This document shows, piece after piece, positions 1-64,000 of a stretch of DNA of 64,000 bases. The notes under the pieces are model-generated. The model searched no databases, was not told the DNA's origin, and was given only the letters and a program-made list of their open reading frames with translations. Numbering within the stretch: the stretch's first letter is position 1; every line of letters begins with the position of its first letter. The stretch is taken from contig NZ_CP015848.1 of the NCBI RefSeq assembly GCF_002105535.1, positions 1,240,907-1,304,906 of the forward strand. The letters are read 5' to 3'. The position numbers and the translations under genes were made by a program. This stretch comes from Magnetospirillum sp. ME-1. Its GTDB lineage: Bacteria; Pseudomonadota; Alphaproteobacteria; Rhodospirillales; Magnetospirillaceae.

Positions 1-1
1 C

Positions 2-757
2 TGCGTGACCAACATGCTGCTGCATGGTGTCGAGGATGCCAGCTTCGTTCGTCACGACAACACGCTGGCGCGGCCCTACATCAGTTGGGAACAGAAGGAC
101 CGCGTCGATATCGTGCTGACCAATCCGCCGTTCGGCGGCAGGGAAGAAGACGGTATCGAATCAAACTTCCCCCAACACTTCCGTACCAGGGAAACGGCAG
201 ACCTATTCCTCGCCTTGATCATTCGCCTGCTCAAGCCTAGCGGGCGTGCCGCCGTAGTTCTGCCCGACGGATCGCTGTTCGGCGAGGGCGTCAAGACGCG
301 GCTGAAGGAGCACCTGATGGAAGAGTGCAACCTCCACACCATCGTGCGGCTGCCCAATTCGGTGTTCCGGCCATATGCTTCCATCGGAACCAATCTGCTA
401 TTCTTCGAGAAGGGCGAGCCGACCAAGGATATCTGGTTCTACGAGCACCAGTTGCCCGAGGGCCAGAAAGCCTATTCGATGACCAAGCCTATCCGGTTTG
501 AACATCTGCAAGGCTGCATTGACTGGTGGGGCGGTGCCACGCGCCAAGGCCGCGAGGAGACGCCACGGGCTTGGAAGGTCTCGGCCGAGGAGGTGAAGGC
601 CCGTGGCTATAACCTGGACATCAAGAACCCGCACACGGTGGCCGACGACCACGGCGATCCGGAAACCCTGCTCGCTGACCTGAACGCCGCTGAGGCTAAT
701 GCCGCCAGCTTGCGAGACCAATTGAAGGCGATCCTGGCCGAGGCGCTGGCACGATGA
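2..757 (+). CDS. hsdM: Type I restriction-modification DNA methyltransferase subunit HsdM, C-terminal part
   Basis: This is the C-terminal half of the N6-adenine methyltransferase subunit of a type I restriction-modification system; the gene begins before the window. The reading frame is open from the first bases. The catalytic motif IV, NPPFGG, lies about 40 residues into the visible part, where it binds the target adenine and SAM-linked chemistry takes place. It is followed by the helical C-terminal region (LLKPSGRAAVVLPDGSLF and onward) typical of HsdM. About 250 residues are visible, against roughly 500 for a full HsdM. Its stop overlaps the hsdS start by four bases (ATGA), so the two subunits are translationally coupled. 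HsdR is not in the window and could lie upstream. Confidence 0.93.
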   Translation, partial: CVTNMLLHGVEDASFVRHDNTLARPYISWEQKDRVDIVLTNPPFGGREEDGIESNFPQHFRTRETADLFLALIIRLLKPSGRAAVVLPDGSLFGEGVKTRLKEHLMEECNLHTIVRLPNSVFRPYASIGTNLLFFEKGEPTKDIWFYEHQLPEGQKAYSMTKPIRFEHLQGCIDWWGGATRQGREETPRAWKVSAEEVKARGYNLDIKNPHTVADDHGDPETLLADLNAAEANAASLRDQLKAILAEALAR

Positions 758-2475
758 ACGCCGAAAGCCTGCTCTCCCACTACCACCGCATCGCCGACGC
801 CCCCGATGCGGTGGCCCGGCTGAGGAAGTTTATCCTCGACCTCGCGGTGCGCGGCAAGTTGGTGCAGCAGGACCCGAGCGACGAGCCAGCGTCTAACCTG
901 CTGAAGCGGATCACCGAGGAGAAGGCGCGGCTGGTGAAGGCGGGGGAGATCAAGGATAAGCCTTCGCTTCCTCCCGTCACAGAATCTGAGGTGCTGTTCT
1001 CGATCCCTTCGAAATGGAGTTGGGTTCGGCTTTCCAACATTGTCGATTTCTCTGCTGGACGCACCCCTTCACGCAATGACACGTCGTTCTGGAACAATGG
1101 CGATCATGCCTGGGTGTGTATAGCTGATATGAAGGATGGCCAAGTTTTGACTGCTACGAAGGAAACGGTCAGCGACAAGGCGCGACACCTAGTTTTCGGT
1201 TCTGAACCGGAAACGCCAGGTGCGATAATCATGAGCTTCAAGCTAACTATCGGGAAAATCGCACGACTTGGTATTCCCGCATTCCACAATGAAGCGATAA
1301 TTTCAATCCGTCCGCATATTACAGATCTCGACCCATATCTGTTCATGATCCTTCCGCAGTTTGCCCGCCAAGGAGAAACCAAGGGCGCGATTAAGGGCGC
1401 AACGCTCAATCGCGATTCTATCTCGAATATCTTGATACCGCTTCCGCCCCTCGCCGAACAAAGCCGCATCGTCGCCAAGGTCGATGAGCTGATGGTCCTC
1501 TGTGACAGCCTGGAAGCCGCACGAGCGGAACGAGAGGCCACCCGTGACCGGCTAACGGCGGCGAGCCTCGCCCGCCTCAACACGCCCGATCCCGAGACCT
1601 TCCAGGACGATACCCGCTTCGCACTCGATGCCCTACCGGCACTCACCACACGCCCCGACCAGATCAAGCAACTGCGCCAGACGATCCTGAACCTCGCCGT
1701 GCGCGGTAAGCTGGTGCCGCAGGACTCGAACGACGAGCCCGCGTCGGAACTGCTGAAGCGGATCGCCAAGGAGCGCGTCGAACTGGTCAAGAAAAAGGAA
1801 ATCCGACGAGAGGACCCGCTTGATCCTATTCAACCGACTGAGATGCCGTTTGATGTTCCTGCGACTTGGATTTGGTCGCGAATCGGCGAAGCCGTTCTTT
1901 TCACGCAATATGGGACATCTCAGAAATCGAACCCTTCAGAGAAAGGCGTGCCAGTCCTCACAATGGGGAATATCCAAGAGGGGCTGGTGATCTGGAGCAA
2001 CGAGAAGCGAATCCCCGAAACCTCCGAGGATTTGCCCGCTCTGTATCTTCGGAAATTCGACCTGCTATACAATCGCACAAACAGTGCTGAGCTTGTTGGT
2101 AAGACCGGTATTTATCTTGGCGACGATAGCATCAGGACGTTTGCTTCGTATCTAATTCGGCTCCGCCCTTCGCTTCTATCCAGCAACCCCCGGTTCTTGA
2201 ACATGGCGATGAATACTTCTGAGTTCCGCGAAACGCAGATTGTCCCCCTCATCAAGAAGCAGACTGGGCAGGCGAACGTGAACGGCACGGCGCTTAAGAA
2301 CATGCTCATTCCTCTCCCACCCTTCGCCGAGCAGCACCGCATCGTCGCCAAGGTCGATGAACTGATGGCCCTGTGCGACCAGTTGGAAGCAAGCCTCAAC
2401 ACCGCCGACAACACCCGCCGCCGCCTGCTGGAAGCCCTGCTGGCCGAGGCGCTGGCTCCGGTGGAGGCCGCGTGA
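754..2475 (+). CDS. hsdS: Type I restriction-modification specificity subunit HsdS
   Basis: The 573-aa specificity subunit chooses the DNA sequence recognised by the HsdM/HsdS (and HsdR) complex. It shows the classic two-fold layout. A segment LAVRGKLVQQDPSDEPAS near residue 30 is repeated as LAVRGKLVPQDSNDEPAS near residue 315. Each is followed by a target-recognition domain (about residues 85-230 and 370-515) and a conserved spacer helix (PPLAEQSRIVAKVDELM and PPFAEQHRIVAKVDELM). The recognition domains are more AT-rich than the conserved blocks, as is usual for swapped HsdS domains. The start overlaps hsdM by 4 bases, and the stop shares one base with the next ATG. Confidence 0.95.
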   Translation: MNAESLLSHYHRIADAPDAVARLRKFILDLAVRGKLVQQDPSDEPASNLLKRITEEKARLVKAGEIKDKPSLPPVTESEVLFSIPSKWSWVRLSNIVDFSAGRTPSRNDTSFWNNGDHAWVCIADMKDGQVLTATKETVSDKARHLVFGSEPETPGAIIMSFKLTIGKIARLGIPAFHNEAIISIRPHITDLDPYLFMILPQFARQGETKGAIKGATLNRDSISNILIPLPPLAEQSRIVAKVDELMVLCDSLEAARAEREATRDRLTAASLARLNTPDPETFQDDTRFALDALPALTTRPDQIKQLRQTILNLAVRGKLVPQDSNDEPASELLKRIAKERVELVKKKEIRREDPLDPIQPTEMPFDVPATWIWSRIGEAVLFTQYGTSQKSNPSEKGVPVLTMGNIQEGLVIWSNEKRIPETSEDLPALYLRKFDLLYNRTNSAELVGKTGIYLGDDSIRTFASYLIRLRPSLLSSNPRFLNMAMNTSEFRETQIVPLIKKQTGQANVNGTALKNMLIPLPPFAEQHRIVAKVDELMALCDQLEASLNTADNTRRRLLEALLAEALAPVEAA

Positions 2476-3155
2476 TGGTCGAAGAGCCAGAACCGCCCGA
2501 TCTTGACCCAGAGAAAGTGGCCTATTGGTATTTCCGGCTCAACGGATTCCTTCAGATCGAGAACTTCATCCTGCACGACGCTCGTGGGAACGGACAAAGG
2601 ACAGACGCAGACCTTTTGGCAGTCCGTTTTCCGCACCGCGCCGAATTCATCTTCGATCAGGAATTGCCGATGAAGGATGACGAGGAGGCGCTGCACCTCA
2701 GCAAGGCCCACATCGACATCGTAATCGCCGAAATCACCGTCAATAGACCATGCAAGCTCAATGGCCCCTGGACCAAGCCAGAGCGCCAGAACATGCACCG
2801 GGTTCTGGCTGCGGTAGGCTGCGTGCCAACCGACCAGATCGATGGCGTGGCCGCCGACCTCTATGCTACCGGATGCTACGCTGGACCAAACAACCGTGTC
2901 CGGCTGGTGTCCATCGGCGGCAGCCGCAATCCGGACTTAGACGCTCGCTTCCCGTCGGTCACTCAGTTGACCTGGCTGGATGTGTTGACCTTCATCTGGC
3001 AACGGTTTCAGAAATACCGAAAGCAGAAGACCCAGGTTGATCAATGGGACCAATGCGGCAAGGAACTGCTATGGCTTGCGACGGGCAGACCTGACCAACG
3101 TCGGTTCATTGACGAAGCCCTTGCCCGCATGGGCGCAAGGAACATGATCCAATGA
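2475..3155 (+). CDS. Uncharacterised protein coupled to a type I R-M operon (possible restriction-like nuclease fold)
   Basis: A 226-aa protein that I cannot assign to a named family. The start is the ATG that shares its first base with the hsdS stop; the frame stays open further upstream, but inside hsdS. The segment after residue 20 reads YWYFRLNGFLQIENFILH, then RTDADLLAVRFPHR and, about 45 residues later, HIDIVIAEITVNRPCKLNG. An acidic strand followed by an E-x-(K/T)-like strand resembles the PD-(D/E)XK nuclease core, but the expected lysine is replaced by threonine (AEIT), with a lysine only further on. A nuclease role is therefore inference. It overlaps the PLD gene by 4 bases, so hsdM, hsdS, this gene and the PLD gene form one coupled operon. 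Confidence 0.8.
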   Translation: MVEEPEPPDLDPEKVAYWYFRLNGFLQIENFILHDARGNGQRTDADLLAVRFPHRAEFIFDQELPMKDDEEALHLSKAHIDIVIAEITVNRPCKLNGPWTKPERQNMHRVLAAVGCVPTDQIDGVAADLYATGCYAGPNNRVRLVSIGGSRNPDLDARFPSVTQLTWLDVLTFIWQRFQKYRKQKTQVDQWDQCGKELLWLATGRPDQRRFIDEALARMGARNMIQ

Positions 3156-4189
3156 TTGGCGATTTATACGGCAAGATGAAGAAGGCTGGTGCCGATCTAG
3201 TCGAGCAGGCCAAGGAACATGCGCCAGCCTTCAGGGAGGCTATTGCCGATGGCGCATCAGCCGTCCGCGACAAGGCCGAAGAGATGGCTCCCAAGATCAA
3301 GGATGCGATAAAGACTGGAGCCAGCTCAGCTCAATCTGCCGTCGAACACATGGCTCAGGCAGCGCCAGAGGTCGCCCAGAAAATTCGGGATGAAGCACCT
3401 CATCTGGCTCTGGGCGTTAAGAACGCCTACGACGAAACCAGCGCACCAATCAAAGGAGCAGTCGGTGGCGCGGGCATTGGAGCTGCCGTCGGCTACGTGG
3501 TAGCTGGAGTTGGCGGAGTGGGGATCGCTGCCCTGGGCGGTGCGATAGGCATTCCAGTACTGGCCGTAACGGCTGTTGCCGGTGCTGCCATCGGCCACGC
3601 CGTCGCCGCCCAACTCGACATTAAGCGCTTGAGCAACATTATCGAGGGCATGGAAGACGACCGCTATCAGCGGGTCATCGCCGCCACGAAACGAAGCGGC
3701 GGCTTCACAGTGATTAACGACAGTGAACACCGATCGGAACTGATGGAAGCAATTGATAGTGCAAAAGAAATGCTTTGCATAAGCTCCGCATTTATCAGTT
3801 CATATGCCATCGACCAGCGAGTTCGTGAGTCCATCCGACGCGCCATCAAACGAGGCGTTAACGTCTACATCGAATATGGCTGCAAGCTTGGCGTAAACGA
3901 CCCACCGCCAGCGAGACACGTCAAGCGGGCCATGGATCACCTGGAAGAAATTAAAGCCTGGGCAGCCAACGAGAACCTAACTGGCACGATCAACATCCGT
4001 GAGCGGCCCACCCACGTTAAAGAGATCATCGTTGATAGGACGTACCTCATACTCGGTAGCTTCAATTGGCTATCCAACAGGACCGTCAAGAATGCCGAGA
4101 AGTCGGCGAAGATCGCCGATGCAGACCTCTGCGTACTTGAGCAGCAGGAATTCAAAAAGTCCGCCGAATCCGCAGCAAGCAACGCCTAA
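3152..4189 (+). CDS. Membrane-anchored PLD-like (HKD) domain protein in the R-M operon
   Basis: A 345-aa protein with three parts. Residues 1-100 are an amphipathic, Ala/Lys/Glu-rich helical repeat region. Residues about 101-154 are glycine- and alanine-rich and hydrophobic, with GxxxG-like spacing, and probably insert in a membrane. Residues about 175-335 are a phospholipase D-type domain with one exact HKD motif: H288, K290, D295, then GSFNW from G302. PLD-family enzymes with one HKD motif work as dimers, and this family includes nucleases such as Nuc and BfiI as well as lipases. Its place as the last gene of a coupled R-M operon favours a defence nuclease or effector, which is inference. 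The 3' end overlaps the convergent 4186-4584 gene by 4 bases. Confidence 0.85.
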   Translation: MIGDLYGKMKKAGADLVEQAKEHAPAFREAIADGASAVRDKAEEMAPKIKDAIKTGASSAQSAVEHMAQAAPEVAQKIRDEAPHLALGVKNAYDETSAPIKGAVGGAGIGAAVGYVVAGVGGVGIAALGGAIGIPVLAVTAVAGAAIGHAVAAQLDIKRLSNIIEGMEDDRYQRVIAATKRSGGFTVINDSEHRSELMEAIDSAKEMLCISSAFISSYAIDQRVRESIRRAIKRGVNVYIEYGCKLGVNDPPPARHVKRAMDHLEEIKAWAANENLTGTINIRERPTHVKEIIVDRTYLILGSFNWLSNRTVKNAEKSAKIADADLCVLEQQEFKKSAESAASNA

Positions 4190-4584
4190 TCGCCAAGATC
4201 GATGGTCACGGTGAAATTCCCCGTATCGATCACCGCCCGCTGATGGCCTTTCCCATATCCCGCCCGATCCAAGATCGTGCAGGCGGCATGGAACCGGATG
4301 TACTCGCTGTCGGCATTCGCCATTAGGCCACGCAGCACCGCCAGGGCATTCACCGCATCATCATTGAACGCCTCGGCCATTCGCCGCCGCATGTACTCCT
4401 GGACATGGGGAAGTCGTAGCGTCTTCGATCCAACAACCCGTGCAGACTCACCGCCTGAACCCGCTGAATATCCAGCACTCAGCGCAGCATCCTTGACACT
4501 GCATCCAGTCATCACAAGCGTATCAACCAGAGCGACCTGCTTATCGGTGAGCTTGTCTATAACAGCAACATTTGTCGAAGCCAT
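4186..4584 (-). CDS. Phage terminase small subunit-like HTH protein
   Basis: A 132-aa protein that opens with LTDKQVALVDTLVMTGCSVKDAALSAGYS, followed by VVGSKTLRLPHVQEYMRRRM. This is the helix-turn-helix layout of small terminase subunits, which bind phage DNA at packaging start sites (KQ..FV..Y...G.n...AA..AGYS, then a block ending in a conserved VQ.Y). No large terminase, portal or capsid gene lies nearby, so it is probably a remnant or has been co-opted as a DNA-binding protein. It converges on the PLD gene and is divergent from the low-confidence ORF at 4680. Confidence 0.7.
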   Translation of the reverse strand: MASTNVAVIDKLTDKQVALVDTLVMTGCSVKDAALSAGYSAGSGGESARVVGSKTLRLPHVQEYMRRRMAEAFNDDAVNALAVLRGLMANADSEYIRFHAACTILDRAGYGKGHQRAVIDTGNFTVTIDLGD

Positions 4585-4679
4585 AACAGCTCTCCATAAG
4601 ACAGCGTATGATTCATTATACCAGCAATTTTGCCCCTAAAAATAATTTGATCCATGATTAGATGGCGTCTGGGGATGGC

Positions 4680-5129
4680 ATGAGCAATGATGATGAGCGT
4701 GGAATCTCGGCGATCCTTACTGGACTTGATCCAATGCGCTTGAAACGCATGGCCGATATATGGCGATCAGCCTCTTGCTGGATTCAAGTGGCGCTGTATC
4801 GGGCGTGTCTGCCGAGACCTACATTCAGGCCGCCAGACAAAATAGAGCAAAACCCGAAATGCGGTTTTCATCCGTCCTTTCAGGAGAAGAAGTTGACATC
4901 CCATTCAAACGATCAGGACAATCTTTTCGGCCCAGCAAGGGGTCCGAGGGGATGCGAGCTTCTGACCTATTCTCAAGAGCCAACGACTTCGCTGACTCCG
5001 AAAGACTTGTTCGATCAGATACGTCAATTGCGCCAAGGGGCATCGGACTCGAAAAGAGGAGCTGGTTCGGTTGTCACTGGCCCCACGGAAACGCCTCCAA
5101 CTCCATCCGTAATCTCGGAGAGCGACTAA
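4680..5129 (+). CDS. Hypothetical protein, uncertain reading frame
   Basis: A possible 149-aa protein starting MSNDDERGISAILTGLDP, with a G-rich stretch (GGGGA) just before the ATG. I recognise no domain. The first 80 residues are rich in Cys and Trp and do not look convincingly coded, while the C-terminal half (DNLFGPARGPRG, then a Pro/Ser/Thr-rich tail) does. A second overlapping plus-strand frame runs from 4760 to 5161. The stretch may be a frameshifted or decaying gene of the accessory block. Confidence 0.3.
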   Translation: MSNDDERGISAILTGLDPMRLKRMADIWRSASCWIQVALYRACLPRPTFRPPDKIEQNPKCGFHPSFQEKKLTSHSNDQDNLFGPARGPRGCELLTYSQEPTTSLTPKDLFDQIRQLRQGASDSKRGAGSVVTGPTETPPTPSVISESD

Positions 5130-5161
5130 TCGCCCATTCAATCCAAATAGGCGGCACTTAA

Positions 5162-5539
5162 AATTACCAAAATCGGTTGCGTAGGACTTTGTGGGTGTGT
5201 GGTGTGTTGGTTTTTGAATACCCCCCTCCCGGCCTGGCCCACCGGGAAGTTGAATGCCAATCCTGCTGAACCGTGCCAGGAATCACCAGGCTAAGGGGCT
5301 CCGCCCCTGGCGCAGTCAACCCTGCGGCCACCCAGACTCCGCGCCTTCGGCTTGTGCGTCCGGGTCCCTGAGCCTCGGGTTGCCTTTGCCTCCCCGCTCT
5401 CGCCGAGGGGCAGAGGTTCAGGCGGGGCCTGAACCCTGCTGTCCATTAAGAATGCTGCTGTCGATTCTACTGCTTCACGCGCCGGACTGGCCGCAAGATA
5501 ATCTGCCAGTCAGGACTGTGGACAACCGGAGGAACCCCG
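5162..5539 (+). other. Gene-poor stretch with strong palindromes
   Basis: I see no convincing gene in this 378-base stretch. It contains GGGGCTCCGCCCC, a short GC palindrome, near 5297. It also contains a perfect 9-bp hairpin with a 3-base loop at 5415-5435 (GGTTCAGGC, loop GGG, GCCTGAACC). No T-run follows the hairpin, so it is not a clear terminator. A small RNA or a mobile-element end would both fit. The ribosome binding site of the next small gene (GGAGG at 5528) closes the stretch. Confidence 0.4.
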
Positions 5540-5779
5540 ATGCTTTCCAATTGGCTCCACAAGATGGCTGACAGGGCTGAACGACTTGAGGTCAAGCTGG
5601 CGGCACCTCGGGGGATGGCCGGGGCGGCAAACAAGTTCATCGCCATCATGGCTATTGGCGCGTTCATCGCAGGGGCGGTGCTTTCGAGTTTGCTGCTGTC
5701 GCCCGTCGCACTTGGAGCCGCACTGGCCCTGCCGTTCCTGTGGCTGATTGTTGGCATCTACCGAATTCTAAATCGGTAA
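5540..5779 (+). CDS. Small two-helix membrane protein, hypothetical
   Basis: A 79-aa protein with a good ribosome binding site (GGAGG at 5528-5532, seven bases before the ATG). Residues 1-27 are charged and probably cytoplasmic. Two hydrophobic helices follow at about 33-52 and 55-75, with a short turn between them and a final IYRILNR. The function is unknown. It sits alone between the gene-poor stretch and the tRNA-Thr gene, within the block I read as accessory. Confidence 0.6.
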   Translation: MLSNWLHKMADRAERLEVKLAAPRGMAGAANKFIAIMAIGAFIAGAVLSSLLLSPVALGAALALPFLWLIVGIYRILNR

Positions 5780-5828
5780 TTTTGATCATCCGGCGATCAT
5801 CGGCGATCGATGCAATTTATGCCGCGTT

Positions 5829-5847
5829 GTTACCTGGGTGTTACCTG
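5829..5847. repeat. Direct repeat GTTACCTG x2 near tRNA-Thr
   Basis: The octamer GTTACCTG occurs twice with an 11-base period, at 5829-5836 and 5840-5847. Just upstream (about 5783-5810) the motif CGGCGATC is also repeated in tandem. Short direct repeats close to the 3' end of a tRNA gene are typical of integrase arm sites or scars of integration. No integrase gene is present, so this reading is tentative. Confidence 0.4.
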
Positions 5848-5860
5848 AAATCCTCAAAGC

Positions 5861-5885
5861 AAAAGACCCGCCTTCTGGGCGGGTC
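5861..5885 (-). terminator. Intrinsic terminator of tRNA-Thr
   Basis: Read on the minus strand: GACCCGCC, loop AGAA, GGCGGGTC, then TTTT. The stem is 8 perfect base pairs and lies about 28 bases past the tRNA 3' end, in the right orientation to end the tRNA transcript. Confidence 0.8.
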
Positions 5886-5912
5886 GTAAGCTCTTGATTT
5901 CCAAGAGGAAAA

Positions 5913-5988
5913 TGGTGCTGCCGAATGGAATCGAACCATCGACCTTACCCTTACCAAGGGTATGCTCTACCGACTGAGCTACGGCAGC
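5913..5988 (-). tRNA. tRNA-Thr(GGT), CCA encoded
   Basis: A 76-nt cloverleaf on the minus strand. The acceptor stem GCTGCCG pairs with CGGCAGC. The D-arm contains AGCTCAGTCGGTAGAGC. The anticodon stem ACCCT/AGGGT encloses the loop TTGGTAA, giving anticodon GGT (threonine, ACC/ACU codons). The T-loop is GGTTCGATTCC, and the 3' CCA is encoded. Its 3' end faces the accessory block at 1-5.8 kb, which is the usual geometry for an island inserted at a tRNA gene. Confidence 0.97.
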
Positions 5989-6110
5989 AATTCTTTGCGA
6001 AGCGCGGGCGCCCCGTGAAGAGGGGCGCTTTATGCCACACTCGATATGACGACGCAAGCGTCTTTCCGGGCTCTTGACGTGGTTTTCTCCAGGGCTCAAA
6101 ACTGGCGGCC

Positions 6111-6299
6111 ATGAGCGACGATTCCAATCCGAAATTCTCGGCCCGCGGCCATGCCGAGGCCGAAGCGCGCCAGCGGCGTCAGGCCGAGGCGCTGCGCGCC
6201 AATCTGGCCCGGCGCAAGGCCCAGGGCCGCGCCCGCGCCGAGGGGGAGGGCGAGCCTTGCTCCCCCTCCGACCCTGGAGTACAAGAAGCCGAGAGTTGA
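6111..6299 (+). CDS. Small basic hypothetical protein upstream of dcd
   Basis: A 62-aa, strongly charged protein beginning [20 protein letters not shown] and continuing with an Arg/Ala-rich helix ([20 protein letters not shown]). It ends 16 bases before the dcd start, so the two are probably co-transcribed. The short Arg-rich helix resembles small conserved alphaproteobacterial proteins of unknown function. I cannot give it a function. Confidence 0.6.
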
Positions 6300-6315
6300 A
6301 GAGGGGGAGCGCCCG

Positions 6316-6870
6316 ATGTCCGTCATGCCCGACACCTGGATCCGCGAGATGGCCAAGACCAAGGGCATGATCGAGCCCTTCACCGAGAAGCTGCAGCGCG
6401 AAGGCGTCATCTCCTACGGCTTGTCCTCCTACGGCTACGACGCCCGCGTCGCGCCCGAGTTCAAGATCTTCACCAACGTGGATTCGGCGGTGGTGGACCC
6501 CAAGGCCTTCGCCGCCAACAGCCTGGTGGACCGCGAGACCGACGTCTGCGTCATTCCTCCCAACAGCTTCGCCCTGGCCCGCACGGTGGAGTATTTCCGC
6601 ATTCCCCGCGACGTTCTGGTGATCTGCCTGGGCAAGTCCACCTACGCCCGCTGCGGCATCATCGTCAACGTGACGCCGCTGGAGCCGGAATGGGAAGGCC
6701 ACGTCACCCTGGAATTCTCCAACACCACGCCGCTGCCCGCCAAGATCTACGCCAACGAGGGCGCCTGCCAGTTCATCTTCCTCAAGGGGCACTCGGTGTG
6801 CGAGACCTCCTACGGCGACCGCGCGGGCAAGTATCAGGGGCAGCAGGGTGTCACCCTGCCCCGGCTCTGA
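6316..6870 (+). CDS. dcd: dCTP deaminase
   Basis: A 184-aa enzyme that deaminates dCTP to dUTP, feeding dTTP synthesis. The whole length matches the family: [11 protein letters not shown] at the N-terminus, [13 protein letters not shown], the fold-defining [11 protein letters not shown] near the middle, and [14 protein letters not shown], which carries the catalytic glutamate. A C-terminal [13 protein letters not shown] closes over the nucleotide. I chose the ATG preceded by GAGGGGGAG; the frame is open further upstream, but without homology. The last 23 bases overlap the next gene. Confidence 0.96.
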
Positions 6871-8374
6871 GGCGGAAGCCTTCCTGGCCGATCCCCGCAC
6901 CCATGGGGGCGCGGGGGTCGAACGCATCGACACCCATATCTCCACCCTGTTCCTGGCCGCGGACCGCGTCTTCAAACTGAAGAAGCCGGTGCGCTTGGCC
7001 TTCCTCGACTTCACCGCCCTTTCGGCGCGCAAGGCCGCCTGCGAGGCCGAGGTGGAGATCAACCGCCGCGCCACGCCCGACCTTTACCTCGGCGTGCGGG
7101 CGCTGACCCGTACCCGGGGCGGCGGGTTGGAACTGGACGGGCCGGGCGAGGCGGTGGACTGGGCGGTGGAGATGCGCCGCTTCGATCAGGACACCCTGTT
7201 CGACCGACTGGTCGGTAATAACGGGTTGGACCGCGAGCGCTGCAACGCGCTCACCGAAGCCATCGCCGCCTTTCACCGCGTCGCCCCGGTGCGCACCGAC
7301 CGGGGCGGGCGCGCCGGGCTGGACTGGACCATCGCCACCAACCGGCTGTCCATGCTGGCCCAGGACCCTTCCGTCCTGCCGGTGGACGCGGTGGAGGATC
7401 TGGCCCGGGCCTCCTTCGCCGCCCTGGAGCGTTTCGCCCCCCGGCTGGAGGAGCGGCGCGAGGCCGGTTTCGTCCGCCAGTGCCACGGTGACCTGCACCT
7501 GGGCAATATCTGTCTGTGGCAGGGGCGTCCGGCGCTGTTCGACGCCATCGAGTTTTCCGAGGACATCGCCTGCATCGACGTGATCTACGATCTGGCCTTC
7601 CTGCTGATGGACCTGGACCATCGGGGGGCGCGGCAACAGGCCAATTGGGTGATGAACCACTATCTGGACCTTACCGCCGATTTCGCCGGCATCTCCCCCA
7701 TGCCGCTTTATCTCTCGGCCCGGGCCGGGGTGCGCGCCCATGTGTGCGCCACCATGGCCGCCGGCGCGCAAGGCGAGGGGCGGGAGAGGCTGGCCGCCGA
7801 TGCCCGCTCGTATCTGGCGGCGGCGCGGGCCTATCTCGATCCGCCCGCGCCCCGGCTGCTGGCGGTGGGGGGGCTTTCGGGCAGCGGCAAGTCGCGCATG
7901 GGCCGGGAACTGGCCCCCTTCCTGGCGGTGCCCGGCGCGGCGGTGGTCCGGAGCGATTCCTTGCGCAAGCACCTGATGGACGTTCCCATCTCGGAAAAGC
8001 TGGGTCCAGACGGCTATACGCCCGAGGTGACCGAGCGCACCTACCAGCGTCTCTACGACACCTGCGCCGCCCTGCTGGCCGATGGGCACGGCGTGGTGGC
8101 CGACGCCGTCTTCGCCAGGCCGGAACAGCGGGACGCCATCGAGCGTGTGGCCCGCGCGGCGGGGGTGCGCTTCGACGGGCTGTGGCTGGAGGCGCCGGCG
8201 GAATTGTCCAAGCGGCGCATCGCCGAGCGCAAGGCCAATGTCTCGGACGCCACGCCCCAGGTGCTGGAGCGGCAATTGTCCTACGACCTGGGGGCCATCG
8301 TCTGGACGCGCATCGATTCCTCGCCGCCCAAGGACGTCACCCTGGAAGCCGGCAAGGCCGTGCTGGGGGTATAG
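6848..8374 (+). CDS. Fused aminoglycoside-phosphotransferase-like / P-loop kinase protein
   Basis: A 508-aa two-domain protein. The N-terminal 300 residues have a kinase-like fold with the APH catalytic loop [10 protein letters not shown] (about residue 213) and the metal-binding segment FDAIEFSED. The C-terminal domain begins with a Walker [10 protein letters not shown] (about residue 341), and resembles gluconate-kinase-type P-loop enzymes. Such fusions are common in alphaproteobacteria, but their substrate is unknown, and small-molecule phosphorylation is the likely activity. The GTG start overlaps dcd by 23 bases in another frame; a later start around the DTHIS segment is possible. Confidence 0.85.
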
Positions 8375-8453
8375 GTCCCGTCGGAGTCTGCGGATTTCCA
8401 AGCCGCCGGTTCGGGCGCATAATATTCCGGATGTCGTGACAAGGAGAGCCGTC

Positions 8454-9320
8454 ATGTCCGCCTTCAAGTCCATTCTGGTCCCGGTCGAGGACGAACTGTC
8501 CGCCGCCATCCCCCTGGATACGGCGCTGCGTCTGGCCGGGCGCTTTTCCGGGCATGTGGTCGGCCTGCACGTGCGCACCGACCCCACCAACGCCGTGCCG
8601 CTGGTGGGCGAGGGCATGTCGGGCGCCATGGTCGAGGAGATGATCGGCATCGCCGAAACTCAGTCGGCCCAGCGCGCCAAGCTGGCCCGTGCCGCCTTCG
8701 ACGCCGCCGTGACCCGCAACGGCGCGCCGCTGGCCGATGCCCCGCCCGCAGACGGCCTGTCGGCCGAGTGGGTCGAGGTGGTCGGGCGCGAAGAGGACAT
8801 TGTCACCTGGCGCGGCCGGGTATCCGATCTGGTGGTGTTCGGCCATCCCGGCGGCGAGGCCGAGGTATCGGCCATGATCACGCTGAACACCGCGTTGATG
8901 GGCTGCGGCCGTCCCTTGCTGCTGTGCCCCGCCGAGCCGGCCCCGCTGCCCGGCACCAATGTGTGCATCGCCTGGAACGGCAGCGCCGAGGCCGCTCGCG
9001 CCGTGGCCTTCGCCATGCCCTTCCTCAAGGGGGCGTCCTCGGTGAGTATCCTGACGGTGGCCGAGCATGCCGGCGGCCCCGCCCCGGCCGGCGAGCTGGA
9101 GACCTATCTGGCCTGGAACGGTATCTGCGCCTCCACCACCGTCATCCAGGCCCCCAGTTCCCACGCCGGCGAGGAATTGCTGCGCCAGACCGCCAAGACC
9201 GGCGCCGATCTGCTGGTGATGGGGGCCTACACCCATTCGCGCCTGCGCCAGCTGATCCTGGGGGGCGTTACCCGCCACGTCATCGCCCACGCGCCGCTGC
9301 ATGTGCTGATGTGTCACTGA
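8454..9320 (+). CDS. Tandem universal stress protein (UspA family)
   Basis: A 288-aa cytoplasmic protein made of two Usp-type domains. The first opens with FKSILVPVEDELSAAIPLDTALRLA. The second begins near residue 160 (NVCIAWNGSAEAARAVAFA) and ends with the ATP-binding signature ADLLVMGAYTHSRLRQLILGGVTRHVI. A strong ribosome binding site (AAGGAGAG) precedes the ATG. Its TGA shares one base with the start of the NUDIX gene, so both are translated together. The typical role is binding ATP or AMP under stress; the specific function is unknown. Confidence 0.9.
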   Translation: MSAFKSILVPVEDELSAAIPLDTALRLAGRFSGHVVGLHVRTDPTNAVPLVGEGMSGAMVEEMIGIAETQSAQRAKLARAAFDAAVTRNGAPLADAPPADGLSAEWVEVVGREEDIVTWRGRVSDLVVFGHPGGEAEVSAMITLNTALMGCGRPLLLCPAEPAPLPGTNVCIAWNGSAEAARAVAFAMPFLKGASSVSILTVAEHAGGPAPAGELETYLAWNGICASTTVIQAPSSHAGEELLRQTAKTGADLLVMGAYTHSRLRQLILGGVTRHVIAHAPLHVLMCH

Positions 9321-10024
9321 TGGGGGGAGAGGGGGCGCGGCGGCGGGCTGATTACCGCCGATACCGGGAACTGGTCGAGGTGCGGCCGGAGCTGTTCCAG
9401 CGGCCGGCGGGGGGCATCGAAATTCTGCTGGACGAGGCCGACATCGCTGCCGCGTCGAAGGTGGTGGCGCGGCGGAACCGGGCCAAGGGCCTGCCTCCGG
9501 CCTCGGCCTCAGTGGGGGTGCTGGTGGAAGACGCCTACATCCTGGTGATGCGTGACGCGGTCCGCTTTCCCGATGGGTCGCTGGGCACCCATAATCGGGC
9601 GATGTATACCAATTCTCGGGGGGTCGGCGTTCTGGCGCTTTACCGGGGCAAGGTCGCGCTGGTCCGGATATTCCGCCATGCGGTGGGCCGTTCCATTCTG
9701 GAAATTCCCAGGGGATCTGTCGAACCGGGGGATGGGATGGAGGAAACCGTCCACCGTGAGGTGGCCGAGGAGATCGGCGGTCGGGTCGCCCGGATGGTTC
9801 ATCTGGGCCGGTCGCTATGCGACACGTCTCTCAGCGACGGAGGGCTGGACCTCTATTACGCCGAACTTGACGATGTGGGCGGCCCCCAGCCCGCCGAGGG
9901 CATCACTGAGGTGGTCATGGTCGCCCCCGAGACCTTGGCGGGGATGATCATGTCCGGCGAGTTCGAGGATAGTCACGGCATCGCCGCGTTTCTTCAGAGC
10001 CGGCTGCGGGGATTGTTGCCATGA
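9320..10024 (+). CDS. NUDIX hydrolase
   Basis: A 234-aa pyrophosphohydrolase of nucleoside-diphosphate derivatives. The NUDIX box is visible near residues 134-156 (GSVEPGDGMEETVHREVAEE, then IGG). The first conserved glutamate of the box is aspartate here, a mild change, while the metal-binding REVAEE core is intact. The context resembles ADP-ribose pyrophosphatase types (IFRHAVGRSILEIPRGSVEPG). The start ATG shares a base with the usp stop, and the end overlaps the phosphatase gene by 4 bases, giving a tight three-gene operon. Confidence 0.88.
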   Translation: MGGEGARRRADYRRYRELVEVRPELFQRPAGGIEILLDEADIAAASKVVARRNRAKGLPPASASVGVLVEDAYILVMRDAVRFPDGSLGTHNRAMYTNSRGVGVLALYRGKVALVRIFRHAVGRSILEIPRGSVEPGDGMEETVHREVAEEIGGRVARMVHLGRSLCDTSLSDGGLDLYYAELDDVGGPQPAEGITEVVMVAPETLAGMIMSGEFEDSHGIAAFLQSRLRGLLP

Positions 10025-10611
10025 CGGTGTTCCTGGTGCGTCACGGCCAGTCCGAAGGCAACCGTGACGGAGTGTTCTCGGGGATCAGCGATCATCTCCT
10101 GACCGAACTGGGACGGGCCCAGGCGCGGGAAGCCGGCCACGCCCTGTTCGGGCTGCGTTTCGCCCATGTGCTGACCTCGCGTCTGTCGCGGGCCGTGGAC
10201 ACCTGCGACCTGCTGCTCGAGGCCGCCCAGGCGCGGGTGGTCGGCCGGCGGCGGGAACTGGACCGGCTGAACGAACGGAATTTCGGCGTATTCGAAGGCG
10301 TGGCCGATGACGAGGCCGCCCTGGCGGCCCATCCCGTCCGCCGGCGGGTCGCCTTCGACGTGTCCTTCCGGCCCGAGGGCGGCGAATCCATGTTGGACTG
10401 CCTGGAGCGCGCGGTCACCTGCTTCGAGGCCGATATCCTGCCCCTGGCCGAGGACGGCCATGTGCTGGTGGTGTCCCACGGCAACGTGGTGCGCTCGCTG
10501 GCGCTGCATCACCTGGGCTGGCCGGTGGAGATGCTGCCCGAGATGCCGTCGCGCAACTGCCTGATCACCCGCATCGAGCCGGCGGGATGGCGGTTCAGAT
10601 CCGCTCGCTAA
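10021..10611 (+). CDS. Histidine phosphatase family protein (phosphoglycerate mutase-like)
   Basis: A 196-aa enzyme of the branch-1 histidine phosphatase superfamily. The phospho-accepting RHG motif is at the start (VFLVRHGQSEGN). A second arginine lies in TSRLSRAVDTC, the acidic segment is LNERNFGVFEG, and the second catalytic histidine is in VLVVSHGNVVRSL. Substrates in this family range from phosphoglycerate to sugar and nucleoside phosphates and cannot be deduced. It overlaps the NUDIX gene by 4 bases and the convergent coq7 end by 17 bases. Confidence 0.9.
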   Translation: MTVFLVRHGQSEGNRDGVFSGISDHLLTELGRAQAREAGHALFGLRFAHVLTSRLSRAVDTCDLLLEAAQARVVGRRRELDRLNERNFGVFEGVADDEAALAAHPVRRRVAFDVSFRPEGGESMLDCLERAVTCFEADILPLAEDGHVLVVSHGNVVRSLALHHLGWPVEMLPEMPSRNCLITRIEPAGWRFRSAR

Positions 10612-11149
10612 GCCAGATGGCCAGGCGGCAGCCGCCCTTGATGGCCGCCGACAGCACGGGATAGGCGGGGGCCTGTTCGGCCCCGTGCTCCAGCCCGATG
10701 TCGCGATGCTCCATCTCGTCGGCGCGGAACTTGAGGATGGTGTCCTTCAATTCCGCCTCGTCCTCGCCCAATTGCTCGGCCTGACGGGCGTAGTGCTCGT
10801 CGATGGTCTCCTCCACCGCCACGGTGCAGGCCATGGCCGCCTTTTCGCCCAGCAGCGCGGTGCCGGCCCCCAGGGCGAAGCCGGCCAGATGCCATAGCGG
10901 CGACAGAAGGGTGGGGCGGGTGCGGCGCTCGGCGATCAGGCGGTTGAAGGCGTCCAGGTGCTCCTGCTCCTGCTCGGCCATGTGCTTGAGCAGGGGAGCC
11001 GCCTTGGCGCCCTTGCGGCCCAGCACCGCCCGCTGGCCCTCGTAGATGCGCACCGCTCCCAGCTCGCCCGCCTGGTTGACCCTGAGGAAGCGGTCGATCA
11101 GGGCCGAATGGTCCAGATCGCCGGGAATGCGGTTTTCAGCGGTCTTCAT
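10595..11149 (-). CDS. coq7: Ubiquinone biosynthesis hydroxylase Coq7 (demethoxy-quinol hydroxylase)
   Basis: A 184-aa di-iron carboxylate enzyme for the C6 hydroxylation of the ubiquinone ring. Ferritin-like iron ligands are visible: E in AGELGAVRIYEGQ, then the AEQEQEHLDAF pair, the central CTVAVEETIDEHY and the last EMEHRDIGLEHG. The length fits the short bacterial Coq7. Its ATG overlaps the dsbB stop by 4 bases, so the two are co-translated. A hydrophobic middle (LAGFALGAGTALLG) fits the interfacial membrane position of the enzyme. Confidence 0.95.
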   Translation of the reverse strand: MKTAENRIPGDLDHSALIDRFLRVNQAGELGAVRIYEGQRAVLGRKGAKAAPLLKHMAEQEQEHLDAFNRLIAERRTRPTLLSPLWHLAGFALGAGTALLGEKAAMACTVAVEETIDEHYARQAEQLGEDEAELKDTILKFRADEMEHRDIGLEHGAEQAPAYPVLSAAIKGGCRLAIWLSERI

Positions 11150-11628
11150 GGCGTCAGGCCTTTCGAACGCCTGACCGCCCACAGCACCGCGAGGCCGAAC
11201 AGGGCCGAGAACGGCACGTTGAGGGCGGCCATGGTGATGCCGTGGAACGACCAGGCGGGGGTGTCGCACTGGGCTTCCGCCGGGCGGCTCATCTCGGCCA
11301 TCAGGTCGGCCACCGCCACGGCGCCTTGCTGGCTGCCGGAACAGACCGCCGAGGCCCACCAGTGCTGCTCGACCCCCACGTGGTAGACGGCGATGCCGCC
11401 GTTGATCACCAGGGCGATACCGGCAAGGCGCAGCAGCGTGCCGGCGGGCCAGCCGTCCTTCAGCGCGGCCAGCCCCAGCAGGGCGGCCAGGGCGAAGGGC
11501 ACCCGCTGGATCAGGCACAGATTGCAGGGGCGCAGGCCGAACCCGTACTGGGCGACCAGGGCGAAAGCCAGGGCGGCGAGGCAGATGCCGGCCACCGAAA
11601 GGGCGATATGACGGGGCGCGATGTTCAT
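11146..11628 (-). CDS. dsbB: Disulfide bond formation protein B family
   Basis: A 160-aa inner-membrane protein with four predicted transmembrane helices. It has the first redox pair CNLC (RPCNLCLIQRVPF) and a second periplasmic pair in AVCSGSQQG and EAQCDTPAWSF. DsbB passes electrons from DsbA to ubiquinone, so its coupling to coq7, a ubiquinone-synthesis gene, is functionally sensible. The start codon faces the divergent meaB gene across an 85-base spacer that should contain both promoters. Confidence 0.92.
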   Translation of the reverse strand: MNIAPRHIALSVAGICLAALAFALVAQYGFGLRPCNLCLIQRVPFALAALLGLAALKDGWPAGTLLRLAGIALVINGGIAVYHVGVEQHWWASAVCSGSQQGAVAVADLMAEMSRPAEAQCDTPAWSFHGITMAALNVPFSALFGLAVLWAVRRSKGLTP

Positions 11629-11713
11629 TGCGCCGCACTATAAAGATGATGCGCGGCCTTGACCACCCCGTCGGGGGCGGGGACAATCGCCGCCCCAGTC
11701 CGAAGGAGACGAC

Positions 11714-12643
11714 GTGACCCTCGACGACATCCGGGCGGGCGGCAAGGCCGCCCTGGCCCGCGCCCTGGCCGAACTGGAACGCTTCCCCGACGCGCCCGCC
11801 ACCGTGGCGCTGCTGGACGGCGCCTATGCCGAGCCCCGCGCCCATGTGGTGGGCATGACCGGGCCGCCCGGCGTCGGCAAGTCCACCTTGATGAACGCTC
11901 TGATCGCCGGCTGGCGCGGCCGGTGCCGCACGGTGGGCTGCATCGCCGTCGATCCGTCGTCCCGGCGCTCGGGCGGCGCCCTGCTGGGTGACCGCACCCG
12001 GCTCTCCACCGATCCCGAAGACCAGGGCGTCTTCGTGCGCTCCATGGCGGCGCGCGACCGCCTGGGCGGCCTGGCGGGGCTGACCGTCTCGGCCATGGTG
12101 CTGATGCGCGCGCTCTACGACGTGGTGCTGATCGAGACGGTGGGAGTGGGGCAAAGCGAGACCGACGTGGTCGGCGTCGCCGACACCGTGCTGTTCTGCG
12201 TCCAGCCGGGCTCGGGCGATTCGCTGCAATTCATGAAGGCGGGCATCGCCGAGATCCCCCATGTGGTGGTGGTGACCAAGGCCGACATGGGGGCGGCGGC
12301 GGTCCGCGCCCGCGCCGACGTGCTGGGCGCCCTGGGCCTGGGCGGGGGAGGCGGTCACGAGGGTTGGGAAACGCCGGTCCTGATGGTCTCTTCCTCCCGG
12401 CGCGAGGGGGTGGACGACCTGATCGCCGCCATCGACACCCATGCCGCCGCCCTGGGCGAGGCCGGACGCCTGGCCGCAATCAGGCACTCCCAGGCCGAGG
12501 CGTGGCTGGAGGAAGCGGTGCGCGAGCGCTTTGGCCGCGAAGGCGTTCGCCGTGCCGGCGACCTGTCGCTGCCTCCCGGTGCGTCGCCCTTCGCCCGATT
12601 GTCGGAGCTGTCGCTGCGATTGGGGTTCGACGCTAAAGGTTGA
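11714..12643 (+). CDS. meaB: Methylmalonyl-CoA mutase-associated GTPase MeaB
   Basis: A 309-aa G3E-type P-loop GTPase that protects and reloads adenosylcobalamin on methylmalonyl-CoA mutase. Visible motifs are Walker A GPPGVGKSTLMNAL (about residue 50), AVDPSSRRSGGALLGDRTR, the Mg-binding LIETVGVGQSETDV and the specificity motif VVTKADMG. The N-terminal helical and C-terminal dimerisation segments are present. A GTG start is used (GAAGGAGACGAC upstream). The mutase genes are not in the window. Confidence 0.94.
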   Translation: MTLDDIRAGGKAALARALAELERFPDAPATVALLDGAYAEPRAHVVGMTGPPGVGKSTLMNALIAGWRGRCRTVGCIAVDPSSRRSGGALLGDRTRLSTDPEDQGVFVRSMAARDRLGGLAGLTVSAMVLMRALYDVVLIETVGVGQSETDVVGVADTVLFCVQPGSGDSLQFMKAGIAEIPHVVVVTKADMGAAAVRARADVLGALGLGGGGGHEGWETPVLMVSSSRREGVDDLIAAIDTHAAALGEAGRLAAIRHSQAEAWLEEAVRERFGREGVRRAGDLSLPPGASPFARLSELSLRLGFDAKG

Positions 12644-12728
12644 TTAATTCCGGCGTCTGCCCTCGCAGATATTGACATCCCCAGCCATTCGACCGACCAT
12701 CACCCAACTATCGTCATGGGGGAACCGA

Positions 12729-14051
12729 GTGCCCTCGTCCGTTGCCGCCGTCGCCGAGGCCGGAAAGGTCAGTGCCGAACACGAGCTGCTCGAGCTCGTG
12801 TCGGCGCTCGTCTGCATTTTGCGCCAGGGCGAGGTGGTCTTCATCAATCAGGCCGGCGTCAAGGTGTTGGGGCTGGGCTCCGAGGGCGACGCCATCGGCA
12901 CGGCCTTCGTGGAATTCGTCGAGACCGACTACCGCTTCCTGGTGGAGGCGGGCTGGGAATTGCTGGCCGAGGAAGAGTTCCTGCCGCTGAAGCTGATGCG
13001 CCGCGACGGCACCCTGTTCGAGGCGGAAATCCGTGTCCGCCTGATTCCCGGCCCCGAGGAAACGTTCCTGGTCGAGGCCCGCGACATCTCGAAGTTCGTC
13101 AAGTCGGCCGAGGCGCTGCGCGAGCGTGAGGAGCGGCTTCAGGGGGTTCTGGCCTCGGTGGCCGAAGGCATCATCACCGTCGACGAGCATGGCCTGATCG
13201 AGACGGCCAACCCGGCGGCCGAGCGCATGTTCGGCTATCCCAAGGGCAAGCTGGTGGGAAAGCATATCGGCGTGCTGATGGGGTCCGAGATGCAGGACCA
13301 GCACCAGGCGCTGTTCGCCCAGTATCTGGCCGGTTCGGCCAAGCTGATGGGGCGCTCGGTGGAAAGCATGGGCTATCGCGCCGACGGGTCCCACTTCCCC
13401 ATGGAAATCTCGGTGAGCGAACTGCGCTACGGCAAGGGCCGCCTGTTCACCGGCATCCTGCGCGACATCTCCGAGCGCAAGGAGAACGAGGAGCGCATCA
13501 AGCGCCTGGCCCACCACGATACCCTGACCGGACTGCCCAACCGCAATCTGCTCAACGACCGCATCAGCCACGCCTTGGCCCGCGTGCGCCGCCACGGCGG
13601 CCGCATGGCGGTGCTTTACGTGGATCTGGACAAGTTCAAGCCCATCAACGACACCCTGGGCCATGAAGCCGGCGACGCGGTGCTGCGCGAGGTGGCGCGG
13701 CGGCTGAACAATTGCGTCCGCAGCTCGGACACGGTGTCGCGCGTGGGCGGTGACGAATTCGTGGTGGTGGTCGAGGAGATCGGCCGCCCGGGCGAGGCCG
13801 CCATGGTGGCGCGCAAGATCATCGAGACCCTGGGCTCGCCCATCTTCTACAACGAACATGCCTGTCAGGTGGGGGCGTCCATCGGCATCGCGGTGTTCCC
13901 CGACGACGGCAACACCATGGACGAGGTGGCCAAGGCCGCCGACGTGGCCATGTACCGGGTCAAGCATTCGGGCCGCAACGGCTATTGCTTCTACTCGGAT
14001 TCCATGCCGGCCGACGAGATCGACCTGGCAGAGGCCCCCGCCGGGGGCTGA
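12729..14051 (+). CDS. PAS-PAS diguanylate cyclase (GGDEF)
   Basis: A cytoplasmic c-di-GMP synthase of about 440 aa. Two PAS domains (about residues 20-125 and 130-250, the second with an ERKENEERIKRLAHHD linker) precede a GGDEF domain. The active site GGDEF is intact (residue 340), and the product-inhibition I-site RxxD is present as RSSD exactly five residues upstream. I chose the GTG with GGGGGA ahead of it; the same frame could start at a TTG at 12672, but no ribosome binding site is seen there. No signal peptide or membrane helix is present. Confidence 0.9.
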   Translation: MPSSVAAVAEAGKVSAEHELLELVSALVCILRQGEVVFINQAGVKVLGLGSEGDAIGTAFVEFVETDYRFLVEAGWELLAEEEFLPLKLMRRDGTLFEAEIRVRLIPGPEETFLVEARDISKFVKSAEALREREERLQGVLASVAEGIITVDEHGLIETANPAAERMFGYPKGKLVGKHIGVLMGSEMQDQHQALFAQYLAGSAKLMGRSVESMGYRADGSHFPMEISVSELRYGKGRLFTGILRDISERKENEERIKRLAHHDTLTGLPNRNLLNDRISHALARVRRHGGRMAVLYVDLDKFKPINDTLGHEAGDAVLREVARRLNNCVRSSDTVSRVGGDEFVVVVEEIGRPGEAAMVARKIIETLGSPIFYNEHACQVGASIGIAVFPDDGNTMDEVAKAADVAMYRVKHSGRNGYCFYSDSMPADEIDLAEAPAGG

Positions 14052-14084
14052 GGGGGCGGTGGTTTTCCCGCCGCCCCGGCCGTC

Positions 14085-14414
14085 TTAGGAACGGCCCATC
14101 TCGGCGATCAGCTGCTCGCGCGCCACTTCCAGCAAAACGGCCATCTGGTGGCGGATGGCCGCTTCGTCGATGGCCACGCCGCTGGCGATGAAATCGCGGG
14201 TGATCTTGTGCGCGGCGTCGCGGTCGGTGGCGTCGAACTCCACGTCCACCACCGACAGGGCGTAGGTCTTGGCGGCGTCGCCGGCAATGCCCATCTGCTC
14301 GGCGGCCCACAGCCCCAGAAGCTTGTCGCGGCGGATCTTCGCCTTGAATTCCTGTTCCTGGTCCAGCCGGTACTTGGCCTCGAAGGCTTTCTCGCGATCG
14401 TCGAAGGCAGTCAT
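14085..14414 (-). CDS. ATP synthase inhibitor zeta subunit (DUF1476)
   Basis: A 109-aa protein beginning TAFDDREKAFEAKYRLDQEQ and continuing FKAKIRRDKLLGLWAAEQMG. This is the near-invariant start of alphaproteobacterial DUF1476 proteins, shown in Paracoccus to be the zeta inhibitor of the F1-ATPase. The N-terminal helix inserts in F1 and blocks ATP hydrolysis. Length and the four-helix pattern match. The upstream frame continues to 14477, but the family start is the ATG at 14414. Confidence 0.92.
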   Translation of the reverse strand: MTAFDDREKAFEAKYRLDQEQEFKAKIRRDKLLGLWAAEQMGIAGDAAKTYALSVVDVEFDATDRDAAHKITRDFIASGVAIDEAAIRHQMAVLLEVAREQLIAEMGRS

Positions 14415-14524
14415 GGCGCGCCGCGTTCCATTCCCTTTGTTACGGTTGGCGCCGGCAGTTGAAAGCTGCAGGCGCAAGCCGTGTTATAACGGGCGAAAGC
14501 GCCGCTAGAAACGGATTTTTGCGC

Positions 14525-15286
14525 ATGTGCACCCTTGTTCTGCTCCGCCGGCCCGGTCACCACTGGCCCCTGATCATCGCCGCCAACCGCGACGAGATGA
14601 ACACCCGGCCATGGAAGCCGCCGGGGCGCTGGTGGGACGACCGGCCCGAGGTGGTGGCCGGCCTGGACGAGCTGGCCGGCGGCACCTGGCTGGGCGTCAA
14701 CGATACCGGGGTGGCGGCGGCCATCCTCAACCGCATCGGCACCCTGGGACCGGCGCCGGGCAAGCGTTCGCGGGGCGAACTGGTGCTCGAAGCCCTGGAC
14801 CACGCCGACGCCGCCGACGCGGCCCAAGCCCTGTCCCACCTCAACGGCGATTCCTACCGGCCGTTCAACATGGTGGTGGCCGACAACCGCGACGCCTTCT
14901 GGGTGCGGGCCGACGGCAACCGGGTGGAGGTCAAGCCCATCGCCCCCGGACTGCACATGCTGAGCGCGCTCGACCTGGACGACCGCAGCAGCCCGCGCAT
15001 CGCCGCCTATCTCGACCGCTTCGCCAAAGCCGCCGCGCCGGTTCCCGATCCCGGCCATCCCACGGGCGGCGACTGGGCATCCTGGCAGGCGCTGATGGCC
15101 GATACCGGCGGGCGTGGTCCCGATGGCGAGGAAGCCCCCGCCATGTGCTTCCTGCGCCCCGACGGATTCGGCACGGTGTCGGCCTCGCTGATCGCCCTGC
15201 CGGCCCCGGAACAGGCCGAGGCCGGGCGGGTCTGGCGCTTCGCCGCCGGGCGGCCGGACCGCACGCAGTACGGCGCCGTGGCCTGA
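14525..15286 (+). CDS. NRDE (TANGO2-like) family protein
   Basis: A 253-aa protein starting at MCTLVLLRRPGHHWPLIIAANRDE, with the defining NRDE motif near residue 22 and the N-terminal Cys2 typical of Ntn-hydrolase-like members. WLGVNDTGVAAAILNR and YRPFNMVVADNRDAFWV follow. The biochemical role is not established; TANGO2 homologues have been linked to haem or lipid handling. It is divergent from the zeta-subunit gene, with a 110-base spacer. Confidence 0.85.
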   Translation: MCTLVLLRRPGHHWPLIIAANRDEMNTRPWKPPGRWWDDRPEVVAGLDELAGGTWLGVNDTGVAAAILNRIGTLGPAPGKRSRGELVLEALDHADAADAAQALSHLNGDSYRPFNMVVADNRDAFWVRADGNRVEVKPIAPGLHMLSALDLDDRSSPRIAAYLDRFAKAAAPVPDPGHPTGGDWASWQALMADTGGRGPDGEEAPAMCFLRPDGFGTVSASLIALPAPEQAEAGRVWRFAAGRPDRTQYGAVA

Positions 15287-15460
15287 AGGAGCGGGGCGGA
15301 CCCGGCCCCGCTTCGTTTCATTGTTTCCCGCAACCGAGCCTGCTATACCAAGCTCGAAACACAGGCGACGGTCCGTCCGCCGCCCCTTCGCCGTCCGCGC
15401 CGTTCCCCGCCCGACCTCCGTGGGGGATGTGAAGCGGGCGCCATCGATTTGGATTTTTCC

Positions 15461-16225
15461 ATGGCAAGACGTAGACAGATTTACGAGGGCAAGGCCAAGG
15501 TCCTGTTCGAAGGACCCGAGCCCGGCACCTTGGTGCAGTACTTCAAGGATGATGCCACCGCCTTCAACAACAAGAAGCGCGGCACCATCACCGGCAAGGG
15601 GGTCCTGAACAACCGCATTTCCGAATATCTGATGCTGCGCCTGGGCGAGATCGGGGTTCCCACCCATTTCGTCCGCCGCCTGAACATGCGCGAGCAGCTG
15701 GTGCGCGAGGTGGAGATCATTCCCCTCGAGGTGGTGATCCGCAACGTGGCCGCCGGCTCGCTGGCCCAGCGCTTCGGCCTGTCCGAGGGCACGCCGCTGC
15801 CGCGCTGCATCGTCGAGTGGTATTTCAAGTCCGACGCCCTGAACGACCCCATGGTGTCGGAAGAGCACATCACCGCCTTCGGCTGGGCCACCACCCAGGA
15901 CCTGGACGAGATGATGTCGCTGGGCTTGCGCATCAACGACTTCCTGTCGGGCCTGTTCCTCGGCGTCGGCATCCGCCTGGTGGACTTCAAGATCGAGTTC
16001 GGCCGCCTTTATAACGGCGACGACATGCAGATCGTTCTCGCCGACGAGATCAGCCCCGATTCCTGCCGCCTGTGGGACATCCGCACCGGCGACAAGATGG
16101 ACAAGGACCGCTTCCGCCGCGACCTCGGCGGCGTGGAGGAAGCCTACCAGGAAGTGGCCCGCCGCCTCGGCATCCTGCCCGAGGGCGGACCCCGCGATCT
16201 CAAAGGTCCCGCACTGATGCAGTAA
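15461..16225 (+). CDS. purC: Phosphoribosylaminoimidazole-succinocarboxamide synthase
   Basis: A 254-aa SAICAR synthetase, joining aspartate to CAIR in purine synthesis. Signatures are [12 protein letters not shown] at the start, [42 protein letters not shown] and [13 protein letters not shown]. The ATG was chosen because the short form matches the family; an upstream in-frame TTG adds four residues. purS follows 56 bases downstream. A 174-base non-coding leader precedes the gene, with no motif I can name. Confidence 0.96.
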
Positions 16226-16281
16226 GCAGGGGGGAGCGTCCCCCTCTTAATCGTTCCCTCGTACAACACGGAAAGACCGAC

Positions 16282-16524
16282 GTGAAAGCCAAAGTCCACA
16301 TCACCCTCAAGAACGGCGTTCTCGATCCCCAGGGCAAGGCGGTGCAGCACGCGCTGGGCTCGCTCGGCTTCGCCGGCGTCAACGACGTGCGCCAGGGCAA
16401 GTACATCGAACTCGATCTGGCCGAGACCGACCGGGCCAAGGCCAAGGATACGGTGGAGCAGATGTGCAAGGGCCTGCTGGCCAACACCGTGATCGAGAAC
16501 TACGCCATCGAACTGGTGGATTGA
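16282..16524 (+). CDS. purS: Phosphoribosylformylglycinamidine synthase subunit PurS
   Basis: An 80-aa protein with VKAKVHITLKNGVLDPQGKA, GFAGVNDVRQGKYIELDL and a C-terminal VIENYAIELV, diagnostic of PurS. PurS links the glutaminase PurQ to the synthetase PurL. The start is a GTG behind GGAAAGA. purQ and purL, often next in line, are absent here; a Pro-rich secreted protein follows 7 bases later. Confidence 0.95.
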   Translation: MKAKVHITLKNGVLDPQGKAVQHALGSLGFAGVNDVRQGKYIELDLAETDRAKAKDTVEQMCKGLLANTVIENYAIELVD

Positions 16525-16531
16525 GCCGGTT

Positions 16532-17074
16532 GTGGCGATGCGGCGGCTTCTTTCCGGCCTGATCCTCTGCCTGGGCATGGTTTCGGCCATGCCCGTCCGG
16601 GCCGAGGATCCGGCGGTCCGGACCCAGCCCCTGAAGACGGACCTGTTCGATGACATCGTCGATGGCATCGGCGGTGTGCTGGGCGTGCTGGTCGGCCCGC
16701 CCGTTTCCCCGACTCCGCCTCTCAACGCCCCGGACTGGCCCGCGACGGAAGCCCCCCCGGCTTCGCCGCGACCAGCGGCCGTGAGTGCGCCGCCGGCGGT
16801 TGCTCCGACAATCGCCCCTCCCATCGTTGTGCCACCCCCGGCCGCCGTCCAGCCCGTGCTGCCACCGGCTCCGCCTGCTCCGGTGAAGGCCGCCGCCCCG
16901 CCACCGCCCGCCCCGCCACCGCCCGCGCAGCCGCCGCGTCCGGCCACTCCGGCCGCAGCCGCCCCCGTCGCCCCTGCGCCCGCCCCGGCGGTGACCGCCG
17001 CACCGTCCTGCGCGGTGCGGGTGGCCGCTACCGCCACGCTGGAGCAGATGCGCCGTCTGCCCAAGTGTCCCTGA
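16532..17074 (+). CDS. Proline/alanine-rich secreted protein, hypothetical
   Basis: A 180-aa protein with an N-terminal signal peptide (RRLLSGLILCLGMVSAMPVRA, with cleavage likely after ARA-like residue 24). A short ordered segment (TDLFDDIVDGIGGVLGVLVG) is followed by about 110 residues of Pro/Ala/Val low complexity, and a short end with two cysteines (PSCAVRVAATATLEQMRRLPKCP). The Pro-rich stretch may span the periplasm or cell wall. The start is a GTG, with an ATG two codons later. The function is unknown. It probably shares a transcript with purC-purS. Confidence 0.65.
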   Translation: MAMRRLLSGLILCLGMVSAMPVRAEDPAVRTQPLKTDLFDDIVDGIGGVLGVLVGPPVSPTPPLNAPDWPATEAPPASPRPAAVSAPPAVAPTIAPPIVVPPPAAVQPVLPPAPPAPVKAAAPPPPAPPPPAQPPRPATPAAAAPVAPAPAPAVTAAPSCAVRVAATATLEQMRRLPKCP

Positions 17075-17162
17075 TCTCCCACGGTTTCGCCGCAAAGCCG
17101 TCCCAAGGCCGCCATACTTGGCGTTCATGATGCGTGACATGGCTCCTTTCCCTGGAGCGGTC

Positions 17163-17372
17163 ATGGAGTGCGAGATGGCCTATCCCCTTTTCGACAGCGG
17201 CTACACCCTTTGGGCCGCCGACCTGGAAACCCGGCTCAAGGACCAGCTGGGAAGTTCGGCCCGCGCGCTCGGCGTCGACCCCCGTCTGCTGCTGCAAAGC
17301 TACTATTCCGGCTATACCGTCACCGCCGCCCTGGCCCTGCTGGCGTCGCGCTATCCCACCGCCGGGCTCTGA
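17163..17372 (+). CDS. Small hypothetical protein
   Basis: A possible 69-aa soluble protein, with PLFDSGYTLWAADLETRLKDQ and LLQSYYSGYTVTAALALLASR. The start is uncertain. The ATG at 17163 has GGAG six bases upstream, the next ATG at 17175 is similarly placed, and the frame is open back to 17118. The composition looks coded. I recognise no family. Confidence 0.5.
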   Translation: MECEMAYPLFDSGYTLWAADLETRLKDQLGSSARALGVDPRLLLQSYYSGYTVTAALALLASRYPTAGL

Positions 17373-17488
17373 TCGTTCATCACTCTTCGTCATTTTGCCG
17401 CCCCGGAACGCACATCCGGGGTTGACTGGGGACGCCGGGCACGGCGTCATACTGGAAAAGGCTAAAATACGGCAATGGTCGAGGAGAG

Positions 17489-19525
17489 GTGTCCGTGGCG
17501 GTCAAGTGGCGAGGCCCGTTTCCGTGGCTCGCGGCGGCGTTTGCCGCCGATGTGGCGGTTACCGTCGCGGCGGGGTATTTCCTGTCCCAGGGTGTGGTCG
17601 ACCGCGAGGAGCTGACCGCGCTGGTGATGGTCTCCCTGGCCGGAGCGGCGGTGTTGTTCGCCGTGTCGTGGAAGGCCATCGACTTCCTGGTGGTCCGCGC
17701 CATCAAGAAGATGGCGGCCGAGGTGCGCGCCATCGCCTATGGCGGCGGCGGACGCGACCGCATCGATCCCGAGCGCTATTTCATGATCGCGCCGTTGCCC
17801 GAGGCGGTGAACGAGGTCTGTTCGCGCATGGTCAAGGCCAGGGCGGAACTGGCCGAGGGACTGTCCGCCGCCACCCGTAAGTCCGAAGAGAATTCCAACC
17901 GGCTGGCCGCCATCCTCAACGACCTGCACGAAGGCGTGGTGGTGTGCAATCAGCGCCACCAGCTGGTGCTCTACAACCAGGTGGCCTTCGACATGCTGCG
18001 CGAAACGGCGGAGCTGGGGCTGGGGCGCTCGCTGTTCGAGACCATCGCCCGCGAGCCGGTCATGCATATGATGGACATCCTGGCCAATCGCGCCGGCACC
18101 GCCGAAGGCGGGCTGCCGTTTCTGGCCGGGACCAATGACGACCGCATGCTGCTGCAGGGCCGCATGACCCTGATCCGCAGCGAAGAAGGCACGGTGACCG
18201 GCTATGTGGTCACCCTGGTGGATGCCGGGCCGCAACTGGCCGCCCTGGCCGGACGCGAGGCCCTGCTGCGCGAGATCGCCGAGGACGTCGAAATGCCCCT
18301 GCGGCGCATGATGCTGTCGGCGGGCGATTCCCACACCATCCGCCACGAATGCATGGTGATCTCCGACGCCATCAAGCGGGTCACCAAGGGCTATCACGCC
18401 ATGCTGGCCGGCTGGTGGCCCATGGCCGACATCAATTCCACCGAGCTGCTGACCTTCGTGGCGTCCCGTCTGGGCGAGGGCATGGAGGCCACCGTAATCG
18501 GCCTGCCGGCCTGGCTGCATGGCGATTCCCATTCCCTGGTGATGGCCATCGAATCGCTGATCTGGCGGGTGGCCGACCGCAGCGGGGCCACCCAGTTCGA
18601 TCTGTCGGGCGGCGCCGACGATCATGGCGCCTGGGTGGAATTCGCCTGGGACGGCGAGGTGGTCGAACAGGCCCAACTGGACCGCTGGCTGGCCCAGCCG
18701 CTGGTGGCGCTGGGCGGCATGACGGTCAAGGACGTGCTGGAGCATCACGCGGGAACCGAGCTGATCCGTGACCGCCATGATGGCGGCGGCAGCTTGCGCA
18801 TTCCCATGCGCAAGGGGGTCGAGCAGCACGGCCACGGCCGCCAGGTGCTGCCCGGCCGGCCCGAATTCTACGACATGACCCTGCTGGAACAGTCGCGTGA
18901 TACCGGCGCCATGGGCTCCCAGCCGCTGCGGTCGCTGACCTTCGTGGTGTTCGACACCGAGACCACCGGGCTGCACCCCTCCCAGGGCGACCAGATCGTC
19001 TCCATCGCCGGCGTGCGCATCGTCAACGGCCGCATCCTGTCGGGCGAGAGCTTCAACCGCATCGTCAATCCCGGCCGGCCCATTCCGGCGGAATCCATCC
19101 GCTATCACGGCATCACCGACGAGATGGTGGTGGATAAGCCGCCGGCCGGCGTGGTGCTGCCCCAGTTCCGTTCCTACGTGGCCGACGCGGTGCTGGTGGC
19201 CCACAACGCCGCCTTCGACCTGAAGTTCCTGCGCATGCGGGAGAGTGATATGGGCATCCGCTTCGACAATCCGGTGCTGGACACCATGATCCTGTCCAAC
19301 TTCCTGGATGGGCCGGAAGCCGGGCATTCCCTGGACGACATCTGCGAGCGCTACGGCATCGAGATCACCGACCGCCATACGGCGCTGGGCGATTCCATGG
19401 TGACGGCGGCGGTGCTGCTGCGCCAGATCGAGGCCCTGGAGGGCAGGGGCATCCATACCCTGGACGAGGCGGTCAAGACGCTGGACATCGCCATGATCCT
19501 GCACGAGCGTCAGCGCGTGTTGTAG
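17489..19525 (+). CDS. Membrane sensor-like protein fused to a DnaQ-type 3'-5' exonuclease
   Basis: A 678-aa fusion. Two transmembrane helices (about residues 11-31 and 40-60) are followed by a HAMP-like linker and a PAS domain (about 135-235). Next comes a region resembling a decayed histidine kinase: a helix around LLREIAEDVEMPLRRMML without a phospho-accepting histidine, and an ATPase-like end lacking the Asn and Gly boxes. Residues about 480-665 are a DEDDh exonuclease with FDTETTGL (D489, E491), AHNAAFDLKFL and the final HTALGDSM. It probably trims 3' ends of nucleic acid at the membrane; the substrate is unknown. It converges on a DUF294 gene, with ActP beyond. Confidence 0.87.
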   Translation: MSVAVKWRGPFPWLAAAFAADVAVTVAAGYFLSQGVVDREELTALVMVSLAGAAVLFAVSWKAIDFLVVRAIKKMAAEVRAIAYGGGGRDRIDPERYFMIAPLPEAVNEVCSRMVKARAELAEGLSAATRKSEENSNRLAAILNDLHEGVVVCNQRHQLVLYNQVAFDMLRETAELGLGRSLFETIAREPVMHMMDILANRAGTAEGGLPFLAGTNDDRMLLQGRMTLIRSEEGTVTGYVVTLVDAGPQLAALAGREALLREIAEDVEMPLRRMMLSAGDSHTIRHECMVISDAIKRVTKGYHAMLAGWWPMADINSTELLTFVASRLGEGMEATVIGLPAWLHGDSHSLVMAIESLIWRVADRSGATQFDLSGGADDHGAWVEFAWDGEVVEQAQLDRWLAQPLVALGGMTVKDVLEHHAGTELIRDRHDGGGSLRIPMRKGVEQHGHGRQVLPGRPEFYDMTLLEQSRDTGAMGSQPLRSLTFVVFDTETTGLHPSQGDQIVSIAGVRIVNGRILSGESFNRIVNPGRPIPAESIRYHGITDEMVVDKPPAGVVLPQFRSYVADAVLVAHNAAFDLKFLRMRESDMGIRFDNPVLDTMILSNFLDGPEAGHSLDDICERYGIEITDRHTALGDSMVTAAVLLRQIEALEGRGIHTLDEAVKTLDIAMILHERQRVL

Positions 19526-19531
19526 GGCCTG

Positions 19532-19650
19532 TCGGGCTATCGCCCGAGCCCATCCGGGGCGATGCCCCGGACCCCATTTCGATTTATGAATGAAAGGGAG
19601 GTTTGGAGGCATCGCCTCCAACCGGGGTTACGGGGCAGGAGCCCCGTATC
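19532..19650. repeat. Dispersed palindromic repeat, family A copy 1
   Basis: An array of short hairpins: TCGGGCTATCGCCCGA (19532-19547), GGGGCGATGCCCC, GGAGGCATCGCCTCC and CGGGGCAGGAGCCCCG. They are joined by an AT-rich middle. It matches the copies at 51966 (opposite orientation) and 62808. It lies between two convergent genes. Confidence 0.85.
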
Positions 19651-19651
19651 C

Positions 19652-21091
19652 TTATCCGCCCACGCCGCAGACGAACTTCAAGGTCTTCAGGCGGCGGAAG
19701 GCCCATTTCAGGCGGGCGCGGGTGCGCTTGTCGAAGCGCTTGGGATCGATCTTGGCCGAGGCGGGAATCTGCTGGGCGATGTCGGCCAATTGCTGCTCGA
19801 GCATGACGCGCAGCACGACCTCGCGCACTTCGACGAAATCGCGCAGGTCGTCTTCGTGCAGCACGCCGGATTCCTTCAGCGCCGCGAAGCGCTCGTCGGT
19901 GCCGGTGGCGGTGATGTGGGCGCGGATGGCGCGCATGCGAGCCGCGCTGACCAGGGGCAGCAGGCCGAACTTCTTGGCGTTGAGGCGGCCCTGCTTGGTG
20001 ACGAAGTTGCCGAACAGGCCGATGGAGCCGTCCATGCCCGCCACGTTCTGGGCCAGGTAGCGCAGGAAGAAGGCCGACTGAGCGGCCTTTTCCATGGCCA
20101 TGCCGCGCAACTCCTCGGCCAGGGCGCGGTCGCCCCACACCGGCTGGAAGTCGTAGAAGATGTCGCAGTACATCACTGTCTGGTTCTCGACCGAGAAGAC
20201 CCAGCCGTGGACCTCGTCGCGCCATTCTTCCAGGCTTTTGCGCCACTTGGATTCCCGGGCCATGACGCCGCCGTCGCAGAACGGAATGCCGGCCTTGTTG
20301 AGGGTGTCGTTGAGGCGCTTGCCCAGTTCGGCGAACCAGGGGTCATCGGACGGCTTGCCGTCGTGGACGATGGCGTTGTCCTGGTCGAAGGCCAGCAGGC
20401 TTTCGCCGCGCCCGCCCGAGCCGAGGATCAGCACGGCGTAGCGGGCGGGCGCGGGGCCCCAGCCGTCGTCCAGCAGTGACTGTTCCGCCAGTTCGGCGGC
20501 CCGCGCCGTCAGGTCGCGCAGCACCAGGGCGATGACCGAGGCGATGTTGCGGGCCGTCACGCCCTCGCCCAGCAGGCCCTTGGCCAGCCTGGGCAGGTTG
20601 GTCATCACCGACTTCATCTCGTCGGGATTGGCGGCGCTTTCCGCCGAATCGCCCAGCACCAGAGCCTCGGTGGCGCGCACCTTGAGCAGCGCCCGGCCGG
20701 TGATCATGCCCAACGGCCGGTTGTCGGCGTCGACCACCACCAGATGCCTAAGACCGAGCCGGGTCATCCGGGCCAGCGCCACATAGACGTAGGCGTCGGC
20801 CGAAACGGTGGCCACCGGCTTGGTCATGGTCTGGTCCAGCGTCAGTTCCAGACCGGCCGGACCGTTGTTGGACAGGATGCGCAGCAGGTCGCGTTCGGTG
20901 AAGATGCCCAGCGTGCGCCCATCGGCATCGATGCCGACGATGGAGGACACCCGGGCCTCGTACATGCGGTGAACCGCATCGTGCAAGGTCACCGAGGCCA
21001 GCGCGGTCAGCACGGGGGTGCTCATGACCTCGCGCAGGCGATGGCGATAAGGAAAACTGTCAATGCGGGCGAGAGCGGCGATGTCGTTCAT
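19652..21091 (-). CDS. DUF294 nucleotidyltransferase-like protein with tandem CBS domains
   Basis: A 479-aa cytoplasmic protein. Two CBS domains (about residues 20-145: VMSTPVLTALASVTLHDAVHRM, then QTMTKPVATVSADAYVYVAL) probably sense adenine nucleotides. The DUF294 domain follows, with the nucleotidyltransferase signature LGSGGRGESLLAFDQDNAI near residue 225. A DUF294 C-terminal helical domain ends the protein. In other proteobacteria this type is found beside DnaQ exonucleases and acetate permeases, as here. The biochemical target is not known. Confidence 0.9.
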   Translation of the reverse strand: MNDIAALARIDSFPYRHRLREVMSTPVLTALASVTLHDAVHRMYEARVSSIVGIDADGRTLGIFTERDLLRILSNNGPAGLELTLDQTMTKPVATVSADAYVYVALARMTRLGLRHLVVVDADNRPLGMITGRALLKVRATEALVLGDSAESAANPDEMKSVMTNLPRLAKGLLGEGVTARNIASVIALVLRDLTARAAELAEQSLLDDGWGPAPARYAVLILGSGGRGESLLAFDQDNAIVHDGKPSDDPWFAELGKRLNDTLNKAGIPFCDGGVMARESKWRKSLEEWRDEVHGWVFSVENQTVMYCDIFYDFQPVWGDRALAEELRGMAMEKAAQSAFFLRYLAQNVAGMDGSIGLFGNFVTKQGRLNAKKFGLLPLVSAARMRAIRAHITATGTDERFAALKESGVLHEDDLRDFVEVREVVLRVMLEQQLADIAQQIPASAKIDPKRFDKRTRARLKWAFRRLKTLKFVCGVGG

Positions 21092-21588
21092 GGCGCGTGT
21101 ACGATAGTGGCGGAGGTGGAAAATTCAACCTATTTCAGCCTGAAAAGAGGCCATATCGTAAAAGTCTAAATGTGCCGGTCAATCCATTCCGAGAACACGA
21201 TAGGGTGTTTACTCTATGTGGGTTGGGCGGCTTCGCCTCGTCGCGGCGGATGCGTCAAGTGACAATTTCTGTAATCTAAACAGAAACTGAAAGGGAATTT
21301 GGCGTCGTCTTGAGAAAAGCTGGTGAAGGTTCGAAACGAATACCTAATTTCTCATTAGAATAACCTATTGAATAAATCAGGTGCTTTCAGTTGGTGTTGA
21401 CGCCAAAGGACGCGGATGTTAATGAGGTTCGTCGCCTCAGGCAAGCTGCGGGCGTATGACGCGTACGCATAGGTGCCCTCGTGCGCCTGCACGCTTAAAA
21501 ATGCTGAATCCGGCAACAAGACCGGGAGCTGAAAACAACAATCGTCCGCCTCTTTCCGGTGGCGGCGATGACAAAGTGGAGGGTCAAA
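21092..21588 (+). other. Long AT-rich leader of the DUF485-actP operon
   Basis: A 497-base stretch without a convincing gene. It separates the divergent DUF294 and DUF485 genes. It is clearly more AT-rich than its surroundings, especially 21290-21380, and must hold both promoters. Multiple short imperfect palindromes (for example TTGGTGTTGACGCCAA near 21391) suggest operator sites. Confidence 0.6.
21397..21425 (+). promoter_or_regulatory. Putative sigma70 promoter of DUF485-actP
   Basis: TTGACG (21397-21402), a 17-base spacer, then TAATGA (21420-21425). The predicted transcript starts near 21432, leaving a 5' leader of about 157 bases. The -35 box sits inside the palindrome TTGGTGTTGACGCCAA, so a regulator bound there would block or recruit polymerase. 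Confidence 0.4.
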
Positions 21589-21924
21589 GTGAGCTCACAT
21601 AACGCACCTTCGGCCGCGAATCTCGCGAGTGCCGAGCACATTCGGAACAATCCGAAGTTCAAGGAGCTGGTCGCCAAGCGTAACGCCTTCGCGTGGACGC
21701 TGTCGGTGATCATGCTCGCCATCTATTTCGGCTTCATCCTCATCATCGCCTTCAACAAGGCGTGGCTGGGCACCCTGCTGTCGAGCGCCGGCGTCACCAC
21801 CATCGGCTTCCCCATCGGCGTGGGCGTCATCCTGTCGGCCATCGCGCTGACCGGTATCTACGTCTATCGCGCCAATGGCGAGTTCGACGAAATGAACCGC
21901 CAGATCATCGAGGAATCCCGCTGA
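21589..21924 (+). CDS. DUF485 membrane protein, partner of ActP
   Basis: A 111-aa protein with a soluble start ([20 protein letters not shown]) and two transmembrane helices (about residues 37-58 and 72-96). This is the typical pattern of DUF485 (YjcH) proteins encoded just upstream of acetate symporters. I chose the GTG behind GGAGGG (21579-21584); the frame opens 10 codons earlier. Its stop overlaps the actP start by one base. Confidence 0.92.
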
Positions 21925-23609
21925 TGAAGATGACCAAGACCGCAATCGCGTCCACGCTCGCCTTCGGCGGCATGGCGCTCCTGGCCACCGCCGCCCTGGC
22001 GGCCGGCGCCGACATGGGCAATGCCCAGAAGCAGGAAACCAACTGGCACGCCATCATCATGTTCGTGATCTTCGTGGGCGCGACCCTCGGAATCACCTAC
22101 TGGGCGGCCGGCCGCACCAAGACCGCCGCCGACTTCTACGCCGCCGGCGGCGGCATCACCGGCTTCCAGAACGGCCTGGCCATCGCGGGCGACTACATGT
22201 CGGCCGCCTCGTTCCTGGGTATTTCCGCCCTGGTGTACGGTTCGGGCTATGACGGCCTGATCTTCTCGGTGGGTTGGCTGGTCGGTTGGCCGATCATCCT
22301 GTTCCTGATCGCCGAGCGCCTGCGCAACCTGGGCAAGTACACCTTCGCCGACGTGTGCGGCTATCGCCTTGCCCGTACGCCCATCCGCACCTTCGCGGCC
22401 ACCGGCTCGCTGATCGTGGTGATCTTCTACCTGATCGGCCAGATGGTCGGCGCCGGCCAGCTGATCAAGCTGCTGTTCGGCATGGACTATCTGTACGCGG
22501 TTATCGTCGTCGGCGCGCTGATGATGATCTACGTCACCTTCGGCGGCATGGTCGCCACCACCTGGGTGCAGATCATCAAGGCCTGCCTGCTGCTGGGCGG
22601 CGCTACCTTCATCGCTCTCGGCGTGATGTACAACTTCGGTTTCTCGTTCGAGAAGCTGTTCGTCAAGGCCATCGAGGTTCATCCCAAGAAGGTGGCGATC
22701 ATGGCGCCCGGCGCCCTGGTCACCAACCCGGTGGACGCCATCTCGCTGGGCATGGCCCTGATGTTCGGCACCGCCGGCCTGCCGCACATCCTCATGCGCT
22801 TCTTCACCGTTCCCGATGCGCGCGAGGCGAGGAAGTCGGTGTTCTACGCCACCGGTTTCATCGGCTACTTCTACATCCTGACCTTCATCATCGGGTTCGG
22901 CGCCATCACCCTGGTGGCCACCAATCCCGAATACCTGGCCAAGGGCCTCGGCTCCCTGGACCTGAAGGGCGGCAACAACATGGCCGCGGTGTGGCTGGCC
23001 CACGCCATCGGCGGCAACCTGTTCCTCGGCTTCATCTCGGCCGTGGCCTTCGCCACCATCCTGGCGGTGGTGTCGGGCCTGACCCTGGCGGGCGCGTCGG
23101 CGATTTCGCACGACCTGTACGCCAGCGTCATCATGCACGGCCAGGCCACCGAAGGTAAGGAAGTGACCGTCTCCAAGATCTCGTCCATCGCTCTCGGCAT
23201 CGTCGCCGTGCTGCTGGGCCTGATCTTCGAGAAGCAGAACGTGGCGTTCATCGTGGCGCTCACCTTCTCGGTCGCGGCCTCGGCCAACTTCCCGGTGCTG
23301 ATCCTGTCCATGTTCTGGGGCGGCCTGACCACCCGTGGCGCCGTTCTCGGCGGCATGATCGGTCTCTTGATGTCCGTGATCATGGTGGTCCTGTCCAAGG
23401 CCGTGTGGGTGCAGAGCTTCGGCTTCAAGGAGGCCCTGTTCCCGTTCGCCTATCCGGCCCTGTTCTCGGTGCCGGCGGCCTTCTTCTTCTCGTGGCTGTT
23501 CTCCATCATGGACAACAGCCCGCAGGCCCAGGCCGAACGCGCCGCCTACGAAGCCCAGTCCATCCGGTCCGAGACCGGCCTGGGTGCCGAAGGCGCCGCC
23601 AGCCACTAA
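21924..23609 (+). CDS. actP: Cation/acetate symporter, SSS family
   Basis: A 561-aa sodium:solute symporter. The first 27 residues look like a signal segment ([24 protein letters not shown]), followed by about 13 transmembrane helices. Landmarks are [52 protein letters not shown] and [17 protein letters not shown]. With the DUF485 partner it most likely imports acetate or another short monocarboxylate. An intrinsic terminator follows at 23633. Confidence 0.92.
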
Positions 23610-23632
23610 GGCTTGGAATCGAGCGAAAGGCG

Positions 23633-23661
23633 GGGGCATCGGGAAACCGGTGCCCCTGTTT
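23633..23661 (+). terminator. Intrinsic terminator of DUF485-actP
   Basis: GGGGCATCGG, loop GAAA, CCGGTGCCCC (one G-T wobble), then TGTTT. The 10-bp stem with a tetraloop lies 24 bases after the actP stop. Confidence 0.8.
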
Positions 23662-23678
23662 CGTGCCGAATTCATGAG

Positions 23679-23710
23679 AAAAAAGGGCGCCTACCACGAG
23701 GGTAGGCGCC
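23679..23710 (-). terminator. Minus-strand intrinsic terminator without an upstream gene
   Basis: Read on the minus strand: GGCGCCTACC, loop CTCGT, GGTAGGCGCC, C, then TTTTTT. The 10-bp stem is perfect and the six-T tail is at 23679-23684. On the minus strand only the 150-base spacer before the response regulator lies upstream, so the terminated transcript would be a short non-coding RNA. Confidence 0.75.
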
Positions 23711-23779
23711 ACGAAGGACAAAGTGGATCACAAAAGCGAGCATCAATCGCAGCCATGAACACGATGGTTCGATGTCGCA

Positions 23780-23807
23780 TTGGTGTATCGCGGGGGCAAG
23801 CTTATAC
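23780..23807 (+). promoter_or_regulatory. Putative promoter of the two-component operon
   Basis: TTGGTG (23780-23785), a 16-base spacer, then TTATAC (23802-23807). The predicted start is about 45 bases before the response regulator GTG. Confidence 0.4.
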
Positions 23808-23861
23808 GGGCGAGATTGCACCAGCATGACGCCAGAATTAAAGTTGGCTGGGAGCCGCGCC

Positions 23862-24536
23862 GTGAAAGTCCTGTTGGTCGAAGACGAAAGGAAGATCGCC
23901 GAGTTCACCGCCAAGGGCCTGCGCGAGCACGGCTTCGTGGTGGACGTGGCGGCCACCGGCGACGACGGCCTGGGCATGGCGCTGATCAGCGAATACGACC
24001 TGCTCATTCTCGACGTCATGCTGCCGGGCCGCGATGGCTGGTCCGTGCTGTCCGAATTGCGGGGGCGGGGCGTCCAGGTGCCGGCCCTGTTCCTGACCGC
24101 CCGCGATGGCGTCAGCGACCGCATCAAGGGGCTGGAACTGGGCGCGGACGACTATCTGCCCAAGCCCTTCGCCTTCGCCGAATTGCTTGCCCGGATCAGG
24201 ACCATCCTGCGGCGTGGGCCGGTGCGCCAGCCCGACGTCCTGACCGTCGGCGACCTGAAGCTGGAGCCCGCCCGCATGACCGCCTTTCGCGGCGAAACCC
24301 GCCTGGACCTGACGCCCAAGGAATTCGCCCTGCTGCATCTCCTGGCCCGCAGGCCGGGCGAGATCCTGTCGCGTCACTACATCGCCCAGCAGATCTGGGA
24401 CATGAATTTCGATGGCGATTCCAATGTGGTGGACGTTCACATCCGCCGTCTGCGCATCAAGGTCGACGATCCCTTCGAGCGCCGCCTGATCAAGACGGTG
24501 CGGGGTGTCGGCTATGCCCTGGACGACGCGGGATGA
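23862..24536 (+). CDS. OmpR-family response regulator
   Basis: A 224-aa regulator. The receiver domain has acidic ED at the start (VKVLLVEDER), the phosphorylated D51 in LLILDVMLPGRDG and K in DDYLPKPFAFAEL. A winged-helix DNA-binding domain (LDLTPKEFALLHLLARRPGE to VVDVHIRRLRIKVDD and VRGVGYAL) follows. It resembles heavy-metal-response regulators of the CusR/CzcR group. The GTG has GGGAG seven bases upstream; an in-frame ATG at 23826 would add 12 residues. The kinase gene overlaps its end by 4 bases. Confidence 0.93.
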   Translation: MKVLLVEDERKIAEFTAKGLREHGFVVDVAATGDDGLGMALISEYDLLILDVMLPGRDGWSVLSELRGRGVQVPALFLTARDGVSDRIKGLELGADDYLPKPFAFAELLARIRTILRRGPVRQPDVLTVGDLKLEPARMTAFRGETRLDLTPKEFALLHLLARRPGEILSRHYIAQQIWDMNFDGDSNVVDVHIRRLRIKVDDPFERRLIKTVRGVGYALDDAG

Positions 24537-25927
24537 GCGTGCTGCCCCGGGCCTTCCGCTCCATCGCCGGGCGGCTGACCATCCTGTTCATCTTCACCTC
24601 GGTGGCGACCCTGCTGGCCAAGGCGGTGTTCACCTATCTCACCCTGGCGCCGGTTCTGTCCGCCCAGGAGGAGCAATACGTCATCGCCCGGGCGGAGTAC
24701 CTGGCGCTCAAGGTGGGCATGGCCGTGGGGGCGGTCGGGCCGCCCAGCCTGCCCGCGCTGCTGCCGGCCGATGCGCCCGGCCTGGTCCGCATTCTGGGCG
24801 GCGACGCCAAGGTCCTGGCCGAGATCCACGACATGAGCGCCGAATTTCCCGATCTGGGGATGGCGTCGGGCGGGCGGCCGGTCCTGGTGCGTGGCCGGTC
24901 GGGCCGCCAGTATTGGGCCGTAAGCCGGGCCAGCGGCGGAGACGCCCCCATGATCGTCCAGGTGGCGTCCGAGGCCTCGGAATTCCGGCTGCTGGCCCCC
25001 ACCGGCGGGCGATTGTGGGTGGCCTCGCTGGTGGCGCTGATTCTGAGCGGCATCGCCGGCTACCACATCGTCCGCCACGGCATCCGGCCGCTGCAGAACC
25101 TGGCCGAGACGGTGAGGGCGGTGGGCGGAGCGACCCTGGGCCGCCGCATCGAGGCGGGCAGTCTGCCCCAAGAGCTGCGCCCCCTGGGCGTCAGCTTCAA
25201 CGCCATGCTCGACCGTCTGCAGGTATCGTTCGACCGGGTGGCCCAGGTCACCGACGATATCGCCCATGAATTGCGCACGCCGCTGGGCGTGATGACCAGC
25301 CAGATCGATGTGGCGCTGACCGCCGAACGGCCGGCGGGCGAATACCGCGAGGTGCTGGAATCGGTGCGCGAGGAATTGACCGCCCTGTCCGACATGGTCC
25401 AGCGCCTGCTGTTCCTGTCCCGCGTCGAGAACCAGTCGGTGACCGTCAACCGCGAAGCGCTGGATGTCGTCGCCGAACTGGAGGCGGTACGCGAGTTTTA
25501 CGACCCCCTGGCATCGGAGGCCGGCATCAGCCTGACCGTCGCGGCTTCCCCGTCCAGACTCGACACCCTGGGCGACCGGGTGCTGCTGCGCCGCGCCGTC
25601 ATCAACCTGGTGGCCAATGCGGTGCGCTACACGCCGCCGGGCGGGCGAATCGCCATGGAAGCCGGCCGTGACGGGGATGTGGTGCGGATCACGGTGAGTG
25701 ATACCGGCTGCGGCATCCCCTCCACCGACGTTCCCCGGCTGTTCGACCGCTTCTTTCGCGTCGACCGGGCACGCGAAACCGGCGGCGGGCATATGGGGCT
25801 GGGGCTGGCCATCGTCAAAGCCATCGCCGAATTGCACGGCGGATCGGTCACGGTGGAAAGCGAGGTGGGGCGGGGAACGCGGGTGACCCTGGCGTTGCGG
25901 GCCGGACACGGGTCCGGCGCCGGCTAA
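24533..25927 (+). CDS. Sensor histidine kinase partner of the OmpR-type regulator
   Basis: A 464-aa inner-membrane kinase. Transmembrane helix 1 is about residues 13-35, a periplasmic domain of about 120 residues follows, and helix 2 is about 162-182. Then come a HAMP domain (RHGIRPLQNLAETVRAV), the H-box DDIAHELRTPLGVM with H245, the N-box INLVANAVRYTPPGG, G1 DTGCGI and G2 MGLGLAIVKAIAELHGG. All catalytic motifs are intact. The layout matches heavy-metal sensors (CusS type), but the signal is not visible from sequence. The end overlaps the convergent 25924-26700 gene by 4 bases. Confidence 0.93.
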   Translation: MSVLPRAFRSIAGRLTILFIFTSVATLLAKAVFTYLTLAPVLSAQEEQYVIARAEYLALKVGMAVGAVGPPSLPALLPADAPGLVRILGGDAKVLAEIHDMSAEFPDLGMASGGRPVLVRGRSGRQYWAVSRASGGDAPMIVQVASEASEFRLLAPTGGRLWVASLVALILSGIAGYHIVRHGIRPLQNLAETVRAVGGATLGRRIEAGSLPQELRPLGVSFNAMLDRLQVSFDRVAQVTDDIAHELRTPLGVMTSQIDVALTAERPAGEYREVLESVREELTALSDMVQRLLFLSRVENQSVTVNREALDVVAELEAVREFYDPLASEAGISLTVAASPSRLDTLGDRVLLRRAVINLVANAVRYTPPGGRIAMEAGRDGDVVRITVSDTGCGIPSTDVPRLFDRFFRVDRARETGGGHMGLGLAIVKAIAELHGGSVTVESEVGRGTRVTLALRAGHGSGAG

Positions 25928-26700
25928 ATGGCGCAGGTGGCCAGGTTGACCAGGAATCCGCCGATCAGGTGGTGGGGGTCGGTGCCGAATTCCTTGTGGA
26001 AGGCGGCCTCGTCCTTGCGGTCCAGATTCTGCAGCGGATCGAACAAAGCGTGGAAGAACATGCAGAATTCCCGCTCGCCGAACTGGATCGGGTCGTCGTA
26101 GGGGCTGTGCTCCTTGGTGACGAAGGCGTTCGACGCCAGGCTGACCGTGGTGGGGCGGTACTGCATCAGCTTGATGAACCAGTCCTTGCGCAGGTCGTAG
26201 CGCTTGAACGAGGCGGCGATCTTGACCAGGACGTGCCAGGAGATGACCTTGGCCTCGGCATCGGCGTAGAAGGAATCCCAGGTGAAATGGTCGCCCAGGT
26301 CGTCCTTCAGGGTCTTGACGATGGCGTTGCAGCGCTCGGCGGCCACCGCTTCCTCGTCGCCCAGCACCATGTGCAGGAACGAGAAGATGTTGGGAACCAG
26401 GACCCGGTCCAGCCTGTCTTCGGAAAACAGCCCCGACAGCGGATGCAGCATCAGCCGCCCGAAGGCGTTGGTGCGGCGCTGCTCCATGCTTTCGCCTTCC
26501 ACCACTTCCATCAGCTCGCGGTAGGAGCGGCGGTAGAAATCGTCGAACGCGACGGAATCCTTCAGTTCGGCCACCAGGGCTTCCAGGGTCCGCATGTCGA
26601 TGGCGTGACCGTGCAAAGCCTGCTCCGCCGCCCTGACCAGGGCGTCCAGAACCACGTTGGTGGTCTTGCGCAGATGTTCCGGCCCCCGGCCCGTCATCAT
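25924..26700 (-). CDS. Hypothetical protein, 258 aa
   Basis: A soluble, mostly helical protein that I do not recognise. It begins HLRKTTNVVLDALVRAAEQAL and contains the conserved-looking segment FTWDSFYADAEAKVISWHVLVKIA, then FKRYDLRKDWFIKLMQYRPT. Aromatic and charged residues are frequent near the C-terminus (EREFCMFFHALFDPLQNLDRKDE). There is no signal peptide or membrane helix. It is transcribed towards the kinase gene and divergently from the RNase T2 gene, across a 127-base AT-rich spacer. Confidence 0.75.
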   Translation of the reverse strand: MMTGRGPEHLRKTTNVVLDALVRAAEQALHGHAIDMRTLEALVAELKDSVAFDDFYRRSYRELMEVVEGESMEQRRTNAFGRLMLHPLSGLFSEDRLDRVLVPNIFSFLHMVLGDEEAVAAERCNAIVKTLKDDLGDHFTWDSFYADAEAKVISWHVLVKIAASFKRYDLRKDWFIKLMQYRPTTVSLASNAFVTKEHSPYDDPIQFGEREFCMFFHALFDPLQNLDRKDEAAFHKEFGTDPHHLIGGFLVNLATCAI

Positions 26701-26827
26701 TCACCTCGGAGAATGGCCTTGCGCCGATGTTATCATCCATTTCTTAAGAATGTAATTCGCGCTCCGATTGCTTTCCAGGCCCGGCAACCGTAAACAGACG
26801 GAAAGGATGACCGGCGGAGGATGTCAG

Positions 26828-27457
26828 ATGAAAATTCTCGTAATAGTCGGTGTGCTTCTTCTTCCGGCCGCCGCCTGGGCCGAGCAGTGCGGCCCGGTGC
26901 GGGGGGTAGCGGGGCGCTTTGACTTCTATCTGTTCAGCCTGTCGTGGGCGCCGGCCTATTGCGATACGGAATCCGGGCGGCGTAATCCGCAGCAATGCGG
27001 CAAGGGCGTCGATTACGGCTTCGTGGTCCATGGCCTGTGGCCGCAATATGCCCAGGGCCAATGGCCGCAATGCTGTCAGGCGGTTGATCGGGTAAGGCCC
27101 TCGGCCGTCGTGGACGAGACCTCGAAGGTGATGATCGGCGCCTCGCTGCGCCAGCATGAATGGGACAAGCACGGCTCGTGCGTCACCAGCCGTCAGGACG
27201 AGTATTTCGGCAAGATCAACCAGGCGGTGGCGGCCTTCGGCCTGGCGCCTTCGCTGCGCGCCGGCGGCGCCGGGCGTATCCGCGTGTCCGACCTGAAGCG
27301 CAATTGGCCGGTTCCGCCGCAATCCGTCACCGTGACGTGCACGGGCAAAAAGCTGGCCGAGGTCCGCATCTGCCTGGACAAGGAGCTCTCGCCCGTTCCA
27401 TGCCCCCCCACCGTGGTCGGGGCCGACAATTGTCCGGGTACGGTCGTCCTAGACTGA
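26828..27457 (+). CDS. Secreted ribonuclease of the T2 family
   Basis: A 209-aa protein with a signal peptide (KILVIVGVLLLPAAAWA, cleavage after AWA-E). Both catalytic segments are intact: CAS I as FVVHGLWPQY and CAS II as HEWDKHGSC. RNase T2 enzymes cut single-stranded RNA through 2',3'-cyclic phosphates and act in the periplasm or outside the cell. Cysteines are numerous and probably paired (SWAPAYC, QCGKG, CCQ, GSC). It may scavenge phosphate or nucleosides from environmental RNA, which is inference. Confidence 0.93.
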   Translation: MKILVIVGVLLLPAAAWAEQCGPVRGVAGRFDFYLFSLSWAPAYCDTESGRRNPQQCGKGVDYGFVVHGLWPQYAQGQWPQCCQAVDRVRPSAVVDETSKVMIGASLRQHEWDKHGSCVTSRQDEYFGKINQAVAAFGLAPSLRAGGAGRIRVSDLKRNWPVPPQSVTVTCTGKKLAEVRICLDKELSPVPCPPTVVGADNCPGTVVLD

Positions 27458-27543
27458 AGTATTAATTTTTCACTCCTCAATAGGCCGAAAGACCGGTATC
27501 GTGGCTGGATGTTCAAGGCCGGGGAGACACGTCTCTGGACAAG

Positions 27544-28863
27544 ATGGACGCAATCGTCAGGGGCTTCCTGCCGGTCCGACATGGGGCGGCCGACGATCAG
27601 GTGACCCGGGATCACCTGATGATCGAGATCTGCCTGATCACCTCCGTCTACTCGGTGGTCTACATCCTCACCTCGCTGGGGATCGGCTATGCCATCGGCG
27701 TAATCCTGATGTCCGCCTGCTTCATCATCATCCTGGCGCTTCTGGCCTTTTTCCGCGCCTTTGGGCGCTATCGCCTGACCGGGAACCTGTTCCTGGCCAA
27801 TTGCCTGTTCGTGGCCATCCTCTCCAACAGCGTCTTCACCGGGGGGAGCGAGTCGCCGGTCATCCACTGGATCTTCCTGGTTCCGGTCTGCTCGGTGATT
27901 CTGCTCGGGCTTTCCGGGGATACGACGGCCTGGCTGCTGGTCAGCATCGCCGGCCTTGTTTCCATGCCCATGGCATCGGGTCTGGGGTATTCCTTTCCCG
28001 AACTCTACGACCTGAGGCACAAGGCCGTTTTCTCGATTCTGTGCAATCTTGGCCTCAGCACCATCCTGTTCTTCGCCGCCGCGACCTTTCATGCCAATCG
28101 CGGAGCGCTGATCGGCCGGTTGAAGCGGACGGAACTGGCGCTGCAGGAAAACAACCAGCAGATCCGAGGCGCCCTCGACCTCCAGCGCAAGGCGGTGCAG
28201 GAGCAGCGCAACTTCATGGCCATGGTCAGCCATGAATTCCGCACGCCGCTCGGCATCATTTCGGGGGCCGCCTCGGTTCTCTCCCTCACCTCGCAGGGGG
28301 AGGGGGACGCAAGGACGGAGACCGACAAGGTCTTCCGCGCCGTCCGGCGCATGGATCACATGATCGACATGCTGACCGACGACGACTGGCTGGAGATCGC
28401 CACCAGCGAATTCCGCCATACGCCCATCGACCTCCGGGCCTTGGTGGAAACGGCGGTGAAGGATTTTACCGACCTGACGCCTTCGCGGCTGATTCGCCTG
28501 TCGCCGGCCGAGGCGTTGACCGTCTATGGGGACAGGGATCTTCTGGCGGTGGCGTTTTCCAATCTGCTCGGCAACGCCGGCAAGTACTCGCCGCCTTCGG
28601 CCCCCATCGACGTGCAGATCAGCCGGCAGGACAACCGGGCCATGGTTCGCGTGATCGATCACGGCGCGGGCATCGAGCCCGTGGATCTGCCCAAAGTCTT
28701 CGAGAAGTACTATCGCTCCAGCACGGTGGGGCACACACCGGGCACCGGCCTGGGGCTCTATCTGGTCAAGCGCATCGCCGAGCGCCACGGCGGCTCTGTC
28801 TCGGTCGCCAGCGCCGCCGGCCAAGGCGCCGCCTTCACCCTCAGCCTCCCCTTACGGGCCTGA
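27544..28863 (+). CDS. Orphan membrane histidine kinase
   Basis: A 439-aa kinase with about six transmembrane helices in residues 30-190 and no sizeable periplasmic domain. A coiled coil (about 195-225) leads to the H-box MAMVSHEFRTPLGII (H230). The ATPase has FSNLLGNAGKYSPPS, a DHGAGI G1 box and TPGTGLGLYLVKRIAERHGG. All catalytic motifs look intact. No response regulator is adjacent. The membrane-embedded sensor suggests detection of a membrane or redox signal. Confidence 0.9.
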   Translation: MDAIVRGFLPVRHGAADDQVTRDHLMIEICLITSVYSVVYILTSLGIGYAIGVILMSACFIIILALLAFFRAFGRYRLTGNLFLANCLFVAILSNSVFTGGSESPVIHWIFLVPVCSVILLGLSGDTTAWLLVSIAGLVSMPMASGLGYSFPELYDLRHKAVFSILCNLGLSTILFFAAATFHANRGALIGRLKRTELALQENNQQIRGALDLQRKAVQEQRNFMAMVSHEFRTPLGIISGAASVLSLTSQGEGDARTETDKVFRAVRRMDHMIDMLTDDDWLEIATSEFRHTPIDLRALVETAVKDFTDLTPSRLIRLSPAEALTVYGDRDLLAVAFSNLLGNAGKYSPPSAPIDVQISRQDNRAMVRVIDHGAGIEPVDLPKVFEKYYRSSTVGHTPGTGLGLYLVKRIAERHGGSVSVASAAGQGAAFTLSLPLRA

Positions 28864-28867
28864 GGAG

Positions 28868-29566
28868 CTACGGCGACAACCATTCCCGCAGGGAGGCGCT
28901 CACCGCCTCGGGTTGTTCGATGGGCGACAGGTGGCCGCAATGGGGAATGCTCACCCGTCTCGCCCCCCTGATCAGCGCCGCCATCTCGTCGTGGCGGTCG
29001 GGCGGCGTCAAGCCGTCCTCGGCGCCGCACAGCACCAGGGTGGGGCAGGCGATGGCGGCAAGGGAGTCCCTGGAATCGGGGCGTGCCATGATGGCCGCCT
29101 GCTGGCGGGCGAAGCCCTCGGCCCCCACCATTCTGGCCATGTCCTTGGCCAGCCCGGTGATGGCCTCGTCCCGCAGATGGTCGGGATGCAGCAGCAGGGG
29201 CAGCATGGTCGGCATGATCTTGTCGAAGCCGCCCGAACGGGCCAGGTCCACCGCATCCTTGCGGCGCTGGGTCTGCTCGGGCAGGTCGGGCCGCGCGGTG
29301 GTGTCGAGCAGGGCCAGGCGCTCCACCCGATGGGGGGCGCGGCGCATGATCTCCATGGCCACATAGCCGCCCATGGACAGCCCGGCCAGGGCGAAGGAGG
29401 CGGGTGCCGCCCCCAGCACCCGCTCGGCCATGGCGCCGAGCGAATCGTCCTGGGTCAGGTCGCCGACCATCACCTCGGCCAGCCCGGCCAGGGCGGCAGC
29501 CTGGGCCGACCACAGCCGGTGGTCGTTGAGCAGGCCGGGCAGCAGGACGAGAGCGCGGCCCATCAT
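28868..29566 (-). CDS. Alpha/beta hydrolase
   Basis: A 232-aa hydrolase. The oxyanion region is VLLPGLLNDHRLW. The nucleophile elbow GLSMGG (FALAGLSMGGYVAMEIM) gives the catalytic serine near residue 82. The acid lies in LVLCGAEDGLTPP and the histidine in IPHCGHLSPIEQPEAV. The substrate is unknown; the family includes esterases and BioH/PcaD-like enzymes. The start overlaps the stop of a 32-codon gene by 4 bases, placing it in the thiSG transcript. Confidence 0.9.
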   Translation of the reverse strand: MMGRALVLLPGLLNDHRLWSAQAAALAGLAEVMVGDLTQDDSLGAMAERVLGAAPASFALAGLSMGGYVAMEIMRRAPHRVERLALLDTTARPDLPEQTQRRKDAVDLARSGGFDKIMPTMLPLLLHPDHLRDEAITGLAKDMARMVGAEGFARQQAAIMARPDSRDSLAAIACPTLVLCGAEDGLTPPDRHDEMAALIRGARRVSIPHCGHLSPIEQPEAVSASLREWLSP

Positions 29567-29661
29567 CCGGCCAGTTTGCGGATCAGCCAGGACACGCCGA
29601 AGCCCAGTCCGATCCAGAAGCCGTAGACCATCAGGTTGTCGAGGAAGGTCTCCATGTTCAT
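29563..29661 (-). CDS. Very small single-helix membrane protein between thiSG and the hydrolase
   Basis: A 32-aa open frame that begins MNMETFLDNLMVYGFWIG, continues LGFGVSWLIRKLAG and stops at a TGA overlapping the hydrolase ATG (ATGA). One hydrophobic helix of about 19 residues is flanked by an acidic N-terminus and a basic C-terminus, an N-out or N-in single-pass topology. It starts 13 bases after the thiSG stop, with GAGGAGA inside that gap as a ribosome binding site. Coupling on both sides supports real translation. The function is unknown. Confidence 0.65.
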   Translation of the reverse strand: MNMETFLDNLMVYGFWIGLGFGVSWLIRKLAG

Positions 29662-29674
29662 GGCGCGAATCTCC

Positions 29675-30649
29675 TCAGATCAGGCCGGAGGTGGGTGACG
29701 AGGGGTCGGCATAGCTCTTCTTGGGCATGCGACCCGCCAGATAGGACAGCCGCCCGGCCTCGATGGCCAGTTTCATGGCGCGGGCCATGCGCACCGGATC
29801 CTTGGCATGGGCGATGGCGGTGTTCATCAGCACGCCGTCGCAGCCCAGTTCCATGGCCACCGCCGCATCGGACGCGGTGCCGACGCCGGCATCCACCAGG
29901 ACGGGGACCTTCACGCTCTCCTTGATGATGCGGATGGTGGTGGGGTTGAGAATGCCTAAGCCCGAGCCGATCAGCGAGCCCAGGGGCATGATGGCGACGC
30001 AGCCCATGTCTTCCAGCATCTTGGCCTGGATGGGGTCGTCGGAACAGTAGACCATCACCTCGAACCCGTCCTTGATCAGGGCCTCGGCGGCCTTCAGGGT
30101 CTCGGGCATGTTGGGGTAGAGCGTGGTCTGGTCGCCCAGCACCTCCAGCTTGACCAGATTCCAGCCGCCGGCCTCGCGCGCCAGACGCAGCGTGCGCACC
30201 GATTCGTCGGCGGTGTAGCAGCCCGCCGTGTTGGGCAGGAAGGTGTACTTCTTGGGGCTGACGTAATCCACCAGCATGGGCTTGGACGGGTCGGACAGGT
30301 TCACCCGGCGCACCGCCACGGTGACGATTTCGGCGCCCGACGCCTCGATGGCCTCGGCCGTCTCCTCGAAATCCTTGTACTTGCCGGTGCCCACCAGCAG
30401 CCGCGAGGTAAAGGTCTTGCCGGCCACGGTGAAGGTGTCGGCAGGACCAGAGCCGCCGCCGATAAACGCGACGATTTCCAGCTTGTCGCCGTCATTCACC
30501 GCCACCTGGGCGTAGGAGGATTTGGGAACGATCTCCAGATTGCGTTCCACCGCCACCTTGCGGGAATCGACACCCAACTCGCCCAACAGGGCCTCGACGG
30601 TCATGGAGGCGGAAAAGTTCCGCTCCTCGCCATTGATCACCAGCTTCAT
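29675..30649 (-). CDS. thiG: Fused sulfur carrier ThiS - thiazole synthase ThiG
   Basis: A 324-aa fusion. Residues 1-66 are ThiS ([11 protein letters not shown], then [14 protein letters not shown]), and residues about 70-324 are ThiG ([22 protein letters not shown], then [36 protein letters not shown] and [11 protein letters not shown]). ThiG makes the thiazole phosphate of thiamin from deoxyxylulose phosphate, dehydroglycine and ThiS-thiocarboxylate. The ThiS Gly-Gly end is buried inside the fusion. No TPP riboswitch consensus is visible upstream, and no other thi gene lies in the window. The ATG at 30649 starts ThiS at its usual first residue. Confidence 0.95.
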
Positions 30650-30876
30650 GAATGATGTCCCTGCATCCAAGGGGCTTCGCGCCCCCTTACACGTTCGAGC
30701 CTGAAACATGGCACCGAGCCGCCCGCGAGGCAATCCCTCGGCGATGGGGCATGTTTGGCCACCCTGTCGGATGTATGCAATTATTAAGAATAATTAGAGT
30801 TGGGAAGCATCCCAAGGACGTTGTATGTCTGCAAAAGTATTGTATTAATATGGGTATCTTCAGGCCGGGGGGCGAT

Positions 30877-32079
30877 ATGGATACATCAACGCGGGCGAAG
30901 ACCTTCGTGCAGTTGGCCGGGTCCATGACATGGCTGGCGCTGCTTTACGGGGCGCTGCTCTACGTGGCGGTGGGAGCCTTGGGCGTCAGTGAACTGATCC
31001 GGCGCATCGGCGACGAATCGGCCAACGTGATTCACATGATCGACGTCGGCCGCGATATCCGAAGCGGGGAAGGCGAGGCGCTGGAGCGCGAAACGGCGCT
31101 GTTGGAGGACAAGGAGCGGCTGCTGCAGGGCGCCATTTCCGACTTTCGCAATTTCGGCGTCGCCCAGGGGCTGGCCTTGCAGGATCTTCAGCCGATCATC
31201 GACAATTACGATCTGGCGCCGAAGCTGTCGGCCACGCTGAAAAAGCCGGTCGATATGGAGACGGAAAAGCAATGGGCGGCGGTGATGGGCGCCATGATGC
31301 AGCTGCAATTCGACATCCGCGATCTGAGAAAAACCATGGAGGCCCGCCACGCGGTGCTGCGCTCCGCCTGGTCGGCGCATCCCCAGGTGGCGGCCGAGGC
31401 GGCGCGGCTGAAGATCGATCCGCTGGCCGTGGACCGCGCCGCCGCCACCGCCGACACGTTGCAGGAGCTCGGATATGCCCGCCTGTTCGCCCTGCCCAGT
31501 GAAATTCTCACTCTGCTGCTGGCCCTGTCCATGGGGGCGCTGGGCAGCACGCTGCATGTGACCAAGACCCTGCTGACCGCGTCCGAGGAGCGGCCGGCAT
31601 CCTATTACCTGATCCGCCCCTTTCAGGGCATGGTGACGTCGCTGGTGGTATTCGTGCTGCTGAAGGCCGGGCAGCTGACCATCTCGTCGGGGGATTCCGA
31701 CAATCTCAACATCTTTTTCGTGTCCTTCGCCGGCATCGCCTCGGGGCTGCTGGCCGAGGAGGCCTATCGCATGATCTGCAAGGCCGGGGCCGGCATCATC
31801 AAGACCGAGGAGGCGGAAGCGCGCTGGGCCTTCAAGCTGAGGGCGGCGTTGAATGCCTGCGGAACCACGCCGGCTCAGCTGGCCGACTGCATCCGGGTTC
31901 CCCTGGCCGAGCTGGAAACCTGGCTGGTCGAAACCCACCCGGTGCCGCCCCTGCAACAGCGCCTGATCGCGACCTGGCTTCACATCCCGGAGCGGGAATT
32001 GTTCACCGCTCAGCCACCCGTCGAGGACAGCATGTCCGGTCCGGTGTCCGTATCCGAACCGGCGCCTTCGGTGTCCTGA
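30877..32079 (+). CDS. Membrane protein with coiled-coil ectodomain and possible C-terminal HTH
   Basis: A 400-aa protein of no family that I recognise. Helix 1 is about residues 13-36. A largely helical, probably periplasmic segment follows (36-200), then three more helices (about 203-225, 242-262 and 272-292). The last 75 residues are soluble and read like an HTH: LRAALNACGTTPAQLADCIR, then VPPLQQRLIATWLHIPERE. The ATG follows GGGGGGC. The upstream 80 bases are AT-rich, with TTGTAT and TATTAA boxes. The last 70 bases overlap the convergent kinase gene. Confidence 0.75.
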   Translation: MDTSTRAKTFVQLAGSMTWLALLYGALLYVAVGALGVSELIRRIGDESANVIHMIDVGRDIRSGEGEALERETALLEDKERLLQGAISDFRNFGVAQGLALQDLQPIIDNYDLAPKLSATLKKPVDMETEKQWAAVMGAMMQLQFDIRDLRKTMEARHAVLRSAWSAHPQVAAEAARLKIDPLAVDRAAATADTLQELGYARLFALPSEILTLLLALSMGALGSTLHVTKTLLTASEERPASYYLIRPFQGMVTSLVVFVLLKAGQLTISSGDSDNLNIFFVSFAGIASGLLAEEAYRMICKAGAGIIKTEEAEARWAFKLRAALNACGTTPAQLADCIRVPLAELETWLVETHPVPPLQQRLIATWLHIPERELFTAQPPVEDSMSGPVSVSEPAPSVS

Positions 32080-33386
32080 GCCTCGCCGGAAGCTCGCGCG
32101 GGCAGGGTGAGGCACAGCACGGCGCCCCGGCCGTTCTCCCCTTCCTCGGCCCACAGGGTCCCGCCCAGCAGAAAGGCCATCAGACGGGCCGCCGCCAGGC
32201 CGGGGCGCATGGCGCCGCCCTCGGCGTGGACCAGCAGGTGGAACATGCGTTCGGGGTCGCGCTCAGGCAAAGGCTGGCCGCTGTCGGCGAAGCGGAGCTC
32301 CCATTCCCCGTCCAGGGGGCGCGTCCCGACGCTTACCATTGGCTTCATGTCCGGGTGGCGGTGGCGGGCGGCATGGGCCAGCAGCTCGGTGAACAGGTCG
32401 GCGATCATTTCGGCATCGGCCGTCACTTCGGGCAGCGCACGCCACTCGAGCTCGACCGCGTTGTCGAGCCTTTGCCCGGCGACCTTGAGTGCGTCCTCCA
32501 GGGAGACCTTGGCCGGAATCAGGGCGCGTTCGCGCAGGCCGAGATAGCTGGACAGCGCCTTTAACTGCGCCTGCATGCGGGTGACGCCGGATTTGAGGAA
32601 ATCCAGGTAACCGGCGCCCTCGTCTCCCTCGGCGCCGCCCTGGTGCCAGCGCACCAGAAGCTGCGAGTAGGACAAGATGGTCCTCAGCGGCTCGCGCAGG
32701 TGGTGGGTGGTCAGCAGGGCCACGTGGGTGATGTCCTGGGTGGCCATCTTCAGGTGGGCCGAATGGGCGGCCAGTTGCGCCCTGGCGTCCTCCAGCTCTT
32801 CCACGCGCCGCGACAGGCTGCCGGTGATTTCCTCGATCACCGCCAGCGAGCGGTCCAGGGCCTTGCGCCCGACCATCCGGGCCAGCAGCAGCAGCAGGGC
32901 CATGGAGCCGAGGCCGATTCCCCCCGACAGCAGGGCGGGTTGCAGCGCCTGGTCCAGCGGCACTTCCATCACCACCCGGCCCACCGGCAGCTTTCCGTCG
33001 GTGACGGTGTCTTCCAGCCGGAGGTTGAAGCGCCCTACCTCGCCGCGGACCGGAAACTCGTTGACCGCGCCGCCGGCGTCGATGAAGGCCAGCCGCGACG
33101 GCGGGTTGGTCCCGCCGCGCAGCGCCCCGGCCACCACCGAGGGCAGGCGGACGCTTTCGAATTCCCAGACGTCCAGATTGGCGGCGACGAAGGAGGAAAG
33201 CTGATCCGCCACCAGGCCGAGACGGATTTCGGCCTCGAGCCGGGTCCGGCTATAACGCTCCCACACCTCGAAGGCGGGAATGACGAACAGCCACAGAAAC
33301 CCCACCGCCGCCAGGCCCAGCGTGAATATCCGCCGCACCCGCTCGACGGAATGGACGACCCTTCTGCTGGTGTCGAGCAGTGGCAT
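32010..33386 (-). CDS. Degenerate sensor histidine kinase
   Basis: A 458-aa membrane protein with helix 1 at about 18-40, a periplasmic domain (about 41-150) and helix 2 at about 153-172. A coiled coil and a phytochrome-type H-box (THHLREPLRTILSYSQLL) follow, and the histidine is kept. The ATPase part is damaged: the N-box reads LFTELLAHAARH, without the Mg-binding asparagine, G1 is reduced to DSG, and the G2 glycines are mostly lost. It may act as a phosphatase or binding partner rather than a kinase. It is coupled to the upstream binding-protein gene (TGATG). Confidence 0.85.
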   Translation of the reverse strand: MPLLDTSRRVVHSVERVRRIFTLGLAAVGFLWLFVIPAFEVWERYSRTRLEAEIRLGLVADQLSSFVAANLDVWEFESVRLPSVVAGALRGGTNPPSRLAFIDAGGAVNEFPVRGEVGRFNLRLEDTVTDGKLPVGRVVMEVPLDQALQPALLSGGIGLGSMALLLLLARMVGRKALDRSLAVIEEITGSLSRRVEELEDARAQLAAHSAHLKMATQDITHVALLTTHHLREPLRTILSYSQLLVRWHQGGAEGDEGAGYLDFLKSGVTRMQAQLKALSSYLGLRERALIPAKVSLEDALKVAGQRLDNAVELEWRALPEVTADAEMIADLFTELLAHAARHRHPDMKPMVSVGTRPLDGEWELRFADSGQPLPERDPERMFHLLVHAEGGAMRPGLAAARLMAFLLGGTLWAEEGENGRGAVLCLTLPARASGEAQDTEGAGSDTDTGPDMLSSTGG

Positions 33387-34198
33387 CAGGGACCGGACAC
33401 GGGAATGCAGCCGTTGGCGCGCAGCAACGCCGACGCGGCGGGCGAGCGGGCGTAATCGACGAAGGCCCGGGCCTGGGCCGTGGCCGAGGGCGGCAAGGCC
33501 AGGACCAGCGGGATTTCGGGGAACGGATGGCCGCTTTCAAGCGTCTCGCGGCTGGGCGCCACGCCGTCCAGGGGGACGGCGATCAGCTTGCGCTTTTCCG
33601 CCAGCAACGGGGCGAAGGCGCCGAAGGTCAACAGCGTGCGGCTGGCCTCGACCATCTCCATGGCGTCCTGGTCGGTAAGCGCCATGACCGCGCCGCGGGC
33701 GTCGCGGGCAGCCGTCACCGCCGGAACCAGGTCGGGATAGGTCTCAAGCAGCCGGATGAAGCCGGTATCGGTCGAGGGACGCAGCAGCACGCGCACCTCG
33801 CCGCCGGGAAACGGCGGCAGGGCATTGGCGAACAGGGCGGGAAGATCGCGGCGGCTCAAGGTCACGTCCCGGCGTCCGGCGTTGATGTAGAACACCAGCG
33901 GCGTGCGGCAAATGGGGACCGAGGCGCCGCCCTCCACCTCGCCGGATTTCAGGGGGCGGGCCAGGATGCCCACGTCCAGCTTGCCGGCGGCCAGACCCTT
34001 GACGGCGCCGCCGGTGCCGACGCTTTCCGGCACCCAGATGGGGGTGTCGGGATGGTCGCGCCGATACTGTTCCGCCAACTGGCGGACAATGGCGATGCCG
34101 ACGCCCGTGCCGGCGGCGCGTATGGTTTCCGCCCGTGACGGCATGGCGGCAGCGAGTGCCGCCATGCCAAGCACAAACCCGAACCTGCACAGGTTCAT
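33386..34198 (-). CDS. Phosphate-binding-protein-like periplasmic protein
   Basis: A 270-aa secreted protein with a signal peptide (RFGFVLGMAALAAAMPSRA). The mature part looks like the PstS-type binding fold: IRAAGTGVGIAIVRQLAEQY, WVPESVGTGGAVKGLAAGKLDVGILARP, then LTDQDAMEMVE. It binds a small oxyanion or related ligand by analogy. No ABC permease or ATPase gene is nearby; the only partner is the coupled sensor gene, so a sensing role is likely. A 151-base spacer separates it from divergent aroQ. Confidence 0.85.
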   Translation of the reverse strand: MNLCRFGFVLGMAALAAAMPSRAETIRAAGTGVGIAIVRQLAEQYRRDHPDTPIWVPESVGTGGAVKGLAAGKLDVGILARPLKSGEVEGGASVPICRTPLVFYINAGRRDVTLSRRDLPALFANALPPFPGGEVRVLLRPSTDTGFIRLLETYPDLVPAVTAARDARGAVMALTDQDAMEMVEASRTLLTFGAFAPLLAEKRKLIAVPLDGVAPSRETLESGHPFPEIPLVLALPPSATAQARAFVDYARSPAASALLRANGCIPVSGP

Positions 34199-34349
34199 CG
34201 TGGTTTTCCTGTATGCGCCCCCTGTCCCTTATCCCTTTTGCCAAGCCCCCAGTCCTTAGGCAAGGGAGGAATGCATACCCTTGACGAAGGATGGGGGGCG
34301 GCGCTTTCAGTGCCTTGCGCGATGGCCGACCCGTGCTATAAACCCAGCC

Positions 34350-34817
34350 ATGGTGAGAAACAGGCCCGATCCCATAATCAGCATTCTGAACGGTCCCAAC
34401 CTCAACATGTTGGGCACCCGGCAGCCGGAGCTGTACGGGTCGGAGACTCTTGCCGACATCGAAGCCGCCTGCCGCAGCCACGGCGCGTCGCTTGGCCTGG
34501 CGGTGGAATTCTCGCAGACCAACATGGAAGGCGAGCTGGTCACCCGCATTCAGCAATGCCGCGGCCGCGCCGCCGGCATCGTCATCAATGCCGGGGCCTA
34601 CACCCACACTTCGGTGGCGATTCTCGACGCCCTGCTGGCGGCCGAGGTCCCTGCCATCGAGGTTCACCTGTCCAACATTCACCAGCGGGATTCGTTCCGC
34701 CATCACTCTTACGTGGCCAAGGCGGCCAAGGGGATGATCTGCGGGCTGGGAAGCCACGGATACATCCTGGCGCTCGACGCGCTGGCCCGCCTGATCAAGG
34801 GAAATGCAGAGGCATAA
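34350..34817 (+). CDS. aroQ: 3-dehydroquinate dehydratase, type II
   Basis: A 155-aa shikimate-pathway enzyme. Signatures are [19 protein letters not shown], with the catalytic tyrosine, then [48 protein letters not shown] (catalytic His) and the end [14 protein letters not shown]. It forms a coupled operon with accB (1-base overlap) and accC, an arrangement seen widely in proteobacteria. Confidence 0.97.
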
Positions 34818-35266
34818 TGGGCAACAAGACTCCCATCGACAGCGAACTGGTCCGCACCCTGGCGGCCCTGCTGGATGAAACTAACCTCACCGAGATCGAG
34901 TACGGTGTCGGCGAGATGCGCATCCGCGTCGCCCGCCAGGCGGCTCCGGTGGCCGTGCACCACGCCGCTCCGGCGGCCATCGGCCACGCCGCGTCCATGC
35001 CGGCCCAGGCGTCGGCCTCCGACGCCGACCATCCCGGCGCGGTGACCTCGCCCATGGTGGGCGTCGCCTATCTGGCGCCCGAGCCCGGCTCGCCCAAGTT
35101 CGTCAATCCCGGCGACATGGTGGCGGAAGGTCAGACCATCATGCTGATCGAGGCCATGAAGACCTTCAATCCCATCCGGGCGCCCCGGGGCGGCAAGCTG
35201 ACCCGCATCTTCGTGACCGACGGCCAGCCGGTGGAATTCGGCGAGCCCCTGCTGATCATCGAATAG
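34817..35266 (+). CDS. accB: Biotin carboxyl carrier protein of acetyl-CoA carboxylase
   Basis: A 149-aa carrier. The N-terminal domain ([20 protein letters not shown]) is joined by an Ala/His/Pro-rich linker (about residues 45-75) to the biotinyl domain. The biotin attaches to K115 in [10 protein letters not shown]. The thumb segment is present ([19 protein letters not shown]). The AccB-AccC subcomplex carries CO2 to the carboxyltransferase for malonyl-CoA synthesis. Confidence 0.97.
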
Positions 35267-35267
35267 C

Positions 35268-36614
35268 ATGATGTTCGAGAAGGTCCTCATCGCCAATCGG
35301 GGCGAGATCGCACTTCGGATCCATCGCGCCTGCCGCGAGATGGGCATCCGTACCGTGGCGGTGCATTCCACCGCCGACAACGACGCCATGCATGTGCGCC
35401 TCGCCGACGAGGCCGTGTGCATCGGCCCGCCCTCGGCCCGCGATTCGTACCTGAACAAGGCGGCGATCCTGTCGGCGGCCTCCATCACCGGGGCGGACGC
35501 CATCCATCCCGGCTACGGCTTTTTGTCCGAGAACGCCGACTTCGCCCAGATGGTGGAGGAGCACGGCTTCGTCTTCATCGGCCCGACCGCCGAGCACATC
35601 CGCATGATGGGCGACAAGATCACCGCCAAGCAGGCCGCCAAGGACGCCGGCATTCCGGTGGTGCCCGGCTCGGAAGGCTCTATCGATTCCGAGGAGCAGG
35701 CCCTGTCGGTGGCCGAATCCATCGGCTATCCCGTGCTGATCAAGGCCACCGCCGGCGGCGGCGGCAAGGGCATGAAGGTCGCCCGCAATCCGGAAGAGCT
35801 GGTCGAATCCTGGAAGCTGGCCCGCAACGAGGCCAAGGCCGCCTTCGGCAACGCCGACGTCTACATGGAAAAGTATCTCGGCAAGCCGCGCCACATCGAG
35901 ATGCAGATCCTGGCCGACAATTACGGCGCCGTGGTCCATCTGGGCGAGCGCGACTGCTCTTTGCAGCGCAAGCACCAGAAGGTGCTGGAAGAGGCCCCGT
36001 CGCCGGCCTTGAACGCCGACCAGCGGGCCAGGATCGGCAAGATCGCCTGCGACGCCATCGCCAAGCTGGGCTACCGCAACGCCGGCACCATCGAATTCCT
36101 CTACGAGAACGGCGAGTTCTACTTCATCGAGATGAACACCCGCCTGCAGGTGGAGCATCCCATCACCGAGGCCATCACCGGCATCGATCTGGTCCGCGAG
36201 CAGATCCGCATCGCCGCCGGTGCGCCCCTGGGCTACACCCAGGCGGACGTGCGCTTCGCCGGCCATGCCCTGGAATGCCGCGTCAACGCCGAGGACCCGC
36301 AGACCTTCACGCCTTGTCCCGGCCGGATCGAGGGCTATCACGCCCCCGGCGGCCTGGGCGTGCGGGTGGATTCGGGGCTTTATGCCGGCTACCGCATTCC
36401 GCCCCATTACGATTCCATGATCGCCAAGCTGATCGTGTTCGGAAACACCCGCAACGAGGCGCTGATGCGTCTGCGCCGGGCGCTGGGCGAATACGTGATC
36501 GAGGGCGTCAAGACCACTCTGCCGCTGCACAATCGGCTGGTCCAGGATGCCGATTTCGTCAACGGCGACTACGATATCCACTGGCTGGAAAAGTGGGTGG
36601 CCGGGCATAACTGA
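35268..36614 (+). CDS. accC: Biotin carboxylase of acetyl-CoA carboxylase
   Basis: A 448-aa ATP-grasp enzyme that carboxylates biotin on AccB. Motifs are [34 protein letters not shown], the glycine-rich ATP loop [33 protein letters not shown], and [22 protein letters not shown] with the active-site residues. The gene starts one base after the accB stop. An intrinsic terminator ends the aroQ-accB-accC operon at 36643. Confidence 0.97.
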
Positions 36615-36642
36615 GCCGGGCGAAGGATCGTCGGATTTACCA

Positions 36643-36669
36643 AGGGGCGGCCGGTTCGGCCGCCCTTTT
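36643..36669 (+). terminator. Intrinsic terminator of aroQ-accBC
   Basis: GGGCGGCC, loop GGTTC, GGCCGCCC, TTTT. The 8-bp stem is 31 bases after the accC stop. Confidence 0.8.
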
Positions 36670-36759
36670 CCATTGACCGGAATACCCCCACGCCGCCCGG
36701 TGTTGCCAATGGATGGCAGCAAGGAGTAGGTTTGGGCCGAATTTTCCGGGATACCTCAG

Positions 36760-38115
36760 ATGCGCCCCGATCTTGCGGCCAAGTACGACCTTCGCGTTCC
36801 CCGTTACACTTCCTATCCCACCGCGCCCCATTTCCATCCCGGCGTGACGGCGGAGACCTATAAGGGGTGGCTGGGGGCCATCGATCCCAAGCTGGAACTG
36901 TCCCTTTACCTCCACATCGCGTTTTGCGCCGAGATGTGCTGGTTCTGCGGCTGCCACACCAAGATCACCAAGCGCTACGCCCCCGTCGCCGCCTACATGG
37001 ACGCCCTGTGGCGCGAGGTGGGTCTGGTGGCCGGGGCGCTGCCCACCCGCATGACGGCGCGCCACGTCCATTTCGGCGGCGGCTCGCCCACCATCCTCTC
37101 GTCCGAGGATTTCGTCCGCACCATCGACCTGTTGAAGTCCCGCTTCATCCTTAAAGCCGGCGCCGAGGTGGCGGTGGAGCTCGATCCCCGCACCGCCGAC
37201 GAGGCCTATGTCCAGGCCATGGCCGGGGCGGGGGTGACGCGCGCCTCCATCGGCGTGCAGGACCTGGACGACAAGGTGCAGCAGGCCATCAACCGCATCC
37301 AGCCCTACGAGGTCACCGAGCGGGTGGTGGAATGGCTGGGCAAGCACGGCGTGCCCGAGGTCAACATCGACCTGATCTACGGCCTGCCGCACCAGACCCT
37401 GGACGGGCTGCTGGCCACCATCGACAAGGCGGTGAAGGGCTTTAAGCCCAAGCGGGTGGCCCTGTTCGGCTATGCCCACGTGCCGTGGATGAAGAAGCAC
37501 CAGCGCCTGATCCCGGAAGACACCCTGCCCGACACCGAAACCCGCTGGCAACAGTATGAACAGGGCTGCAAGCTGCTGACCGAGACCCTGGGCTATGTCC
37601 AGATCGGCCTCGACCACTTCGCCGCCCCCGACGACGAAATGGCCATCGCGCTGAAGAACAAGCGGCTGCACCGCAACTTCCAGGGCTACACCACCGATTC
37701 CGCCACCACCCTGATCGGCTTCGGGGCGTCGGGCATCGGCTCGCTGCCCCAGGGCTACGTGGTCAATGACGGCGAGGTCCACGCCTACCAGCGCGCCATG
37801 GCCGAGGGGCGGCTCGCCACCTCGCGCGGCGTGGCCATTACCGCCGACGACATCCTGCGGCGCGAGATCATCGAGCGGCTGATGTGCGATCTGGAAATCG
37901 ACCTGGACAAGGTGGCCGCCCGTCATGGCGCCGATGGCGGCCAGTTCGGCCCCGAGCTGGCCTCCCTGGCCCCCTTGCAGGCCGACGGGCTGGTGGAGGT
38001 GACGGGGCACCGCATCCATGTCACCGACGAGGGCCGCACCCTGGTGCGCGCCGTCTGCGCCGCCTTCGACCGCTATCTCAAGGCGGGCGAGCAGCGCCAT
38101 TCCAAGGCGGTCTGA
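36760..38115 (+). CDS. hemN: Oxygen-independent coproporphyrinogen III oxidase
   Basis: A 451-aa radical-SAM enzyme that decarboxylates coproporphyrinogen III without oxygen in haem (and bacteriochlorophyll) synthesis. The 4Fe-4S cysteines are C56, C60 and C63 in FCAEMCWFCGCHTKIT, after the family start VPRYTSYPTAPHF. Further signatures are HFGGGSPTILS, VDLIYGLPHQTLDGL and the C-terminal ESLRREIIE-like region (DDILRREIIERLMC). No FNR site is evident in the 90 bases upstream. The next gene begins 5 bases after the stop. Confidence 0.95.
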   Translation: MRPDLAAKYDLRVPRYTSYPTAPHFHPGVTAETYKGWLGAIDPKLELSLYLHIAFCAEMCWFCGCHTKITKRYAPVAAYMDALWREVGLVAGALPTRMTARHVHFGGGSPTILSSEDFVRTIDLLKSRFILKAGAEVAVELDPRTADEAYVQAMAGAGVTRASIGVQDLDDKVQQAINRIQPYEVTERVVEWLGKHGVPEVNIDLIYGLPHQTLDGLLATIDKAVKGFKPKRVALFGYAHVPWMKKHQRLIPEDTLPDTETRWQQYEQGCKLLTETLGYVQIGLDHFAAPDDEMAIALKNKRLHRNFQGYTTDSATTLIGFGASGIGSLPQGYVVNDGEVHAYQRAMAEGRLATSRGVAITADDILRREIIERLMCDLEIDLDKVAARHGADGGQFGPELASLAPLQADGLVEVTGHRIHVTDEGRTLVRAVCAAFDRYLKAGEQRHSKAV

Positions 38116-38120
38116 CCATC

Positions 38121-38543
38121 ATGACCATGAGCTGGCACGACTACTTCATGGGCTTCGCCCAGCACGCGGCGAGCAAGTCCAAGGACCCCAGCACCCAGGT
38201 GGGCGCCGTGGCGGTGGGGCCCGATGGCGAGATTCGCGCCACCGGCTACAACGGCCTGCCCAGGGGCGTCGAGGACAAGCCCGAGCGCATGGAGCGCCCG
38301 GCCAAGTACCTGTGGACCTCCCATGCCGAGGAAAACCTGGTGGCCCATGCCGCCCGGGTGGGGGTCAGCCTCAAGGGCTGCACCGTCTACGTCACCCACT
38401 ATCCCTGCTCGCGTTGCGCCCGTTCGCTGATCCAGGCCGGGGTGGCGCAGATCCATGTGGGCGATGGCACCACCTCCATGCCCGCCGAGGAATTCGACAC
38501 CGCCCGGGTGATGTTCGAGGAATCCGGCGTCAAGGTGGGGTAA
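38121..38543 (+). CDS. dCMP/cytidine deaminase family protein
   Basis: A 140-aa zinc deaminase. The catalytic histidine-glutamate motif is HAEENLV (the usual HAE core) and the two zinc cysteines are in [32 protein letters not shown] and [13 protein letters not shown] match dCMP deaminases of the ComEB type. Together with dcd it would supply dUMP for thymidylate. It is probably co-transcribed with hemN. Confidence 0.9.
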
Positions 38544-38766
38544 GGGGGGAGCTTCCTGTCACGCTGAGCGTCAGCGAAGCGTCTTTCAGTCGAAGACGGT
38601 GGGTAGGTTTTCCCACTCCGCCCACTCCCCACGGGTGGGGGGCTCCCACCCAAGTCATTTTCCCATACTCCCCCTCCGGGTGTTCCGGCGGCTGTCCGTG
38701 GCCGCCATAGTAGCGTCCACGAATACAAGGGCGAATGCCCAGAACCATCCGGGAGACGACGGCGCC
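38544..38766 (+). other. cbbM leader with a palindromic repeat
   Basis: A 223-base spacer. It starts with TGTCACGCTGAGCG followed by AGCGAAGCGTC, a common type of bacterial intergenic repeat. It continues with a run of G/C palindromes (for example CCCCACGGGTGGGG near 38629). The cbbM promoter should lie in the last 90 bases. No CbbR-type site (T-N11-A pairs) can be singled out with confidence. Confidence 0.5.
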
Positions 38767-40146
38767 ATGGACCAGTCGAAGCGCTATGTGAATCTGGGAT
38801 TGCGCGAGGACGACCTGATCAGGGGCGGCCGCCACGTGCTGTGCGCCTATCGCATGCGGCCCCGGGCCGGCTACGGCTATGTGGAGACCGCGGCCCACTT
38901 CGCCGCGGAATCCTCCACCGGCACCAATGTGGAGGTCTGCACCACCGACGACTTCACCCGTGGCGTCGATGCCCTGGTCTATCATGCCGACGAGGCCAGC
39001 GGGCTGATGAAGATCGCCTATCCGGTGGAGTTGTTCGACCGCAACATCATTGATGGCAAGGCGATGATCGCCTCGTTCCTGACGCTCGCCGTGGGCAACA
39101 ACCAGGGCATGAGCGACGTGGACCACGCCAAGATGGAGGATTTCTGGGTGCCGCCCGACTTCCTGGCGCTGTTCGACGGCCCGGCGGTCAACATCTCCCA
39201 CATGTGGACGGTGCTGGGCCGTCCGCGAGAGAACGGCGGCATGGTGGTCGGCACCATCATCAAGCCCAAGCTGGGCCTGCGGCCCAAGCCCTTCGCCGAT
39301 GCCTGCCACCAGTTCTGGCTGGGCGGCGACTTCATCAAGAACGACGAGCCCCAGGGCAACCAGGTCTTCGCTCCCTTCAAGGAGACCATGATCCTGGTGG
39401 CCGATGCCATGCGCCGCGCCCAGGACGAGACCGGAATCCCCAAGCTGTTCTCCGCCAACATCACCGCCGACGATCCGGCCGAGATGATCGCGCGCGGCGA
39501 GTTCATTCTGAAGACCTTCGGCGAGAACGCCTCCCACGTGGCCTTCCTGGTGGACGGCTTCGTGGCCGGCCCCACGGCGGTCACCACCTGCCGGCGCAAC
39601 TTCCCCGGAACCTTCCTGCACTACCACCGGGCGGGGCACGGCGCCGTCACCTCGCGCCAGTCCCAGCGCGGCTACACCGTCCTGGTGCACATGAAGATGG
39701 CCCGCCTGATCGGGGCCAGCGGCATCCATACCGGCACCATGGGGTACGGCAAGATGGAAGGCGCCCCCGACGAGAGGATGGTGGCCTACATGCTGGAGCG
39801 GCCATTGGCCGATGGAACCCATTACCGCCAGGATTGGGGCTCCATGATGGCCTGCACGCCGATCATCTCGGGCGGCATGAACGCGCTGCGGCTGCCGGGA
39901 TTCTTCGACAATCTCGGCCATTCCAACGTCATCCAGACCTCGGGCGGCGGCGCCTTCGGGCACAAGGACGGCCCCGTCGCCGGCGCCCTGTCGTTGCGCC
40001 AGGCGCACGAGGCGTGGCAGGCGGGAATCGATCTGGTGGATTACGCCCAGGGCCACCCTGAACTTAAGGCTGCCTTCGAATCCTTTGCGTCCGACGCGGA
40101 TCGGCTGTATCCCGGCTGGCGAGATCGCCTGCGCATCGCCGCTTGA
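38767..40146 (+). CDS. cbbM: Ribulose-bisphosphate carboxylase, form II
   Basis: A 459-aa form II RuBisCO that fixes CO2 on ribulose-1,5-bisphosphate. The carbamylated lysine is K191 in [14 protein letters not shown], the same number as in the Rhodospirillum rubrum enzyme. The catalytic lysine is in [15 protein letters not shown], and the loop-6 region is in [15 protein letters not shown]. No small subunit is needed. Phosphoribulokinase follows directly. No cbbR regulator or other Calvin-cycle gene is in the window. Confidence 0.98.
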
Positions 40147-40158
40147 GTGGGGTATATC

Positions 40159-41052
40159 GTGTCGAGAAAACATCCGGTCATCGCCGTTACCGGCTCGTCG
40201 GGGGCGGGGACCAGCACGGTCAAGGAAGCCTTCGAACACATGTTCCGCCGTGAAGGCATCAAGCCGGCGGTGGTCGAGGGCGACAGCTTCCACCGCTACA
40301 ACCGCGCCGACATGAAGAGGGCCATGAAGGAGGCCGAGAAGACCGGCAGCCGTACCTTCAGCCATTTCGGCCCCGAGGCGAACCTGTTCCCCCAGCTCGA
40401 GGAGCTGTTCGCCTCGTACGGCGATACCGGGCGGGGCAAGCGGCGCTTTTACGTCCACAACGAGGAGGAGGCGGCCCGCTTCGCCCATCTGGGCGTTGCT
40501 TCAGGCGAGTTCACCCCGTGGGAGGACTTGCCCGAGGATACCGACTGCCTGTTCTATGAAGGCCTGCACGGCTGCGTGGCCACCAAGGACAACAACGTCG
40601 CCCAGCACGTGGACCTGAAGATCGGCGTGGTGCCGGTGATCAATCTGGAATGGATTCAGAAGATTCACCGCGACACCTCCGAACGCGGCTATTCGGAAGA
40701 GGCGGTGATGGACACCATCCTGCGCCGCATGCACGACTACGTTCACTACGTGGTGCCGCAGTTCAAGCTGACCGACATCAACTTCCAGCGGGTGCCCATC
40801 GTCGACACCTCGGACCCCATCATCGCCCGCGATATTCCCACCGCCGACGAGAGCCTGGTGGTGATCCGCTTCAGGAAGCCCGACCGCTTTCGCGTCGATT
40901 TCCCCTTCCTGCTGCAGATGCTCAAGGATTCGTGGATGAGCCGGCGCAACACCATCGTGGTGCCGGGCGGCAAGATGGGGCTGGCCATGGAACTGATCCT
41001 CACCCCCATCCTGCGCCGCATCATGGAGGACCGCCGCGCCCTGCTGGGGTGA
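40159..41052 (+). CDS. cbbP: Phosphoribulokinase
   Basis: A 297-aa bacterial-type phosphoribulokinase that makes the RuBisCO substrate from ribulose-5-phosphate and ATP. The P-loop is AVTGSSGAGTSTVKEAF. EGDSFHRYNRADMKRAM and YEGLHGCVATKDNNVAQHVDLKIGVVPVIN are family signatures. I chose the GTG at 40159 because the family begins SxKHP-(I/V)IAVTG; an in-frame GTG at 40147 directly after the cbbM stop is possible. The gene is clearly co-transcribed with cbbM. Confidence 0.96.
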   Translation: MSRKHPVIAVTGSSGAGTSTVKEAFEHMFRREGIKPAVVEGDSFHRYNRADMKRAMKEAEKTGSRTFSHFGPEANLFPQLEELFASYGDTGRGKRRFYVHNEEEAARFAHLGVASGEFTPWEDLPEDTDCLFYEGLHGCVATKDNNVAQHVDLKIGVVPVINLEWIQKIHRDTSERGYSEEAVMDTILRRMHDYVHYVVPQFKLTDINFQRVPIVDTSDPIIARDIPTADESLVVIRFRKPDRFRVDFPFLLQMLKDSWMSRRNTIVVPGGKMGLAMELILTPILRRIMEDRRALLG

Positions 41053-41059
41053 GCGGCGA

Positions 41060-41980
41060 TCAGCCCTTCAGCCAAGCCTCCACCAGCACCCGGGCGATGG
41101 AATCCCGGCGGGGCAGGAAGCGGCCTTCGGCGCCGGGGCGGTCGGCCTCGCCGAAGGTGCTGACCTCGTCGCGTGTGAACCAGCGCACGTCCTCGATCTC
41201 GTGCGGGTCGGCCACCGGCTCGCCCCCTTCGGCCATGGCGTTGAAGCCGATCATCAGGGAGGAGGGGAAGGGCCAGGGCTGACTCGCTACGTACGTGGTT
41301 GAGCGGATTTTGATGCCGGCCTCCTCCCACACTTCGCGGGCCACGGCGTCTTCCAGCGCTTCCCCCGGCTCGACGAAGCCGGCCAGGCAGGAATACATGC
41401 CGGGCGTCCAAACCGGCTGGCGGCCAAGCAGGGCGCGGCCCGCCGGATCGGTGACCAGCATGATGATGGCCGGGTCGGTACGGGGGAAATGCAGGGCGCC
41501 GCAGGAGGGGGAGGCGCATCTGGTCGAATGGCCGGAATCCTGGACCAGCAGCGCGCCGCCGCAGGACGCGCAGAACCGGGTCTTCTCGCGCCAGACCAGC
41601 ACGCCCCGGGCATAGGCCAGCAGGGCGGAATCCTGGGCGGGCAGCAATCCGCCCACCGAGCGCAGCCACACCCAGTTGCCGCCCATTTCCGGCCCGTTCT
41701 CGCCCGCTTCCAGTCCCGAGACGTCGAGCGCCAGCAACGGCCCCGCCCCATCCTCGCCCAGCAGCAGGCAATTGCCGGCGGTGGCCTCGGCAAGGCGCAG
41801 GCCATAGGCGCGGTCGAGCCAGCGGATGGCGGGCGGGGTGCCGGCCACCAGCTGGCGGCCGCGCCAGTAGAGGGTGAAGCGGGCGCCCGGACGGCGCATG
41901 AGCTCGGCGATGTCCCCGTCTCGGCGGAGGCAATGAGCGCGATCCAGGCCGAGACCGGAATAGAGAATGGCGGTGGTCAT
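41060..41980 (-). CDS. nudC: NAD(+) diphosphatase NudC
   Basis: A 306-aa NUDIX enzyme that hydrolyses NADH to NMNH and AMP, and in Escherichia coli also removes NAD caps from RNA. The zinc ribbon is CASCGG and CASPSCG around residues 160-185. The NUDIX box is intact: GFVEPGEALEDAVAREVWEE, then AGI. The C-terminal SQPWPFPSSLMIGF is the NudC-specific SQPWPFPxS motif. It converges on cbbP with a 7-base gap and is divergent from the GGDEF/EAL gene. Confidence 0.96.
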   Translation of the reverse strand: MTTAILYSGLGLDRAHCLRRDGDIAELMRRPGARFTLYWRGRQLVAGTPPAIRWLDRAYGLRLAEATAGNCLLLGEDGAGPLLALDVSGLEAGENGPEMGGNWVWLRSVGGLLPAQDSALLAYARGVLVWREKTRFCASCGGALLVQDSGHSTRCASPSCGALHFPRTDPAIIMLVTDPAGRALLGRQPVWTPGMYSCLAGFVEPGEALEDAVAREVWEEAGIKIRSTTYVASQPWPFPSSLMIGFNAMAEGGEPVADPHEIEDVRWFTRDEVSTFGEADRPGAEGRFLPRRDSIARVLVEAWLKG

Positions 41981-42069
41981 GGCGGCAGATTGGCATGACG
42001 AAAAGATGGCGGCGAGAAGAAGATTGCGAATCCGTTGGCAATTTGGAAGATTGTCGCCCACGGTGACCC

Positions 42070-43716
42070 ATGAATGATATCCAAGCGCTTCTCAACGGCC
42101 TGCTCGACTCCATTCGCGACGCGGTGATCATCGCCGACGGCGAAGGCAACCCCCTGCGCTCGAACCCGGCGTTCGAGACGCTGATGGGCTTTACCTCGTC
42201 GGGCGGAGCCGAGGTTTCCCGCCTGGCGGCCGGCATGATCTACCGGGCCCTGACACCCGGTGCGGGCGGACGCTGGCAGGGCATGGTCACCTGTCCCGAC
42301 GGCAGGGAGCGGCCCTTCGAGGTGACCGCCGCCGCCATCAATTCGGCCGCCGATTTTCCCGACCGCTATCTCTGCGTGGTGCGCCCCGCCGTGGCCGAGG
42401 ATGCCAACGGCGAGAACGCCACCTTCGGCTACGATTCGCTGACCGGATTGCCCAACCGCGACCTGTATGCCGACCGTATCGGTCAGGCGGTGCTGCAGGC
42501 CAACCGCACCGGCGGTTCGGTGGCGCTGATGATGATGGGGCTGGACCGCTTCACCCTGGTCAACGACGCGCTGGGCCACGGAGCCGGCGACCGGCTGCTG
42601 ATCGAGGTGGCGCGCCGGCTCAAGATGTGCGTGCGCGAGACCGATACGGCGGTGCGCCTGGACGGCGACAAGTTTGCCTTGGTCATGGCCATCGCCGACA
42701 CCGACGACAGCGTCATCGTCGCCGAGAAGGCGCTGAACGCCGTCAAGGAACCCTTCGCCCTGGATGGCCAAGAGGTGGTGATCACCTTCTCCATCGGCAT
42801 CAGCGTCTATCCCCTGGATGCCGATTCCAGTTCCCAGCTGGTCAAGCACGCCGAGAACGCGCTGCACTACGCCAAGGTCTCGGGCCGCAACCAGTACCAG
42901 TTCTTCTCCAAGGACATGAACCGCAAGGCCAAGTCCAGGCTGGAGCTTGAAGGCCGCATGCGCCGCGCCCTGGCCAACGAGGAATTCGTCGTCTTCTACC
43001 AGCCCAAGGTTTCGGCCGACCGCGACACCATCGTCGGCGCCGAGGCGCTGATCCGCTGGATGGATCCCGAGCGCGGCATGGTCTCGCCCGGCGAGTTCAT
43101 CCCCGTGGCCGAGGAAAGCGGGCAGATCGAGGCCATCGGCACCTGGATATTGCGTGAGTCCTGCGTGCAGAACCGGCGCTGGCAGGATGCCGGCTTCGAT
43201 CCCTTGAAGGTGTCGGTGAACGTCTCGGCGCGGCAGTTCCGCTCGCGCGCCCTGATCGAGACGGTGACCGAGGCGCTGGAAACCTCCGGCCTGGATCCCA
43301 AATGGCTGGAGCTCGAGATCACCGAGAGCATGCTGATGAACGACGTGGATACGGCGGTGCGCAAGATGAAGGCGCTGCGCGATCTGGGCGTCGGGCTGTC
43401 CATCGACGATTTCGGCACCGGCTATTCCTCGCTCAGCTATCTGGGGCGCTTCCCCATCACCACTCTCAAGATCGACCGCGCCTTCATCGCCGATGTGGAC
43501 ACCAATCCCAAGACCGCCGAGATCGCCCGGGCCATCATCGGCCTGTCGCGCGGTCTCAACCTGGAGGTGGTGGCGGAAGGCGCGGAAATCGCCGCGCACA
43601 TCATGTTCCTGCGCAATAATGGATGCGATACCGTGCAAGGGTTCTATTACTCTCGTCCGGTACCGGCCGAAGAGTTCGAACGCATGATGCGCCAAAGGGT
43701 GCTGGTTCACGCCTGA
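42070..43716 (+). CDS. PAS-GGDEF(degenerate)-EAL c-di-GMP phosphodiesterase
   Basis: A 548-aa cytoplasmic protein with an N-terminal PAS domain (about 1-110), a GGDEF domain (about 120-285) and an EAL domain (about 295-545). The cyclase motif is changed to DGDKF (RLDGDKFAL), so synthesis is unlikely, but the domain may still bind GTP and control the EAL part. The EAL domain keeps its catalytic set: GAEALIRW, SVNVSARQF, ELEITESMLM, IDDFGTGYSSLSYL, KIDRAFI and VVAEGAE. Net c-di-GMP degradation is expected. Confidence 0.92.
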   Translation: MNDIQALLNGLLDSIRDAVIIADGEGNPLRSNPAFETLMGFTSSGGAEVSRLAAGMIYRALTPGAGGRWQGMVTCPDGRERPFEVTAAAINSAADFPDRYLCVVRPAVAEDANGENATFGYDSLTGLPNRDLYADRIGQAVLQANRTGGSVALMMMGLDRFTLVNDALGHGAGDRLLIEVARRLKMCVRETDTAVRLDGDKFALVMAIADTDDSVIVAEKALNAVKEPFALDGQEVVITFSIGISVYPLDADSSSQLVKHAENALHYAKVSGRNQYQFFSKDMNRKAKSRLELEGRMRRALANEEFVVFYQPKVSADRDTIVGAEALIRWMDPERGMVSPGEFIPVAEESGQIEAIGTWILRESCVQNRRWQDAGFDPLKVSVNVSARQFRSRALIETVTEALETSGLDPKWLELEITESMLMNDVDTAVRKMKALRDLGVGLSIDDFGTGYSSLSYLGRFPITTLKIDRAFIADVDTNPKTAEIARAIIGLSRGLNLEVVAEGAEIAAHIMFLRNNGCDTVQGFYYSRPVPAEEFERMMRQRVLVHA

Positions 43717-43758
43717 TCTCGCGTGACGGTAAGTTTTGCCCTCACTTCAGTGGGGTCT

Positions 43759-43774
43759 TTTGACCAACGTCAAA
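43759..43774 (+). promoter_or_regulatory. FNR/CRP-family palindrome upstream of napF
   Basis: TTTGAC-CAAC-GTCAAA, a perfect 6+6 inverted repeat with a 4-base spacer, centred 92 bases before the napF ATG. The FNR consensus is TTGAT-N4-ATCAA; the C/G variant (TTGAC-N4-GTCAA) fits other CRP/FNR-family regulators as well. If it lies at -41.5, transcription would begin near 43808, and a weak -10 (GACATT) lies at 43794-43799. Confidence 0.6.
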
Positions 43775-43858
43775 GCGCCCTGTAATGCGGAGTGACATTT
43801 TTCCGCCATCTGGCGTCATCCCAGGGGAGAGGGGTGGCCTGCCGAGGGAGGAGTTCCG

Positions 43859-44374
43859 ATGTCAGGGCTAATGTCCCGGCGGACGTTGTTGACGAGGCGG
43901 ACCGAGAGCCGGGCGCCTTCGGGTCCGCGTCCGCCCTGGAGCATCGAGACCTTCGCCGCCGCCTGTGATGGTTGCGGCGCCTGCCTCGCCTCCTGTCCCG
44001 AACACATTCTCGTCAAGGGTGCCGATGGGCGGCCCGTGGTGGATTTCGCCCGGGGCGGCTGCACCTTCTGCGGCGATTGCGACACCGCGTGCGTGGCGCG
44101 TGACGGACGCCCGGCGGCCATCGACCGCAAGGCGTTCGACGGCGCCGGCTCTCTGCCCGTTCTGGCGCGCCTGGGCGCCGCCTGCATTTCCATTCAAGGC
44201 GTGACCTGCCGCCTGTGCGGCGACCCCTGCGAGTCCCGCGCCATCAAGTTCAGGCCTTTGCCGGGCGGCCGCGTGCTGCCCGAAATCGCCGACGAGTCCT
44301 GTAATGGTTGTGGAGTTTGCGTCTCGGCCTGTCCGGTCGGGGCGCTCTCCATGGCACCTTTGGTTCGAGCCTGA
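43859..44374 (+). CDS. napF: Ferredoxin-type protein NapF
   Basis: A 171-aa cytoplasmic iron-sulfur protein of the periplasmic nitrate reductase operon. Three or four 4Fe-4S-type cysteine clusters are visible: CDGCGACLASCPEHIL, CTFCGDCDTAC, CRLCGDPCE and CNGCGVCVSACPVGAL. NapF is thought to help maturation of NapA before export. It is the first gene of napFDAGHBC, and napD starts 10 bases downstream. Confidence 0.95.
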   Translation: MSGLMSRRTLLTRRTESRAPSGPRPPWSIETFAAACDGCGACLASCPEHILVKGADGRPVVDFARGGCTFCGDCDTACVARDGRPAAIDRKAFDGAGSLPVLARLGAACISIQGVTCRLCGDPCESRAIKFRPLPGGRVLPEIADESCNGCGVCVSACPVGALSMAPLVRA

Positions 44375-44384
44375 GAGGAAGACG

Positions 44385-44699
44385 ATGAGACTCGCGACCT
44401 TCGTTGCCACCGAGCAATCCAAGCCCAGGGAGCAGGTGGAGAACATCTGCGGCGTGTTGATTCACGTCAAGCCGGAGCGCCGGCACGAGGTTCATGATGC
44501 CCTCAGCCGGTTGCCCGGCGTCGAGGTCCACACCATGACCGACGATGGCAGGATGGTGGTTACCGTCGAGGATGCCGAAGGCAACTGGGCGGGCGCCACG
44601 ATTACCAGTCTGACCGACATCCAGGGAATTCTGAATGTGTCCCTGGTTTATCACCACTTTGATTCTGATCTTGATCTGGAAGGGGAGACCGTTTCATGA
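44385..44699 (+). CDS. napD: NapA-specific chaperone NapD
   Basis: A 104-aa protein. [30 protein letters not shown] is the NapD start, and [18 protein letters not shown] matches its final strand. NapD binds the Tat signal peptide of NapA and delays export until the cofactor is loaded. The ATG has AGAGGAA upstream, and the stop overlaps napA by 4 bases. Confidence 0.94.
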
Positions 44700-47179
44700 G
44701 CCTCACCAGGCGCGACTTCATTAAGGCGAACGCCGTCGCGGCCACTGCTGCCGCTGCGGGGATCGCCACGCCGGCCATCGCCCAGCCGGCAAAAGCCAAT
44801 ATCCGCTGGGACAAGGGTGTCTGCCGCTTCTGCGGTACGGGATGCGCCGTTCTGGTGGGCGTTCAGGACGGCCGGGTGGTTGCCACCCAGGGCGATCCCG
44901 ATTCTCCCGTCAACCGTGGCCTGAACTGTATCAAGGGCTACTTCCTGTCCAAGATCATGTATGGCGAGGACCGGCTGACCAAGCCGCTGCTGCGCATGAA
45001 GAACGGCAAGTTCGACAAGAACGGCGAATTCACGCCGATCTCGTGGGACCAGGCCTTCGACATCATGGCGGAGAAGTGGAAGGAGCAGCTGAAGAAGCCT
45101 GACGGCGCCACCCGCGTCGGCATGTTCGGCTCCGGCCAGTGGACCATCTGGGAAGGTTATGCCGCCGCCAAGCTGTACAAGGCCGGTTTCCGCTCCAACA
45201 ACCTGGACCCCAATGCGCGGCACTGCATGGCCTCGGCCGTCGCCGGCTTCATGCGCACCTTCGGCATCGACGAGCCCATGGGCTGCTACGACGACATCGA
45301 GCAGACCGACGCCTTCGTGCTGTGGGGCTCCAACATGGCGGAGATGCACCCCATCCTCTGGTCGCGTGTCACCGATCGCCGTCTGACCCACGAGGGCTGC
45401 AAGGTCGCCGTGCTGTCCACCTTCGAGCACCGCTCGTTCGAGCTGGCCGACCTGCCGATGGTGTTCACGCCCCAGACCGATCTGGCGATCCTGAACTACA
45501 TCTGCCACTACATCATCTCGAAGAACGCCTATAACAAGGAGTTCATCGAGAAGCACGTCAACTTCAAGAAGGGTGCCACGGACATCGGCTATGGCCTGCG
45601 TCCGACCAATCCGCTCGAGAAGGATCAGGCCAACGCGGCCACTCCGGACAAGTCGGACAACATCACCTTCGACGAGTTCAAGGCCTTCGTGTCCGAATAC
45701 ACCCTGGAGAAGGTGTCCAAGCTGTCGGGCGTTCCCGCCGACAAGCTGGAAGCCCTGGCCAAGATGTACGCCGATCCGAAGATGAAGATCGTGTCGTTCT
45801 GGACCATGGGCTTCAACCAGCACACGCGCGGCACGTGGGTCAACAACATGATCTACAACGTGCATCTGCTGATGGGCAAGATCTCCGAGCCGGGCAATTC
45901 CCCGTTCTCGCTGACCGGCCAGCCCTCGGCCTGCGGCACGGCCCGCGAGGTCGGCACCTTCGCCCACCGTCTGCCCGCCGACATGGTGGTGATGAACGAC
46001 AAGCATCGTGAGATCACCGAGAAGCTGTGGCAGCTGCCCCCCGGCACGCTGAACCCCAAGATGGGCTATCACGCCGTTCTGCAGCACCGCATGCTGAAGG
46101 ATGGCAAGCTGAACGCCTATTGGGTCCAGTGCACCAACAACATGCAGACCGCCCCCAACATGAACGAGGAGGGGTATCCGGGCTACCGCAACCCCGCCAA
46201 CTTCGTGGTGGTGTCCGATCCCTATCCCACCGTGACCGCGCTTGCCGCCGACCTGATCCTGCCCACCGCCATGTGGATGGAAAAGGAAGGCGCCTACGGC
46301 AACGCCGAGCGCCGGACCCAGTTCTGGCGTCAGCAGGTCAAGGCTCCGGGCGAGGCCAAGTCGGATCTGTGGCAGGTGATGGAATTCTCCAAGCGCTTCA
46401 AGGTCGAGGAAGTGTGGCCGGAGGAACTCATCGCCAAGAAGCCGGAAGTGCGCGGCAAGACTCTGTTCGACATCCTGTTCAAGAACGGCGCGGTGGACAA
46501 GTTCCCCCTGGCCGAACTGCAGGCCGGTCACGACAACGACGAGTCCAAGGCGTTCGGCTTCTACGTCCAGAAGGGCCTGTTCGAGGAATACGCCGCCTTC
46601 GGTCGCGGCCATGCCCACGATCTGGCGCCGTTCGAGACCTACCACAAGGCCCGTGGCCTGCGCTGGCCGGTGGTGGACGGCAAGGAGACCCTGTGGCGCT
46701 TCCGCGAGGGCTATGACCCCTACGTGAAGGCGGGCGAGGGTGTGAAGTTCTATGGCAAGCCCGACGGCAAGGCCTGGATCTTCGCGCTGCCCTACGCTCC
46801 GGCCGCCGAGTCGCCGGACAAGGAGTACGATCTGTGGCTGTCCACCGGCCGCGTGCTGGAACACTGGCATTCGGGGTCCATGACCCGTCGCGTGCCGGAA
46901 CTGCACAAGTCGGTGCCCAACGCCGTGCTGTACATGCATCCCAACGACGCCGCCAAGCGCAACCTGCGCAATGGCGACGTGGTGAAGATCGCCAGCCGGC
47001 GCGGCGAGGTGACCACCCGCATCGACACCCGTGGCCGTAACAAGCCGCCGGAGGGTCTGGTCTACATGCCGTTCTTCGACGAAAGCCAGCTGGTCAACAA
47101 GCTCACTCTTGACGCCACTTGCCCGATCTCCAAGGAGACGGACTACAAGAAGTGCGCGGTCAAGGTGACCAAGGCCTAG
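44696..47179 (+). CDS. napA: Periplasmic nitrate reductase catalytic subunit NapA
   Basis: An 827-aa molybdenum enzyme reducing nitrate to nitrite in the periplasm. The twin-arginine signal is [20 protein letters not shown], with cleavage after AIA. The 4Fe-4S cysteines are in CRFCGTGC and the later NRGLNCIKG. The Mo-ligand cysteine is in [18 protein letters not shown]. The bis-MGD-binding repeats and the C-terminal domain ([21 protein letters not shown]) are complete. A repeat element separates it from napG. Confidence 0.98.
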
Positions 47180-47186
47180 GAGAACT

Positions 47187-47286
47187 GTCATCCCGAGCGA
47201 AGTCGAGGGATCTCCGCCTGAACGGCGGTGCCGATCCTGACACGGCGGATCAGAACGAGATTCCTCGCTCCGCTCGGAATGACAAG
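47187..47286. repeat. Dispersed repeat, family B copy 1, inside the nap operon
   Basis: About 100 bases with inverted ends. It begins TGTCATCCCGAGCGAAGTCG and ends CGCTCCGCTCGGAATGACA, with GGGATCTCCGCCTG inside. The reverse complement of 58728-58832 matches over most of the length. It fills the space between napA and napG, where a long hairpin may form in the mRNA. Confidence 0.85.
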
Positions 47287-47300
47287 ATGGATAACGGGAC

Positions 47301-48119
47301 ATGGCAAGCCGACACGACAGTGCTGTGGACCACAACCGGCGAGCCGTGCTGGCCGGAACGGTCAAGGGCGCCTGCACGGTTGGGCTGCTTGGTGCTTTGC
47401 TTGCCATTCCCGCTCGGCGCAAGGCCGAGGCGGTGGCGCTCCGGCCGCCCGGCGCGGTGGCCGAGCAGGACTTCCTGTCGGCCTGCGTCCGCTGCGGGCT
47501 GTGCGTCAAGGATTGCCCCTACGATACGCTGAAGCTGTCCGACCTGGGCGACGGCCCGACGCTGGGCACGCCCTTCTTCAATGCCCGCAAGGTTCCTTGC
47601 GAGATGTGCGAGCACATCCCCTGCGTCGCCGCCTGCCCGACGGGCGCGCTGGACAAGGGGCTGACCGACATCAAGAATGCCAAGATGGGCGTGGCCGTCC
47701 TGGTCGGCCAGGAGACCTGTCTGAACTTCCTGGGCCTGCGCTGCGACGTCTGCTATCGCGTCTGCCCGCGCATCGGCGAGGCCATCACGCTGGAGCTCAG
47801 CCACAACGCGCGAACCGCCAAGCACGCCTTCTTCATCCCCACCGTCCATTCGGCCAAGTGCACCGGCTGCGGCAAGTGCGAGCGGGCCTGCGTGCTGGAC
47901 GAGGCCGCCATCAAGGTTCTGCCCCACGCCTTGGCCACCGGCCAGCTGGGCCGGCATTACCGCCTGGGCTGGGAAGAGAAGAAGAAGGCCGGCGCCTCGC
48001 TGGTCGAGCCCAGCCCCGAGGTGCAGGTGCGCGGCATGGAGGGCGTCGAGATGACGCCGGGCGGCACCTACAAGCTTGAGAAGCGCCCCGACGGCGGCTT
48101 CAAGGAGTTCAGGCCATGA
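47301..48119 (+). CDS. napG: Nap quinol-oxidising ferredoxin NapG
   Basis: A 272-aa periplasmic protein with four 4Fe-4S clusters. There is a Tat-like start ([20 protein letters not shown]) and the cysteine sets [48 protein letters not shown] and [17 protein letters not shown]. It passes electrons from NapH and the quinol pool towards NapC/NapB. It overlaps napH by 4 bases. Confidence 0.96.
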
Positions 48120-49048
48120 GCGCGACCAGGACCGCTCATCCCGGCCTTCACGATCCCGGCGCCTCGGCGGTGGCCGCCAAGGGCTGGCTGGCCGCCAACA
48201 AGTGGCTGCTGGCCCGGCGCCTGTCCCAGGCCCTGGTGGTCGCCGTCTTCCTGACCGGCCCGCTGTGGGGCGTGTGGATCGCCAAGGGCAATCTCGCCTC
48301 CAGCCTGACTCTGGGGATTCTGCCGCTCACCGACCCGCTGATGGTGCTTCAGGCCCTGCTGGCCGGGCATGTGATGACCGGGGCCGCCCTGATCGGCGCG
48401 GCCATCGTGCTGGCCGCCTATCTGGTGGTGGGCGGGCGCGTCTACTGCTCGTGGGTCTGCCCGGTCAACGCCGTCACCGATCTGGCGCACTGGCTGCGGT
48501 TCCGTCTGGGCATCGAGAAGGGTTTGCCGCTCAGCCGCAACACCCGCCTGTGGGTGCTGGGCGGCGTGCTGGCCGCCTCGGCCGCCACCGGCACCATCGC
48601 CTGGGAACTGGTCAACCCGGTGACCATGCTGCATCGCGGGCTGGTGACCGGTTCGATCCTGACCTTCGGGTCGGCCGCCCTGATCACGCTCGCGGTATTC
48701 CTGTTCGATCTGGGCATCGCCCAACGCGGCTGGTGCACCCATCTGTGCCCGGTGGGGGCCTTCTACGGCCTGCTGGGCCGGGCGGCGGTGCTGCGGGTGA
48801 GTGCGGTCAACCGCTCCGCCTGCGACGATTGCATGGATTGTTTCGCCGTCTGCCCCGAACGCCACGTCATCGCGCCCGCGCTGCGCGGCGCGGCCAAGGG
48901 CGTCGGCCCCGTCATCATGTCGCACGACTGCACCAATTGCGGCCGTTGCATCGACGTGTGTTCAAAGACCGTATTTCGATTTGATACCCGCTTTCACAAC
49001 GTCCCCTCCGACGCTCCGCCGTCGAAGGCCGATGTGAAGGCCGCCTGA
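48116..49048 (+). CDS. napH: Nap quinol dehydrogenase membrane subunit NapH
   Basis: A 310-aa inner-membrane protein with four main transmembrane helices. Two CxxxCP motifs ([10 protein letters not shown] and [10 protein letters not shown]) lie at the membrane edge. Two cytoplasmic 4Fe-4S clusters follow near the C-terminus ([16 protein letters not shown] and [15 protein letters not shown]). With NapG it oxidises quinol and feeds the reductase. It follows napG with a 4-base overlap. Confidence 0.96.
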
Positions 49049-49087
49049 TGATTTTCTTTCGAGAGTTCTGGAAGGGGAGTGACCGCA

Positions 49088-49543
49088 GTGAAGACTAAGA
49101 TCAAGGCAATCGCCCTCGCGCTGGCCCTGGCGCTGGGCATGGGGGTGACCGCACTGGGCGTGGTGGCCGGCGAGGTGAAGTCCCTTCGCCCGAATGCCGC
49201 CGATGCGCCCGACGCACCGCCCGCCATCTACAAGGTGATGGAGGGCTCGAAGCACGAGCGCGCCTACCGCCAGCAGCCGCCGCTGGTGCCGCACACCACC
49301 GACAAGTACGAGATCGACCTCAAGGTCAATCAGTGCCTGCGCTGCCACGAATGGCCGTACAGCGACCAGGAAAAGGCTCCGAAGATTTCCGACCTGCACT
49401 ACATCGACCGCAGCGGCGTGCGTCAGGACGTGGTCAACGGCAACCGGTATTTCTGCAAGCAGTGCCACGTGCCGCAGGTGGATGCCAAGGCGCTGATCGA
49501 CAACAAGTTCCAGGCCGCCACCACCAATACCAACATCCGCTAG
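49088..49543 (+). CDS. napB: Periplasmic nitrate reductase dihaem cytochrome c subunit NapB
   Basis: A 151-aa periplasmic cytochrome with a signal peptide ([23 protein letters not shown]) and two haem sites, CLRCH and CKQCH. The conserved [20 protein letters not shown] lies before the first haem. It donates electrons to NapA. I chose the GTG at 49088, nine bases after AAGGGGAG; a GTG at 49079 lies too close to that site. Confidence 0.95.
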
Positions 49544-49563
49544 GCATGGGGAAGGATCGGGCC

Positions 49564-50205
49564 ATGAGCAACGAGAATCCGGCCAAGCAAGGCGTATTGG
49601 CGGAGTGGTGGGGGGCGTTGTGCCGTCCAAGCGGCCGCTGGTCGTTGGGGATGCTGCTGGTGGTGGGCTTTGTCGGCGGCGTCGTCTTCTGGGGCGGTTT
49701 CAACACCGTCCTGGAACTGACCAACACCGAAGCCTTCTGCCTCAGCTGCCACGAGATGGAGCAGAACGTCTACCGCGAGTATCGCGGCACCATCCACGAT
49801 TCCAACCGTTCCGGCGTCCGGGCGACCTGCCCCGACTGCCACGTGCCGCGTCCCTGGATCTACAAGATCCAGCGCAAGATCCAGGCCTCCAACGAAGTCT
49901 GGCATAAGATCCTGGGCTCCATCGACACCCGCGAGAAGTTCGAGGCCAAGCGTATCGAGCTGGCCAAGCACGAGTGGGCGCGCATGAAGGCCACCGATTC
50001 CCGCGAATGCCGCAACTGCCACAATTTCGGGGCTTTCGACCTGACCCGGCAGCAGGCGCGGGCGCGCAACCGTCACTCCGAGGCGGAACAGCAGGGCAAG
50101 ACCTGCATCGACTGCCACAAGGGTATCGCCCACCAGCTTCCCGCCGGCGCCTTCAAGGCCGAGCGCGAGCTGAACGAAAGCGTGGGCGGGGCGGTCAAGC
50201 CGTAG
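49564..50205 (+). CDS. napC: Membrane-anchored tetrahaem cytochrome NapC
   Basis: A 213-aa NapC/NirT-family quinol dehydrogenase. One transmembrane anchor ([22 protein letters not shown]) is followed by four haem motifs: CLSCH, CPDCH, CRNCH and CIDCH. It carries electrons from membrane quinol to NapB. It ends the operon and is followed by a strong terminator. The order F-D-A-G-H-B-C, lacking napE and napK, is the same as reported for magnetospirilla. Confidence 0.96.
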
Positions 50206-50232
50206 GGACCACCGCTTGATCCCCAATATCAT

Positions 50233-50267
50233 GGGCCTCCCGAGACTCCCCGGGAGGCCCTTTTTTT
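50233..50267 (+). terminator. Intrinsic terminator of the nap operon
   Basis: GGGCCTCCC, a 10-base loop, GGGAGGCCC, then seven Ts (50261-50267). It lies 28 bases after the napC stop. Confidence 0.92.
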
Positions 50268-50302
50268 CGTCTTGGAGCGCTGATGTGTCTCCGGGGTTTG
50301 GT

Positions 50303-51031
50303 TCACAGTCCCGGCTTGATGACCAACCGGACGGATTCGTCCACCCGGTTCAGGAAGACCGGCAGACTGTTTTCGGAGAAATACTGGTCCACGGCGGCCT
50401 TCGCTCCCTGGTACATGCCGTAATCGTCGATTATCAGCACTCCTCCTGGCACAAGACGTGGATAGAGGTGAACCAGTTCGTGATAGGTCGACTGGTACAG
50501 ATCCGTATCCAGCCGCAGCAGGGAAATCTTATCCGGGGCGGTACCTGGAATGGTTTCCTCGACCATCCCCTCGACGAAGACCAACTTGTCGGACGGGTAG
50601 TGGGACATGCCAACAACCGAACGAACATGATCGACCGTGCCGCCCATACCCCATGAACGGCCCTCGGACCGGTGGTACAAATACATCGGGATCGTGGGTA
50701 TGCCATCCCAGCGTTTGTCGATTTCGCTAGGCATCGGCATGCCGGCGAAAGTGTCGTACAACCACAATTGGCGGCTTTCATCGCCGAAATTGCGTAGGGC
50801 GAGGGCGGCCATCAGCATTGATCCACCTTGCCAAACACCGCACTCGACGATATCGCCTTCGATCTTATGCTTAACAATGTACTCGATGGCCTGGAATAGC
50901 GCCCACTGTGCCGTGGCGCCCTGGTACGATGTGATCGTATAGGGCTGTACCCACTTCATTACGCTGATGAAAAATTCATTATCGATATCCGGATATTCAA
51001 ACTTATTTTCACCAAATTCCATCGTAAACAT
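50303..51031 (-). CDS. TylF/MycF-like methyltransferase
   Basis: A 242-aa SAM-dependent O-methyltransferase-like protein. The SAM motif is DIVECGVWQGGSMLMAAL (about residues 60-77), with YDTFAGMPMP, ISLLRLDTDLYQSTYHEL and PGGVLIIDDYGMYQGAKAAVD downstream; the acid pair DTD/DDY binds metal in TylF enzymes. The gene has noticeably more A/T and different codon use from its neighbours, and it stands alone after the nap terminator. Horizontal origin is likely. The target is probably a sugar hydroxyl, perhaps on a surface polysaccharide. Confidence 0.87.
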   Translation of the reverse strand: MFTMEFGENKFEYPDIDNEFFISVMKWVQPYTITSYQGATAQWALFQAIEYIVKHKIEGDIVECGVWQGGSMLMAALALRNFGDESRQLWLYDTFAGMPMPSEIDKRWDGIPTIPMYLYHRSEGRSWGMGGTVDHVRSVVGMSHYPSDKLVFVEGMVEETIPGTAPDKISLLRLDTDLYQSTYHELVHLYPRLVPGGVLIIDDYGMYQGAKAAVDQYFSENSLPVFLNRVDESVRLVIKPGL

Positions 51032-51159
51032 TGCGGCACCTCAAACCGAAATTTTACCTCAGTTAAGTCCTATTTGAGCGGCTCCTTGATCCCTGCAAGG
51101 TCGCCCGATCCCCCCGATTGCCTGTATGCTAGCTCGATCCTCCCGTGGCCGGAAGTCCG

Positions 51160-51963
51160 CTATGAGCCCATCCTGGCCATGGGTTCGTACCAGTCGCGGG
51201 GAAAGCCGGCCTCGGCGCGGGCGGCGTGGTTGAAGGGTTCCTTCAATCCGCCGGGATAGCGCAGCGGCAGCAGCCGGTGGTATTCGGCGCGGGGGTCGAG
51301 GCCGCGTCTGTTCGCCACGAAGGTGAACCAGCGAACCCCGGCGGCCACGTGGCGGATTTCGTCGTGATAGATGACGTCCAGGGCCGGAGGCGTCAGGGTG
51401 TCGCCGTTGCGGGACAGCTTCTCCATGGTGGCCGGTGTGGTGTCGCAGCCGCGCGCTTCCAGCGTCATGGGCACCACCACCAGCCGGGCCAGGATGTCGT
51501 CGGCGGTCTTCTCGGCCGCCTGCCATAGCCCGTCATGGGCCGGCAAATCGCCATAGGCCGCCCCCAGGCTGGCCAGCAGGCGTTCCAGCATCTCGAAATG
51601 CTCGACCTCGTCCAGCGCCACCTGCACCCAATCCGAGGCGAAATCGTCGGGCAGGCCTTCATGGGCGAAGCGGGCCACGATGTCCCAGCCGAGATCGATG
51701 GCGTTCAGCTCGATATGGGCCAGGGCGTGGAGCAGGCCGATCCGCCCCCGATCGCCCCCATAGGAGCGGCGCGGCATCTCCTTGGGCGCCAGGAGCTGCG
51801 GGCGGGCGGGGCGGGCGGGGCGGGCGGGAGGCAGGGTGTCGCCCACCCGGGTGATCCGTCCCTCCCGCCAGTCGGCGGCGTAAAGGCGGGTGAGGCGGCA
51901 TTTCTCCACCGGCTCGGCGGCGGACAGGACGGCACAGGCGGCTTCGGATAGGGTGATCATCAA
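51160..51963 (-). CDS. DUF455 ferritin-like domain protein
   Basis: A 267-aa protein with ferritin-like carboxylate ligands: LLHALAHIELNAIDLGWDIVARF, ALDEVEHFEMLERLLASLG, RLVVVPMTLEARGCDTTP and DVIYHDEIRHVAAGVRWF. This is the DUF455 signature. A di-iron centre is probable; the reaction is unknown. Residues 45-55 are a Pro/Ala/Arg repeat (PARPARPARP). It is followed on its upstream side by a palindromic repeat. Confidence 0.9.
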   Translation of the reverse strand: MMITLSEAACAVLSAAEPVEKCRLTRLYAADWREGRITRVGDTLPPARPARPARPQLLAPKEMPRRSYGGDRGRIGLLHALAHIELNAIDLGWDIVARFAHEGLPDDFASDWVQVALDEVEHFEMLERLLASLGAAYGDLPAHDGLWQAAEKTADDILARLVVVPMTLEARGCDTTPATMEKLSRNGDTLTPPALDVIYHDEIRHVAAGVRWFTFVANRRGLDPRAEYHRLLPLRYPGGLKEPFNHAARAEAGFPRDWYEPMARMGS

Positions 51964-51965
51964 GA

Positions 51966-52078
51966 TATCCTCGGGGCTCCCGCCCCGAACCCCGGCTGGA
52001 GGCTAGGCCTCCAAACCTCCTCTTGAATCAAAAGGGGGTTTGGGGCATCGCCCCAAGCAGGGCCGGGCGGCGGCCCGG
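51966..52078. repeat. Dispersed palindromic repeat, family A copy 2
   Basis: The same hairpin series as at 19532, in opposite orientation: CGGGGCTCCCGCCCCG, TGGAGGCTAGGCCTCCA, AACCTCCTCTTGAATCAAAA, then GGGGCATCGCCCC and CCGGGCGGCGGCCCGG. It fills the spacer between the DUF455 start and the bcp stop. Confidence 0.85.
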
Positions 52079-52080
52079 TG

Positions 52081-52530
52081 TTAAAGTGCGCGGGCCGCCT
52101 TCAGCACCGCCTCGGCATGGCCGGTGACCTTGACCTTGCGCCATTCGGCGCGCAGCACGCCGTTCTGGTCGATCAGGAAGGTGGAGCGCTCGATACCCAT
52201 GTATTCGCGGCCGTACATGCTCTTCTTCTTCCACACGCCATAGGCCTCGCACGCCGCGCCGTCGGGGTCCGAGCCCAGGCGGAAGGGCATCTCGTGCTTG
52301 GCGCGGAACCTGGCGTGGCTGGCCACCGAATCCTTGGAGACGCCCAGGATTTCCACCCCGGCCGCCCGGAACTCGGCGTAGAGGTCGCGGAAGGCCTTGG
52401 CTTCGGTGGTGCAGCCCGAAGTGTCGTCCTTGGGATAGAAGTACAACACCAGGATCTTGCCCCGGTAATCGGCCAGGGCGGCCTTGCCGTCATCGGTTTC
52501 CATGGCGAAGTCGGGGGCGGGGGAGGTCAT
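52081..52530 (-). CDS. bcp: Thioredoxin-dependent thiol peroxidase (Bcp)
   Basis: A 149-aa peroxiredoxin. The peroxidatic cysteine is in PKDDTSGCTTEAKAFRD, preceded by ILVLYFYPKDD. The resolving cysteine that Escherichia coli Bcp has five residues later is absent here (alanine-lysine in that region); another cysteine occurs in GAACEAYGVWK. It may therefore use a different resolving thiol or act as a 1-Cys enzyme. It is coupled to glnE by a 4-base overlap. Confidence 0.93.
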   Translation of the reverse strand: MTSPAPDFAMETDDGKAALADYRGKILVLYFYPKDDTSGCTTEAKAFRDLYAEFRAAGVEILGVSKDSVASHARFRAKHEMPFRLGSDPDGAACEAYGVWKKKSMYGREYMGIERSTFLIDQNGVLRAEWRKVKVTGHAEAVLKAARAL

Positions 52531-55496
52531 TGGGCATTCTCCTTCTGCTTCAATGCGGCGGCCGGTTGCTCGATCAGGCGGCTGAACACCTCGTGGGCGT
52601 CGGCGGCGCAGTCTTCCATGCGGTCGGTCAGGCTCTTGAAGTCGGTCATGCCGGCGGCGCGCACCAGCACGTCCTTGAGCCCCCGGGGCGCGGTGCTCTC
52701 GTCGAAGCCGCCGGCGATGGTCTGGCGCAGCACGGTCTGCACCGCCGACCACAGCCGCAGGGCCTCGGTGAGCGTGGTGCAGTCGGCGCGGTCCAGCACC
52801 CCGGCCTGGGCGGCCTTGTCCAGTGCGCGGGCGGTGTTGCTGTCCAGCATCCCGGGATGGGCGGGGCCGTGGGCCAGTTGCAGGTACTGGGCGGTGAACT
52901 CGATGTCCACCAATCCGCCGCGCAGATGCTTGACCTCCCAGATGGAGCCGGCCTTGTGTTCCTTGGCCATGCGTTCGCGCATGTCGGCCACGTCGGCCAG
53001 CAGCTTGGCCCCGTCGCGGGGCTTGGTGAGGGTCTCCTTGATGATGGCCTCGACGCGTGAGGCCAGGGATTGGTCGCCCGCCACCACCCGGGCGCGGGTC
53101 AACGCCATGTGCTCCCAGGTCCAGGCGGCTTCCTCCTGATAGCGGCGGAAGGCCTCCAGGCTCGACGCGATGGGGCCGGAATTGCCCGATGGCCGCAGGC
53201 GCATGTCCACTTCGTAAAGGGTGCCTTCGCCGGTCTTGGCGGTGAGCGCGTTGACCATGCGCTGGGTCAGGCGCGAGAACCACACAGCCGGGGCCAGGGG
53301 GCGCGAGCCGTCGGATTCCTCGGCATCCTCCGGGCAGTCGTAGACCAGGATCAGGTCCAGGTCCGAGGTGGCCGACATCTCGCGCCCGCCCGCCTTGCCC
53401 ATGGCCAGGATCACCCAGGCGCCGCCCGGAACATGGCCGTGGGCGCGGGCGAATTCCTCCTCCACCTTGGGCCCCAGCTGGCGGAGGATGGCCCCGGCCA
53501 CGTCGGACAGCGCGCTGGCCGCCTCGCCCGCCTCGATGACGTTTCTCAGCGTCAGCACGCCCACCTGGAACTTGCGGTCGTTGGCCCAGCGCCTGGTCAC
53601 GTCGAGGACCAGCTGGAAGTCGTCGGCCTCGGACAGCGCCTTGGCCAGTTCGGCCTCCAGCACGTCCTGAGGCGGCAGGGGCTCGAAGAAATTGGCCTGC
53701 AGCACCGAATCCAGGGTGGTGGTGTGGCGGGCCAGATGCTCGGCCAGCAAGGGCGCGTCGCCCATGATCTCGGCCACCAGCTCCAGCAGGGAGGGGTTGG
53801 CGTAGAACAGCGAGAACAGCGGCACCCCGGCCGGCAGGCGGGTCAGGAACTCGTCGAAGCGCATGAAGGCGTCGTCGGGCGAGGTGGTGGTGCCCATGGC
53901 CGACAGCAGGGCGGGGGTGAGCTCGGTCAGCAGCTCGCGTGCCCGGGTCGAGCGGGTGGCGCGCACCCGTCCGTGGTGCCAGCCGCGGATGGTGGAGCAC
54001 ACCGCGTCGGCATTGGTGAAGCCCATGCCGGTGATGGTGTGCACCGTCTCGGGGTCGTTCTCGCCGCCGGTGAACACCAGATTGCCGCCGGCACCCAAGG
54101 GGGGCGCGTCCTCGAACAGGCCGGCGTAGTGGTGCTCCACCTTCTGCAGGTGGGCGGTGAGATCGGCGGCGAAGGCGTCGACGTCCTTCGCCCCCATGAA
54201 GGCGGCGATTTCGGCCAGCACCTGGGGGTTGGTGGGCAGGGTCTGGGTCTGTTTGTCGTCCACCATCTGCAGGCGGTGTTCCAGCGTGCGCAGATAGCGG
54301 TAGGCGGCCTCCATGTCGGCCACCACCTCGGGGGTGACATGGCCGGCGGCGGCCAGGGCGTGCAGGGCTTCCAGCGTTCCCGAGACCCGCATTTCCGGCT
54401 GGCGGCCGCCCCAGATCAGCTGCTGGGTCTGGGCGAAGAACTCGATCTCGCGGATGCCGCCGCGCCCCAGCTTGACGTTGTGGCCGGCCACCGCGATGGA
54501 GCGCCCGCCCTTGTGGGCGTTGATCTGGCGCTTGATGGAATGGATGTCCTGGATGGCGGCGAAATCAAGGGACTTGCGCCAGATGAAGGGGCGCAGGAAG
54601 CGGATGAAGGCCGCCCCGGTCTCGGCATCGCCGGCCACCAGGCGGGCCTTGATCATGGCGGCCCGTTCCCAGTTCTGGCCGAAGCCCTCGTAATAGGCCT
54701 CGGCGGCCACCAGGGCGACGGCGGGCGGCGTCGAGCCGGGATCGGGGCGCAGGCGCAGATCGGTGCGGAAGACGTAGCCTTCGTGGTCGCGCTCGTCGAG
54801 GATGCGCACCAGCTCCTTGGTCATGGCGATGACGCATTCCTGAATGGAACGCTTGCCGGTATAGACCAGCTTCTCATGGTCGTAAAAGACGATCAGGTCG
54901 ATGTCGCTGGAATAGTTCAGCTCGCGCGCGCCCAGCTTGCCCATGCCCAGCACGATGATGCCGGATCCCTTTTCCGGGTCCTCGGGATGGGGGAGCTGAA
55001 GATTGCCGCGGTCGGCCTCGCGCCGCAGCAGGAAGGAGAGGCCCAGGCGGCAGGCCACCTCCGCCATGGTCGCCAGGGCGCCGGTGACCTTTTCCAAAGG
55101 CCAGGCGCCGCCCAGATCGGCCAGGGCGGCCAGCAGCGAGCAGCGCCGCTTGGCGACGCGCAATTCCCGCATCAGGCGGGCGAAGTCGCTTTCGCCACGC
55201 AGATCGGCGGCGAGATCGGCGATCAGGCCATCGAACGCGGCGTCGGGTCCCACCTCCAGCGCATGGCGCAGGAAGGCCGGTTCCTTCTCCAGGCACAGGG
55301 TGAGGAAGGGCGAGTTGGCGAAGACGCCCCGCAGCAGGTCGCCGATCCCCTCCCGGTCGGGAAGGGCGCGCATGAAGGCGGCCAGTTCGGAATCGTCCTG
55401 GGCATCGGCGGCTTCGCACCAGCGGGCCAGTCCGACCTCGACGCGGGCGGGATCGGCAACACCGGGGAAGAAACGTGGATCGAGTGGAAAACTCAC
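52527..55496 (-). CDS. glnE: Bifunctional glutamine synthetase adenylyltransferase/deadenylylase
   Basis: A 989-aa enzyme that adenylylates and deadenylylates glutamine synthetase in response to PII. Two nucleotidyltransferase domains are clear: GMGKLGARELNYSSDIDLIV for the N-terminal deadenylylase and AMGKAGGREMSATSDLDLIL for the C-terminal adenylylase, each with its GS-x-D-x-D triad. A central PII-responsive region lies between them. I chose the GTG at 55496, which leaves a promoter spacer to the divergent gene; a TTG at 55556 would add 20 residues. bcp follows in the same transcript. Confidence 0.95.
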   Translation of the reverse strand: MSFPLDPRFFPGVADPARVEVGLARWCEAADAQDDSELAAFMRALPDREGIGDLLRGVFANSPFLTLCLEKEPAFLRHALEVGPDAAFDGLIADLAADLRGESDFARLMRELRVAKRRCSLLAALADLGGAWPLEKVTGALATMAEVACRLGLSFLLRREADRGNLQLPHPEDPEKGSGIIVLGMGKLGARELNYSSDIDLIVFYDHEKLVYTGKRSIQECVIAMTKELVRILDERDHEGYVFRTDLRLRPDPGSTPPAVALVAAEAYYEGFGQNWERAAMIKARLVAGDAETGAAFIRFLRPFIWRKSLDFAAIQDIHSIKRQINAHKGGRSIAVAGHNVKLGRGGIREIEFFAQTQQLIWGGRQPEMRVSGTLEALHALAAAGHVTPEVVADMEAAYRYLRTLEHRLQMVDDKQTQTLPTNPQVLAEIAAFMGAKDVDAFAADLTAHLQKVEHHYAGLFEDAPPLGAGGNLVFTGGENDPETVHTITGMGFTNADAVCSTIRGWHHGRVRATRSTRARELLTELTPALLSAMGTTTSPDDAFMRFDEFLTRLPAGVPLFSLFYANPSLLELVAEIMGDAPLLAEHLARHTTTLDSVLQANFFEPLPPQDVLEAELAKALSEADDFQLVLDVTRRWANDRKFQVGVLTLRNVIEAGEAASALSDVAGAILRQLGPKVEEEFARAHGHVPGGAWVILAMGKAGGREMSATSDLDLILVYDCPEDAEESDGSRPLAPAVWFSRLTQRMVNALTAKTGEGTLYEVDMRLRPSGNSGPIASSLEAFRRYQEEAAWTWEHMALTRARVVAGDQSLASRVEAIIKETLTKPRDGAKLLADVADMRERMAKEHKAGSIWEVKHLRGGLVDIEFTAQYLQLAHGPAHPGMLDSNTARALDKAAQAGVLDRADCTTLTEALRLWSAVQTVLRQTIAGGFDESTAPRGLKDVLVRAAGMTDFKSLTDRMEDCAADAHEVFSRLIEQPAAALKQKENAQ

Positions 55497-55578
55497 CTTG
55501 TGCGGCCCCAAATGTTGTGGTTGCTTCACACTGCGGAATACGGGATCAAGGGTCAAGCGGGCATGGAGAAGACGCAGA

Positions 55579-58500
55579 GTGGTTCACGGCACCGTTAGGA
55601 GTCTGTTCCAGCTGCTGGGGGCCGTGCTGGTGGGGCTGCTGCTCGTTGTGCCGCTGGCGGCTTGGCGGCTGTCCCATGGCCCCATATCGCTAGAATTCCT
55701 GACACCTTATATCGAGGAAGCGCTGTCGGCGAGGGATGGTTCGCTGGCCGTCCGGCTCGACGCCACCCTGCTGCAGCGGGGCGACGACGATCGCATGCTG
55801 GAAATCCACGTCAGCAACGCGCGCGCCTATGTGGCCGGCAACGACGTTCCCGTGGTGGCGGTGCCCGACATGGCGCTGTCCCTGAGCGGGCGGGCGTTGC
55901 TCCGGGGCGTCATCGCCCCCAATTCCATCCGCCTGAACCGGCCTCGCCTCGTCTTGGTCCGCGATGCTTCCGGCCGCTTCCAGTTCGACCTGCCCGACAG
56001 CGGCGGCGGTGATGCCGGACTGGTCATCGCCCGGATCAAGGATGCGCTGCTGGGCGAGCCGGACCCCGCCAAGCCGGGACGCTCGCTGCAATCCTTCAGC
56101 ATCCGGGGCGCCGACCTGATGGTCGAGGACCGGGCGCTGGGCACGTCGTGGCATGCCCCGGGGGCCGATCTGTCCATCCGCCGCGTTCCCGACGGAATCC
56201 AGGCCAAGGGCCGCATTCCCCTCGACCTGGCCGGCGAGACCGGCGAGGTGACGGTGGAAGCCGGCCATGCCAAGGCCGATGGCGCCGCCAACCTGGATCT
56301 TCGCCTGCAAGGCATCCGTCCGGCGGTGCTGGCCCGTTTCGGCGGTCCGGCCGTGCATCTGGGCGTGATCGACATGCCGCTGGCCGGCAGCGTGCATGCG
56401 CGGATCAGTGGCGACGGCGTACTGGAGACCCTGGCCTTCGACCTGTCGGGCGGGGCGGGGCGCCTGAACCTGCCGGCGCCGTTCAACGCGGTCCACTCGG
56501 TGGCGTCGGCGGCGGTCCGGGGCGAACTCAGCCGGGGCATGACGCGGCTTGACCTCTCCGAAGTCCGCATCGACCTGGGTGGCCCCACCTTCGCCCTGGC
56601 GGCGATGGTGGACGGACTGGGGGCCGAGACCTCCATCAAGGCCGAAGGGGCCTTGCGCGACGTGCCGGTGGACCAGGTCCGCGACCTGTGGCCCAACGGG
56701 CTGGCCCAGAACGCGCGGGACTGGGTGATTCCCAACCTGTCCAAGGGCATGGTGCGCGAGGCGACCATTCAGTTGTCCGCCCGCTCGCCTTCGGGCAATT
56801 TCGACGATGTGGTGATCGACCATCTGGGTGGCGAGATCCGCCCCGAAGGCGTGACCGTCGACTACCTCCACCCCATGCCGGTGGCGCGCAACACGGTGGG
56901 GGTCTGCACCTTCGACGCCTCGTCGTTCCGCATCGCGCTCAACGGGGGCGAGGTCTACGGGCTCAGGCTGAAGGAAGGCTCCATCGTCTTCACCGGCCTG
57001 GACAAGGAAGATCAGTTCGCCGACATCGAGCTGGTGATCGCCGGCCCCGCCACCGACGCGCTGAAGCTGATCGACAATCCGCCGCTGCGCTACGCCCAGG
57101 CCTTAGGGATAGAGCCCGCCAAGGTGAGCGGCGACGCCGTCGCCAAGGTGCGGCTCAAATTTCCGCTTTTGAAGACGCTGCGCCTGGACGACGTGGGCAT
57201 CAAGGCCATCGCCACCGTCAAGAAGGTGGTGATCCCCAAGGTGATGATGGGGCTCGACCTCTCGGACGGCACCTTGGAGCTGGACGTGGACGCCAAGGGC
57301 CTGGACGCCACCGGTCCGGTGGTGCTGGCCGGTATTCCCGGCCATCTGGCCTGGCGCGAGAATTTCTCCAAGGGCCAGGCGTTCCGGTCGCGCTATTTCC
57401 TCAAGGCCCCCGAGGTCGGCGAGGACCAGCGCAAGCTGCTGGGCCTGGACGGCGTGCCCTTCGTCGCCCCCTTCACCAGCGGGCCGGTGGGCGCCGAGGT
57501 GGTCGCCACCTTCATGGACGGCGGCAAGGCCGAAATCGACGCCAAGGTGGATCTGGCCGCCGCCCGCATGGAACTGCCCGGGCTGGGGTGGAAGAAGCCC
57601 GCAGACAAGCCGGGCAGCGCCGAGGTCCTGGTCAGGCTCGACCGCAAGCTGATCGCCTCGGTGCCGCGTTTCGCGGTCAAGGCGGGCGATCTCGACGTGG
57701 CGGGATCGGTGGCCTTCGGGCCGGACGGCGCGGCGCGCAGGGTGGATTTCAGCCGTGCGAAGTATCTGCGCACCGATGGCGAGGGCTCCATTTCCATCCG
57801 TCCCGACAAGGCGGGGCTGGACATCGTCTTCAAGGGCGCCAGCTTCGACGCCGAGCCGGTTCTGGCCCGCGACGAGGACGCCAAGGCCGGCAGGAAGAAG
57901 GACGATGCCGACAAGCCGCCGCCCATGAGCGTGACCGCCTCGGCCAGGTCCATGTGGATGTCGGAGAAGGGGGCGCTGGCCAACGCCACCGCTTCGCTTT
58001 CCCGCGACGCCCAGGAGTGGCAGCACGTCCAGGTCAAGGGCGGCCTGGGAGGGGGGAAGAGCTTCTCCGCCAGCGTCCAGCCCGCCGGCCCTAAGCGCCG
58101 GACCTTCGCCGTCACCTCCGACGATGCCGGGGCGGTGATGCGGGTGTTCGACATCTATGGCGACCTGATGGGCGGCGAGTTGTCCATCGACGGCCATATC
58201 GACGATTCCCGCAAGGACCAGCCCTATACCGGCACCATCAAGGTCTCGGACTATCACGTGCGCAATGCGCCGGTGCTGGCCCGCCTGCTGACCGTGGCGG
58301 CGCTGACCGGCATTGTGGACGTGCTGCAGGGCGAAGGCGTCAGCTTCTCGTCCCTCGAAGCACCCTTCACCATGACCGACGGGCTGGTGGAGGTGCGCGA
58401 CGTGCGCGCCTGGGGAACGGCACTGGGCATTACCGCCAAGGGCCAGATCGACATGGACAATTCCCGCATGGCCATGGAGGGCACCGTGGTGCCGGCCTAT

Positions 58501-58722
58501 GCCCTGAACTCGGTTCTGGGCAAGATTCCGGTGCTGGGCTGGCTGATCACCGGCGGCGAAAAGGGCAGCGGCATCATCGCCTTCAACTACTCCATGAAGG
58601 GCCCCACCGACGACCCCTCGGTGCTGGTCAACCCGCTGTCGGCGCTGACCCCCGGTTTCCTGCGCAACCTGTTCAATATCTTCGACGACGGCTCCGAGAC
58701 CAACGCCAGGAAGCAGAAATGA
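55579..58722 (+). CDS. Large AsmA/YhdP-like protein
   Basis: A 1047-aa protein with one N-terminal membrane helix (SLFQLLGAVLVGLLLVVPLAAW) and a long periplasmic body built of repeated beta segments. Landmarks are IEEALSARDGSLAVRLDATLLQ, INDL-type strands and the C-terminal AsmA-like block (VRDVRAWGTALGITAKGQID, VLGKIPVLGWLITGGEKGSGI, FNYSMKGPTDDPSVLVNPLS). AsmA-clan proteins are thought to carry phospholipid to the outer membrane. The GTG start follows GGAGAAG. It is divergent from glnE. Confidence 0.88.
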   Translation: MVHGTVRSLFQLLGAVLVGLLLVVPLAAWRLSHGPISLEFLTPYIEEALSARDGSLAVRLDATLLQRGDDDRMLEIHVSNARAYVAGNDVPVVAVPDMALSLSGRALLRGVIAPNSIRLNRPRLVLVRDASGRFQFDLPDSGGGDAGLVIARIKDALLGEPDPAKPGRSLQSFSIRGADLMVEDRALGTSWHAPGADLSIRRVPDGIQAKGRIPLDLAGETGEVTVEAGHAKADGAANLDLRLQGIRPAVLARFGGPAVHLGVIDMPLAGSVHARISGDGVLETLAFDLSGGAGRLNLPAPFNAVHSVASAAVRGELSRGMTRLDLSEVRIDLGGPTFALAAMVDGLGAETSIKAEGALRDVPVDQVRDLWPNGLAQNARDWVIPNLSKGMVREATIQLSARSPSGNFDDVVIDHLGGEIRPEGVTVDYLHPMPVARNTVGVCTFDASSFRIALNGGEVYGLRLKEGSIVFTGLDKEDQFADIELVIAGPATDALKLIDNPPLRYAQALGIEPAKVSGDAVAKVRLKFPLLKTLRLDDVGIKAIATVKKVVIPKVMMGLDLSDGTLELDVDAKGLDATGPVVLAGIPGHLAWRENFSKGQAFRSRYFLKAPEVGEDQRKLLGLDGVPFVAPFTSGPVGAEVVATFMDGGKAEIDAKVDLAAARMELPGLGWKKPADKPGSAEVLVRLDRKLIASVPRFAVKAGDLDVAGSVAFGPDGAARRVDFSRAKYLRTDGEGSISIRPDKAGLDIVFKGASFDAEPVLARDEDAKAGRKKDDADKPPPMSVTASARSMWMSEKGALANATASLSRDAQEWQHVQVKGGLGGGKSFSASVQPAGPKRRTFAVTSDDAGAVMRVFDIYGDLMGGELSIDGHIDDSRKDQPYTGTIKVSDYHVRNAPVLARLLTVAALTGIVDVLQGEGVSFSSLEAPFTMTDGLVEVRDVRAWGTALGITAKGQIDMDNSRMAMEGTVVPAYALNSVLGKIPVLGWLITGGEKGSGIIAFNYSMKGPTDDPSVLVNPLSALTPGFLRNLFNIFDDGSETNARKQK

Positions 58723-58727
58723 TCCTC

Positions 58728-58832
58728 ATCCCGACGACCATCGGGAGGAGGGATCTCATTCTGGTCCGGCTTGTCAGAACAGGCCCCGCCATGCCAGGCG
58801 GAGATCCCCCGCATGCGCTCGGGATGACAGCT
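58728..58832. repeat. Dispersed repeat, family B copy 2
   Basis: The reverse complement begins TGTCATCCCGAGCGCATGCG, contains GGGATCTCCGCCTGGCATGG and ends near CGATGGTCGTCGGGATGA. It lines up with 47187-47286 almost end to end. It lies between the AsmA-like gene and the convergent trcR. Confidence 0.85.
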
Positions 58833-58840
58833 CCATAGCA

Positions 58841-58870
58841 AAACGCCCGCCGGATGAGGGCGGGCGTTTC
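58841..58870 (-). terminator. Intrinsic terminator of trcR (probably bidirectional)
   Basis: AAACGCCCGCC, loop of 7 bases, GGCGGGCGTTT: an 11-bp perfect stem with A/T ends on both sides. It serves trcR on the minus strand, and could also end the AsmA-like gene transcript on the plus strand. Confidence 0.85.
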
Positions 58871-58893
58871 GTCATCGTCTCCGGCGGTGCGGA

Positions 58894-59472
58894 TCAGTCC
58901 TCGGCCGGGCCGTCGTCGTGATGGGCCGGCTCGTCGTCGATGATGTGCGAGCGGGTGCGGCCCGACAGGGCCACCACCTTCTCCAGATCGGCCTCGCTGC
59001 ACATGCCGAGCGTGACGGGATTGCGCGGCTTGATGTTGGCGGCGTTCCAGTGGGTCTTGTCGCGCACCGACTGGATGGTCGGCTTGGTGGTGCCGATCAG
59101 CTTGGAGATGGCGGCGTCCGACAGCTCCGGGTGGTGCTTCAGGATCCAGGCGATGGCGTCGGGACGGTCCTGGCGCTTGGACACCGGAGTGTAGCGGGCG
59201 CCCTTGGGCTTGGCGCGCGGCTGGGGAATGTCGGTGACGGTCAGCTTCAGGTGACCATCGGGGTTGCCTTCGCAGCGCTCGATCTCGGCGCGGGTCACCT
59301 GGCCGTTGGCCACGGGGTCGAGCCCGACGATGCCGGCGGCCACTTCGCCATCGGCGATGGCCTGGACCTCGAGCGGATGCAGGCCGCAGAAATCGGCGAT
59401 CTGCTCGAAGGAGAGAGCGGTGTTCTCGACCAGCCAGACGGCGGTCGCCTTGGGCATGAGCGGCAGAGCCAT
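58894..59472 (-). CDS. trcR: Cell-cycle transcriptional regulator TrcR (DUF1013)
   Basis: A 192-aa DNA-binding protein conserved in alphaproteobacteria. It begins ALPLMPKATAVWLVENTALS and has the family blocks FCGLHPLEVQAIADGEVA, GLDPVANGQVTRAEIERCE and the HTH ISKLIGTTKPTIQSVRDKTH. NPVTLGMCSEADLEKVV follows. In Caulobacter the homologue associates with RNA polymerase and affects cell-cycle genes. The acidic His/Asp-rich end (DEPAHHDDGPAED) is variable. Confidence 0.93.
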   Translation of the reverse strand: MALPLMPKATAVWLVENTALSFEQIADFCGLHPLEVQAIADGEVAAGIVGLDPVANGQVTRAEIERCEGNPDGHLKLTVTDIPQPRAKPKGARYTPVSKRQDRPDAIAWILKHHPELSDAAISKLIGTTKPTIQSVRDKTHWNAANIKPRNPVTLGMCSEADLEKVVALSGRTRSHIIDDEPAHHDDGPAED

Positions 59473-59600
59473 TAAACCTCCTGACGCGGCGTTGTCCCCC
59501 TCCGTCCGCCCGGGACGGGGCGGGTCCAACCCCCGCAACGCTTTTCACGAATTACCCGCGAGACCGCATGGGGTCGAATCGCGGATGGCGGCACTCCCCC

Positions 59601-59637
59601 ATAACTACCTCTGTGGCGAGTGCGCAGAGGTAGTTAT
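59601..59637. promoter_or_regulatory. Long perfect inverted repeat between qor-like gene and trcR
   Basis: ATAACTACCTCTG (59601-59613), 11-base loop, CAGAGGTAGTTAT (59625-59637): 13 perfect pairs. It lies 20 bases after the oxidoreductase stop and about 130 bases before the trcR start on the minus strand. No T-run follows on either strand. It could be a non-classical terminator, an operator for a dimeric regulator, or a structured RNA in the trcR leader. Confidence 0.6.
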
Positions 59638-59657
59638 AGGTGCGAATGTGGCTTTGG

Positions 59658-60650
59658 TCAAACCTGCAGCACGATCTTGCCCACATGAGCGTTGCTTTCC
59701 ATCAGGGCATGGGCACGGGCGGCCTCGGCCAGGGGGAAGACGGCGTGGATCAGGGGTGCGATCGTGCCCTGGTCCAGCAGCGGCCACACGGTTTCGGCCA
59801 GTCCCTTGGCCATGCGGGCCTTGGCCTCGTTCGACTGGGGCCGCAGCGTCGAACCGGTCAGCGTCAGGCGCTTCAGCATCACCGGCATCAGGTTCAACTC
59901 GGCGCTGGAGCCCCTTAAGAACGCGATGGAGACCATGCGGCCGTCGGCGGCCAGGCTCTTGATGTTGCGGGCGAGATAGTCACCGCCCACCATGTCGAGG
60001 ATGACGTCGACACCCTTGCCCTTGGTCCGCTCCTTGATCACCTCGACGAAATCGGCCGTGGAATAGTCGATGGCCACATCGGCGCCCAGGTCGCGGCAGG
60101 CCTGGCACTTGGCCTCGCCGTTGGCGGTGGCGAAGACTTCGGCGCCCAGCGCCTTGGCCAGCTGGATGGCGGTGGTACCGATGCCGCCCGCGCCGCCATG
60201 GACCAGGAACTTTTCGCCCGCCTTCAACGCTCCGCGCTCGACCACGTTGTGCCAGACGGTGAAGAAGGTCTCGGGCAGGGCGGCGGCGCGGACCATGTCG
60301 TAGCCCTTGGGAAGGGCCAGGCAGTGGCGCGCGTCCACCGTGCAATACTCGGCATAGCCGCCGCCGGGGGCCAGGGCGCACACTTGCGAGCCCAGGGCGG
60401 GAGAGGCGACCCCGTCGCCCAGGGCGGCGACCACCCCGGCCACTTCCAGGCCGGGCAGGTCCGAGGCGCCGGGCGGGGCGGGATAGGCGCCGGCCCGCTG
60501 CAGCACGTCGGGGCGGTTGATGCCCGCCGCCGCCACCTTGATCAGGACCTCGCCCGCCTTGGGAACCGGCAACGGGCGGGTGACGGATTTCAGCACCTCC
60601 GGGCCGCCGGGGGTGGAGATCTCGATGCAGGTCATGGTTTCGGGCAGCAT
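59658..60650 (-). CDS. NAD(P)H quinone oxidoreductase (zinc-free MDR family)
   Basis: A 330-aa medium-chain reductase. The NADPH-binding loop is VHGGAGGIGTTAIQLAKALGAEV, preceded by LKAGEKFL. AGINRPDVLQRAGAYPAPPGASDLPGLEVAG is the QOR/PIG3-like signature. The zinc cysteines of alcohol dehydrogenases are absent. It reduces quinones or enals using NADPH by family analogy. GAGG lies eight bases before the ATG; a second ATG lies five codons inside. Confidence 0.92.
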   Translation of the reverse strand: MLPETMTCIEISTPGGPEVLKSVTRPLPVPKAGEVLIKVAAAGINRPDVLQRAGAYPAPPGASDLPGLEVAGVVAALGDGVASPALGSQVCALAPGGGYAEYCTVDARHCLALPKGYDMVRAAALPETFFTVWHNVVERGALKAGEKFLVHGGAGGIGTTAIQLAKALGAEVFATANGEAKCQACRDLGADVAIDYSTADFVEVIKERTKGKGVDVILDMVGGDYLARNIKSLAADGRMVSIAFLRGSSAELNLMPVMLKRLTLTGSTLRPQSNEAKARMAKGLAETVWPLLDQGTIAPLIHAVFPLAEAARAHALMESNAHVGKIVLQV

Positions 60651-60724
60651 CCGTCGGGCCTCGTACTGTCGGTGAGGGGCTCAATCTGGTACGTTCGTCC
60701 AATCGTGGCAAGAGAGGAAAAACC

Positions 60725-60907
60725 ATGGACGCCGACGACCTGGAACCGCGCAAGAAGCCCCAAGCCTTAAAAAATCTCGATCCCATGTCCATCGATGAAC
60801 TGCGCGATTACATCGCCGATCTCAAGGGAGAGATCGCCCGCGTCGAGCAGGCCATCACCGCCAAGCAGGCGGTGAAGGCCGGAGCCGAGGCATTCTTCAA
60901 GCGGTAA
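60725..60907 (+). CDS. DUF1192 small protein
   Basis: A 60-aa protein with LDPMSIDELRDYIADLKGEIARVE, the DUF1192 pattern, with a short predicted coiled coil and an Ala/Lys C-terminus. It has a good ribosome binding site (AGAGAGGAAAAACC). The role is unknown; the family is widespread in alphaproteobacteria, and here it is divergent from the quinone oxidoreductase gene, as is common for small conserved partners. Confidence 0.88.
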   Translation: MDADDLEPRKKPQALKNLDPMSIDELRDYIADLKGEIARVEQAITAKQAVKAGAEAFFKR

Positions 60908-60965
60908 ATCGGTACTTGTTTACCGCTTTGCCTCTTGGTAAGACCATAGGGAAGGAGGAAACGGC

Positions 60966-61748
60966 ATGTTGAATGGCAAGCGGGCCCTGGTCACCGGGTC
61001 CACCAGCGGCATCGGCCTCGGCATCGCCCGCGCCCTGGCGGCGCAGGGCGCCTCGGTGATGCTCAACGGCTTTGGCGACGCGGCCGAGATCGAGGCGCTG
61101 CGCGCCGGTCTCGCCAAGGAATTCGGGGTCACCGTGCTCTATAACGGCGCCGACCTCTCCAAGCCCGATGGCGCCGGCGATCTGGTCCGTGATGCCGAAT
61201 CCCGGCTGGGCGGCGTCGATATTCTGGTCAACAATGCCGGCATCCAGCACGTGGCGCCGGTCGAGGACTTCCCGCTGGACCGCTGGGACGCGGTGATCGC
61301 CATCAACCTCACCTCGGTGTTCCAGGCCATCCACGCCGCCATGCCCGGCATGAAGGCGCGGGGCTGGGGCCGCATCATCAACGTCGCCTCGGCCCACGGG
61401 CTGGTGGCTTCGGTCAACAAGGCCGCCTATGTGGCATCCAAGCACGGGGTGATCGGCCTGACCAAGGTGGTGGGGCTGGAAACCGCCGAGATCGACATCA
61501 CCTGCAACGCCATCTGTCCCGGCTGGGTGCTCACCCCCCTGGTGCAAAAGCAGATCGATGCCCGCGCCCAGGCCCTGGGCGTGCCGGTGGAGCAGGCGGG
61601 CCGCGACCTGCTGGCCGAGAAGCAGCCGTCCAAGACCTTCACCACCCCGGAACAACTGGGCGACCTGGCGGTGTTCCTGTGTTCCCCGGCCGCCGCCAAC
61701 ATGACCGGTACGGCGCTTTCCATGGACGGCGGCTGGACGGCGCAATGA
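60966..61748 (+). CDS. bdhA: 3-hydroxybutyrate dehydrogenase
   Basis: A 260-aa short-chain dehydrogenase that oxidises (R)-3-hydroxybutyrate to acetoacetate, a step in polyhydroxybutyrate use. The Rossmann motif is TGSTSGIGLGIA. The NNAG segment is VDILVNNAGIQHVAPVEDF. The catalytic Ser-Tyr-Lys are in NVASAHGLVAS and KAAYVASKHGV, and the family motif is CNAICPGWVLTPLVQKQI. The start has GGAGG seven bases upstream. The end overlaps the thioesterase gene by 4 bases. Confidence 0.95.
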   Translation: MLNGKRALVTGSTSGIGLGIARALAAQGASVMLNGFGDAAEIEALRAGLAKEFGVTVLYNGADLSKPDGAGDLVRDAESRLGGVDILVNNAGIQHVAPVEDFPLDRWDAVIAINLTSVFQAIHAAMPGMKARGWGRIINVASAHGLVASVNKAAYVASKHGVIGLTKVVGLETAEIDITCNAICPGWVLTPLVQKQIDARAQALGVPVEQAGRDLLAEKQPSKTFTTPEQLGDLAVFLCSPAAANMTGTALSMDGGWTAQ

Positions 61749-62188
61749 GCCACAAGAAGGAGCCGTCGCGCCAGGCCGACTATCCCTTCCGCGTCGAGAT
61801 CCAGACCCGCTGGTCGGACAACGACATGTTCGGCCACCTGAACAACGTGGTGTACCAGCGGTTTTTCGAGCACATCGTGGTCAAGTTCCTGACGGGGCCG
61901 TGTGGGCTGGACCTGATGACCGCGCCGGTGATCACCTTCGCCGCCGAATCCTCCTGTCGCTTCCTCAAGCCCTTGTCCTATCCCTCGGCCGTGGTGGCGG
62001 GCATCCGCATCGACCACATGGGCCGCACCAGCGCCCGCTACGGTCTGGCCCTGTTCGAGGAGGGATGCGACGAGGCCGCCGCCGAGGGCCACTGGATTCA
62101 CGTCTTCGTCGATCGGGCCAGCCAGCGCCCGGTTCCCATTCCCGACGCGGTGCAGGCCGTGTTCGAAGCCCACCGGAGGATGCCATGA
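61745..62188 (+). CDS. 4-hydroxybenzoyl-CoA-type thioesterase
   Basis: A 147-aa hot-dog-fold thioesterase. The active-site segment is TRWSDNDMFGHLNNVVYQRFFE, with the catalytic aspartate in the DxDxxGHxNN pattern. It would hydrolyse a short acyl-CoA, and coupling with bdhA suggests acetoacetyl- or hydroxybutyryl-CoA, which is inference. It overlaps the next gene by 4 bases. Confidence 0.9.
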   Translation: MSHKKEPSRQADYPFRVEIQTRWSDNDMFGHLNNVVYQRFFEHIVVKFLTGPCGLDLMTAPVITFAAESSCRFLKPLSYPSAVVAGIRIDHMGRTSARYGLALFEEGCDEAAAEGHWIHVFVDRASQRPVPIPDAVQAVFEAHRRMP

Positions 62189-62802
62189 CCGGCCTTTGCT
62201 ATGCGTTCGAGGGAATGGTGCCGGTGGTCGATCCCACTGCTTACGTCCATCCCACCGCGGTGCTGATCGGCGACGTGCGCATCGGACCCGGCTGCTTCAT
62301 CGGGCCGGGCGCCAGTCTGCGTGCGGATTTCTCCAGCGTGATCATCGGCGCGGGCGTCAACATCCAGGACAATTGCATCCTGCACGGCACGCCGGGCTTC
62401 CACACGGTGGTGGAGGATTACGGCCATATCGGCCATGCCGCCGTGGTGCATGGCTGCCGTATCCGCCGCAACGCCCTGGTGGGCATGGCGTCGTCCATCT
62501 ATGACGGGGCCGAGGTGGGCGAGGAGGCGATCATCGCCGCCATGGCCTTCGTTCCCGCCGGCTTCAAGATTCCGCCCCGCACTCTGGTGGCCGGGCTGCC
62601 GGCCAAGGTGCTGCGGGAACTCACGGCGGAAGAGGTGGCGCGCAAGACCCGCGGCACCGAGGCCTATCAGCAGCTGGCCCAGCGGGCGCTGAAGTCCATG
62701 GTGCCGTGCGAGCCGCTGTCCGCGCCCGAACCGGGCCGCGCCGAGTTGAACCCCAGCGCGCTGTGGCCGGATGATCTGACCCGGCACAAGCCCAAGGGCT
62801 GA
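62185..62802 (+). CDS. Gamma carbonic anhydrase-like hexapeptide protein (PaaY/CaiE type)
   Basis: A 205-aa left-handed beta-helix protein. The hexapeptide repeats are IGDVRIGPGCFIGPGASLRADF and VIIGAGVNIQDNCILHGTPG. Three metal-binding histidines lie in DNCILHG, YGHIGHAAVVHG (the GHxxxVHG core). The C-terminal helical extension matches PaaY, a thioesterase that rescues CoA intermediates, more than it matches a true carbonic anhydrase. It ends the bdhA operon, before a repeat. Confidence 0.88.
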   Translation: MTGLCYAFEGMVPVVDPTAYVHPTAVLIGDVRIGPGCFIGPGASLRADFSSVIIGAGVNIQDNCILHGTPGFHTVVEDYGHIGHAAVVHGCRIRRNALVGMASSIYDGAEVGEEAIIAAMAFVPAGFKIPPRTLVAGLPAKVLRELTAEEVARKTRGTEAYQQLAQRALKSMVPCEPLSAPEPGRAELNPSALWPDDLTRHKPKG

Positions 62803-62807
62803 GAATT

Positions 62808-62906
62808 TCGGGCTATCGCCCGAACCCATTTGGGGCGATGCCCCAACCCCCCCTTTGATTCTATTGGCAGAAAATAAAGGGGGGTTCGGGGTTCTCCCCG
62901 ATCAGC
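62808..62906. repeat. Dispersed palindromic repeat, family A copy 3
   Basis: TCGGGCTATCGCCCGA (62808-62823) is identical to the start of the 19532 copy. It is followed by GGGGCGATGCCCC, a T/A-rich middle and CGGGGTTCTCCCCG. It lies between convergent genes, ending directly at the stop of the formate dehydrogenase gene. Confidence 0.85.
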
Positions 62907-63887
62907 CTACTCCGCCGCCTTCGGCTCTTTTCTCTCCACGTCCTCGACCCAGACGGCATGGTGCTCGCGGGCCCATTCCCGGTCCACGTAGCCGGTGGTG
63001 ACGGCGGTGGAGGCACCCTCCATGCCGATGGTGCCGATGTAGATGTGGCCCAGGATGAACAGCACCATCACCACCGCCAGGGCGGCGTGAATCAGGTGCA
63101 TCACCTGCATGGCGTGGATGTCGCCCATGGTGAAGGGGAACAGCAGGTTGAGCCCGGTGGACGACACCAGGGCGCCGACGATGATCACCATCCAGAACTG
63201 GGTCTTCTGGCCGAAATTGAACTTGGCCGCCGGGGGGTGGACGCCCTTTTTCAGCAGGCCGCCGCCGCCCTTGATCCAGCCCCAGTCATAGCGGTCCCAG
63301 AGATTGTCCCGGGCCCACAGGACGAAGATCATCACCAGTCCGATGATGAAGACGAAGCCGGCCAGATTGTGCAGCCACTTGCCCGCCCAGGTGATCCAGG
63401 AAAACAGCGTCTTGCCCAGCCAGGGCTCGATGATCCAGCGGCCGAACAACAGGTTCAGCCCCGTCAGGCCCAGGACCAGGAACGAGCCGGCGGTCAGCCA
63501 GTGGCCGATGCGCTCGATCTTGGTGAAGCGCAGGATGGTCTGCCCCGAGGGGCCGCCCTCCATCATGATCTTGCCGCGGATGAAGTAGAAGGCGGCGATG
63601 GCCAGCGTCACGCCGATCAGGGCCCAGCCGGCATAGACCGCCAGCTTGCCGTTGCGCACATTGCGCCAGATCTCGCCTTCGGACTGGATCAGCACGCCGC
63701 GCGCGGCGGGCTGGCCGGCGATGTAGCCGGCTTCGCCCTGGCGGATGGTGCGCCAGGAATCGGGCTCGGTGATGCGGTCCGACTGGGCGGCGCTGGTGAC
63801 GTCGCCGTCATAGCTGGCGGCCAGGGATGGCTGCGCCATGCCGAGACCGAGGACCAGCATCAGGACCGCGAGGATGGTTCGGCTCAT
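62907..63887 (-). CDS. Formate dehydrogenase cytochrome b (gamma) subunit
   Basis: A 326-aa membrane protein with a cleavable signal (AVLMLVLGLGMAQPSLAA) and an N-terminal periplasmic segment, then four haem-binding transmembrane helices plus an extra early one. Haem-ligand histidines are in FTKIERIGHWLTAGSF, GKWLHNLAGFVFI and MHLIHAALAVVMVLFILGHIYI. It would take electrons from the iron-sulfur subunit to quinone. The start has GGGGAGG upstream. The preceding gene, ending at 63901, is presumably its iron-sulfur partner. Confidence 0.93.
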   Translation of the reverse strand: MSRTILAVLMLVLGLGMAQPSLAASYDGDVTSAAQSDRITEPDSWRTIRQGEAGYIAGQPAARGVLIQSEGEIWRNVRNGKLAVYAGWALIGVTLAIAAFYFIRGKIMMEGGPSGQTILRFTKIERIGHWLTAGSFLVLGLTGLNLLFGRWIIEPWLGKTLFSWITWAGKWLHNLAGFVFIIGLVMIFVLWARDNLWDRYDWGWIKGGGGLLKKGVHPPAAKFNFGQKTQFWMVIIVGALVSSTGLNLLFPFTMGDIHAMQVMHLIHAALAVVMVLFILGHIYIGTIGMEGASTAVTTGYVDREWAREHHAVWVEDVERKEPKAAE

Positions 63888-63900
63888 GCGATGCCTCCCC

Positions 63901-64000
63901 TTAGAATTTCTGCCCGGTGATGCGGCCCGATGGGGTCGCCTCGCCGGTTGGAATGGGGCCGTTGGTCGCCAGCCTGGCGACGCCGTCGTTCTGGCTGGCG
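63901..64000 (-). CDS. C-terminal end of the gene upstream of the formate dehydrogenase gamma subunit
   Basis: The last 33 codons of a minus-strand gene that continues past the window, ending TGEATPSGRITGQKF and TAA. It stops 13 bases before the gamma-subunit ATG. By position it is most likely the formate dehydrogenase iron-sulfur (beta) subunit. The visible tail is too short and variable to prove it. Confidence 0.55.
   Translation of the reverse strand, partial: ASQNDGVARLATNGPIPTGEATPSGRITGQKF

Follow-up and report, generated by a model that had tools for sequence, protein, structure and literature searches.

On balance we favour, with some reserve, the explanation that the genes at the start of the window (the whole 64,000-nucleotide stretch of Magnetospirillum sp. 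ME-1 DNA analysed here) are the downstream end of a complete EcoEI-like type I restriction-modification (R-M) operon, carried on an integrative element, in which the position behind hsdS is a swappable, co-translated defence slot.

A complete type I R-M operon with two co-translated tail genes

The genes hsdM, hsdS, P226 and a gene for an HKD/PLD protein (PLD) follow one another end to start, and the gene coordinates bear out the overlaps of 4, 1 and 4 bases described in an earlier note on this DNA (Table 1). An in-frame GTG at 2472 is an alternative start of P226, with which the overlap with hsdS becomes 4 bases. The proposal that these genes are made together also held, as the overlaps make P226 and PLD co-translated add-ons of the R-M operon; lying behind hsdS and coupled in this way, they qualify as R-M-linked accessory genes. 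The length alone of the 226-aa frame is only modest evidence for a real gene, considering that in 500 Markov shuffles the longest run without a stop had a median of 136, a 95th percentile of 215 and a maximum of 376. That the two frames are not due to chance follows from the seven intact relatives of P226 and from the above-cut-off PLDc_2 match of PLD.

Table 1. Features of the operon and of the element carrying it (window positions, unless prefixed L009).
Feature	Position	Strand	Length	Remarks
Repeat copy	L009:11976-12023		48 bp	identical to the right attachment repeat; adjoins tyrosine integrase
hsdR	L009:15735-18203		822 aa	ResIII + EcoEI_R_C + HSDR_N
hsdM, whole gene	L009:18207-19664		485 aa	Pfam N6_Mtase + HsdM_N; NPPF, DPSCGTG motifs
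hsdM, 3' part	2..757	+		Pfam N6_Mtase; cut by window start
hsdS	754..2475	+	573 aa	Pfam Methylase_S; PADLOC Specificity_I 1.7e-138
P226 (PD-(D/E)XK-like tail gene)	2475..3155	+	226 aa	
HKD/PLD nuclease-like gene (PLD)	3152..4189	+	345 aa	Pfam PLDc_2, PADLOC MkoB
Terminase small subunit-like gene	4186..4584	-		Pfam Terminase_2 1.3e-11; PHROG 51
Right attachment repeat	5912..5959	-		3' part of tRNA-Thr (5913-5988)

The earlier note had seen no HsdR downstream, which is true of that side but misleading, as hsdR lies directly upstream, outside the window and 3 bases from hsdM. HsdR carries the ExK, ATGTGKT and DECH motifs and HsdM the NPPF motif, giving, together with hsdS, the gene set and catalytic motifs of an EcoEI/EcoAI-like type I system. 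The operon is therefore complete, and an R-M operon devoid of HsdR is ruled out. Its host is an integrative element of about 12.9 kb inserted in tRNA-Thr and bounded by the 48-bp repeat. The terminase small subunit-like gene, convergent with PLD, lies inside the same element.

The position behind hsdS differs between related operons

We asked what follows hsdS in related operons. In 9 of the 12 operons whose HsdM is at least 70% identical, against 2 of 23 below 70%, the hsdS stop is overlapped, by 1 or 4 bases, by a gene encoding at least 100 aa. The 70% line was set after the data had been seen, in the break that the identities show between 62.1 and 74.6%; the loci, being related, are not independent, and among the 23 distant ones several are close relatives of each other. 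Two of the 12 close operons had been found through P226 itself; with the three P226 operons removed, a coupled tail is still present in 6 of 9. A looser rule (next gene at most 12 bases from the hsdS stop) narrows the contrast to 9/12 versus 6/23, and a coupled tail is lacking in three of the 12 close operons. These counts come from 35 loci scored out of 41. Left out were L052, L054, L055 and L070, which lack a full hsdS downstream, and L071 and L074, which lack a full HsdM; L046, whose contig ends just after hsdM, and L002 and L006, with a distant HsdM, stood outside the census. At L055, a helicase gene overlaps the end of a shortened frame at the hsdS position. Plasmid records with a close HsdM numbered 33, the neighbourhoods being read for 10, and the genome sets searched overlap one another.

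The contents of the tail vary across the close operons and include P226, PLD, HNH-like, Fic, DUF3800 and NucS-like genes. While the operon of the window carries P226 and PLD, the tail consists of P226 alone in L003, P226 and a 496-aa HNH-like gene in L004, a 489-aa HNH-like gene in L031, a 247-aa gene followed by a weakly TIR/NDT-like and an IDYSGA-type gene in L047, PDC-M04A and B in L049, Fic, HNH and IDYSGA-type genes in L050, MBL, PDC-S18 and IDYSGA-type genes in L056, and DUF6998 in L057. The PDC families of PADLOC are reportedly candidates obtained through guilt by embedding, said to be described in a 2024 preprint by Payne et al. Tail genes of the sister operons match PDC-M04A/B (1e-87, 2e-59) and PDC-S18 (4e-144), an insert in L031 matches PDC-S02 (2e-45), and weaker matches link the Fic gene to PDC-S04 (1e-21) and the FRG gene to PDC-S15 (3e-7), whereas P226 matches no PADLOC model and PLD no PDC model. 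The idea of a defence add-on thus survives in that the hsdS slot of close relatives often holds genes matching known or candidate defence families, while a fixed combined module finds no support.

P226 and PLD do not travel together

We also looked for the two tail genes elsewhere. The expectation that both always follow hsdS failed, as P226 directly follows it in 4 of 8 intact copies (overlapping it by 4 bases in L003, L004 and L006) and PLD is known only from the operon of the window. Genes for methylases, helicases or nucleases stand close to the other four intact copies, and split or fragmentary copies occur in three Bradyrhizobium genomes. In L005, P226 is fused to an IDYSGA-type protein 63% identical to that of L047. 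No PLD relative is encoded around the other P226 genes (L002-L008 and L010, E up to 1), and PLD had no match in the seven genomes of L002-L008, in a search run without a positive control whose query recovers itself in other searches. In the loci and genomes searched, the four-gene module is therefore not conserved, and considering also the differing tails we reject a conserved module of this kind.

These observations bear on whether HsdM and HsdS, with or without HsdR, recruit a P226 adaptor and a membrane PLD effector into one integrated machine. Strict co-translation, the 4-base overlap kept in three further operons, and the presence of P226 in helicase and methylase loci, as might be expected from an adaptor of such complexes, all argue for it. 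Against this, P226 stands alone or beside an HNH-like gene in two of its operons and is missing from 9 of the 12 scored operons with a close HsdM, its other loci contain no PLD relative, and the operon has its own, apparently intact HsdR. We consider such a machine distinctly unlikely, and the combination of modification subunits with a membrane effector put forward in the earlier note is not supported on the same grounds.

P226, a possible PD-(D/E)XK-like family, and the missing catalytic lysine of the window copy

Judged from sequence searches, P226 is a rare family, whose seven intact relatives are 38-57% identical; the scan of an 84,980-species collection used a single-protein query, which reaches close relatives only. 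Pfam, NCBIfam, PADLOC and PHROGs hold no family for P226, a sequence search of the PDB gave it no significant match, its profile did not match four NucS/YhcG-type proteins (E 0.63), and scanning viral contigs and phage records led nowhere. The literature searched held no recognised description of P226 or of an hsdS-PLD operon.

Among the eight intact members, D44 and D46 are kept in all, E86 and K88 in seven each, and the E-x-K motif in six. Structural matches were non-significant (best E 0.25 in PDB and 0.045 in BFVD, TM-scores below 0.4, without a null), PD-(D/E)XK nucleases recurring among them; the structure alignment had the L005 and L007 rows trimmed to their P226 part. Motif and predicted fold, including the topology of the model, suggest a PD-(D/E)XK nuclease, without statistical significance. 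The window protein reads EIT in place of the family EVK, so that T88 replaces the catalytic lysine of such nucleases, while D44, D46, E57, E86, C93, G97 and W99 are retained. This copy probably does not function as a conventional nuclease, and may serve as a DNA-binding or adaptor part.

The lost lysine would also suit a reading of the tail as decaying passengers, with P226 a degenerating leftover nuclease, PLD a recently landed orphan, and neither of them mattering to defence. In agreement with such decay, of the 108 columns that do not vary among the six other close members the window protein differs at 18, compared with 1-5 of 91-95 columns for each of those six, and P226 is broken in the Bradyrhizobium genomes mentioned above. 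On the contrary, neither frame is interrupted, overlaps couple both of them, and the other conserved P226 residues as well as the HKD motif are intact, so we hold this reading to be unlikely, though the least so of the alternatives weighed here.

The last gene encodes an HKD protein with a putative membrane segment

PLD consists of an amphipathic N-terminus (1-95), a glycine-rich hydrophobic segment (100-155) and a PLD domain (197-336). The HKD motif, HxKxxxxD at H288/K290/D295 followed by GSFNW, is intact, and the Pfam PLDc_2 match (3.3e-10, 40.3 bits, cut-off 27) likewise places the protein in the HKD/PLD superfamily. By hydropathy, the glycine-rich segment probably anchors PLD in the membrane; the structure predicted without an alignment was poor (pLDDT 44), leaving the anchor and the N-terminal fold unproven. 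Sequence searches of the PDB gave no significant match for PLD, the scan of viral contigs and phage records led nowhere, and no other full-length relative turned up in the sets searched, the 84,980-species collection having been scanned for P226 only.

A membrane-like segment beside an HKD domain could also mean that PLD acts on lipids and not on nucleic acids, as an abortive effector damaging membranes and bearing a phospholipase-type HKD site. Profile searches point the other way: the best matches are the defence-type HKD proteins MkoB (1e-21), MkoC (9e-17) and DrmC (1e-7), and the nuclease NucT (5e-4) scores somewhat better than cardiolipin synthase models (0.01-0.07). Small HKD nucleases have a single HKD motif, as does PLD. 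Action on lipids thus appears very unlikely.

Comparison with known systems

Defence-type genes co-located with hsd genes have been described (PMC5183652, PMC4619093, PMC12707154, PMC12255303), for example rlo/mlo in the hsd loci of Campylobacter jejuni, PrrC in EcoprrI and DarTG in a type I R-M operon. The operon of the window resembles these in the co-location; the described genes belong to other families and lie between or within hsd genes, whereas P226 and the HKD gene stand behind hsdS. A Pfam scan of P226 and PLD found no recognised PrrC/RloC-type domain. A PrrC-type guardian is defined by its activation upon inhibition of the R-M enzyme.

The PLD domain nearest to that of the window protein is the nuclease domain of Mokosh MkoB, with an alignment limited to PLD residues 174-325 and MkoB residues 291-433 of 610, the N-terminus of PLD being a different, membrane-like module. 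No Mokosh helicase partner turned up in the element genes that were scanned, where only hsdR and an AAA_25 gene are of helicase type, so the operon is not a Mokosh system. Five plasmid matches to PLD were found, and the two examined adjoin a kinase gene and an AAA-domain gene, which we read as a Mokosh-like layout. DISARM, to which the earlier note had drawn a parallel, likewise places an HKD/PLD protein, DrmC, next to a methylase system; the match is weak (1.3e-7, 31.4 bits against a cut-off of 133) and neither drmA nor drmB is among the scanned element genes, and membership can be dismissed.

A model for the tail of the operon

In the explanation we favour, the position behind hsdS would, in this clade of operons, often take up interchangeable, translationally coupled defence-type genes, and here would hold P226 and a PLD nuclease. 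P226, with its putative PD-(D/E)XK fold, would perhaps bind DNA or act as an adaptor. PLD would be anchored in the inner membrane by its hydrophobic segment, complete its HKD active site by pairing with itself, and cleave nucleic acids, adding a second line of defence. It is made along with the R-M enzyme, would perhaps act when phages escape or block restriction, and is probably an independent add-on and not a subunit of the R-M complex. A bolder version takes HsdRMS as a sensor platform for exchangeable effectors, with the hsdS tail as plug-in port and P226 as adaptor between platform and effector, catalytically dead in the window and paired with the membrane-held HKD nuclease; we regard it as quite improbable. 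That version would likewise cast as an adaptor the IDYSGA-type protein to which P226 is fused in L005.

In conclusion, one EcoEI-like clade offers a specific place, the gene immediately following hsdS, in which to find unknown defence genes, and P226 adds an uncharacterised nuclease-like family common to type I R-M operons and helicase/methylase loci. Because their tails differ and their cores remain similar, these operons could show whether the tail genes are only operon neighbours of the R-M genes or are also controlled by the R-M enzymes.

The operon and the element that carries it

The four genes hsdM, hsdS, P226 (the 226-aa tail gene behind hsdS) and PLD (the 345-aa HKD/PLD gene after P226), with their end-to-start overlaps, are as the earlier note had described them; an in-frame GTG at 2472 is an alternative start of P226 and would make its overlap with hsdS 4 bases. 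The earlier note had also seen no HsdR downstream; hsdR lies directly upstream, outside the window, 3 bases before the whole hsdM, in L009, a stretch of the same genome reaching upstream of the window start. HsdR carries the ResIII, EcoEI_R_C and HSDR_N domains and the ExK, ATGTGKT and DECH motifs, and HsdM the NPPF motif. As hsdR was found upstream and these domains and motifs are in place, the R-M system looks complete.

A 48-bp 3' part of tRNA-Thr recurs in L009, where a tyrosine integrase adjoins it, and the span from repeat to repeat is 12,891 bases. Besides the integrase, hsdRMS, P226 and PLD, the genes scanned within it are a 208-aa gene, an AAA_25 gene whose PHROG matches are of primase/helicase type and, on the strand opposite to the R-M operon, a terminase small subunit-like gene. 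GC was 0.56-0.60 in the seven element genes measured versus 0.66 at window positions 6001-64000. From its sequence, this ~12.9-kb stretch looks like an integrative element at tRNA-Thr, perhaps satellite-like, whose cargo is the R-M operon. The integrase, the AAA_25 replication-type gene and the lone terminase small subunit gene possibly mark a phage-satellite-like R-M carrier. The left end of the element is bordered by a 2052-aa protein whose matches to AAA_16 and TPR are weak, under the Pfam cut-offs; it may be a large STAND/NLR-like protein.

Coordinates of the operon, its surroundings and related genes (unprefixed, window positions; L numbers, loci)
Feature	Position	Remark
2052-aa protein	L009:5498-11656 (-)	
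tRNA-Thr 3' part, repeat copy	L009:11976-12023	
hsdR	L009:15735-18203	822 aa; upstream of window, same genome
hsdM, whole gene	L009:18207-19664	
hsdM, part inside window	2-757	window opens within gene
hsdS	754-2475	
P226	2475-3155	
PLD	3152-4189	
tRNA-Thr 3' part	5912-5959	
P226, split	L008:9929-10638	
IDYSGA-type	L005:9203-10690	
IDYSGA-type	L047:4344-5138	
IDYSGA-type	L050:10180-11049	
IDYSGA-type	L056:13274-14338	
FRG-domain protein and its relative	L031:6149-6997, L056:7138-8004	hsdR-hsdM slot
189-aa uncharacterised gene	L003:6205-6774	hsdR-hsdM slot
176-aa uncharacterised gene	L049:4619-5149	hsdR-hsdM slot

The slot behind hsdS

The gene behind hsdS was scored in 35 EcoEI-like operons, from 41 loci given. 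Under a strict rule (the gene must encode at least 100 aa and share 1 or 4 bases with the end of hsdS), a tail gene was present in 9/12 operons whose HsdM reaches 70% identity to that of the window operon versus 2/23 below this line, which was set post hoc in the interval, empty of operons, from 62.1 to 74.6% (Fisher p 1.4e-4), and in 6/9 close operons once the three P226 operons were removed (p 0.002). A looser rule (gene start at most 12 bases from the hsdS stop) gave 9/12 versus 6/23 (p 0.01), or 6/9 close operons without those three (p 0.05); all four p-values ignore shared ancestry. The contrast shrinks under the looser rule; therefore, the close clade is distinguished by the overlap itself and not by the mere presence of a next gene.

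Tails consisted of P226 with PLD (window), P226 alone, P226 with an HNH-like gene, an HNH-like gene, a 247-aa uncharacterised gene together with one that is weakly TIR/NDT-like and one of IDYSGA type (our label for one family of hsd tails), DUF3800 (PDC-M04A) with PDC-M04B, Fic with HNH and IDYSGA-type genes, metallo-beta-lactamase with PDC-S18 and IDYSGA-type genes, or DUF6998; L051, L053 and L059 had no overlapping tail gene. The 496/489-aa pair is HNH-like by eye, with no domain in Pfam. The IDYSGA-type gene is final in three tails (L047, L050, L056); in L005 it is fused to P226. This family reads GIDYSGA near its start and has no Pfam domain above cut-off, and its L005 part is 63% identical to the L047 copy. 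L003, L004, L031, L049 and L056 carry extra genes in the hsdR-hsdM or the hsdM-hsdS interval, and L031, L056, L003 and L049 have a second variable slot between hsdR and hsdM.

The earlier idea of a combined four-gene module was not borne out, considering that tail contents vary and that the DNA flanking the other P226 genes held no PLD relative at E up to 1.

P226, a rare gene with a probable nuclease fold

P226 had no family match in Pfam, NCBIfam, PADLOC or PHROGs. A single-protein query, which reaches close relatives only, found 7 relatives in an 84,980-species collection, and the plasmid set added one, in Aquincola; 7/8 are intact, the L008 copy being split across two frames, which makes 8 intact members with the window copy. 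P226 was found in its own genome only in three overlapping sets (1/99 relatives, 1/385 class and 1/398 phylum genomes), was absent from the phage records and viral contigs scanned, and matched in 5/146 genomes of Bradyrhizobium, the genus of L003 (two intact copies and one split copy, none of them new, plus two genomes with only fragments). It looks like a rare accessory gene, often decaying. Split or fragmentary copies lie in three Bradyrhizobium genomes, those of L008, G856 and G941 (fragment loci L026 and L027).

P226 overlaps the hsdS end directly in 4/8 intact copies (window, L003, L004, L006). It otherwise follows a YgjP metallopeptidase gene (L002, whose locus also has an N6_Mtase gene), a helicase fragment (L007, a short contig) or a YhcG-type nuclease gene (L010), or is fused to another domain (L005, whose locus also has genes for a DpdE-like helicase, a DrmMI-like methylase and UzuA). 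The L006 hsd operon may be broken, as its hsdM frame opens with an IS66 transposase match; its hsdS is barely above the Pfam cut-off.

The P226 alignment has a TDADLLAVRFP stretch, then IAEVKTNQPCTLNGPW, which we take to resemble the PD-(D/E)XK nuclease motif. All 8 members have D44 and D46, and 7/8 have E86 (L006 lacks it); K88 is likewise found in 7/8, the window copy having T88. AlphaFold2, given 7 sequences, returned five models of pLDDT 59.0-75.9; the best (75.9, pTM 0.79) orders helix 12-22, strands 40-42 and 47-51, strand 80-87 (with E86), helix 101-114 and strand 140-148, with confidence below 50 at residues 32-42 and 59-62. Foldseek of this model against PDB gave no significant match (best E 0.25). 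By titles and raw count, 13 of the best 50 of 103 PDB matches were PD-(D/E)XK nucleases, representing 8 distinct proteins (NucS, FokI, McrBC, EcoO109I, MspJI, RecU, Shedu and a cap-snatching endonuclease), as were 4 named ones among the best 50 of 171 in a viral structure library (raw count); the P226 profile had no match to NucS/YhcG-type proteins. We take the assignment of P226 to the PD-(D/E)XK nucleases as fairly probable. Of 108 columns that do not vary among the other six close members, the window copy departs at 18, against 1-5 of 91-95 for each of those six; it is the most diverged of the seven, catalytic lysine included.

The PLD protein

PLD matched Pfam PLDc_2 (3.3e-10) and, in PADLOC, MkoB (1e-21), MkoC (9e-17) and DrmC (1.4e-7), and fell far under the cut-off of NCBIfam DISARM DrmC. 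It has one HxKx4D motif (288-295), an amphipathic stretch (residues 1-95) and a hydrophobic, glycine-rich one (100-155); its N-terminus weakly matches LeoBC, ZorA and apolipoprotein, which we read as a composition effect. Searches of 385 class genomes (three partial matches), 89 related genomes (two partial), plasmids (five partial), phages and viral contigs turned up no other full-length relative, and a search run without its own positive control found none in the genomes that carry L002-L008, seven in all. Of the five plasmid matches, two were viewed and were cyanobacterial PLD proteins; one gene adjoins a kinase gene, with a helicase gene close by, and the other an AAA-domain gene.

Relation to known systems

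R-M loci carrying accessory defence genes are already known. Published cases are rlo/mlo genes (PMC5183652, PMC4619093), PrrC in EcoprrI, with R-M-coupled toxins as a hypothesis (PMC12707154), DarTG inside a type I operon (PMC12255303) and guilt-by-embedding candidates (PMC12988326). Mokosh is described in PMC11291487. As far as our searches go, the P226 family, the P226-PLD pairing and the overlap slot of the close clade are new. Whatever mode of action the P226 and PLD proteins have is one that we infer; by their arrangement, the two genes are predicted to be co-expressed add-ons in a swappable slot.
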